From positions 1 to 34,297 of the forward strand of contig JAPLKA010000114.1 of NCBI GenBank assembly GCA_026388315.1: 34,297 nt of DNA, read 5' to 3'. The translations under genes and the position numbers were made by a program. This stretch comes from Pseudomonadota bacterium (GTDB taxonomy: Bacteria > Desulfobacterota > Syntrophorhabdia > Syntrophorhabdales > Syntrophorhabdaceae). A model generated the notes under the pieces. It ran no database searches and was not told the DNA's origin. It saw only the letters and a program-made list of their open reading frames with translations. Below, one piece after another: positions 1-34,297 of the stretch (position 1 is the stretch's first letter; each line of letters opens with the position of its first letter).

Positions 1-42
1 GGACAGCCTGTCCACGGTTTTTACCTTGTATTGAGGGCAATA

Positions 43-948
43 TTACCGGTTAAATTTCTTGCAGGCACTTGCGTAGGCCATAATGGCTTTAACATAGTTG
101 TCACAGTGGTTGTAGGCCCAAATGGCTTGTTTTTTCTTTTGCAGATCATTTTTTACCCATCCGTTCGATTTTAAGTAATTGGCGATGCTTGCCATGGCAT
201 CGGAAAAGTTGTTAAGGTCGATCTCTCCATTACCATCCCCATCAATGGCATATTGAATCACTGATGACGGGATAAACTGACAGAGGCCAAAAGCGCCTGC
301 CCATGAGCCCTTGATAGAAAGAGGATCTTTTTTATTGTTCTTACAAAAAATCAGCAGATTTAACAGTTCTTTTTCAGCCCAGGCTGAACGGCGGTTTTCG
401 AGAACGGCAAGCGTGAGAAGACCATTAAAGACAAGATATCTTCCTTCATAACTGCCCAGGTTTGTCTCCAGACGGTAGATGGCAACGATGGTTTCCTTTT
501 CGACGCCATACTTATTCTCTATTTCTTCAAAGACGAGCCTGTTTTCCTGCAAGACCTTCTGCCCTCTTTTAACCGATGTACGGGTGAGGAGGCCGAATTT
601 TTTATGCATGTAATTAATGCCGTGCCCCTTTTTATCGAGAATTTCCGGATAAAGTGTTACGCGGCTGTCAGAGAATATTTTCTGTACCTCTTCATCACTG
701 AATCCGTTGACCTTAATCTTTTGAATGAGAGATTCACCATTAGGAGGAAGGTTGAAAGGACTGGTCCCGCCAGCGGTATTCGTGGTTATCGCCAACAGAA
801 TGAAAAGGATCATTAAGGATTTTGAATAGATCGAGATTGATACGGCAAGATTTTTGGGGGAATGGAACTGCCCCCAGTCTCTCTCTTCACGGAATGCGAG
901 GAGTTGTTCGAGTATTTCCTTTACGGAAGTATCGTTGAACAGTGCCAC
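43..948 (-). CDS. MltB-type lytic murein transglycosylase with a MazG-like N-terminal stub
   Basis: Cleaves the MurNAc-GlcNAc bond of peptidoglycan, acting in the periplasm. The SLT_2/MltB fold runs from about residue 70 to 300. The likely catalytic Glu161 lies in RLETNLG, followed by GSWAGAFGLCQFIPSS and DGDGNGEIDLNNFSDA, all hallmarks of MltB. The reading frame starts at a GTG, and its first 40 residues do not belong to this family. EERDWGQFHSPKNLAVSIS is the start of a MazG-like nucleotide pyrophosphohydrolase, cut off just before the metal-binding EAAEL region. A signal-peptide-like segment, MILFILLAITTNTAG, begins at Met46 (position 813) and is a plausible alternative start, although no good ribosome binding site precedes it. 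The family assignment is firm. Which start is used is uncertain. Confidence 0.85.
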   Translation of the reverse strand: MALFNDTSVKEILEQLLAFREERDWGQFHSPKNLAVSISIYSKSLMILFILLAITTNTAGGTSPFNLPPNGESLIQKIKVNGFSDEEVQKIFSDSRVTLYPEILDKKGHGINYMHKKFGLLTRTSVKRGQKVLQENRLVFEEIENKYGVEKETIVAIYRLETNLGSYEGRYLVFNGLLTLAVLENRRSAWAEKELLNLLIFCKNNKKDPLSIKGSWAGAFGLCQFIPSSVIQYAIDGDGNGEIDLNNFSDAMASIANYLKSNGWVKNDLQKKKQAIWAYNHCDNYVKAIMAYASACKKFNR

Positions 949-1043
949 TTCTCATTTTTTACACTATTTCTCTTGTTTGTCAATGAATAACTGAAGACAA
1001 TAGCACGACCTGGACGCAGGCAACGATATGGTTTGGTGTATAA

Positions 1044-1075
1044 AAAGCCTGTTTAAAAGTCTTTTTTCTCCATAA
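1044..1075. repeat. 32-bp dispersed repeat, copy 1
   Basis: The 32 bases match positions 9139-9170 in the same orientation with only two differences. Here the copy is non-coding, 25-56 nt downstream of the phosphofructokinase stop codon. On the minus strand both copies contain a six-codon reading frame, ATG GAG AAA AAR GAC YTT TAA. The origin is unknown. Confidence 0.6.
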
Positions 1076-1099
1076 ATTTGTCGCACACCCGTCTCCCGA

Positions 1100-2194
1100 C
1101 TAATCCCCGAAAGACACTCCGATTTCCCGCGCAGTTCTTATGGTATCGCAATCGACCGGGACATTCCTTATTTTTCCGATTACTTCCTCAAGGGGGATGG
1201 CCTTTACCTCGGGGGGGTCAAGGGCTACCATGGTACCGAATCTCTTCCCCTCAATCATTCTTACAGCCGCCGCACCAAAGCGAAGCGCTATGAGGCGGTC
1301 AAAGGTCGTCGGCGATCCTCCCCGCTGCAGGTGGCCAAGAACGATGGATCTTGTGTCCTTCCCGGTCTTCTTCGAGATCTCTTTGGCTAAATGCTCGGCA
1401 ATCCCTCCAAGCACGACGTCCTGACGTCCCGCCTCGCCCTTCCCTTTGTCAACAACCTGCCCTCCCAGAGGGGCCGCCCCTTCGGCAGCAACTACTATAG
1501 AGTACCGCTGTCCCTGTAATTCACGATCCATGATGTGTTCGCAAATCAGATCGATATCAAAGGGGATTTCAGGGATCAGGATAACGTCCGCTGCACCCGA
1601 CACGCCGCTGTTCAGCGCAATCCACCCTGCATTCCTTCCCATCACTTCAACTACCATGACCCGTTCATGAGATTTCGCTGTAGAGTGGAGACGATCTATT
1701 GCCTCGGTGGCAATGCTCACTGCCGTGTCAAAACCGAAGGTGATTACCGTGCCGCAGAGATCGTTGTCAATAGTCTTCGGCACACCAATGACAGGTATGC
1801 CCTTTTTATAGAAGTCGTAGGCGATGGACAGGCTTCCATCCCCTCCCACTGCTACCAGGCAATCAAAGTGGAGCCTTCTGAAGTTTTCCACAACTTTATC
1901 CGATACATCGCGTATCTCTGTTTCACCTGCCAGGTTGGTAATGGGCATCTGGAATGGATTGCCGCGATTTGTCGTGCCCAGCATTGTGCCCCCGATGTTT
2001 GCAATATGGCGCACCTTATCCGGGGTGAGAGGAATAATTTCATCCGTGTTTAACAGGCCTGCATACCCATTTTTAATACCGTACGTATCCCAGCCTCTGC
2101 TGTTTGCGGCCAAAACTACTGCCTCTATGACGGCATTAAGCCCGGGGGCATCCCCGCCGCCGGTATTGATTGCAATCTTCATCCCTTTTTCCAT
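1100..2194 (-). CDS. pfkA: 6-phosphofructokinase, mixed-substrate group III type
   Basis: Phosphorylates fructose 6-phosphate to fructose 1,6-bisphosphate in cytoplasmic glycolysis. At 364 aa it is longer than the roughly 320 aa of E. coli PfkA. Visible motifs are GGGDAPGLNAVI near the N-terminus, GGTMLGTTNRGNPF, GGDGS at 117-121, PKTIDND at 139-145 (proton-abstracting Asp143) and VMGRNAGW. The phosphoryl-donor signature combines Gly after GGD (as in ATP enzymes) with Lys before TIDND (as in PPi enzymes). That is the pattern of the group III or mixed-substrate subfamily, which is usually ATP-dependent. A GGGGG tract sits 5 nt before the ATG. A second ATG four codons in (MKIAIN) is possible. 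The gene stands alone between an MFS gene and the lytic transglycosylase. Confidence 0.93.
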   Translation of the reverse strand: MEKGMKIAINTGGGDAPGLNAVIEAVVLAANSRGWDTYGIKNGYAGLLNTDEIIPLTPDKVRHIANIGGTMLGTTNRGNPFQMPITNLAGETEIRDVSDKVVENFRRLHFDCLVAVGGDGSLSIAYDFYKKGIPVIGVPKTIDNDLCGTVITFGFDTAVSIATEAIDRLHSTAKSHERVMVVEVMGRNAGWIALNSGVSGAADVILIPEIPFDIDLICEHIMDRELQGQRYSIVVAAEGAAPLGGQVVDKGKGEAGRQDVVLGGIAEHLAKEISKKTGKDTRSIVLGHLQRGGSPTTFDRLIALRFGAAAVRMIEGKRFGTMVALDPPEVKAIPLEEVIGKIRNVPVDCDTIRTAREIGVSFGD

Positions 2195-2401
2195 TTTAAC
2201 CCCCTTTTATTCGAATAACCAATCATCAATCTTCCAAATTACACCTGTCTGCCTCGTCCAAGGCACAGGCAGGAAAGTTTGGATATTGTTATTCGGTTAA
2301 AATACACTTTACTTTATATTGTAAAATCATACAAGTTTATGGCAAGGGTTTGCCCGAGGGGCGGTATCCGTGTTTTTGATGCGCCTGTTCCGGCTATGCC
2401 G

Positions 2402-3793
2402 CTATTGCCGCACGTTCCCCCTCGTCAGCGAAGCAAAGATCCCGACTATACAGAGAAAACCGAAAATTATAAAAGCAACCTGTATGGACTTGAGAAGATG
2501 AGGATAAAATGCCGGGGCGATTTCCACCCTCCCCAAATATGTTGCAAAGATTAGCATTGCAATGCCCATACTGAACATCTGGCCCAGAAGCCGCATCGTA
2601 GCCAGCATGGACGAAGCCACACCGTAAAGTCTGCTTTCAACAGAGCTCATGATGGCATTTGTATTGGGTGACGAAAACAAAGCGAAGCCGAATCCGAGTA
2701 TGCACAGGCTCGATACTATAAAAGAAATGGCCGTGTCCGTCTTCAAAAAAACGAGAAGGAAGAGTCCTGTAGCCGTTATACCCATCCCCAGAGAAGCAAC
2801 GATTCGAGGTTCAATACTGTCAGATATCCTCCCCGCGATGGGGGATATTAAGGCCTGCACAATGGGCTGTGAGACCAGTATGACGCCGGCACCCTGGGGG
2901 CTTAATCCTTTTATGTGCTGCAAATAGAAACTTAGAAGAAACCCTACGGCAAATGTTGCACCATAGTGTATTAATGCAGCCATATTTGAGAGCGTAAAGG
3001 CCCTGTTTGTCCTCAAAAGGCTTATATTCAGGATAGGGTTTTTCGCACGCAGTTCCCAATAAACAAAAATCCCTATGCCCACGATACCGGCGCATATGAG
3101 TGTAAAACCGCTTCTGCCCGGAAGACGGGAAAAGCCGTACATGATACAAAGGAGCATGATGGAATAGATCAACGAGCCAACAGCATCGAAGGTCTCCCCT
3201 CTTGCTTCAGCCCATTCCCCCTTGACCTTCCATATGCTGAAAACCATGATAATGACCCCGAATGGCACATTCAGGAAAAAGATGCTTCTCCAGCCGAGGT
3301 GCTGTGTCAGTATCCCCCCCAGAAAAGGGCCGAACGAAAGGCCCAGGTATACCGCTGCAACGTTGATGCCTAAAACCTTGCCCCTCTCTCCCGCAGGGAA
3401 TACTGACGTGAGGATTGCAATACCCGTCCCGAAAATCATGGCGCCGCCTATGCCCTGCAATACCCTGCAACCAATGAGGATTTCCGGGGTTTTTGATACA
3501 CCCATTAAAAGGGAGGATAAGGTAAATATACATGTTCCGTAAATGAAAATCTTCTTCCTTCCATACATATCTGCGAGCTTCCCGAAGGGGAGAAGAAATA
3601 TGGCTGCACTCAGGATATATGCCGTGGCTATCCAACTGAGCGTAAGGGCATTTATGGAAAATTCCCTGCCTATGGACGGGAGCGCTACGTTAACCGTGGA
3701 TAAAGCAAGGGGGGTAAGGAAGGAAGACAGGGTGGTGGCTATTAATACAGGCCATCTGCTTTCTATTTTGCTCTGTTGATCCATTGTGGCCAT
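2402..3793 (-). CDS. MFS drug/metabolite exporter, DHA2 (EmrB/QacA-like) family
   Basis: Predicted inner-membrane proton antiporter of the DHA2 group of the major facilitator superfamily; the substrate cannot be read from sequence. It has 463 aa and many hydrophobic segments. The loop 2-3 signature GKLADMYGRKKIF (motif A) is followed by RVLQGIGGAMIFGTG in TM4 (motif B) and an FGPFLGG stretch in TM5 (motif C), all typical of 14-TM exporters. Two ATGs occur (MATMDQQ). The second may be the real start because no clear Shine-Dalgarno precedes either. The start codon abuts a copy of a dispersed palindromic repeat at 3794 onward, so the natural upstream region has been displaced or replaced. No adaptor (EmrA-like) gene is adjacent. 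Confidence 0.88.
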   Translation of the reverse strand: MATMDQQSKIESRWPVLIATTLSSFLTPLALSTVNVALPSIGREFSINALTLSWIATAYILSAAIFLLPFGKLADMYGRKKIFIYGTCIFTLSSLLMGVSKTPEILIGCRVLQGIGGAMIFGTGIAILTSVFPAGERGKVLGINVAAVYLGLSFGPFLGGILTQHLGWRSIFFLNVPFGVIIMVFSIWKVKGEWAEARGETFDAVGSLIYSIMLLCIMYGFSRLPGRSGFTLICAGIVGIGIFVYWELRAKNPILNISLLRTNRAFTLSNMAALIHYGATFAVGFLLSFYLQHIKGLSPQGAGVILVSQPIVQALISPIAGRISDSIEPRIVASLGMGITATGLFLLVFLKTDTAISFIVSSLCILGFGFALFSSPNTNAIMSSVESRLYGVASSMLATMRLLGQMFSMGIAMLIFATYLGRVEIAPAFYPHLLKSIQVAFIIFGFLCIVGIFASLTRGNVRQ

Positions 3794-3895
3794 TACCGGG
3801 GCTTACGCCTGTCTCTGTAAGGGGGTCGCCCCCTCTGTCAGCAAAACTGCCAGAGACTCCTCCTTTTGCTCACTGTGTGAGCTAAATAGATTCTA
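3794..3895. repeat. Dispersed palindromic repeat, copy 1 (about 102 bp)
   Basis: Begins with CCGGGGCTTACGCCTG and contains the near-palindrome AGGGGGTCGCCCCCT. It aligns along its length with positions 7007-7111, where the same element lies inside a methyltransferase gene, and it is followed at once by a partial third copy. It sits directly against the MFS start codon. A REP/RPE-like element is the likeliest class. Confidence 0.7.
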
Positions 3896-3952
3896 TTACC
3901 GGGGCTTACACCTGCCTGTGCGTGTCCGCACGCAGACTGGTTGCCCCTTCTT
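3896..3952. repeat. Dispersed palindromic repeat, copy 2 (partial)
   Basis: Repeats the head of the preceding copy (ATTACCGGGGCTTAC, then CCTG). It then diverges into a different hairpin, with TGCGT and ACGCA arms around GTCCGC. It lies between copy 1 and the 3' end of the Nudix gene. Confidence 0.55.
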
Positions 3953-3990
3953 TTTAAATGTTCAAACGGCTTGAACGGTTCACTTGGAAT

Positions 3991-4998
3991 CTACTCCTTC
4001 TGAAGGTATCCCATTACCGTATAATACGCTGCACGGTCAAAAAAATAGACAAGCCTTTCGCCAAGCTCAAACATACGGTAGATGTCCACTGCCTTTTCCC
4101 AGACACCGAAAGAATAGGTAAACATCCAGATGTGTTTTTTCAACAGGCTCAGGGAGCTTATAACCTCCTCAAGGGTCATCCCGTCTTTGCGCCTGTGGGA
4201 ACCAAGGCCTGTATAAAACTCCTTGAACTCGCTTTCACCTTTTTCCCCTTTAAGCCATGCCTCAAACTGACCCATGATGAACATAGCCCTTTGAAAAAGA
4301 TCCTCCTTGTCAAATTGGTGATATCCTCTTGTGGAGGGGTTCGTAGAGATATCATTAAGCCAGAGGCCCACAATTTTTTCAGAGTTTCGCTGCACTGCAT
4401 CCACAAGTTCATCGGAAAGGAGGTTGCCGGGATATACAACCCTGTTCTGTACTGTTCCCTCGACGAACATTTCTAACGAATCGTGCATGTTCCACAGTTC
4501 TTTCTTAAGTTCGACAAATTTTTCTATTGCCCTTACCTGTGAATCAAAGGCAAGCTTCGGGAGGCTCATAACCGGGAAATACCTGCAGTCCGATGCATCA
4601 TCGCCGGGTTCTTCTTCCCCGCCAATCTTCTCCGCCTCAAAGCTGACAATGAGGAGGTCGCCGTATAAGGGGTTCTTGTGGGAGCTTACATCGATAAGCT
4701 GGATTATTTTCCCGTCCACGCCGGTTTCCTCTTTAAGCTCCCTCAGTGCAGCCCCTTCTATGCTCTCACCAACCTCGGCAAAGCCAATGGGGAAACACCA
4801 CATGTCTTTAAAGGGCTCCTTTGCCCTTTTTACAAGGAGGATTTCTCTGTTCCGGCCCGGAAGGATAACGGTAGCCGCCGGTAAGGGGTTTTCGTAAAAC
4901 ACCTCTCTGCACTGTGAGCAGACCTGTCTTTCCTTACCGTCAAAGGTATCGGTTTTGAGCGTCTTGCCGCATATGGTGCAATAATGCCTTTTTTTCAT
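3991..4998 (-). CDS. Nudix hydrolase with N-terminal zinc ribbon and C-terminal helical domain
   Basis: Predicted nucleoside-diphosphate-X pyrophosphohydrolase, cytoplasmic. An N-terminal zinc ribbon (Cys7, Cys10, Cys27, Cys30) precedes a Nudix domain, as in NudC-like NADH pyrophosphatases. The Nudix box spans about residues 72-94, with REL and EETG visible (GX5EX7REUXEEXGU pattern). Residues from about 165 to 335 form an additional helical region not needed for Nudix activity. Segments such as GMTLEEVISSLSLLKKHIWMF resemble the helical N-terminal domain of RsbR-type stressosome and sensor proteins (RsbRD_N). That resemblance is my pattern reading and is tentative. The start codon overlaps the stop of the upstream methyltransferase by 4 nt (ATGA), so the two are translationally coupled. 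Confidence 0.85.
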   Translation of the reverse strand: MKKRHYCTICGKTLKTDTFDGKERQVCSQCREVFYENPLPAATVILPGRNREILLVKRAKEPFKDMWCFPIGFAEVGESIEGAALRELKEETGVDGKIIQLIDVSSHKNPLYGDLLIVSFEAEKIGGEEEPGDDASDCRYFPVMSLPKLAFDSQVRAIEKFVELKKELWNMHDSLEMFVEGTVQNRVVYPGNLLSDELVDAVQRNSEKIVGLWLNDISTNPSTRGYHQFDKEDLFQRAMFIMGQFEAWLKGEKGESEFKEFYTGLGSHRRKDGMTLEEVISSLSLLKKHIWMFTYSFGVWEKAVDIYRMFELGERLVYFFDRAAYYTVMGYLQKE

Positions 4999-5747
4999 TT
5001 CCTTGCCAGAAATATCCTATCGTCCTTATTAAACCTCATGGTTCCTTTTCTTTCCAGTTCGTCGAGCATCGTTATCGTGACCTTTTCCGGGTCCGCGTCT
5101 CTCGATATAAATTCCCTCTTGAAATCTATATAACCGGCAAGGTCCTTCTTCTCGTGCCTGCCGAAGACGATGGCATTTCTGTAATCAATGTACCGTACAT
5201 CCTGAAAGTGTGCCCTCAGGGCTTCCTCGCCGTTCTCGGCAGAAAAGCCCCTGATAACCCGCCGCAGGTTTGTAAAATCGAAAAACTTCTCCCCCTCCTG
5301 AAGCATTGACTCGCTGTGCGTTATGGCAAGAAAAATGCCCGAAGGTCTTAAAAGTCTCTTTGCCTCTTCAATCTCTTCGGGGAAAAAATACAGGGAATAG
5401 GCAGAGACAACAAGGTCAAAAGAGCCGTCAGGTATATCTATGGGGCAGGGAAGGATACGTTTTTGAAACAGTGCGGTTTTTGATATTTTACGAGCCGCCC
5501 TCAAGAAAGAAGACTCGTTTTCAGAAAGACAGTCGATGCCGAGGATAATGTCGAATCCGTCCCGCAATCCATCTTCGAACCATCCATAACCACATCCGAG
5601 ATCGAGAACGTCTTTTATCCCGTCCCAATCGATCATATTAACCGCTATTGACCGTATGTCCTCCTTGTTCTCGGAGTGCTTCTTTATCATCTCACCGATG
5701 GTTCTGTGGAAACCCAGGTCGGAATAGCTGTGTATGATTTCCCTCAT
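4995..5747 (-). CDS. Class I SAM-dependent methyltransferase
   Basis: A 250-aa Rossmann-fold methyltransferase. Motif I is VLDLGCGYGWFEDG near residue 47, an acidic residue follows in GIDC, and a motif IV-like LVVSAYSLYFFP lies near residue 110. The substrate is unknown. Paired with the Nudix gene through a 4-nt overlap, it may act in the same small-molecule pathway. No Shine-Dalgarno precedes the ATG. Instead a promoter-like TTTACA-17-TATATA ends 6 nt before the start codon, so the message is probably leaderless. Confidence 0.85.
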   Translation of the reverse strand: MREIIHSYSDLGFHRTIGEMIKKHSENKEDIRSIAVNMIDWDGIKDVLDLGCGYGWFEDGLRDGFDIILGIDCLSENESSFLRAARKISKTALFQKRILPCPIDIPDGSFDLVVSAYSLYFFPEEIEEAKRLLRPSGIFLAITHSESMLQEGEKFFDFTNLRRVIRGFSAENGEEALRAHFQDVRYIDYRNAIVFGRHEKKDLAGYIDFKREFISRDADPEKVTITMLDELERKGTMRFNKDDRIFLARK

Positions 5748-5753
5748 TTTGCA

Positions 5754-5782
5754 TATATATCGTAATTGTCTTTTTTTGTAAA
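5754..5782 (-). promoter_or_regulatory. Candidate sigma-70 promoter giving a leaderless mRNA
   Basis: On the minus strand TTTACA (5782-5777) and TATATA (5759-5754) are separated by 17 nt. Only TGCAAA lies between the -10 box and the ATG at 5747, so transcription should begin at or next to the start codon. Confidence 0.5.
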
Positions 5783-5801
5783 CGAAAAACTGACGACGCT
5801 T

Positions 5802-5889
5802 GGTTGAGCACTAATAGTTGAGCGCTTATAGGTTGACAAAACCCCTGTGAGTGTCTAAATATAAGGAATAATAAATTTAATAGGGGTTT
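5802..5889 (+). promoter_or_regulatory. FmdB-gene promoter region with tandem repeats and an inverted repeat
   Basis: A TTGACA (5833-5838) has a weak TAAATA 17 nt downstream. Just upstream are two head-to-tail copies of GTTGAGCRCTWATA, running into a third GTTGA at the -35 box. AAACCCCT (5839-5846) and AGGGGTTT (5882-5889) form an 8-bp inverted repeat spanning the predicted transcription start. Regulator binding is an inference. Confidence 0.35.
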
Positions 5890-5929
5890 CGCGTTCTAAA
5901 CATTCCATTCTACCAGAGGGGGTATGAAG

Positions 5930-6271
5930 ATGCCGATTTACGAATACTACTGTGAGGCCTGTCACAAAAAATCATCTTTTTTGCTCTTAAGGGTATCCGA
6001 GGAAATCGATCCTTACTGTAAGGCCTGTGGCAGCAAAGACGTAAAAAAGCTCATCTCCCGCGTTTCTGTTCCCAAAAGCGAGGAGAAAAGGATGGAAAGC
6101 CTCCTCGATCCCTCGAAGTTTTCAGGCCTCGATGAAAACGATCCGGGGAGCGTGGAGCGCGTTATGAGGAAAATGGGGAGAGAGCTTGGCGATGAGCTTG
6201 GCGAGGGCCTTGAAGAGACCATGGAAGAGGCGCTGAATGGACCGCAATCTACGCCGGAAAAAGATTTCTGA
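5930..6271 (+). CDS. FmdB-family zinc ribbon protein
   Basis: Small (113 aa) putative regulatory protein. It begins MPIYEYYCEAC and carries a two-CxxC zinc ribbon (CEAC and CKAC, about 20 residues apart), the defining FmdB-type domain. The C-terminal half is acidic and charged and has no recognised fold. An ATG two codons upstream (5924) is possible. The AGAGGGGG ribosome binding site is 8 nt from the ATG at 5930 and only 2 nt from the earlier one, and family members start MPIYEY, so 5930 is preferred. The function of the family is poorly defined; the name comes from a gene near formamidase/amide-utilisation loci. The 3' end overlaps the convergent TsaC gene by 23 nt. Confidence 0.85.
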   Translation: MPIYEYYCEACHKKSSFLLLRVSEEIDPYCKACGSKDVKKLISRVSVPKSEEKRMESLLDPSKFSGLDENDPGSVERVMRKMGRELGDELGEGLEETMEEALNGPQSTPEKDF

Positions 6272-6863
6272 GAGTCCCCTTCCCCTCTCTTAAAACTTCT
6301 GCCCTGTCATCTACAAGGCTAATTACCGTTGATGGAGCGCTTACCAGGATGCCGCCGTCAATAACAAGATCAACGCTCCCTTTAAAGTTCTTCTCAATGT
6401 CTCTTGGGTCTGTCAGTATAGCCTCTCCTGCAAACCGTGCGCTCGTATTTATGAGCGGCCTTTCTATTAATCCTGCAATGCCAACGGGCACGGGGTGACC
6501 TGGTATTCTTATGCCAACTTCTTTTTTAACGGTCATGAGGAGTTTCGGCATGATCTTTCTTGCCTTGAGAACAAACGTATATGGGCCGGGCAGACACCTT
6601 TTTAGGGTCTCAAAGGAAAGGTCGCTCATGACTGCATATGTACTTATATCCTTGAAGTCCCTGCATATTATACTCAGTGCCCTCTTTTCGTCGAGCCTTT
6701 TTGTGAGATAAAGCTTCCTTATCGCCTTAATATTGAAAAGGTCACAGCCCATTCCGTAAAAGGTGTCTGTCGGATAAGCGATTATGCCGCCGTTTATCAG
6801 GGTCTCTCTGATGAGTTGCGTTATTTTCCTTTTGGGTCTTTGTGGATCCCACTCTACTATCAT
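6249..6863 (-). CDS. L-threonylcarbamoyladenylate synthase (Sua5/YciO/YrdC family)
   Basis: Makes threonylcarbamoyl-AMP from threonine, bicarbonate and ATP, the first step of the tRNA t6A modification, in the cytoplasm. The 204 aa carry the YrdC-fold markers GGIIAYPTDTFYGMGCDLFN, the KRALSIICRD stretch, PGPYTFVLKA, VGIRIPGHPV and a TSAR segment that follows. The length fits the short TsaC/YciO form without the Sua5 C-terminal domain. YciO-type paralogues cannot be separated from true TsaC by eye, so no symbol is given. Its ATG overlaps the stop of the upstream methyltransferase by 4 nt. Confidence 0.88.
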   Translation of the reverse strand: MIVEWDPQRPKRKITQLIRETLINGGIIAYPTDTFYGMGCDLFNIKAIRKLYLTKRLDEKRALSIICRDFKDISTYAVMSDLSFETLKRCLPGPYTFVLKARKIMPKLLMTVKKEVGIRIPGHPVPVGIAGLIERPLINTSARFAGEAILTDPRDIEKNFKGSVDLVIDGGILVSAPSTVISLVDDRAEVLREGKGTLRNLFPA

Positions 6864-7522
6864 CTTTTCCTTCCTATAAATTTTGCTGCGGCCCTTCTAT
6901 TATTCATAAATGCCGCGATCGTCTCTTCATAAAACAACAGTTGAAAATCCCTGAAATACGAGATAAGCTCCCCGTCTTCCAGCAGATAGTCAGGATTTCT
7001 CCGTCCGTCTATTTCTGGGGCTTGCGCCTGTCCCCGTAGGGGGGTCGCCCTCTCCCTGGGCATAAGCCCGTGGAGCCTCCCCCTCTCGCTCGCGGTGTTC
7101 GCTGTGTAGACTTCCACTTCGTTCTGCCGCTTCAAGAAGGTCTCATAGATAAGTATCCCTCCTTTTCTCAACATGTCCGGTATGTCCCTCATAATATCTC
7201 TCAGTAAAAAGTAGAATACGATCACGCAGTCAGCCGAATTGTCTTTGAAGGGCATCGTGGCAGCATCGCCACGAATAATTGATATGGGGTGCCCTGCTGA
7301 TTCCGTGGTCTTCTTTGCAATGCGGATTGCCTCCATGGATTTTTCTAAACCATACACACAAAAACCTTTTTTCGCAAGAAATATGCTGTCCCTTCCGTTT
7401 CCCATGGCGACATCAATTACCTTTTTTCCCGGGATTACCTGCCAGAACTTTTGCAGCAGATCATGGGGCTCTGTGGCTCCGTCGTAATATCCATTCCTGT
7501 ATTTTTTGTCCCAGTCTGCCAT
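6860..7522 (-). CDS. TehB-like SAM methyltransferase with an in-frame repeat insertion
   Basis: Small class I methyltransferase resembling TehB/tellurite-resistance and thiopurine-type enzymes. Motif I is VIDVAMGNGRDSIFLAKKG, followed by a motif IV-like DCVIVFYFLLRD, GGILIYETF, and the family's GRRNPDYLLEDGEL segment. Between ETFLKRQNEVE and GRRNPD, where relatives have a short connection, there are about 35 extra residues (138-172) rich in Arg, Ala and Pro. This stretch is encoded by a copy of the dispersed palindromic repeat also found at 3794-3895. The insert keeps the frame and has no stop, so the protein probably still folds with an added surface loop. The gene is translationally coupled to TsaC downstream. 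Substrate unknown. Confidence 0.82.
   Translation of the reverse strand: MADWDKKYRNGYYDGATEPHDLLQKFWQVIPGKKVIDVAMGNGRDSIFLAKKGFCVYGLEKSMEAIRIAKKTTESAGHPISIIRGDAATMPFKDNSADCVIVFYFLLRDIMRDIPDMLRKGGILIYETFLKRQNEVEVYTANTASERGRLHGLMPRERATPLRGQAQAPEIDGRRNPDYLLEDGELISYFRDFQLLFYEETIAAFMNNRRAAAKFIGRKR
7007..7111. repeat. Dispersed palindromic repeat, copy 3, inside a coding sequence
   Basis: The core GGGGCTTGCGCCTGTCC, then GGGGGGTCGCCC and a GGAGCCTCC-like stretch, aligns over about 100 bp with 3794-3895. It adds about 105 nt (35 codons) to the methyltransferase gene without breaking the frame, reminiscent of Rickettsia palindromic elements. Confidence 0.7.
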
Positions 7523-7592
7523 TTACTATATTATATTGCATTCATGGCATATGAAAAATAGATTTTTTTGTTTGGTGATGTTATAAGAAACC

Positions 7593-8249
7593 ATGGCCAT
7601 ACGGGTAGTGTTTTTCGACTGTGACGGAACTTTAACGAAGGTAAAAAGCAGTTGGGAGTATATCCACAGAAGGCTCAACATCTGGGACAATCATGCTGAT
7701 GAATATCAGATGCTTTTCCGTGAAGGAAAAATAAATTATGATGAGTTTTGCAGAAGGGATGCCCTTTTGTGGAGGGGCCTCAACCTTACCGATGTAGTCG
7801 AAATCATAAAGGAAATACCCTATCAGGAGGGCGCCGGAGAGACGGTGGCAACCCTGAGGGGCATGGGCATTTTTACGGTCATTCTCTCTACAGGGCTGTC
7901 TTTTCTTGTAAACAGGGTCAGGGATGATCTTGGTGTTCACATGTCTCTGTCCAACGATTTGCTTGTAGAAGACGGGGTGCTTACGGGGGGTACGGCAATC
8001 AATGTCCAGTATAATAAAAAGGGTTACTGGGTCAATAAGGTTTTAAAAGAAAGGGGGCTGAACAGGCTTGCCTCCTGTGCTGTTGGAGACGGTGAGGGCG
8101 ACAGGGACATGTTTGATGCGGTAAACGTATCCATAATGTACGGTTCTGACAACAATGTTGTGCCTTCTTCTGTTTATACAATTCATGAAGGACCGCTTAC
8201 AAAGGTGGTAGAAATTATTAAGGATCATTCGGGCGACAATGAAATGTAG
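7593..8249 (+). CDS. HAD-superfamily phosphatase, phosphoserine-phosphatase-like
   Basis: Haloacid-dehalogenase hydrolase of 218 aa, predicted cytoplasmic phosphomonoesterase. Motif I FFDCDGTLT has nucleophile Asp9 and acid/base Asp11. Motif II is ILSTG near residue 108, and the motif III/IV region is AVGDGEGDRDMF near residue 165. The helical cap between motifs I and II resembles SerB-type enzymes. No regulatory ACT domain is present and the substrate is not determined; phosphoserine is one possibility. It is divergent from the methyltransferase at 7522. The lipoprotein gene downstream overlaps its 3' end by 11 nt, so the two are probably cotranscribed. Confidence 0.85.
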   Translation: MAIRVVFFDCDGTLTKVKSSWEYIHRRLNIWDNHADEYQMLFREGKINYDEFCRRDALLWRGLNLTDVVEIIKEIPYQEGAGETVATLRGMGIFTVILSTGLSFLVNRVRDDLGVHMSLSNDLLVEDGVLTGGTAINVQYNKKGYWVNKVLKERGLNRLASCAVGDGEGDRDMFDAVNVSIMYGSDNNVVPSSVYTIHEGPLTKVVEIIKDHSGDNEM

Positions 8250-8700
8250 GATTGCCGGTATTTTCGCTGTTTTTCTTGTCTTAATTTTTATAACAGGTTG
8301 TGCCCCTAAAAAGGTCAAGACATACGAGCACATATCAGACATACGAAACGAGGTTGTTCAGTCGGCCGTTAACATGCTTGGAAAACCATACAAAAATGGA
8401 GCCAAGGGACCGGACTCCTTTGATTGCAGCGGCCTCGTTTACTATTCTTACAAGAAATCAGGTGTTTCATTGCCTGTCTCTACGGACAAACTGATCAGGA
8501 TGGGATACGAAATCCAGAGAAGCGAGGTGCTTCCTGGCGACCTTGTTTTTTTTAAAATAAAAAAAGACCTTCATGCTGGTATCATGCTTAACCGAAAGGA
8601 GTTTATAAACGCATCCAAATCAAGGGGTGTTGCTGTGGATGATGTGGATGCAAATTACTGGAAAAAATCGCTGATCGGCTACAGAAGCATATTATACTAA
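8239..8700 (+). CDS. NlpC/P60-family lipoprotein, putative cell-wall endopeptidase
   Basis: Predicted periplasm-facing lipoprotein that cleaves peptide cross-links or stem peptides of murein. A signal peptide ends in the lipobox FITGC (Cys21). The NlpC/P60 domain follows, with catalytic Cys63 in FDCSGLVYYSY, Pro-Gly-Asp at LPGDLVFF, and catalytic His112 in LHAGIML. At 153 aa it is a minimal single-domain member similar in size to E. coli Spr/MepS. A third catalytic residue lies probably in the INASKSRGV region. Its start codon lies inside the upstream phosphatase gene, indicating translational coupling. Confidence 0.9.
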   Translation: MKCRIAGIFAVFLVLIFITGCAPKKVKTYEHISDIRNEVVQSAVNMLGKPYKNGAKGPDSFDCSGLVYYSYKKSGVSLPVSTDKLIRMGYEIQRSEVLPGDLVFFKIKKDLHAGIMLNRKEFINASKSRGVAVDDVDANYWKKSLIGYRSILY

Positions 8701-8705
8701 TGACA

Positions 8706-9212
8706 CTAACTCTTCAGAAATTCTCTGAGGGTCATCGTTTTATAATGTTTTCCCTTTAGAAATGAGAGAATTTTGTTAAACTCCTTCTTTGGTATATACC
8801 CCGGCACCTGTGCTATGCCTTTTCCCGATGGCTCAAGCAGCGCTATGGTCGGGTAGCCTCTTATATTATAGAGTGAGGCAATGTCCTTCTTTTTATCCAC
8901 ATCGATCCTTACATACACTACGTCTTTCTTCAGGACAGGGTTAATCTCTTTGTCGTTCAGGACATCACGGTCCATCGCATCGCAATACCCTCAGTACCGG
9001 CTGTAAAAATAAAGAAGTGCGGGCTTGCTCTCTTTTGTTGCCCTTTTCAGCCCGTCTGTATATTCGTCTGCCACAAGCTGTGTGCAGGAGAGAGCGAGGA
9101 AAATGAGGATAAGAATCTTTATCTTGAATAGTTTTATCAAAGCCTGTTTAAAGGTCCTTTTTCTCCATAAGCTTACACCGTCAATATGCCCTTTTACAAC
9201 AAGTAATCGCAT
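8706..9212 (-). CDS. Thioredoxin-like selenoprotein candidate (UGA as Sec, UxxC motif)
   Basis: Two frame-matched segments are separated by one TGA (8991-8993). Read through, they give a single 168-aa thioredoxin-fold protein. The UGA falls at residue 74, exactly where the first redox Cys belongs: YFYSRY-U-GYCDAM, i.e. UGYC in place of CGYC. Downstream features are intact: an IDVDKK strand, GYPT with the cis-proline, and a C-terminal helix. The N-terminus has 22 charged residues, then a hydrophobic Sec-type segment ending near LVADE, so export to the periplasm is likely. AGAGG sits 8 nt before the ATG at 9212 and supports that start. A small stem-loop with a GU-containing loop follows the UGA. 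The gene ends 5 bp from the convergent NlpC gene. The alternative is a pseudogene with a nonsense mutation, which is less likely given the position. Confidence 0.8.
8960..8993 (-). promoter_or_regulatory. Candidate bacterial SECIS element
   Basis: Counting the U of UGA as 1, GGAC (21-24) pairs with GTCC (31-34) around the loop CGUGAU, with an A19-U35 pair and U20 bulged between. In E. coli fdhF the bulged U17 precedes loop G23-U24 by six. Here U20 and G26-U27 keep the same spacing, shifted by 3 nt. The stem is short, so this is supportive rather than conclusive. Confidence 0.5.
9139..9170. repeat. 32-bp dispersed repeat, copy 2
   Basis: Matches 1044-1075 at 30 of 32 positions. Here it lies inside the N-terminal extension of the selenoprotein candidate, just upstream of the hydrophobic signal segment, so part of that extension may derive from an inserted or recombined element. 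Confidence 0.55.
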
Positions 9213-9236
9213 CTTCTCATCCTCTAACGGTACTGC

Positions 9237-9554
9237 TCATGCACAGGGATAATGCTTTTTGGCTTTCTCGGGGACATCTTCACATAAAAGTATCCCTGTA
9301 ATTTCCAGGAGAAGTTTTGCTATCCGGGCTATGGTGACAGCCGCTATTGCTCCCTGCTGTGAGGTAACACGGATATGCTCTATTTCCTCTCTGTGCTTTA
9401 AGGGGTTATAGGTTCTCTCTATGGGGACGCTATCCGGTATCTGTTTGAAATGACCGGCATCAAGGGGAACCTCAGACGTATTGAAGGAAGTGACGGACAC
9501 ATTGTCCGTCATCGCTGAAATCTCCGGAAAGTCAACACGGACACTACTTCGCAC
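9237..9554 (-). pseudogene. Unrecognised ORF, probably a gene remnant
   Basis: A 105-codon frame ending 24 nt before the selenoprotein start. Its first 33 codons lie antisense to a convincing ParB-like reading, so they are probably not real. The remaining part, including EHIRVTSQQGAIAAVTIAR and LLLEITGILL, has protein-like composition and could be the C-terminal end of a lost gene, possibly from a mobile element. I do not recognise a family. It might be cotranscribed with the selenoprotein gene, but no start-proximal domain supports an intact product. Confidence 0.3.
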
Positions 9555-9654
9555 GATTTCGCTTTTGAAACTTTCCGATGAGATTCAGGCTGCTATCCGG
9601 GCAGGAAATCTGCATGTTTCACAAGGGTATCTCTTTGCTGCCAACCTCGATTGA
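9454..9654 (+). pseudogene. ParB/RepB-like partition protein remnant
   Basis: An open frame of 66 codons without a usable start reads like the helix-turn-helix core of ParB/Spo0J-type proteins: VTDTLSVIAEISGKSTRTL, then LLKLSDEIQAAIRAGNLHVS and QGYLFAANLD. It ends at a TGA, but the same frame continues with PDLMKAV, as if the stop had replaced a sense codon. The N-terminal ParB nuclease-like domain is absent. It is therefore a truncated fragment, probably from an integrated plasmid or transposon. Identification rests on motif recognition only. Confidence 0.45.
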
Positions 9655-10101
9655 CCTGACCTTATGAAGGCAGTGAATAGTGAGAAACATGATTACAGCG
9701 ATGGAGAGAAAAGATTACAGCGATAATTCTATCGCAGGCCTGTCCTACCAAGGTGTTGTTGTAGTTCTTGGCCAGGGCATCGGCGTTTTATCGTTGTTAT
9801 CATTTTTTGGTTGTGAAAGGTGAAAGGAAGGGAAAGGGGCAGGCTGAAGGTGGGAAAGAGCGGAGAGTGGAGAGCAGGCACCGGAGGCAACTTGATAAAA
9901 TGTCTTTAACTGTTCACTATTCACTGACGACTATTCACCGAATCATTTCCGAAATCAACAATCCGTACGGTTTAATCCTGCCGAAGGCGGGACAATGGGA
10001 TGGGAGGGGGAAAAGGTGAAATCCACAGCCGCCCGCAACTTCCTGTTATCCACAGTTTTGAAATTTAATGGATTATCTGAGCTTTCAAAGGGTAATCGTT
10101 A
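9655..10101. other. Non-coding stretch with short repeats
   Basis: No credible gene. It holds two direct copies of GATTACAGCGAT (9691-9702 and 9713-9724), a purine-rich tract around 9810-9880, a CCTGCCGAAGGCGGG hairpin near 9977, and one TTATCCACA (10046-10054) shortly before the ald promoter. Together with the ParB remnant this suggests a degraded insertion site. Confidence 0.5.
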
Positions 10102-10130
10102 TTGACAATAATGGGTAATAATATCACAAT
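10102..10130 (+). promoter_or_regulatory. Candidate promoter of alanine dehydrogenase
   Basis: A perfect TTGACA (10102-10107) is followed after 17 nt by CACAAT (10125-10130), four of six matches to the -10 consensus. It leaves a leader of about 90 nt before the ald start. Confidence 0.5.
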
Positions 10131-10226
10131 AGAATAAAAGGGTTACATAAAAAGAGGGGAAGGTAACTATAGGGGTATATACGAAACAAGTTCGGAATTT
10201 TGTTTAAAGGAGGAGGTATATTAATT

Positions 10227-11333
10227 ATGGTAGTTGGTGTACCAAAAGAGATCAAGGTTGCTGAGAACAGAGCTGCAATAGTACCTGCAGGGGTTGAGGC
10301 CCTTACCAAGGCGGGTCACAAAGTTATAATTGAAAAAGGGGCGGGGTTGGGCAGTGGGATCTCGGATGAAGCCTATGCACAGGTTGGTGCAGAGATAGTC
10401 GATACTAATGTTGAAATCTTCAAAAGAGCTGAAATGATTATGAAGGTGAAAGAGCCCCTTCCTCCTGAATATCCATTGTTTCAGGAAGGTCAGATAGTAT
10501 TTACCTTCTTTCATCTTGCTCCTGCACCAGACCTTACCCAAGCGATGCTTAAGGCCAAGATAATAGGCATTGCCTATGAAACAATCCAGCTTGCCGATGG
10601 CTCGCTTCCTCTTTTAGCCCCTATGAGCGAAGTTGCAGGTAGAATGTCGATCCAGGTTGGTGGATATTTTCTCTATAAACACAATAAGGGGAATGGCGTA
10701 TTGCTTGGCGGTGTTCCCGGCGTAGAACCGGGTAAAGTGGTAATTCTCGGCGGCGGTGTCGTGGGTATAAACGCTGCAAAAATGGCCATTGGTAACAATG
10801 CAGATGTGTATATTCTGGACATTGATCTGAATAGACTTCGCTACCTGGATGACATTTTTAATGGAAGGGTTAAAACTGTAATGTCAAACCGCTACAACAT
10901 TGCAAGACTTATTCAGGACGCAGACCTTGTAGTAGGCGGTGTACTTGTAGCAGGCGCAAGGGCGCCAAAACTGGTCACAAGAGATATGCTTCCGAAGATG
11001 AAAGAAGGCTCGGTTATTGTCGATGTTGCCGTTGACCAGGGTGGATGTGTAGAGACTACTCATCCAACCACCCATGACTATCCTGTATTTGTAATCGATG
11101 GGGTCGTCCATTACTGTGTGGCGAATATGCCAGGTGCTGTTGCCCGAACCTCCACCTTTGCGTTGACAAATGCAGCTCTGTTCTATGCTTTAAAGCTTGC
11201 TAATCTTGGGTATAAGGAAGCCCTTGAGCAGGATCCAGCTTTATTGAAGGGTCTCAATCTGTTTAAGGGCAGGCTTGTATGTCGTCCGGTCGCCGAATCC
11301 CAGGGGATAGAGTGCGCACCGATTGAATTTTAA
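10227..11333 (+). CDS. ald: Alanine dehydrogenase
   Basis: NAD-dependent interconversion of L-alanine and pyruvate plus ammonium; cytoplasmic, used in nitrogen assimilation or alanine catabolism. The 368 aa match the usual length. Active-site residues fall at canonical positions: Arg15 in [10 protein letters not shown], Lys75 in [10 protein letters not shown], His96 in FTFFHLA, and the Asp in [10 protein letters not shown]. The NAD-binding glycine motif is [15 protein letters not shown]. The frame extends nine codons upstream to a TTG, but those codons contain the ribosome binding site itself (AAGGAGGAGGT), which sits at proper distance from the ATG at 10227, so that start is chosen. It appears to be a single-gene unit with its own promoter. 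Confidence 0.96.
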
Positions 11334-11476
11334 CATTGCTTTCCTATGACGGGAACGGGGGGGCATCCCCTTATGTAAAAAAGCCTCTTCAGGTGTGAGC
11401 AGGAGAAACATGAGTTATACCAATTCATTTCCGATCAATTCTCGAAATTGACCACCCGCTAAGCAGGAGGTGGACC

Positions 11477-11884
11477 ATGAAAACTGCAGTTAAGGCCGCC
11501 CTGTTGTCAGGCTTTGTGTTTCCCGGCTTAGGCCAGATTTATCTCAAACGATACCTGCGAGGGCTAATTATCATGATACCTGTATTGTTGGGGCTAATCA
11601 TCATCGTTGGAATAGCAATGGTTGGCATTTTGGAGAGTCTAAAGAAAATTCAAATTGAAGGCGGGGCCACTGATACGAATACCATGTTAACTCTTGCCAC
11701 TTCATATTCCACGCACAACGATATTTTTTTTAAAGCCATTTCTTTATTCATTGTATGTTGTTGGCTTTTTTCCTTGATAGACGCCTATAGCATAGGTAAA
11801 AGAAGGAGCATTCTCAACGCAAGAGATGAAAAAGAGTTCAGAACAAAACCTGCCCTTACGCGCAGTGAACGAATAATTTTATAG
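11477..11884 (+). CDS. Small membrane protein of unknown function
   Basis: A 135-aa protein preceded by an excellent ribosome binding site (AGGAGGT, 7 nt before ATG). The N-terminus, SGFVFPGLGQIYLKRYLRG, resembles the turn of TM2-like small membrane proteins, where PGLGQ separates a short helix from a longer one. Three hydrophobic segments are visible, at about residues 8-25, 30-52 and 92-108, and the C-terminus is charged and cytoplasm-like. The upstream GACCACC...GGTGG sequence can pair around the Shine-Dalgarno and might affect translation. Function not assigned. Confidence 0.7.
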   Translation: MKTAVKAALLSGFVFPGLGQIYLKRYLRGLIIMIPVLLGLIIIVGIAMVGILESLKKIQIEGGATDTNTMLTLATSYSTHNDIFFKAISLFIVCCWLFSLIDAYSIGKRRSILNARDEKEFRTKPALTRSERIIL

Positions 11885-12009
11885 TTATTTTAAAGAAGGG
11901 AAAATAATCTTATTATCAAACAAGATTTGATTATAAAATGTATTTAGGCAAAAAAATTTCACAAAGATATTTCCTGTATGCGGTGACCAGTAGCCCAATC
12001 AATTCTCCT

Positions 12010-12381
12010 TTAACCTTTGTGGTTAAATTTGCGCCAGACTTTACCTGCGGCGTTACCCAGAGCTGCGCCTGCAGCATCGTAGATATTATTGCTCTGATTA
12101 ATGGGGTTGCGGGGTAATTCACTGCCGCAGTGTTTACATTTAACAGCTTCTATCTTCACAATCTCCGCACAGAAAGGACATTTTTTAAATTTCCCATATT
12201 CCCCTCGTTCTGCTGCTTTGTCCATGGCCTTTTGTGTAGCTGAAGGCAAAAACGCCACAATAAGCGCAAAAGGGCCGAGAAGCGTTCCGATTATAAACCA
12301 TCCACATCCACCCCGCCCCCTTGAGTTCGCAATGACCGCCGCGACTATGCCGAACAAAAACCAGATAAACAAAATTTCCAT
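12010..12381 (-). CDS. Membrane protein with C-terminal zinc ribbon
   Basis: A 123-aa protein. Two N-terminal hydrophobic helices (about residues 3-18 and 27-45, linked by a Gly/Arg-rich loop, SRGRGGCGW) are followed by a charged linker and a zinc ribbon with CPFC and CKHC near residues 68-88. The TM-then-ribbon layout is common in small bacterial proteins of unknown role. GAGGGG lies 8 nt upstream of the ATG. It converges with the preceding membrane gene across about 125 bp that holds only a weak AT-rich hairpin near 11905-11933. Confidence 0.75.
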   Translation of the reverse strand: MEILFIWFLFGIVAAVIANSRGRGGCGWFIIGTLLGPFALIVAFLPSATQKAMDKAAERGEYGKFKKCPFCAEIVKIEAVKCKHCGSELPRNPINQSNNIYDAAGAALGNAAGKVWRKFNHKG

Positions 12382-12498
12382 TTGCTACATCCCCTCATTC
12401 CCTGTTTAGGTTTGTAAAGTATATAATTACTACAATTTGTAGGTGAACCGAATAATAACATTGAAGCCTTTCATCACCTAAAACGTCTGACTACTCAA

Positions 12499-12527
12499 TT
12501 GACAGTTCACCCTAAAGACCTTATACT
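12499..12527 (+). promoter_or_regulatory. Strong sigma-70-type promoter of the SRAP gene
   Basis: TTGACA (12499-12504), a 17-nt spacer, and TATACT (12522-12527): six and five matches to consensus. Transcription would begin about 12 nt before the ATG at 12546, leaving almost no leader and no Shine-Dalgarno. Confidence 0.7.
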
Positions 12528-12545
12528 CTATCGAAGCGTATCAAC

Positions 12546-13217
12546 ATGTGTGGCCGATTTGTAAGAACAAGCTCAATTCCAGTAATCACAAAGAGATTTA
12601 ATGTCGAGAAACTCTTTCTGCCAGAGATACCGCCAAGCTACAACATTGCCCCGAATCAAGAAGTCGTTATAATTAATAACAATGGAGTAGCAAAGCAACT
12701 CCTTCCTTGCCGCTGGGGGTTCCTCCCTTCCTGGGCAAAAGATATGTCTATGGGTATGATTAATGCCAGAGCAGAAACAGTTGCAGAAAAACCCTTTTTC
12801 AGATATGCGCTAAATAAGCACCGCTGTTTGATTGCTGCCGATGGATTCTATGAGTGGGGAAACAAAAACAGTAAAAGATATCCGGTATATATTAAACTTA
12901 AGTCTGGCGAACCCTTTGGTTTTGCCGGTCTCTATAATTTCTGGGAATCACCAGACGGAAGCATGATCCCTACCTGCACAATCATAACCGCTGAGCCTAA
13001 TGAACTTATAAATCCGATTCATCAGAGGATGCCGGTTATTATACCAAAAGATGATGAAGACCAGTGGCTCGATCCTGCTCTGGAAGATAAAGGTATACTC
13101 CTGCAGCTCTTGAAACCATATCCGTCTGGAGCTATGGAACTCTATCCTGTTTCGCCAAAAATGAATTCACCTTTATATAACCATCCAGAAAATATACAGC
13201 CCATTGAGGTTCAGTAA
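12546..13217 (+). CDS. SRAP-domain protein (YedK/HMCES family)
   Basis: Forms a protective thiazolidine cross-link with abasic sites in single-stranded DNA, shielding replication forks; cytoplasmic. The 223 aa are the full bacterial length. The start is fixed by chemistry: after removal of Met1 the catalytic Cys2 of MCGRF becomes the N-terminus. The other active-site residues are visible: Asn73 in NARAET, Glu103 in GFYEW and His159 in HQRMPV. The promoter is close and the leader very short. It stands alone, with no SOS-type operator recognised. Confidence 0.95.
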   Translation: MCGRFVRTSSIPVITKRFNVEKLFLPEIPPSYNIAPNQEVVIINNNGVAKQLLPCRWGFLPSWAKDMSMGMINARAETVAEKPFFRYALNKHRCLIAADGFYEWGNKNSKRYPVYIKLKSGEPFGFAGLYNFWESPDGSMIPTCTIITAEPNELINPIHQRMPVIIPKDDEDQWLDPALEDKGILLQLLKPYPSGAMELYPVSPKMNSPLYNHPENIQPIEVQ

Positions 13218-13238
13218 CTTATTTGCTTGGCTTTTGAG

Positions 13239-13271
13239 GTATCCTTATATAAATTATTTTTATAAGGAATA
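13239..13271. terminator. AT-rich hairpin after the SRAP gene
   Basis: GTATCCTTATA and TATAAGGAATAC form an imperfect stem about 20 nt after the SRAP stop codon. No clean U-tract follows, so termination is uncertain. Confidence 0.3.
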
Positions 13272-13302
13272 CTTAAGAAGTAGAATTTGGGGCGGAAGGA
13301 TA

Positions 13303-13343
13303 TTTCCTAAAATTATTGATTGACAAAGTATTTAGGAAGTATT
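13303..13343 (+). promoter_or_regulatory. Promoter with an overlapping inverted repeat
   Basis: TTGACA (13320-13325) with a weak -10 (TGATTA/GATTAT) lies between TTCCTAAA (13304-13311) and TTTAGGAA (13331-13338). The 8-bp arms straddle the -35 box, as a repressor or activator site would. It sits about 50 nt upstream of the secreted-protein gene. Confidence 0.4.
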
Positions 13344-13388
13344 GATTATAAATAAAAGCTGTCTGACTAAAAAAAGGAGGAAAAGACG

Positions 13389-13820
13389 ATGGCCATTAAG
13401 AAAACTGTTGTTAGCGTCACGGTGTTGGTATTATTGTTGGGATCAGGTATCTGCTTTGCCGATTCGAATATCCCCAATCTGGTAGGGGCATGGACAGTAA
13501 AAGCTGAAGGCGCAGTCTTGGTTAAAGGTGGTGCTCCTGGACCAAAGACTCACCATAGTGGTGAGTTTAGCGTACTCACTGCCGAAGCAATTGTGACTAA
13601 ACAGCAAGGCAGAGTTCTGCGCGGAACCTTCAAATCACCGCGAGCCACTGAGGATTTTATTGCTATTATTGGCACAGACAATAAAAGCTTCTACTATGCC
13701 GATGAAGATGGCTTCATGGAAGGCAAAATTATCAACAAAGACAGGATAGACATGATTTATCGTCATGTAAGTCCTTCCGATACGGTAGTGGCGGTGGGAA
13801 CGTGGACAAGGAAGAAATAA
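13389..13820 (+). CDS. Secreted protein of unknown function
   Basis: A 143-aa protein with a clear Sec signal peptide (cleavage likely after ICFA, near residue 24). The mature part begins with NLVGAWTVKAEG and ends with VAVGTWTRKK, with alternating hydrophobic strands between. This resembles a small lipocalin- or avidin-like beta-barrel, but no family is recognised. GGAGGAAAAGACG provides a good ribosome binding site. The gene is likely controlled by the promoter and inverted repeat just upstream. Confidence 0.75.
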   Translation: MAIKKTVVSVTVLVLLLGSGICFADSNIPNLVGAWTVKAEGAVLVKGGAPGPKTHHSGEFSVLTAEAIVTKQQGRVLRGTFKSPRATEDFIAIIGTDNKSFYYADEDGFMEGKIINKDRIDMIYRHVSPSDTVVAVGTWTRKK

Positions 13821-14044
13821 ACCACAAACCATCGGAACGGGGATCGGCTAACTGTAAAGATATTTCTGAGATTCTTGCAGGTGTAACTCACAGGCGCTCT
13901 TCCTTCCTGAAGTGGAATTTACAATACAATGTTTCGATTGGTAATAGTGTGCCTTTTAAATCTTATTGATATTTATTAAGCAGAATTTACCATTTGATCA
14001 GCCGGTCAAAGTACTGAAAGGCTTGTTTTGGGGGAGAAGATCAC

Positions 14045-15064
14045 ATGAAAACAAGGTTACATAGGGAAGTAGTCTGGCGGACAATACTTTTGGCTGTCAT
14101 CATCTGGGCTCTCGGTGCTCCGCTTTGCTTTGCCGGGTCCGATGTCTGGAAATTTGTGATCTTCGGAGACACCCGTCATCCTGATCCGATGACGGCGACG
14201 GGCGTCAGCCACAGACTTCCTGAATTGTCACAGGCTATTGCCGCGGAAAAACCTGAGTTGGTGTTCTTCTATGGCGATTTTATTAATGGGTACTACACCC
14301 ATAAACACTCCCCGCTCTTTCGGAAATACAGACTCCAGTTCGACAACTGGCTGGCAGCCATGAAACCTGTCTATGACCGGGGCATTCCCGTTTATGTCAT
14401 CCGCGGCAACCATGAATATGGCGCCGAAGGCCTGCCCGATCTCGAATTATTCAGGATCTACGAGGAGTATTTCGCCAATAAAATGCCGCAAAACGGGCCG
14501 GAAGACGCCAAAGGACTGACATTCAGCGTCGTCCACCGGGGGGCAAAATTCATTGGTCTGGATCAATATGTCGGGGAAAAAGGGGAGGTGAACATGAATC
14601 TGATGTGGCTAAAGGCGGAACTTGCCAATAACTCCCACCCCTTCATCTTTGTCTATGCCCACGCCCCTGCCTTTCGGGTCATGAAAGCGCGGTCACATCC
14701 TTTTGATTTCTTTAACAATCACAAACAGCGTGATACGCTCTGGGGAATGTTGAAAGAGTATCGGGCACCTGTCTATTTCTGTGGCCACGATCACCTCTAC
14801 AGCCGCAGCCAGAAGGACGGGATTTTCCATGTTTGCGCAGGAAATGGCGGCGCCAACGCTCAGGATTATGATCCAGCCCAGGTAGATCAGGCATTGCAGA
14901 ATCTCTATCCTACGATCCCAGTGCCAAAGGAAAAGGCAGGAATCGCCTTTATGGTCGTCACCATTGATGAACAGGCCGGGGTTGCCGGGGTTGAAACCAA
15001 ACTGCTTCAGGAAGATGGCCGCATCATCGTGGGCGACACTTTTTCCATTAAGGCGCGCCAATAA
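14045..15064 (+). CDS. Exported calcineurin-like metallophosphoesterase
   Basis: Predicted periplasmic phosphoesterase of 339 aa. A signal peptide ends near CFAGSD (residue 31). The five metallophosphoesterase blocks are visible in order: FGDTRH, YGDFIN, RGNHEYG, YAHAP and GHDHLYSR, which bind a dinuclear metal centre. The first block has Asp-Thr-Arg instead of the common Asp-x-His, a variant seen in exported relatives. Substrate unknown. GGGGGAGAAG lies just before the ATG. It is followed after 44 nt by another secreted-protein gene, so the two may be cotranscribed. Confidence 0.88.
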   Translation: MKTRLHREVVWRTILLAVIIWALGAPLCFAGSDVWKFVIFGDTRHPDPMTATGVSHRLPELSQAIAAEKPELVFFYGDFINGYYTHKHSPLFRKYRLQFDNWLAAMKPVYDRGIPVYVIRGNHEYGAEGLPDLELFRIYEEYFANKMPQNGPEDAKGLTFSVVHRGAKFIGLDQYVGEKGEVNMNLMWLKAELANNSHPFIFVYAHAPAFRVMKARSHPFDFFNNHKQRDTLWGMLKEYRAPVYFCGHDHLYSRSQKDGIFHVCAGNGGANAQDYDPAQVDQALQNLYPTIPVPKEKAGIAFMVVTIDEQAGVAGVETKLLQEDGRIIVGDTFSIKARQ

Positions 15065-15108
15065 AATTGTATCAGCACCGGCTGATTTTGATTAGCACAG
15101 GATAAAAT

Positions 15109-15510
15109 ATGAACAGAAACTTCATTATTATTGCCATCGTAATCGTTCTTGCTGCGACTATGGTCCTTGCCGAAGATACGAGGCTTCAAAAACATACAGA
15201 CGAGACAATTGCTTATCTGTTGGCTTTCGTTGCCAAATCCGATTGTACCTTCATTCGGAACGGTCAATTCTATACCGGTAAGCAGGCATCATATCACATG
15301 AATACCAAGCGTCAGTATTTCAAGGACAAGATCGCGACCCCAGAAGATTTTATCCGGCTTGCTGCCACCAAGAGTATTCAGACAGGTGAACCATACCTGG
15401 TCAGGACAAAGGAAGGAAAAGGATCACGTTGTGACGAGTGGATGAAGCAGGTCCTGGAGGAGTACAGAAAAACCAGTAAAGACAACGAAGAAAAGAAAAA
15501 TTATGGCTAA
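15109..15510 (+). CDS. Secreted DUF5329-like protein
   Basis: A 133-aa protein with a signal peptide cleaved around LAEDT (residue 22). The mature region has SDCTFIRNGQFYTGKQASYH, then EDFIRLAATKS and a C-terminal WMKQVLEEYR helix, the pattern I associate with the DUF5329 family (short periplasmic proteins of unknown role with two conserved Cys). The assignment is from motif memory and moderate. It lies just downstream of the phosphoesterase and probably shares its transcript. Confidence 0.65.
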   Translation: MNRNFIIIAIVIVLAATMVLAEDTRLQKHTDETIAYLLAFVAKSDCTFIRNGQFYTGKQASYHMNTKRQYFKDKIATPEDFIRLAATKSIQTGEPYLVRTKEGKGSRCDEWMKQVLEEYRKTSKDNEEKKNYG

Positions 15511-15616
15511 CAACGGCATGCAGGATAGTGCCCTGACCACAGCAAATTCTAATGCCATGTGTTCTGCCCTGTTTCAGACAGTAATGGTTATCAAAGGTCA
15601 GGCGAGCTTTTCGGGT

Positions 15617-15634
15617 TCCCCGGCAAAGCCGGGG
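15617..15634. terminator. GC-rich hairpin between convergent genes
   Basis: CCCCGGC and GCCGGGG arms enclose AAA, giving a very stable stem between two convergent genes. There is no strong U-tract on either side. It may act as a bidirectional terminator, or it may be a REP-like element, because its flank GGGGCTTACC recalls the head of the dispersed repeat at 3794. Confidence 0.4.
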
Positions 15635-15702
15635 GCTTACCGAATTTAGTTAATTTCCCACTCTTGTACTTGAGGGGGATATTATGCCATAAATAAGGAC
15701 CG

Positions 15703-16275
15703 TTAGTGGCCTCCCAATACGTCAGGAACTGCCATTGTGTCAAGAAATGCGCTGGCCGGTAAGTTGAAGACGTTGTCAGGCGCTTCTTTCTTTATGTTCT
15801 TATACTCAACGCTCCATTTTCCATTTGCATTTGCTATCTTTACGGGGAAACGTATGTCTGTTGCAAACCACTGATGATATGTCTCGTTCTTGCCCCCCTG
15901 TTTTACGGTAACCTCATACTTTTTAGTCGGATGACCGTCTATAGCTGCAGTACCAATCTCCTTTCTGCTTACTTCACCGAATATCTTTTCCTCCGTCCAT
16001 GGTTTCATGGCTGGTGTCAACTTTGCCTCAATATATGTATTCTCAGCACTATTGACCTGCCACAGCAGACCCTTATCCCCCCTTATAATCGTGTAAACAG
16101 GTGTACTGCCTTTTTCCGTACGGCACTTGTTGTCCTTTAAATAAAGTTTGCCCTTTCTCGTAATTTTCCCTTCCTTTGTGATCATGTCTGCCGTAATGTC
16201 AATTGCAAATGCGCATGAAATCATTGCAATCACGAATAGGAGCGCGCACCCCGATACTGTCAAAGACTTTTTCAT
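15703..16275 (-). CDS. Secreted LolA-like / DUF4412-type protein
   Basis: A 190-aa protein with a signal peptide (cleavage near CAFAID, residue 24). The mature part contains repeated beta-strands with DITADMITKEG at its start, KKYEVTVKQGG and WFATDIRFPVKI, which fit the half-barrel fold of DUF4412 and outer-membrane lipoprotein-sorting relatives (LolA/LppX). A role in lipid or hydrophobic ligand handling is only an analogy. CTGGAGGAAGG precedes the ATG. It lies downstream of the pentapeptide gene on the same strand, separated from it by a terminator hairpin. Confidence 0.65.
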   Translation of the reverse strand: MKKSLTVSGCALLFVIAMISCAFAIDITADMITKEGKITRKGKLYLKDNKCRTEKGSTPVYTIIRGDKGLLWQVNSAENTYIEAKLTPAMKPWTEEKIFGEVSRKEIGTAAIDGHPTKKYEVTVKQGGKNETYHQWFATDIRFPVKIANANGKWSVEYKNIKKEAPDNVFNLPASAFLDTMAVPDVLGGH

Positions 16276-16368
16276 TACCTTCCTCCAGTTTAGTTGATGA
16301 GATATCGATACTTTAGGGGTTGAACAATTGGTTTCATCTTCTTTGCCCCTTAGAACCGACCACTATAA

Positions 16369-16402
16369 AGAGCCGGCCTGACACACAGGCAGGCTCTTTT
16401 GA
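16369..16402. terminator. Intrinsic terminator after the pentapeptide gene
   Basis: AAAGAGCC-GGCCTG and CAGGC-AGGCTCTTTT form a long GC-rich stem with A and T runs on its two flanks. It terminates the minus-strand pentapeptide gene and could work in both directions. Confidence 0.7.
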
Positions 16403-16425
16403 TGGGCTGCTGATACAAAAGCTTA

Positions 16426-16836
16426 CTATTTACACTCTCCGACTGAACCGACCTTGCATCTCTTGCCATTGGTCCACGTTGCCTGATCAAAGTAGGTCTT
16501 GCTAAAGTTTGCCTTGGACACATCGGCACCGGACAGATTGGCTTCAAAGAGATTAGCGCCGGATAGATTAGCGCCGGACAGATTAGCCTTGGAGAGGTTT
16601 CCGCCAAATAAGGTTGAATTCGATAGGTCAGCCCCGGATAAATTTGCGGAAGAGAGATCGGTGTAACTCATATCCAGATTATTCAATTTTGCCCCTGAAA
16701 GGTCACACTTCTTGCAGTTGTTTGTTTTCTTCAGGGCCTGAACCTGCTTTTCATCAAACCCGTAAAGAACCGTCAAAGTAACAAAAAAACAGACAACAGT
16801 TATAACAATGGTCAAAACTCCTTTTCCTCTACACAT
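16426..16836 (-). CDS. Exported pentapeptide-repeat protein
   Basis: A 136-aa protein. The first 26 residues (ITVVCFFVTLTVLYGF) look like a signal peptide or anchor. From about residue 43 to 118 there are some 14 A(D/N)LSx-type pentapeptides, e.g. ANLSGADLSNSTL and ANLSGANLFEANLSGADV, which form a right-handed quadrilateral beta-helix. Four Cys lie near the ends (NCKKC before the helix, two in KRCKVGSVGEC after), possibly disulphides capping the solenoid. GGGAGGT sits 5 nt before the ATG. The leader upstream is about 300 nt long and contains two tandem copies of a terminator-bearing structured element, so expression is probably controlled by attenuation. The function of the protein is unknown. 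Confidence 0.85.
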   Translation of the reverse strand: MCRGKGVLTIVITVVCFFVTLTVLYGFDEKQVQALKKTNNCKKCDLSGAKLNNLDMSYTDLSSANLSGADLSNSTLFGGNLSKANLSGANLSGANLFEANLSGADVSKANFSKTYFDQATWTNGKRCKVGSVGECK

Positions 16837-16871
16837 AAAAACCTCCCGTTAATTTATTTGAAAACTACCAA

Positions 16872-16910
16872 TAAAAAAAGCCACTACCTGAAGACATTGC
16901 TTCAGGTGGC
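16872..16910 (-). terminator. Attenuator terminator, copy A (proximal)
   Basis: On the minus strand ACCTGAAG and CTTCAGGT pair, with an outer GCC/GGC, followed by seven U. It lies 36 nt before the pentapeptide start codon, so it would abort transcription before the gene unless an alternative fold prevents it. Confidence 0.85.
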
Positions 16911-16935
16911 GGCCCGACCATCCGATATATTTACC

Positions 16936-16969
16936 TCCAGAGACATGAAGCATCTCTGAACCCATTCAG
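16936..16969 (-). promoter_or_regulatory. Candidate antiterminator/sensor hairpins, copy A
   Basis: Two mutually exclusive hairpins share the bases CAG: CUGAA-UGGG-UUCAG (16956-16969) and UUCAGAGA...UCUCUGGA (16936-16960). The loop bases UGCUUCA (16946-16952 on the opposite strand) are perfectly complementary, over 7 nt, to UGAAGCA in the 5' arm and loop of the terminator (16898-16904). Such a pairing would compete with terminator formation. The same arrangement recurs in copy B at 17074-17107. Confidence 0.6.
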
Positions 16970-17009
16970 ATATTCAATTGTAAGTTTTCTCTATAGCATA
17001 AATACCCAA

Positions 17010-17048
17010 TAAAAAAAGCCACTACCTGAAGACATTGCTTCAGGTGGC
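17010..17048 (-). terminator. Attenuator terminator, copy B (promoter-proximal)
   Basis: Identical to copy A, 138 bp upstream, with its own seven-U tract. Polymerase must pass both hairpins to reach the pentapeptide gene. Confidence 0.85.
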
Positions 17049-17145
17049 GGCCCGACCATCCGATATATTTACCTCCAGAGACATGAAGCATCTCTGAACC
17101 CATTCAAATATTCAATTGTAAGTTTTTACTATGTCATAATATATC

Positions 17146-17173
17146 TATATAACCTTGAGGATAAGGAAGTCAA
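17146..17173 (-). promoter_or_regulatory. Promoter driving the tandem leader and pentapeptide gene
   Basis: On the minus strand TTGACT (17173-17168) and TATATA (17151-17146) are 16 nt apart, five of six matches each. Predicted transcription starts near 17139, just upstream of the first repeat copy, giving a leader of about 300 nt. Confidence 0.6.
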
Positions 17174-17382
17174 GTCTTTTTTGAAAATGTAAAGGGCTTA
17201 AAAATACACTGCTCTCGCTTTCAGTTGGCATTCTTTATGTGTGTTGGCAGTATCGCCTTCAACGTCAGCAGGTGATGGCTACGTTTTCCAAATTATCCAC
17301 AAGAAGGTTCGTAAAACTAAGCAACAAATATCAAAATAGATGGAGTTTCTTTTAAAAGGACTGAGAAAGGTAAGCAATGTGT

Positions 17383-17501
17383 GAAACAAGGGACACCCAG
17401 AGTTGATTAGCTCGCAAAAACATCACGGGTTTCATCTTTATTCCGCCTCGCAAGGTTGCTGCGGGCTTCATGCCATATCTGGCTATGAGTGTCCCTTGTT
17501 T
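17383..17501. ncRNA. Structured non-coding element closed by a 13-bp inverted repeat
   Basis: AAACAAGGGACAC (17384-17396) and GTGTCCCTTGTTT (17489-17501) are perfect complements enclosing 92 bp. Inside are CCAGA/TCTGG, a GCCA-TATC-TGGC hairpin, and CCGC..GCAA-GG-TTGC.GCGG. There is no ORF. It could be a structured small RNA or a MITE-like element; the strand is undetermined. The flanks (17174-17382 and 17502-17646) hold no gene I can support. Confidence 0.45.
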
Positions 17502-17646
17502 GCAGTAATAGCACATGAAGTTATATGTGTCAAGCAGCCCTTGCAGGACGCTCTACAGTGAATAAAACCAATAGAGGCTATAGGATTTTGGACGATGAGG
17601 ACAATCCATTGCTGCATGATATTTGTCCTTGAATGCAAATCAGGGA

Positions 17647-19272
17647 TTAAAGACCCAACGATGTTATATATCTCTCATAAAGTTTCTTTTTCGGGGTTTT
17701 GCCGGCCATGAAATCCCATGGAAATATTTCATTCTGCCCTCGCTCGCGTAACACATAGAAATTCAAATTTACAGGGCTCTCCTTCATGATACGGGAAAAA
17801 CTTTCTTCTCTGGCCAGGCGAACGATCAAATCGTTCAACCTTCTGTCTCCCCGGGACAGCACTCCCTGAAGAAAACTGTACTTCAGCGATTCGTGGGTAA
17901 AATAGGTATTATCAGCCTTCCCGAGTTCTCTCTTCAGCCAGCCTATTTTGTTCTTCAGTTCTCCCATATCCTGCATGGGCAGCCACTGGAATGGCGTGGA
18001 TGGTTTCGGGACAAAGGGGCTCGCATGGACGGTAATACTCCCCACAAACCCCCTTTTCGCCCCTCTTTTCACCATAATGTGTTTTACATGTTTAACCAGA
18101 TTTACAATACCTTCAATGTCACTCAGGGTCTCACCGTAGAGGCCGATCATAAAGTATAATTTCAGATTAAAGGGCTTTATGGCGAGGATGCTGTCCATTT
18201 TTGCAAACAGCGCTTCATCTGTGAGGGGTTTCCCTATGGATTGGCGCAATTTTTCCGTGCCTGCTTCAATGCCGAAAGTGAGTGTTTTGATTTCATCCTC
18301 CATGAGCTCAATGAGGGAAAGGGGGGTTTCATCAATTCTAAGTGACGGGAAGTGGACACGTTTTCCGGCAGCTTTCAGTTCCTTTACAATATTCACTATG
18401 GAGGGATGGAAAGAAACACCGCCACCGATAATACCAACATCGTCGGCCCGGGTTGTAAGTGGAACGATGCTGTCATAACTGAATCTATATGTATTGCCCA
18501 GGAGGCAGAAAGGGCATTGCGAGGGACAACCCCGTGTGCCCTCCACGAGTAACATGTTGGAAAATTCTGTTTCCTCCGCGATAACAGCGGATGTGCCGAG
18601 GTGTTTCCCCTTATAATGCCGGGGGGTTACAGAAAAGGATGCCGGAATGAATGTCTGTATGGTACCGTCATCACCGTATTGCACACTCAATTGTTTCGGG
18701 TTGTACACCCACGGGAAGGCGCTCAGTTCATTCAGAACGTCATCGCGTTTTTTTTCTCTTAGCGCCATATACCTTTCCATAAAGTCGGGTACGGTGGCCT
18801 CAATGTCCCCCATCAGAAAGAGGTCGAAAAAACAATGAATGGGTTCCGGGTTGGACATCACGCAGATACCGCCGGCAACGATGACCGGTTCGTCCTCTCC
18901 CCGTTCAGTAGCATGAAGTGTAATATTTGAAGATCGTAATATTTTTACAATATTTACATAGTCAAGCTCATAGGAAACAGTAAAGAAAACTATGCGGAAA
19001 GATGAGAGCGCCCGGCCGCTTTCTAATGAAATAATGCCGCTATTTTCATCAAAAAAACACCTTTCGCACACAATTTCAGGCGTATCGTTGAGTGTTTTAT
19101 AGAGGATCTGGGTGGAAAGGTTCGACATGCCGATATAGTAAGCGTTCGGGAAGACCACGCAAACCGGTATCTTGCCGCCCCATTTTTTATGAATTGTTCC
19201 TTTTTCCGAGGAAAGGAGTTCCCTGCGGGTCAACCCGCCCTTGTTGAATTTATCCGGAGATTGGTGACGCAC
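17647..19272 (-). CDS. Radical SAM protein (TIGR03960-like, B12-binding-type N-terminus)
   Basis: A 541-aa iron-sulfur enzyme. The N-terminal region has FPNAYYIGMSNLSTQILYKTL and VVFFTVSYELDY-like strands typical of the cobalamin-binding-like domain of this group. The radical SAM cluster motif is GTRGCPSQCPFC (Cys249, Cys253, Cys256), followed by GIIGGGVSFHP and FGIEAGTEKLR. Relatives are often fused or adjacent to a DUF2344 domain and have been linked to tRNA or ribosomal maturation genes; none is fused here. The start is GTG at 19272; the downstream LTRREL matches the start region of relatives. It lies 28 nt after ftsZ and is probably the last gene of the dcw operon. The reaction is unknown. 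Confidence 0.85.
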   Translation of the reverse strand: MRHQSPDKFNKGGLTRRELLSSEKGTIHKKWGGKIPVCVVFPNAYYIGMSNLSTQILYKTLNDTPEIVCERCFFDENSGIISLESGRALSSFRIVFFTVSYELDYVNIVKILRSSNITLHATERGEDEPVIVAGGICVMSNPEPIHCFFDLFLMGDIEATVPDFMERYMALREKKRDDVLNELSAFPWVYNPKQLSVQYGDDGTIQTFIPASFSVTPRHYKGKHLGTSAVIAEETEFSNMLLVEGTRGCPSQCPFCLLGNTYRFSYDSIVPLTTRADDVGIIGGGVSFHPSIVNIVKELKAAGKRVHFPSLRIDETPLSLIELMEDEIKTLTFGIEAGTEKLRQSIGKPLTDEALFAKMDSILAIKPFNLKLYFMIGLYGETLSDIEGIVNLVKHVKHIMVKRGAKRGFVGSITVHASPFVPKPSTPFQWLPMQDMGELKNKIGWLKRELGKADNTYFTHESLKYSFLQGVLSRGDRRLNDLIVRLAREESFSRIMKESPVNLNFYVLRERGQNEIFPWDFMAGKTPKKKLYERYITSLGL

Positions 19273-19300
19273 AGGGTTTAAGCTTACCTTCTGTACTGGA

Positions 19301-20455
19301 TCAGTCCGCCTGTTTTCTCAAAAACGTGGGGATATCGTATCTGTCGTCATCGATATCAACATTGTCACTTTTTGCTTTTATCTCTTTATAATCAATGACA
19401 ACCTTTTTCTTTATAAAAGGTGGCACCTCCTGATCCTCGAAAAGCCCGCTTCTGCGTAAATCTGGAACCGTATCCTCATCAACAACAGCCCTTTCTTCAA
19501 AACCGGTGGCAATTACCGTTATCCTCATGGCATCATCCATGGCATCATCATAAACGAGTCCCCAAATGATCTTTGCATCTTCGTGCGCCTGTTCCTGTAT
19601 TAATGATGAGGCTTCGTGAACTTCATGGAGTGTCATGTCTTTATTTCCCGTTACGTTAATCAGAACGCCCCTTGCACCATGGATTGAGATGTCTTCGAGG
19701 AGCGGACTCGATATGGCCTTCTGGGCAGCTTCACGGGCCCTGCTTTCTCCGGATGCCTCACCAATACCCATAATGGCCATTCCCCTCTCGCTCATAATTG
19801 TTTTTACATCGGCAAAATCAACGACAACATGGCCGGAACCCACGATAAGGTCTGATATACTCCGCACGGCATTGAGAAGCACCTCGTCTGCCTTCAAAAA
19901 GGCCTCCATAATGGTCATATGCTTACCGCCAATAGACAGAAGCCGCTGATTCGGGATAGTAATCAGCGAGTCTACCCGCGTTTTGAGCTGGGTAACACCT
20001 TGCTCAGCCTGGACCATCCTGTCCTTTCCCTCAAAGGCAAAGGGCTTTGTAACAATTGCCACGGTGAGGGCGCCAAGCTCTTTTGATATCTCAGAAATTA
20101 CCGTAGATGCACCTGTGCCCGTCCCGCCTCCGAGGCCGCATGTGATAAAAACCATATCGGAGCCTTTCAAATGCTCTGTGATCTTGTCAATATCCTCCTG
20201 TGCCGCTTTCTTCCCAACTTCAGGATCTGCACCTGCACCAAGACCTCTGGTGAGTTTGCTCCCGATCTGAATTTTTACCGGCGACTTGCACATGCTCAGT
20301 GATTTTATATCGGTATTAACCGCTATAAATTCGACCCCCTGAACGTTGGCATCAACCATATTGTTTAATGCATTACATCCACCACCACCGATACCAACAA
20401 CCTTTAATTTTGCCGAAAACCCGCTACTCTCGTCCATGTAAAACATTTTGCTCAT
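19301..20455 (-). CDS. ftsZ: Cell division protein FtsZ
   Basis: Tubulin-like GTPase that forms the Z-ring at mid-cell. The 384 aa include VVGIGGGGCNALNNM, NTDIKSL, the tubulin signature GLGGGTGTGAS at about 105-115, the T7 loop region and NVTGNKDMTLHEV. The C-terminal peptide DIPTFLRKQAD is the conserved binding site for FtsA and other partners. GGGAGGT lies 6 nt before the ATG. It sits 11 nt downstream of ftsA, as in most dcw clusters. No unusual residue was noticed, so the Z-ring machinery appears normal despite the altered ftsI and ftsW slots upstream. Confidence 0.98.
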   Translation of the reverse strand: MSKMFYMDESSGFSAKLKVVGIGGGGCNALNNMVDANVQGVEFIAVNTDIKSLSMCKSPVKIQIGSKLTRGLGAGADPEVGKKAAQEDIDKITEHLKGSDMVFITCGLGGGTGTGASTVISEISKELGALTVAIVTKPFAFEGKDRMVQAEQGVTQLKTRVDSLITIPNQRLLSIGGKHMTIMEAFLKADEVLLNAVRSISDLIVGSGHVVVDFADVKTIMSERGMAIMGIGEASGESRAREAAQKAISSPLLEDISIHGARGVLINVTGNKDMTLHEVHEASSLIQEQAHEDAKIIWGLVYDDAMDDAMRITVIATGFEERAVVDEDTVPDLRRSGLFEDQEVPPFIKKKVVIDYKEIKAKSDNVDIDDDRYDIPTFLRKQAD

Positions 20456-20466
20456 CCCACACCTCC

Positions 20467-21711
20467 CTAAAAGATTTCTTTAAACCATTCTCTCATTCTG
20501 TTGAGTAATTTTTTACTATCCACCAGCTTCTTAAACTTTTTTCTCCCTTCGTACCGCCCTTTCTTAACCTTCACGTTTTTAAAACCATAAATGAGAAGCC
20601 CTACCCCTGTTGCATAAATAGGGTTATTCACCACATCTACGAGGCCGCCGACACCCATGGGAGACCCTCTCCTCGTAGGCAGATTAAAAATATTTTCAGC
20701 CAGCTCGGGGATGCCCTCAAGGTTTGCACATCCCCCCGTGAGCACCACACCTGATGCGAGGAGTTTTTCTGATCCTGATTTCTTAATCTCATCGTAAATC
20801 ATTGATGCGATTTCTTCAACCCTTGGTTCTATTATGTCTGCAAGCGTCTTGCGCATAAGAGTCCTGGGTTTCCGGCCTCCAACACTGGGAACCTCAATTG
20901 TTTCGTTGGATCCAATCATGTTTGAGAAAGCACAACCGTATTTTTTCTTGATCTTTTCCGCATCGTCGAGGGGGGTCCTCAGGCCTATGGCGATGTCGTT
21001 TGTGATATTGTTTCCTCCAAAGGGCAAAACAGACGTATATTTGATGCTTCCGTTTATAAATACTGCAAGGTCACATGTGCCGCCACCGATATCGACAAGA
21101 CCAACGCCAATCTCTTTTTCCTCGGGCGTTAATACTGCCTCTGCCGAAGCAAGCTGTCCGAGAATAATGTCATCCACTGACAACCCTCCGAGCCTGCAGC
21201 ATTTAATAATATTCTGTGCCGATGAAACACTGCCTGTAACGATGTGTACCTTAACTTCGAGCCTGACCCCGGTAATCCCTATGGGGTCCCTGATTCCATC
21301 CTGGTCATCAACAATGAATTCCTGAGGTATAACGTGGAGAATCTCCCTGTCTGCAGGGATAGCCACTGCCTTTGCTGCATCGATTGCCCTCGTGATATCG
21401 TCAAGTTTTACTTCCTTTTCTTTGATGGCCACAACACCGTTACTGTTGAAGCTTTTAATGTGGGCGCCGCCAATCCCTGCCATACAGGATTCGATCTTTA
21501 TGCCCGCCATCAATTCCGCCTCTTCAACGGCCTTTCTGATTGAATTAACAGTGCTGTCCATATTTACAACAACACCTTTTCGTAAACCTGTGGAAGGATG
21601 GGACCCAATGCCTATGATATTAACCTTTCCTTCTGCGATTTTTCCCACAACAACGCATATCTTCGTAGTCCCTACATCAAGGCCTACCAGCAGTTCGTCT
21701 TCTCTCACCAT
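20467..21711 (-). CDS. ftsA: Cell division protein FtsA
   Basis: Actin-like ATPase that tethers FtsZ to the inner membrane. The ATP-binding phosphate-1 motif GLDVGTTKICVVVG is at the N-terminus. Phosphate-2 is VGLVDIGGGTCDLAVF near residue 205, and the adenosine motif is VVLTGGCANLEGI. The last residues, RMREWFKEIF, form the amphipathic membrane-targeting helix. The open frame extends 33 codons further upstream into ftsQ. The ATG at 21711 is chosen because it follows the ftsQ stop by one base, is preceded by AGGAAGGGG, and gives the family's MVREDELLVGLDVG-type start. Length is 414 aa. Confidence 0.97.
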   Translation of the reverse strand: MVREDELLVGLDVGTTKICVVVGKIAEGKVNIIGIGSHPSTGLRKGVVVNMDSTVNSIRKAVEEAELMAGIKIESCMAGIGGAHIKSFNSNGVVAIKEKEVKLDDITRAIDAAKAVAIPADREILHVIPQEFIVDDQDGIRDPIGITGVRLEVKVHIVTGSVSSAQNIIKCCRLGGLSVDDIILGQLASAEAVLTPEEKEIGVGLVDIGGGTCDLAVFINGSIKYTSVLPFGGNNITNDIAIGLRTPLDDAEKIKKKYGCAFSNMIGSNETIEVPSVGGRKPRTLMRKTLADIIEPRVEEIASMIYDEIKKSGSEKLLASGVVLTGGCANLEGIPELAENIFNLPTRRGSPMGVGGLVDVVNNPIYATGVGLLIYGFKNVKVKKGRYEGRKKFKKLVDSKKLLNRMREWFKEIF

Positions 21712-21712
21712 C

Positions 21713-22414
21713 TTACCCCTTCCTTTCCTGGATGATTGCGCCTCTTTCGAATCTCGCATCGATACACTTAATGAGAAGACCCCTCTTTTTTGCATCTTCG
21801 AGAACGGCAACCGCCCTTTTCAAACGTTCCTTCTGGTCTTCCTTACCGAGTATGATCTCTACCCCATCGCCCATACCGAAAATGGTGATGTTTCCATCGT
21901 TATACGCCACTTCGGATACAGCGTCTTTTTTTATTACCCCTTCAGTAAACCAGGCATTGACTTCCTTGTAAAGGCTCTTAACGTCCGTCTTCTCTTTTGC
22001 ATTGATAATGAACATTCCTCTGATGTCGCTTCTTGCGAGTTGCTTGTAAGGCTCTCCATTTTCATCAAGAACATTTACTTCTCCGCCGGTATTTACCCAC
22101 AGGGCGGAGGGCTTCTTTTCTTTCACATCGATAATAATGGAAAAGGGGTAAATCCTCTTTATCCTTACCTCCCGGACAAAGGGGTGTGAAATAATGGCTT
22201 CCCGCATCTTCGAAGCGTCAACGCTAAAGAGACTCTCTTTTAAATAGGGGGTTATCCTGCCCATAATATCCCCGTCTTTTAACTGCTCATTTCCGTTGAT
22301 TTTTATGTTTTTTATGAAGAAAAAAGGCTCATCTTTAGATAATATGTACACCAGCGTGAGCATGGACAGTATGCACACAGGTATGATAAAACACATGGAA
22401 AGAATCTTTTTCAT
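21713..22414 (-). CDS. ftsQ: Cell division protein FtsQ
   Basis: Bitopic divisome protein that links early and late division proteins. The cytoplasmic tail is short, the TM helix runs about residues 5-25 (ILSMCFIIPVCILSML), and a POTRA domain begins with FFIKNIKINGNEQLKDGDI, followed by the FtsQ beta domain. The frame is open further upstream. The ATG at 22414 overlaps the ddl stop (ATGA) and follows AGGAGCC, so it is preferred and gives 233 aa. Since FtsQ works with FtsL to activate FtsW-FtsI, its conservation next to altered versions of both enzymes is notable. Confidence 0.93.
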   Translation of the reverse strand: MKKILSMCFIIPVCILSMLTLVYILSKDEPFFFIKNIKINGNEQLKDGDIMGRITPYLKESLFSVDASKMREAIISHPFVREVRIKRIYPFSIIIDVKEKKPSALWVNTGGEVNVLDENGEPYKQLARSDIRGMFIINAKEKTDVKSLYKEVNAWFTEGVIKKDAVSEVAYNDGNITIFGMGDGVEIILGKEDQKERLKRAVAVLEDAKKRGLLIKCIDARFERGAIIQERKG

Positions 22415-23325
22415 GTCTTTAAGGAGGCTCCTTTTACTATCTCTTCCACAAGTTCGTCGAATGTTTTCCCCAGGCAAGCCCATGCCTTGGGCACCAATGA
22501 CGTTTCGGTCATGCCCGGTGATGTATTAATATCTATCACCTGAGGCACACCATTATCCACAATCATGTCGACCCTTGCACAACCGGAAAGCTCAAAGGCC
22601 TTGTATACTTCGGATGCAAAAACTTGCGCGCTTTTCTCCACAGGTTTCGCTATCCGGGCAGGAACAATATATTCTGTCATGCCCTTTGTATATTTTGACT
22701 CAAAATCATAAAACCCTTTTAATGGTTTTACCTGGATGACAGGGAGGATCTCTCTGTTCACTATCCCTACCGTTATCTCATAACCTTCGATATATCTCTC
22801 GATCAAAACCTTTTTATCATATTTCAATGCCTGTTCGATGGCCTTCGCTGCCTCTCCCCTCTTGCGCACAACGGATATACCGATGGTGGAGCCTTCGTTC
22901 GCAGGTTTCACAACAAAAGGAACAGGGAACTTCGGGGTCTTCGCACTGTTACAGATAACATATGCCGGAGTGGGGAGCCTTAAACCACTAAGAATAAGTT
23001 TCATCAGCACCTTGTCAAGCGAGATCGATGAGCCGAGGACGCCTGAGCCTGTATAGGGGATGCCAACCATTTCGAGAAGCCCCTGGACAGTACCGTCTTC
23101 ACCCCATTTTCCGTGAAGGGCAATAAATGCCACTTCAACCCTTTCTTTCTGCAACCTGTCCACAAGATCAATGTTTACGTCTATCCCCACCGCTTTATAC
23201 CCGCTTCTCAGCAAGCTCTGGAGTACAGCGCTGCCACTTTTCAGGGAGATTTCCCTTTCAGAGGATTTCCCGCCCATCAGCACGCCGATCTTTTTATCCC
23301 GTATGTTTTTGCCGCTTTTGGTCAT
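22411..23325 (-). CDS. ddl: D-alanine--D-alanine ligase
   Basis: ATP-grasp enzyme that makes the D-Ala-D-Ala end of the murein stem peptide. The 304 aa carry IGVLMGGKSSEREISLKSG at the N-terminus, ALHGKWGEDGTVQGLLE, GSSISLDKVLMK, FVVKPANEGSTIGIS and the metal-binding DINTSPGMT near the C-terminus. The shorter DdlB-type length fits its dcw location. A 32-nt gap separates it from murB and no strong ribosome binding site is visible before its ATG. It overlaps ftsQ by 4 nt. Confidence 0.96.
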   Translation of the reverse strand: MTKSGKNIRDKKIGVLMGGKSSEREISLKSGSAVLQSLLRSGYKAVGIDVNIDLVDRLQKERVEVAFIALHGKWGEDGTVQGLLEMVGIPYTGSGVLGSSISLDKVLMKLILSGLRLPTPAYVICNSAKTPKFPVPFVVKPANEGSTIGISVVRKRGEAAKAIEQALKYDKKVLIERYIEGYEITVGIVNREILPVIQVKPLKGFYDFESKYTKGMTEYIVPARIAKPVEKSAQVFASEVYKAFELSGCARVDMIVDNGVPQVIDINTSPGMTETSLVPKAWACLGKTFDELVEEIVKGASLKT

Positions 23326-23357
23326 AATTTACCGTTCACGTTTCACTATGCGCTGCC

Positions 23358-24263
23358 CTATTCATCAAACCCCCAGAGTTCAACCTCTTCGCTCAGCAAA
23401 ACACCAATTTTTTCAAACACCTCTTTTTTTATTGTATCAATGAGCATCTTTATATCCTGTGCTGTTGCATGACCTGCGTTTACAATGAAATTAGTATGTT
23501 TCTCCGACACACAGGCATCGCCTATCCTGAAACCCCTTAACCCCGCCTTTTCAACAAACTGCCATGCAGACTCCCCGTTGACGCTTTTAAAGATGGAACC
23601 CGACGAAGGATACTCCATGGGGTGTCGTTTCCTTCTTTCTGTATAGACATACTCCATATCAGCGGCGATTTCCTTTTTATCCCTGTTTTTCAAGTAAAAG
23701 GTAGCGCTCACTATGCATTCAGAGGGTTTTACCGGTGATGTCCTGTAGTCAAACGATATATCCTTTTTTGCGAGAGGGGTTATTTTTCCATTATTATCCA
23801 CAATGCGTACCTTCTCTAAAACATCTGAAATAGAGGCACCAAAACTTCCTGCATTCATTTTAATCCCACCGCCTACGGTACCCGGTATCCAGTAAAGTCT
23901 TTCAAGCCCCGCAAGCCCTTTTTGGGCATTATCTTTAATAAACCCCTTCAGGGAAACCCCTCCTGAAACATCAACAAGGGCGCCATCCTTTACCTTTTTA
24001 TGCTGAGAGGACCGCATTCTCGTTATCCTTACCACCGCTTCTCCAAGACCTCTATCGTTGACAATAATGTTCGTAGCGTTACCAACAAACCGGTATTTGA
24101 TATGCTCATTTTGTAAAACCCTTATCGTATTTAATAAATCCCCTTCGTTTAATGGATAAATCAGATAGCTGACAGGGCCGCCCACCCTCATGGAGGTGTA
24201 TCGTTTCATAAGGACGTTCTGTAATACCGCCCCTTTTATTCCCCATTTTTCCGGTTTCTGCAC
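23358..24263 (-). CDS. murB: UDP-N-acetylenolpyruvoylglucosamine reductase
   Basis: FAD-dependent reduction of UDP-GlcNAc-enolpyruvate to UDP-MurNAc. At 301 aa the protein is of the shorter Gram-positive-like (type II) size. FAD-binding segments SMRVGGPVSYLIYP and VGNATNIIVNDRGLG are followed by GLERLYWIPGTVGGGIKMNAG, and the catalytic Ser lies in YPSSGSIFK. The start is a GTG whose AGGAGA ribosome binding site lies within the last codons of murC, three bases from the murC stop. The FAD and substrate signatures all look intact. Confidence 0.96.
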   Translation of the reverse strand: MQKPEKWGIKGAVLQNVLMKRYTSMRVGGPVSYLIYPLNEGDLLNTIRVLQNEHIKYRFVGNATNIIVNDRGLGEAVVRITRMRSSQHKKVKDGALVDVSGGVSLKGFIKDNAQKGLAGLERLYWIPGTVGGGIKMNAGSFGASISDVLEKVRIVDNNGKITPLAKKDISFDYRTSPVKPSECIVSATFYLKNRDKKEIAADMEYVYTERRKRHPMEYPSSGSIFKSVNGESAWQFVEKAGLRGFRIGDACVSEKHTNFIVNAGHATAQDIKMLIDTIKKEVFEKIGVLLSEEVELWGFDE

Positions 24264-24266
24264 CGT

Positions 24267-25649
24267 TTATTCTCCTGCTTTTGTTTTCCATTCTTCTTTG
24301 AGTTTTTCACATATCTTATTAATATCACCTGCGCCGAGGGCAACAACCACATCCCCACTGCGGGCAATTTCTAAAATTCGATCCCTCGCATCCTCCTTCG
24401 TTGGAGCAAAGATCACATGTTTATGACCGCTCGTCCTGATCCTCTCCGAAAGGAACATGCCGGTTATGCCTTCGATCTTTTCTTCAGAGGCAGGATAAAT
24501 TTCTGTGACGATAAGGATATCAGCCTCATTGAATGAAGTAATGAATTCATCCATGAGGGCCTTTGTTCTTGTATACCTGTGCGGCTGAAAGGCCACAATA
24601 ACCCTTCCCTTCCCCATGTTTCGTATTGCCGAAAGCGTAGCCCTTATCTCGGTAGGATGATGACCGTAGTCGTCAATGAGGGTTATATCGCCGCTCCATT
24701 TTATTTCGAGCCGTCTCTGTATGCCCGAGAAGGTCTTCATGGCTTCCCGAATCGTCTGGAATGGTATGTCAAGTTCTATACCAACCCCACAGGCAGCAAG
24801 GGCATTGGCTACGTTATGTGATCCCTGGAGGGATGCCACCACTTCACCAAGATCTTCCTCTTTATAGAGGACTTTAAATCTCGTTTCAAACCCTTCATAT
24901 ACAACGTTTTTTGCCCTCAAGTCGGCCTGTTTCGAGAAACCATATGTCATGTACCTTCTCTTTAAATAAGGGATAAGGGCCTGAAGGTTCGGGTTATCGA
25001 TGCAGATAATATCGAGCCCGTAAAATGGTACCTTATTGAGAAACGCGAGGAAAGCAGACTTTATTTCATTCATATCTTTGTAGAAATCAAGGTGCTCCAT
25101 GTCTATATTGGTTACCACCGCGATAGTGGGGTAGAGGAGGAGGAATGTACCGTCGCTTTCATCAGCCTCTGCAACGAGATACCGGCTGTCACCCAACTTT
25201 GCATTACTGCCGAGACTGTTTAATTTCCCGCCTATCACACACGTGGGATCCATCCCTGCATGGCCGAGAATCGTGGAGACGATGGATGTTGTCGTTGTCT
25301 TACCGTGGGAGCCTGCCACAGCGATGCTGAATTTCATCCTCATCAGTTCGGCAAGCATTTCAGCCCTTTGGATAACAGGAATAAAAAATTCCTTAGCCCT
25401 TTGGATTTCAGGGTTATCCTGCTTTACCGCCGATGATATGACCACCACATCCACATCCTGAACATTTTCTTTTTTGTGTCCGAAAAGTATTTTTGCCCCG
25501 AGTTTTTCGAGCCTGTCTGTTGTGTCTGTCTTCCTCAGGTCCGACCCTGTAACAGTGAAACCAAGGTTCAAAAGGACCTCAGCGATACCACTCATCCCTA
25601 TACCACCGATACCTACAAAATGTATTCTCTCTATTTTATGAAAAACCAT
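24267..25649 (-). CDS. murC: UDP-N-acetylmuramate--L-alanine ligase
   Basis: Adds L-alanine to UDP-MurNAc using ATP. The 460 aa start with the UDP-binding IHFVGIGGIGMSGIAEVL. The P-loop AVAGSHGKTTTTS is near residue 110, VAEADESDG follows, then DDYGHHPTEI, and the C-terminal domain contains VVALGAGDI. It lies 33 nt downstream of murG and 3 nt from murB. All Mur-ligase landmarks are present and it should be functional. Confidence 0.97.
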   Translation of the reverse strand: MVFHKIERIHFVGIGGIGMSGIAEVLLNLGFTVTGSDLRKTDTTDRLEKLGAKILFGHKKENVQDVDVVVISSAVKQDNPEIQRAKEFFIPVIQRAEMLAELMRMKFSIAVAGSHGKTTTTSIVSTILGHAGMDPTCVIGGKLNSLGSNAKLGDSRYLVAEADESDGTFLLLYPTIAVVTNIDMEHLDFYKDMNEIKSAFLAFLNKVPFYGLDIICIDNPNLQALIPYLKRRYMTYGFSKQADLRAKNVVYEGFETRFKVLYKEEDLGEVVASLQGSHNVANALAACGVGIELDIPFQTIREAMKTFSGIQRRLEIKWSGDITLIDDYGHHPTEIRATLSAIRNMGKGRVIVAFQPHRYTRTKALMDEFITSFNEADILIVTEIYPASEEKIEGITGMFLSERIRTSGHKHVIFAPTKEDARDRILEIARSGDVVVALGAGDINKICEKLKEEWKTKAGE

Positions 25650-25682
25650 ATCAATCCTCTGAGTAAAGGGGATCCTTGACCC

Positions 25683-26759
25683 CTAATGTTTTGCTCCAAC
25701 ATTTTCGTAAATATGTCCAATAATCCGCTCCTCAGCATCATCCACGTAAAGCTTACCAAGGTTTTCACCCATCTGCTTCAGCAAAACACGTTCATTCATG
25801 AGATGCCTTATCACTTCATGGAGTCTTTCGCCGGTTGCCTCATCATTGCCAATCACATACCCGCCACCGATACTTTCCACGTGGTACGCATTTTTCCACT
25901 GGTGCTGGCCAGCGGAAAAGGGGTACGGGATAAGGATGGCAGCCTTTTTAAAATAGGCGAGTTCGAAAATCGTCGATGCCCCTGCTCTCGAGATAACCAC
26001 ATCGGAAAGGGTATAGTATTTTCCCATATTATCGGTAAAAGGAAAAACCTCATACTTTATGCCCGTCTTTTTGTATGCCTCAAAGATCCGCTCATAATCT
26101 TCTGAGCCGGTCTGGTGATACATGATGGAATTTTTATAACTTTCCATATACGGCAGGAGTGTGAGTATAGCCTCATTGATGCTTCGCGCCCCCCTGCTAC
26201 CCCCGAAAACGAATACTGCAAAGGTATCATCTGCCTTCGATTCATGGCTGGTCTTCAGCCTTTTTCTCACAGGGTTTCCTGTATGATAGACTTTACTGCC
26301 CTTGAGATACTGTTTTGATTCCTCAAAGCTGGTGAAAGTGCATTTTGCAACTTTTGACAGCATTTTATTGGCAAGGCCGGGTTCTGCATTTTGCTCGTGT
26401 ACAAAGCCCGGTACACCAAGAAAAAAACCTGCCAGCACAACCGGTACAGAGGTGAACCCTCCCATACCGAGGATCGCGTCGGGCTTTTCCTTTTTGATCA
26501 ACCCCATGCATGTATATATACCGTGGATGAGGCGGATTAATGTAGCCATCTTATACACAATGCTTCTCCCCAAAAATTGACGGGCATCCGCAAATAGAAG
26601 CCTGAACCCGTATTGGGGGATAATTTTACTTTCAAGGCCGTATGTTGTGCCAATAAAGACCACGCTGTTTTTACCCTCTTTCGCCTCAAATGTCTCTGCC
26701 ACAGCAATACCCGGGAAGATATGACCTCCTGTTCCGCCGGCAGAGATTAAGAGCTTCAT
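25683..26759 (-). CDS. murG: UDP-GlcNAc:lipid I N-acetylglucosaminyltransferase MurG
   Basis: Converts lipid I to lipid II at the inner face of the cytoplasmic membrane. The 358 aa start with the glycine-rich loop ISAGGTGGHIFPGIAVAE. FVHEQNAEPGLANKML, VFGGSRGARSIN and the donor-binding SRAGASTIFELAYFKKAAIL with GQHQWKNA follow. Its ATG overlaps the stop of the gene in the ftsW slot by 4 nt. MurG itself is normal, so lipid II should be made; what is unusual is the neighbour that would normally polymerise it. Confidence 0.97.
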   Translation of the reverse strand: MKLLISAGGTGGHIFPGIAVAETFEAKEGKNSVVFIGTTYGLESKIIPQYGFRLLFADARQFLGRSIVYKMATLIRLIHGIYTCMGLIKKEKPDAILGMGGFTSVPVVLAGFFLGVPGFVHEQNAEPGLANKMLSKVAKCTFTSFEESKQYLKGSKVYHTGNPVRKRLKTSHESKADDTFAVFVFGGSRGARSINEAILTLLPYMESYKNSIMYHQTGSEDYERIFEAYKKTGIKYEVFPFTDNMGKYYTLSDVVISRAGASTIFELAYFKKAAILIPYPFSAGQHQWKNAYHVESIGGGYVIGNDEATGERLHEVIRHLMNERVLLKQMGENLGKLYVDDAEERIIGHIYENVGAKH

Positions 26760-27541
26760 GCACGTTCTCCTTCAGTTTTCAACATGATACCGATGAGCGG
26801 GGCAATAATAAAAAGGCCGATGAGCGGTTGATACAATAACCCCATTGATAATTTGAACCCCAGCACCATTGCAATATCAACAGCAACGTACAGGAAGCCA
26901 AAAAAAGTTAGCAGTTTACCCATGGTATTCTTTTTTACAAAATCGATAAGATTTACAGCAAGAAAGAGGAAAGATGTGATGAGCAGAAAATACCGTTCCA
27001 TGTCGTTTAGCCTTACCCCGCCTCCCAGAATGGTGATACCTTTAACAAGGAAAAAAATTATAATGATGGCTGTATAACCCGCAATAAAAAGGATTGCACG
27101 GTTACGCCCCACGATAAAAAGGAAAAGCATGACCGTGAAGGCCATGGGGAGTATGAAGATTGTCTTTCCTATGATGTAAAGATTGAAGGCAAGGGAGAGA
27201 AAAAGTATTGATAGCGCCATTGTCTCCTTTGCAAAGTCTTTCTTTTTTTCATCCATAGCAATGAGAAAAAAGGTGATGCTGTAAAAGGAGACAAAAACAA
27301 CGAGCGTATCAAGGGGGTACGGTAACTTTACTGTGGGATAGAAAAAAAGACCCGTAGTGGCGGCAAATGACAGCAGGATAAAGGGGTATTTCATGGCCAT
27401 GACATATTTTGACGGGAGACGGTAGATTCCATAAGCTGCTGCAAGGCCTGCACATATCAAAAGCGTCTTCACGAGGGTAAGCTCCCGGAAAAGGCTATAC
27501 AGGAGAAGCGCTGCAAGTATATAGATACATGCTTTCTTCAC
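26756..27541 (-). CDS. Polytopic membrane protein in the ftsW position (putative degenerate SEDS protein)
   Basis: Between murD and murG, where ftsW normally lies, is a 261-aa hydrophobic protein instead of a roughly 370-aa FtsW. About ten TM helices can be drawn (near 4-18, 24-40, 49-68, 77-96, 107-124, 127-145, 149-167, 183-201, 209-229 and 234-254), the number typical of SEDS proteins. The last two helices, VAVDIAMVLGF...GLLYQPLIGLF and IAPLIGIML, recall FtsW's NIGMVLGLLP...GLPLPFISYGG and IAIGILL. The signature LPFISYGGS itself is absent. The large periplasmic loop between TM7 and TM8, which carries the catalytic Asp in SEDS enzymes, is reduced to about a dozen residues. The ORF is intact and overlaps both neighbours by 4 nt. 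An unrelated membrane protein remains possible. Confidence 0.6.
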   Translation of the reverse strand: MKKACIYILAALLLYSLFRELTLVKTLLICAGLAAAYGIYRLPSKYVMAMKYPFILLSFAATTGLFFYPTVKLPYPLDTLVVFVSFYSITFFLIAMDEKKKDFAKETMALSILFLSLAFNLYIIGKTIFILPMAFTVMLFLFIVGRNRAILFIAGYTAIIIIFFLVKGITILGGGVRLNDMERYFLLITSFLFLAVNLIDFVKKNTMGKLLTFFGFLYVAVDIAMVLGFKLSMGLLYQPLIGLFIIAPLIGIMLKTEGERA

Positions 27542-28863
27542 ATGGACTCCACTATCTTCTTAAAAATATTACCCCTCTCTTTATAGTCCTTGAACATATC
27601 AAAACTGCTGCACATTGGTGAGAAAAGGACAATATCACCTGTGTCGGCAATCTCGAACGCCCTCTCTGCAGCACTGTTGAGGTCTTTTTCCATATAGGTC
27701 TTTGCAAATTCCCCCAGTTCATCCGATATCCGTTCCTTTGCCTCGCCGATGAGAATCAAGCCTTTCACTTTATTCATAAGGTCTGAAATGATCTTATAGC
27801 TTCCGCCCTTGTCTTTTCCGCCGGCAATAAGGATCACCTTCCCCTCAATACTCTCTAATGCCCTGCGCGTAGCATCCACATTCGTAGCCTTTGAGTCATT
27901 ATAGAATCTCACACCATTCAATTCCCTTATTGGCTCAACCCTGTGGGCAAGGCCCTTGAAGTTTCTCAAAACCTCTTCAACAACCTGTTGTCCGATGCCG
28001 TAGATATGGGAAACGAGAAGCGCTGAGAGGATGTTTTCAGTGTTATGGATACCGATAAGCGGAGATAAATTCCTTTTATAAACAAATTCCCTGCCGCCCA
28101 ACCGCACATACATATTACCCTTATCAAAGAAGGCGCCTTCATTCAGCGTCTCGCAGGTGGTGAAAAAGAGCTTATTGGCTTTTATATCATAAGCGGTTTT
28201 GAGGTTTCCGTTTAATACTGCATGGTCAATCTCTGTCTGGTTTTCAAAGATTCTGTATTTTGCCGTTATATACTCCTCATAGTTTCTGTATCTGTCCAGG
28301 TGGTCTTCTGTGATATTCAGTAGAACTGAGGTCATCGGGTGGAAGGTCTCAATCGTTTCGAGCTGAAAACTGCTGACCTCAAGAATAACATATTTTGCCT
28401 TCCTGCCTTCTAACACATAGTTAAAGAGGGGATTCCCAATGTTGCCCCCAACAAAGACATCACCATATGCCCTTGTAAATATCTCGCCCAAAAGCGAGGT
28501 TACCGTTGTCTTGCCGTTTGTCCCCGTTATGGCGATGATGGGCTCCTTTACGAACGTGGAGGCAAGCTCTATTTCGCCTACTACCTTAATGTTCCTTTTT
28601 CGGGCCTCTTGAAGCTCCGGAAGTTCGCTGTTCACGCCGGGGCTGATCACAATTAATGGATGGGAGAGGAAATCATCCGTCCTGTGCCCGCCAAAATGTC
28701 CCTCAAACCGAACGTCCTTAAGGTCTGTCAAGGCGGCCATCAGGTCCTCTTCTTTTTTTGTATCAGTAATGGTAACCTTCTTTCCCAGACGGGCAAAAAA
28801 TTTTGCAGTCGCAATGCCTGTTGCCCCAAGACCGACTACTAATATTTTATCCGGTAAATTCAT
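27538..28863 (-). CDS. murD: UDP-N-acetylmuramoyl-L-alanine--D-glutamate ligase
   Basis: Adds D-glutamate to UDP-MurNAc-L-Ala. The 441 aa show the N-terminal ILVVGLGATGIATAKFFA fold, the P-loop AITGTNGKTTVTS near residue 115, LEVSSFQLETIETFHP with LNITEDHLDRY, and the C-terminal VRFYNDSKATN and VILIAGGKDKG. Every Mur-ligase marker is present. It follows mraY after 31 nt and overlaps the next gene (the ftsW slot) by 4 nt. Confidence 0.97.
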   Translation of the reverse strand: MNLPDKILVVGLGATGIATAKFFARLGKKVTITDTKKEEDLMAALTDLKDVRFEGHFGGHRTDDFLSHPLIVISPGVNSELPELQEARKRNIKVVGEIELASTFVKEPIIAITGTNGKTTVTSLLGEIFTRAYGDVFVGGNIGNPLFNYVLEGRKAKYVILEVSSFQLETIETFHPMTSVLLNITEDHLDRYRNYEEYITAKYRIFENQTEIDHAVLNGNLKTAYDIKANKLFFTTCETLNEGAFFDKGNMYVRLGGREFVYKRNLSPLIGIHNTENILSALLVSHIYGIGQQVVEEVLRNFKGLAHRVEPIRELNGVRFYNDSKATNVDATRRALESIEGKVILIAGGKDKGGSYKIISDLMNKVKGLILIGEAKERISDELGEFAKTYMEKDLNSAAERAFEIADTGDIVLFSPMCSSFDMFKDYKERGNIFKKIVESM

Positions 28864-28894
28864 ATGTCCCCAATATAGCTAAATGCCGCATTTG

Positions 28895-29974
28895 TCACCG
28901 TAGCTTAAGCGTGCTAAGCGCAATCAGTGCCAGTATGATCGATATAATCCAGAACCTCACTACTATCTTTTCTTCATTCCATCCCTTCAGCTCAAAATGA
29001 TGGTGTATCGGGGCCATTCGAAAAACCCTTTTCCCCCTCCACTTGAAGGAGAGCACCTGTATGATAACAGACAGTGTTTCCATTACGAAGATCCCGCCAA
29101 CTATAACGAGCAGGATTTCCTGTTTTATGATGACAGCAATCGTCGCAAGCGATGCGCCCAGTGACAGCGATCCCGTATCCCCCATGAAGAGCTCTGCCGG
29201 ATAGGCATTATACCAGAGGAAACCAATACCTGCACCTATCATTGCCCCGCACAGTATGGTAAGCTCGCCGGCGCCTTTCACGTAGAATATCTGGAGATAC
29301 TGGGCAAATTTTATATTACCTGCAATATATGCAAAGAGCATGAAGGTGGAGCAAACGGTGAGGACAGGACCAATGGCAAGTCCGTCGAGACCATCGGTGA
29401 GGTTTACCCCGTTTGATGCCCCCACTATGATGAAAACACCAAGGATTATATAAAAAACACCAAGGTGCGGCGTGATGTTCTTAAAAAATGGTACGGTAAG
29501 TTCTGTTATAAAACCTGACCTTGAATACAGAAAAGCGCTTATGAGGATAGCGAAGAAGACCTGAAGGAATAACTTGGTTCTTCCCGAGATACCCTTGCCG
29601 TTCTTTTGGCTTCTTAGTTTCTTTATATCATCTATGAATCCAATACCTCCGAAGGAGAGTAAGGCAAACGTTACAATCCAAATGTAAGAATTCTTTAAAT
29701 CCGACCACAAGAGTGTCGGTATTATCGTGGAGACGAGGATTACAAACCCTCCCATTGTGGGGGTTCCCTGTTTCTCAATGTGTCTTTCGGGAACATCCTC
29801 CCTTTTTTCGCTCTTTATCTTCCATTCATGGAATTTCCTTATGGCATATGGTGTGAGAAAAAAGCTTATAATAAGGGCAGAGAGGATCGCGAGAACGGTC
29901 CTGAAGGTAATATATCTGAATACATTAAATGCTGAAAATGTCGTATGGAGCGGATAGAGAAGATAATAGAGCAT
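28895..29974 (-). CDS. mraY: Phospho-N-acetylmuramoyl-pentapeptide-transferase MraY
   Basis: Transfers phospho-MurNAc-pentapeptide to undecaprenyl phosphate, forming lipid I in the inner membrane. The 359 aa and about ten TM helices are standard. Conserved sites are visible: TPTMGG near residue 73, the Asp pair in [41 protein letters not shown] and the [20 protein letters not shown] end. The ATG directly follows the murF stop codon with no gap, so translation is coupled. Confidence 0.98.
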
Positions 29975-31336
29975 TTAAATAAGCGCCTCCACAATCTCTT
30001 CCATTTTTAATGCCCTTGAGCCTTTCACGAGTATCACATCCCCCTTTTCAACATGTTTTGATACGTACTCTATAAGCGGTTGTCTGCTATCAAATATCCT
30101 CGTATTGGTGTTGTCCAATTCCTGAAATGTGTCTTTTACATGTTCGCCCATCAATGCGACCATGGGGATACTGTTCTCCCTTAAAAATCTGCCAAGCTCT
30201 TTATGGTAGTAAGTGGTGTTTTTCCCAAGCTCTTTCATGTCCCCGAGAATGACTATTCTCTTTCCCCTGCATGGCAGGTTAAGGAGCGTCTTGATTGCCC
30301 ATTGCATGGAAGAGGGGTTTGCATTGTACGTATCGTTTACAATCATATATCCTTTTCTGGACTCAACGGGCTGGAACCGCATCGAATAGGAATCGAACGA
30401 TTCTATGGCCCTGGCGATATGATTTATGCCAGCGTCGATCGTATATGCAATAGATGCCGCAGCGAGGACATTATACAGGTTGTGTATCCCCAGAAGACCG
30501 GTCTTTGTTTTTATTGTGTCGGATGAGAGTTTCAGGCTGATATTATAACCCTTCCAGCCCAAATCCTCTATGATGGCAAGATTAAAGTCCGCACTGTGAA
30601 TAATCCCGAATGAACTGAGGGTCTGTTTTGTGCCATTTTTATAGCGGGTTGAAAGATAGGGATCATCGGCGTTCACAAAGATTGTCCCTCCTTCTTTTGT
30701 ACCCTCGAAGAGGCTCAGCTTTTCTTCAAGGACGCCGTCAAGATCAAAAAGACCCTCCAGGTGCGAAGGGTTGATATTCGTAATGAGCGATACATCCGGT
30801 TCTGTTATTTCGGCCAGTGTTCTGATTTCTCCCTTACTGTTCGTTCCAAGTTCAAAAACACAAAACTCCGATGCCCCCTCCATGGAGAGGATACTCTTTG
30901 ATACCCCGATGATGTTATTGTAATTTTTCTCATTGTAATGAACCGGAACATTATTTTTTATAATATGGATGAGTATTTCTTTTGTCGTGGTCTTTCCGTT
31001 GCTTCCGGTAATGGCGACAAATTTAGCTTTTGACTGCCTTCTTTTGTATTTTGCAAGGTCGATAAGGGCCTGGAGTGTGTTATCCACGAGAATTATGGTA
31101 CCTTTTGCACTCTTTGCTATATCTTCCCGCCCCTTTTCACAGAGGCTTCCGCCCTGGGACTTATCACATGCCAACGGAATAAAGGCATGGCCATCAAAAT
31201 TATTTCCGGTAAGGGGTATGAAAAGTTCGCCCTCCTGGATACTCCTGGAGTCCGTTGAAATTGCGGTAAAGAACTCCCTTCCTGTACTGAGAGGGGTACC
31301 TTTCACCGCCTTTACAATCTCGTCAATGTGCCACAT
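29975..31336 (-). CDS. murF: UDP-MurNAc-tripeptide--D-alanyl-D-alanine ligase
   Basis: Adds the D-Ala-D-Ala dipeptide to the UDP-MurNAc-tripeptide. P-loop AITGSNGKTTTKE, then FELGTNSKGEI, LITNINPSHLEG, and the C-terminal NDTYNANPSSM and VILGDMKELG are all present. The frame is open 24 codons further upstream into murE. The ATG at 31336 is chosen because GAGGAG lies 8 nt before it (inside the last murE codons) and MWHIDEIVKAVKG matches the family start. The overlap with murE is 14 nt; length is 453 aa. Confidence 0.96.
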   Translation of the reverse strand: MWHIDEIVKAVKGTPLSTGREFFTAISTDSRSIQEGELFIPLTGNNFDGHAFIPLACDKSQGGSLCEKGREDIAKSAKGTIILVDNTLQALIDLAKYKRRQSKAKFVAITGSNGKTTTKEILIHIIKNNVPVHYNEKNYNNIIGVSKSILSMEGASEFCVFELGTNSKGEIRTLAEITEPDVSLITNINPSHLEGLFDLDGVLEEKLSLFEGTKEGGTIFVNADDPYLSTRYKNGTKQTLSSFGIIHSADFNLAIIEDLGWKGYNISLKLSSDTIKTKTGLLGIHNLYNVLAAASIAYTIDAGINHIARAIESFDSYSMRFQPVESRKGYMIVNDTYNANPSSMQWAIKTLLNLPCRGKRIVILGDMKELGKNTTYYHKELGRFLRENSIPMVALMGEHVKDTFQELDNTNTRIFDSRQPLIEYVSKHVEKGDVILVKGSRALKMEEIVEALI

Positions 31337-32774
31337 TGAAAAACTCCTCAACAACCTCTCTGTCACTGAAGTGAAATACCTCATGCCCGATGATCTGGTA
31401 ATCCTCATGCCCCTTGCCGGCTATGAGGAGGACATCATTATCCTTTGACATCCTGAGTCCTTCGAAAATAGCGTCTTTCCTGTTTTCCACAACCTTATAG
31501 GAATTTCCCTCAAAGCCCTTTGTAATAGCACCGATGATTCCTGCCGGGTCTTCGCTCCTCGGGTTGTCCGTTGTTATAATAGAAAAGTCTGCGAGGCGCG
31601 AAGCAATGTTGCCCATAATTGGCCTTTTTGCTGTGTCCCTGTCTCCCCCACACCCGAAGACAACGATCAGTCTTCCCGGTTTCAAGCGGCATAGCATCTC
31701 GAGCACCTTCTTTAATGCATCCGGCGTATGGGCATAATCGATGAATACGGAAATGCCTTTCGTGTTTTTTGCCCGTTCCAACCTTCCGGGCACACCTTCT
31801 AAGGCCTCAATCCCTGCAACGATGTTTTCACGGGGTATTTTTGCTGTGTACCCGAAAAGACTGGCAGCAAGAATATTAGAGGCGTTGAAGATACCTATCA
31901 TAGGTGATGTAATAGAGAATTTTTCACCCATGAGTAAACACTCAAGGCGTAATCCGTTTATGTCTTCAACGTAACCGGAGAGGTATGCATGGGTATTTTT
32001 TGAGAGGCTGTAATAAAAGGTCTTCACGGGTACATCGGGAACGAATTCGCCCATATAAGGATCATCCATATTCAATATGGCGTATTTATCATCTTTCATG
32101 CTCTGTGGTAAATAATGCTTAAAAAAGAGTCTTTTGGCTTCCCTGTAATGTTCAAAATCCCCATGATAGTCAAGATGGTCATGGGTAAGGTTCGTTAAGA
32201 TGGCTGTATCGAAATTAATACCCTCTACCCTTTTCTGGTCCAGGGCGTGGGACGATACCTCCATCACCACAAATTCCATATTTGCTGCACACATATCGTG
32301 GAGGAGCCCGTGTAACTCCTCGGCGCCCGGGGTCGTATTTTCGGCCTTTATGGTACGCCCGTCATATCTGTAAGATATTGTTCCTATGAGACCCGCTTTC
32401 CTGTCTGAGGATTTCAGTATTGATTCAATGAGATAGCTTGTCGTTGTCTTTCCGTTTGTCCCGGTGATACCTATCGTGGTGAGCTTTTCAGAAGGGAGAC
32501 CGTAAAATCTTGACGCTACCTGTCCGAGGGTTTCTCTTGGATCTTTCACAACAACTGAACATTGAAAAGACTTTGAGGGTTCTCTGTCCGCAACCACAGC
32601 AACTGCCCCTTTTTCAACTGCATCTTCAATATATTTTTCGCTTTTATCGGTGGAGAAAAACATGTACCCTTCCTTCACCTTTCTGGAATCTTTTGTAATC
32701 CCTTTCACCTCTATGCCCATATCGCCCTTCGTGAACATTACAGGCAGTCCATTTATTAATTCTGACAATCTCAT
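31323..32774 (-). CDS. murE: UDP-MurNAc-L-Ala-D-Glu--meso-diaminopimelate ligase
   Basis: Adds the third stem-peptide residue. The 483 aa carry the P-loop GITGTNGKTTTSY, MEVSSHALDQKRVEG, FIDYAHTPDAL and VVFGCGGDRD. The specificity motif is DNPRSEDP near residue 400. DNPR at this position is the signature of meso-diaminopimelate enzymes rather than L-lysine ones, so the cell wall is of the usual Gram-negative type. There is a 38-nt gap after the gene in the ftsI slot. Confidence 0.97.
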   Translation of the reverse strand: MRLSELINGLPVMFTKGDMGIEVKGITKDSRKVKEGYMFFSTDKSEKYIEDAVEKGAVAVVADREPSKSFQCSVVVKDPRETLGQVASRFYGLPSEKLTTIGITGTNGKTTTSYLIESILKSSDRKAGLIGTISYRYDGRTIKAENTTPGAEELHGLLHDMCAANMEFVVMEVSSHALDQKRVEGINFDTAILTNLTHDHLDYHGDFEHYREAKRLFFKHYLPQSMKDDKYAILNMDDPYMGEFVPDVPVKTFYYSLSKNTHAYLSGYVEDINGLRLECLLMGEKFSITSPMIGIFNASNILAASLFGYTAKIPRENIVAGIEALEGVPGRLERAKNTKGISVFIDYAHTPDALKKVLEMLCRLKPGRLIVVFGCGGDRDTAKRPIMGNIASRLADFSIITTDNPRSEDPAGIIGAITKGFEGNSYKVVENRKDAIFEGLRMSKDNDVLLIAGKGHEDYQIIGHEVFHFSDREVVEEFFNVAH

Positions 32775-32812
32775 CTAAAAGCCTCTTTTACCTTAACCCT
32801 TAACCCTTTTTT

Positions 32813-33712
32813 TTATTTATACGTTTTCCCATAAATAACACATTCCGCTTCCCCTCGAATCCTCTCAAACGGCCTTGGATATTGTTCAGCTATGTTACCG
32901 CTTCCCATAATCTTAATCTTTGACGTATGGGTAATGAGCTTTTCAAGGGCCAGCTTTGAGGGAAGGTTAATCAGGTTCGGCATCAGCCACTCCTGCTCAT
33001 CTTTCGCATAGTGACTCCTTGTGTCTGTTTTCATACGGACGAACGTGTAATTACCGTTGTGTTTCACAATACCTGTGCCGCTTACAACAAATGGAAAGAG
33101 CCTGCTATAATCTTCAGTGACATGGTTATTATAGGTGGCCAGCAATTTCTTCTTTTCCACGAAATATCCTTTTCCAAGGACTATATCCTCCCCTGAGAGC
33201 TCTTTGTTCAGGGTAATATCTTCTTTTTTAAGAAAATTAAGCATATGTTTTGTTCCCATTGCCTTTGAGAGGTTTTTTAAACCTTCTTCGTCCTTGTCTT
33301 TCAATATATCGAGCGGTTTCTTCCAGGTAGTATTACTGTTGCTGCCTCTGCTCGCGGAAATCAACCCATCCTTTTCTATGAGCCCTTCCTTCAGGGCAAA
33401 ACAGACAAGCGGAACCGATATAAAAAGGGACGGCTCAATCTGATCCTCCTCAGGTATAGGGCGTTGCTCCGCCTTTTGGGAAATGTGATGCGCAGCTACA
33501 TGCGTTTTTACAGAAACAACCTCTTCAACCTCTTCAATTGTTTTATGTGCGTTGCCCTGACTCGCCATACTCATGCTTTTCGATCCGGAATTCTGCCCTT
33601 CAGAAATCCTTTTAACGGATAATTTATCCGGAATTTTTGCAGCAACCGAAGCATATAGCAAGCATATGACAACACAGACAAAAAAGGCCCTCCTATTAGC
33701 CTTTTTTTTCAT
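32813..33712 (-). CDS. PASTA-domain protein in the ftsI position (putative degenerate transpeptidase)
   Basis: Between ftsL and murE, where ftsI (PBP3/PBP2b class) normally lies, is a 299-aa protein; real FtsI has about 550-650 aa. It has a TM helix (residues 9-25), a polar linker, and a C-terminal PASTA domain from residue 244 (MPNLINLPSKLALEKL, IMGSGNIAEQYPRPFERIRG). Residues 92-118 (IEPSLFISVPLVCFALKEGL) resemble the FtsI active-site helix region EPGSTFKPFT...ALEEGV. The SxxK motif is broken: Ser95 may remain, but Ile replaces the Lys. A later LSKAMGTKHMLNFLKK recalls the LGPERLYEYLRRFG segment. The SxN and KTGT motifs and the pedestal domain are missing. The ORF is intact and overlaps ftsL by 4 nt, so it is expressed with the divisome genes but cannot be an active transpeptidase. 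Confidence 0.65.
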   Translation of the reverse strand: MKKKANRRAFFVCVVICLLYASVAAKIPDKLSVKRISEGQNSGSKSMSMASQGNAHKTIEEVEEVVSVKTHVAAHHISQKAEQRPIPEEDQIEPSLFISVPLVCFALKEGLIEKDGLISASRGSNSNTTWKKPLDILKDKDEEGLKNLSKAMGTKHMLNFLKKEDITLNKELSGEDIVLGKGYFVEKKKLLATYNNHVTEDYSRLFPFVVSGTGIVKHNGNYTFVRMKTDTRSHYAKDEQEWLMPNLINLPSKLALEKLITHTSKIKIMGSGNIAEQYPRPFERIRGEAECVIYGKTYK

Positions 33713-34011
33713 CTCAATACCAGTACCTCTTCTTCCTTCGGTTTTTTTAATCCAAGTCTTTCTTTTGCCTTAAACTCAAGATATCTTGCCCGCGTTATCA
33801 CGGAAAGCTCCATCTTCAGATTGTTGTTGGCTTCTATGGTCTCCCGCTCTCTCATGAGCCGATCAACCAGTTCATCCCTGAGCTGGTTACTGGACCCCTT
33901 CACCAGAAACAGCACGAAAATGCAGCCGATAAAAAAGCAAACAATTAAAAAGGTGGACCTCAAACTTCTGTAGGTTGGTTCGCCTTTCACAGAGACATAA
34001 AGCCTCTCCAT
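33709..34011 (-). CDS. ftsL: Cell division protein FtsL
   Basis: Small bitopic divisome protein that partners with FtsQ and FtsB and activates FtsW-FtsI. It has about 100 aa: a short cytoplasmic N-terminus, a TM helix (STFLIVCFFIGCIFVLFLV) and a heptad-rich coiled coil (QLRDELVDRLMRERETIEAN), then RARYLEFKAKERLGLKKP, the family's typical end. A first ATG at 34017 is only 2 nt from the GGGGG tract. The second, at 34011, is 8 nt away and is preferred. It lies between rsmH and the ftsI slot, the standard place. Confidence 0.88.
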   Translation of the reverse strand: MERLYVSVKGEPTYRSLRSTFLIVCFFIGCIFVLFLVKGSSNQLRDELVDRLMRERETIEANNNLKMELSVITRARYLEFKAKERLGLKKPKEEEVLVLR

Positions 34012-34030
34012 ATGCATAACCCCCGGGTTT

Positions 34031-34297
34031 TTATTCTCTCTCTGCTACTCTGAGCTTGGCGCTCCTGGAACGCGGATTTTGTTTCACCTCAGACCGTCCC
34101 GCTTTTATGGGTTTTTTTGTGATGGTCATGAGCAGAGAAGAGGTTTTGAATACATTTTTTACTATCCTGTCTTCAAGGGAGTGGAATGAGATAACGCCTA
34201 TCCTTCCCTGAGGAGCAAGCACATCGGCCGCATCTGTAATGCCGGTGGTGAGGTTTTTTAACTCGCTATTTACCTCTATTCTAATTGCCTGAAAGGC
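34031..34297 (-). CDS. rsmH: 16S rRNA (cytosine1402-N4)-methyltransferase RsmH, C-terminal part
   Basis: Only the last roughly 88 residues are in the window; the gene continues beyond the right edge. [36 protein letters not shown] and the basic tail [19 protein letters not shown] are diagnostic of RsmH (formerly MraW), which methylates N4 of C1402 in the ribosomal P site. It is the first or second gene of canonical dcw clusters and lies 13-19 nt upstream of ftsL. Confidence 0.96.

Follow-up and report, generated by a model that had tools for sequence, protein, structure and literature searches.

The nhaA-I motif RNA is known as the Li+-I riboswitch, an ON switch that responds to Li+ (PMC9646797, White et al. 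2022). Most published members are considered to regulate the ribosome binding site, and nhaA is a common downstream gene. Relatives that carry terminators are confined to Deltaproteobacteria; one of them is a Na+-responsive ON switch, and the group was named Na+-II (PMC9646797). In the case of the terminator-bearing nhaA-I RNA from Desulfobulbus propionicus, Na+ activates in single-round transcription, with a K_D in the low mM range. A C at position 54 of this RNA was linked to Na+ selectivity, and the C54U mutant responds to Li+, Na+, and NH4+ (PMC9646797). The Na+-I riboswitch (DUF1646 motif, PMC9337991) has a related consensus; it too turns expression on in response to Na+, in competition with a terminator. 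Tandem arrangements of Li+-I aptamers, six doublets and one triplet, have already been counted (PMC9481103; doublets and a triplet are also given in PMC9646797), their targets being generally cation transport and osmotic stress genes. Tandem riboswitches for the same ligand give steeper responses (PMC9481103).

Here, we analyzed a window of 34,297 nucleotides from a member of Syntrophorhabdaceae, the family to which the genome of Syntrophorhabdus MAG PtaU1.Bin058 also belongs. We estimate a probability of ca. 0.85 that a doublet of ON-type nhaA-I ion riboswitches controls transcription of a pentapeptide-repeat gene in this window from one promoter. The RNA class, its ON mechanism, and its occurrence in tandem have all been published before; the new details are the conserved link to the pentapeptide-repeat gene and a C at the base of helix P2 that is enriched in the family.

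Class membership and layout of the leader

All elements of the leader, including the promoter, both riboswitch units, and the gene, are carried by the minus strand. A −35 box is followed by two 138-nt direct repeats and then by a gene of 136 codons (16836–16426):

17168–17173, minus strand: −35 box TTGACT (read from 17173 to 17168) of the sole promoter; TTGAC[A/T] is kept in the family
17146–17151, minus strand: candidate −10 box TATATA after a 16-nt spacer, by direct reading; weak consensus, with a similar block in close relatives
17006–17143, minus strand: riboswitch unit 1, promoter-proximal, 138-nt direct repeat
17043–17101, minus strand: aptamer 1, nhaA-I (Li+-I/Na+-II); RF03057 46.8 bits, model positions 1–55; basal P2 C at 17044
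17011–17051, minus strand: intrinsic terminator 1, U7 at 17017–17011; from fold (z = −5.0), terminator scan, and covariation
16868–17005, minus strand: riboswitch unit 2, gene-proximal, 138-nt direct repeat
16905–16963, minus strand: aptamer 2, nhaA-I (Li+-I/Na+-II); RF03057 46.8 bits, full model; basal P2 C at 16906
16873–16913, minus strand: intrinsic terminator 2, U7 at 16879–16873; from terminator scan and fold
16842–16847, minus strand: Shine–Dalgarno sequence GGGAGG, by direct reading
16426–16836, minus strand: controlled gene, encoding a 136-aa pentapeptide-repeat protein (Pfam PF00805, 73.9 bits)

Class membership was assigned at an RF03057 covariance-model score equal to or above the gathering score of 37. 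Both units match RF03057 (nhaA-I) with 46.8 bits over positions 1–55 of the 55-position model (E = 2e-6 in a whole-window Rfam search), and no other Rfam class was reported in the region up to E = 1. The conserved blocks of the class, GGGU, AGGU, and UGGUCGGGCCGCCA, can be read directly in the units of the window. Judged by model score and sequence, both units are members of the known nhaA-I class, Li+-I/Na+-II. The original prediction had recognized no known class at this site and held that an Rfam hit would make the RNA not new, which is how the matter now stands. Its broader claim, that tandem units of riboswitch type attenuate transcription ahead of a pentapeptide-repeat gene, was borne out.

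The units resemble the Li+-I riboswitch in consensus sequence, in having both P1 and P2, and in matching the model over its full length, and ON logic is expected; they differ from it in carrying terminators and in preceding a pentapeptide-repeat gene. With the D. propionicus Na+-II RNA they have in common both the aptamer class and the intrinsic-terminator platform; both hosts belong to Deltaproteobacteria in the old sense, and both RNAs precede a gene of unknown function. An intrinsic terminator overlapping P2 in a deltaproteobacterium, one of the features of the Na+-II variant, is present in each unit of the window. The D. propionicus example consists of one unit, whereas the window contains two, whose ligand is a prediction. 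For the related Na+-I riboswitch, no match to the units was reported even at E up to 1.

The promoter had been called from sequence, and the call appears reasonable: a TTGAC[A/T] box lies upstream of 25 out of 25 homologous leaders in Syntrophorhabdaceae. Sequence reading revealed no −35 box of the TTGAC type in front of unit 2. The TTGACT/TATATA promoter, a weak match to consensus, was not listed by a generic promoter scan. Between this promoter and a radical-SAM gene, positions 17384–17501 contain an imperfect inverted repeat with 19-nt arms that are 89% complementary. It is a small interspersed repeat with three copies in the genome, the other two being 96% and 88% identical.

Competition between P2 and the terminator

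In each unit, GCCGCCAC can pair in two ways, as the 3′ strand of helix P2 in the aptamer or as the 5′ arm of the terminator (17051–17011 and 16913–16873); in unit 1, the overlap with the P2 3′ strand falls at 17048–17042. The terminator hairpin has a predicted folding energy of −22.3 kcal/mol, and none of 200 shuffled sequences was equally stable. Each unit folds into the stem-loops that had been described and closes with this strong hairpin and a run of seven U.

Pairing was evaluated by aligning 28 homologous units found in Syntrophorhabdaceae. In P1, 97.8% of the cells were paired, and changes on both sides were seen at seven of eight pairs. In the terminator, 89% were paired, with both-sided changes at six of 14 pairs. 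As a control, the partner strand was slid by 1–3 nt, which gave pairing of about 31–54%; the real pairing of P1 and of the terminator far exceeds these values. Covariation in homologues, which the original prediction had set as a check, is thus present in both helices. It was right in describing mutually exclusive pairings, and the 28-unit alignment supports both alternative folds. Across the phylum, 94 of 103 nhaA-I units surveyed have the P2 3′ strand within a terminator stem that leads into a T run; members of the class under terminator control are common there, not rare. Taken on the aligned sequences, the conserved switch is a competition between P2 and the terminator for the GCCGCCAC strand.

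Since P2 and the terminator share one strand, ion binding should stabilize P2 and allow transcription to pass. In the absence of the ion, GCCGCCAC in each unit would form the 5′ arm of the terminator, and RNA polymerase would stop at 17011 or 16873. When the ion is bound, P2 would hold GCCGCCAC, the terminator would be blocked, and transcription would continue. The single upstream promoter would, in this way, drive the pentapeptide-repeat gene through a doublet of ON-type ion riboswitches. Both the ON direction and ion sensing at this locus should hold by analogy with the published relatives, from which they are carried over.

The controlled gene and its probable signal

The pentapeptide-repeat protein has a hydrophobic, signal-peptide-like N-terminus and is probably exported, as far as can be told from its sequence. 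It contains four conserved cysteines, which are invariant in ten aligned orthologues. Orthologues are found behind nhaA-I RNA in 24 Syntrophorhabdaceae genomes, the window's own included. The genome of the host contains eight pentapeptide-repeat matches in all, and a genome search located nhaA-I RNA at just one site, in front of the gene described here. No nhaA gene was found behind the leaders of Syntrophorhabdaceae. The main text of the tandem Li+-I papers contains no pentapeptide-repeat target, and of five papers that contain both terms, none, judged on title and abstract, concerns pentapeptide-repeat proteins under riboswitch control. A conserved, uncharacterized, probably exported protein is tied to an ion-sensing RNA class in one family, which suggests that it is produced under ion or osmotic stress.

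Outside the family, phylum targets of nhaA-I include Na_Ca_ex, CitMHS/NhaD-like, Na_H_Exchanger, and OAD_gamma (OadG) genes, as well as probable compatible-solute genes. By association, these phylum-wide targets point to Na+ or osmotic stress. Na+ is predicted to be the most likely ligand in the host, and we consider this probable. The signal is likely to be Na+ or Na+-linked osmotic stress, and the pentapeptide-repeat protein, which is probably exported, is likely to take part in the response.

The principal alternative keeps the same architecture but assigns it a different ligand: Li+, as in the canonical Li+-I riboswitch, or a relaxed set of Li+, Na+, and NH4+. The class is named for Li+, and the relaxed response of the C54U mutant gives the second version a precedent. 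The basal P2 base is a C in both units of the window (17044 and 16906); 24 of 37 units in the family share it, as compared to three of 66 others. Among the 28 aligned family units, 20 have C and eight have U at this position; the C breaks an A–U pair of the class consensus in 20 of the 28. A second position variable between U and C lies at the apex of P2 (U in the window), and either P2 site could be “54”. The D. propionicus RNA was not among the matches listed in a pattern scan, which returned many GC-rich chance matches, and was not recognized in searches of the phylum, genus, and family. Given the apical site and the failure to locate the D. propionicus sequence, we do not claim that the basal C is position 54. 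Orthologous genes are found behind both C-type and U-type units (the latter in some genera), and the basal base therefore does not define the regulon, a point in favor of the Li+ or relaxed-specificity alternative. This alternative is opposed by the lack of nhaA downstream of the family leaders, by the fact that the published Na+ group consists of terminator-bearing deltaproteobacterial members, and by the phylum targets, which are mostly Na+ or osmotic genes, though some terminator-bearing members do seem to lie before nhaA. We consider it unlikely, while giving it more weight than any other competing explanation.

Returning to Na+ as the favored ligand, a more far-reaching proposal can be made tentatively, and we regard it as rather doubtful: the variant with C at basal P2, which is concentrated in Syntrophorhabdaceae, may be a cation sensor with shifted specificity, and the small, four-cysteine exported pentapeptide-repeat protein may be an unrecognized sodium or osmotic stress factor. 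If true, this would offer a first clue to the physiology of this group of proteins.

Two further sets of nhaA-I units were observed elsewhere in the phylum. At L230, L241, L250, and L251, units lie before likely compatible-solute genes, comprising a glucosyl/mannosylglycerate-type glycosyltransferase with a HAD phosphatase, and a trehalose-phosphatase-like gene; the glycosyltransferase and phosphatase genes look like compatible-solute synthesis genes, judging from their translations and from weak Pfam hits (MGS_GT similarity that is weak, and matches of HAD type). At L252, L255, and L256, terminator-bearing units with U at basal P2 lie upstream of genes whose translations, read by eye, are nhaA-like, so that terminator platforms in the phylum extend beyond genes of unknown function.

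Loop–terminator pairing and the tandem copies

According to the original prediction, a UGCUUCA loop pairs with UGAAGCA in the terminator and acts as an antiterminator, and the locus could represent a new class of attenuator. The 7-nt complementarity is real and exceeds that of shuffled loops in the window (p about 0.01). It is complete in no other family unit (5 nt of it in genome G010), and the RF03057 match is clear. The pairing was accordingly rejected as a conserved mechanism, and a new class working through it is very improbable. Additional pairing between the 5′ leader and the P2 5′ strand was also considered and set aside: it is predicted in some units, mostly of close relatives, and is absent in most of the family. 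That the units are a mobile or selfish repeat pair, non-regulatory and with terminators by chance, might be suggested by their near-identity as direct repeats and by the different short repeat at 17384–17501, but this is scarcely credible given the single nhaA-I site in the genome, and is refuted by the conserved gene link in relatives and the compensatory changes.

The proposed ON-type riboswitch doublet consists of direct repeats that are 96% identical over 134 nt at a spacing of 138, in agreement with the predicted pair of near-identical 138-bp units. A single base difference between the copies had been reported. The structured aptamer–terminator part is indeed identical, with one T/C difference just upstream, while the whole 138-nt unit has nine differences, eight of them within the first 17 nt. 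Compared with their counterparts in close relatives, the units show 74–88% identity; this range leaves aside the leader of the G019 paralogue and the second leader of G002, which is unrelated. Being closer to each other (95%) than to the units of relatives, they form a recent doublet. G005 has its own doublet, 91% identical, and G019 an older one, 77% identical; tandem copies before orthologous genes seem to have more than one origin. The phylum also contains further doublets and one triplet.

Like the published Li+-I doublets and triplet, the window contains same-class aptamers in series, and here each aptamer has its own terminator. The features of a pseudo-cooperative tandem are all found: two complete RF03057 aptamers, two terminators, and a promoter box that precedes unit 1 only. 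With both terminators passed in series, output would be close to the two read-through probabilities multiplied together. For this reason, the doublet should leak less and respond more steeply to dose. Tandems mixing U-type and C-type units, as for a two-ion logic gate, were not seen; the listed doublets and the triplet agree at basal P2.

In a triplet (L224, G172) and a doublet (L216, G144), each nhaA-I unit has its own terminator, and the arrays precede a gene for a protein of 154–159 aa whose N-terminus is hydrophobic; for the one at L224, there is no match in Pfam. In the second unit of L173 (G005), near position 2700, the U run is lost and the start codon of the pentapeptide-repeat gene directly follows the 3′ arm of the terminator; from this sequence, the unit may act on translation instead.
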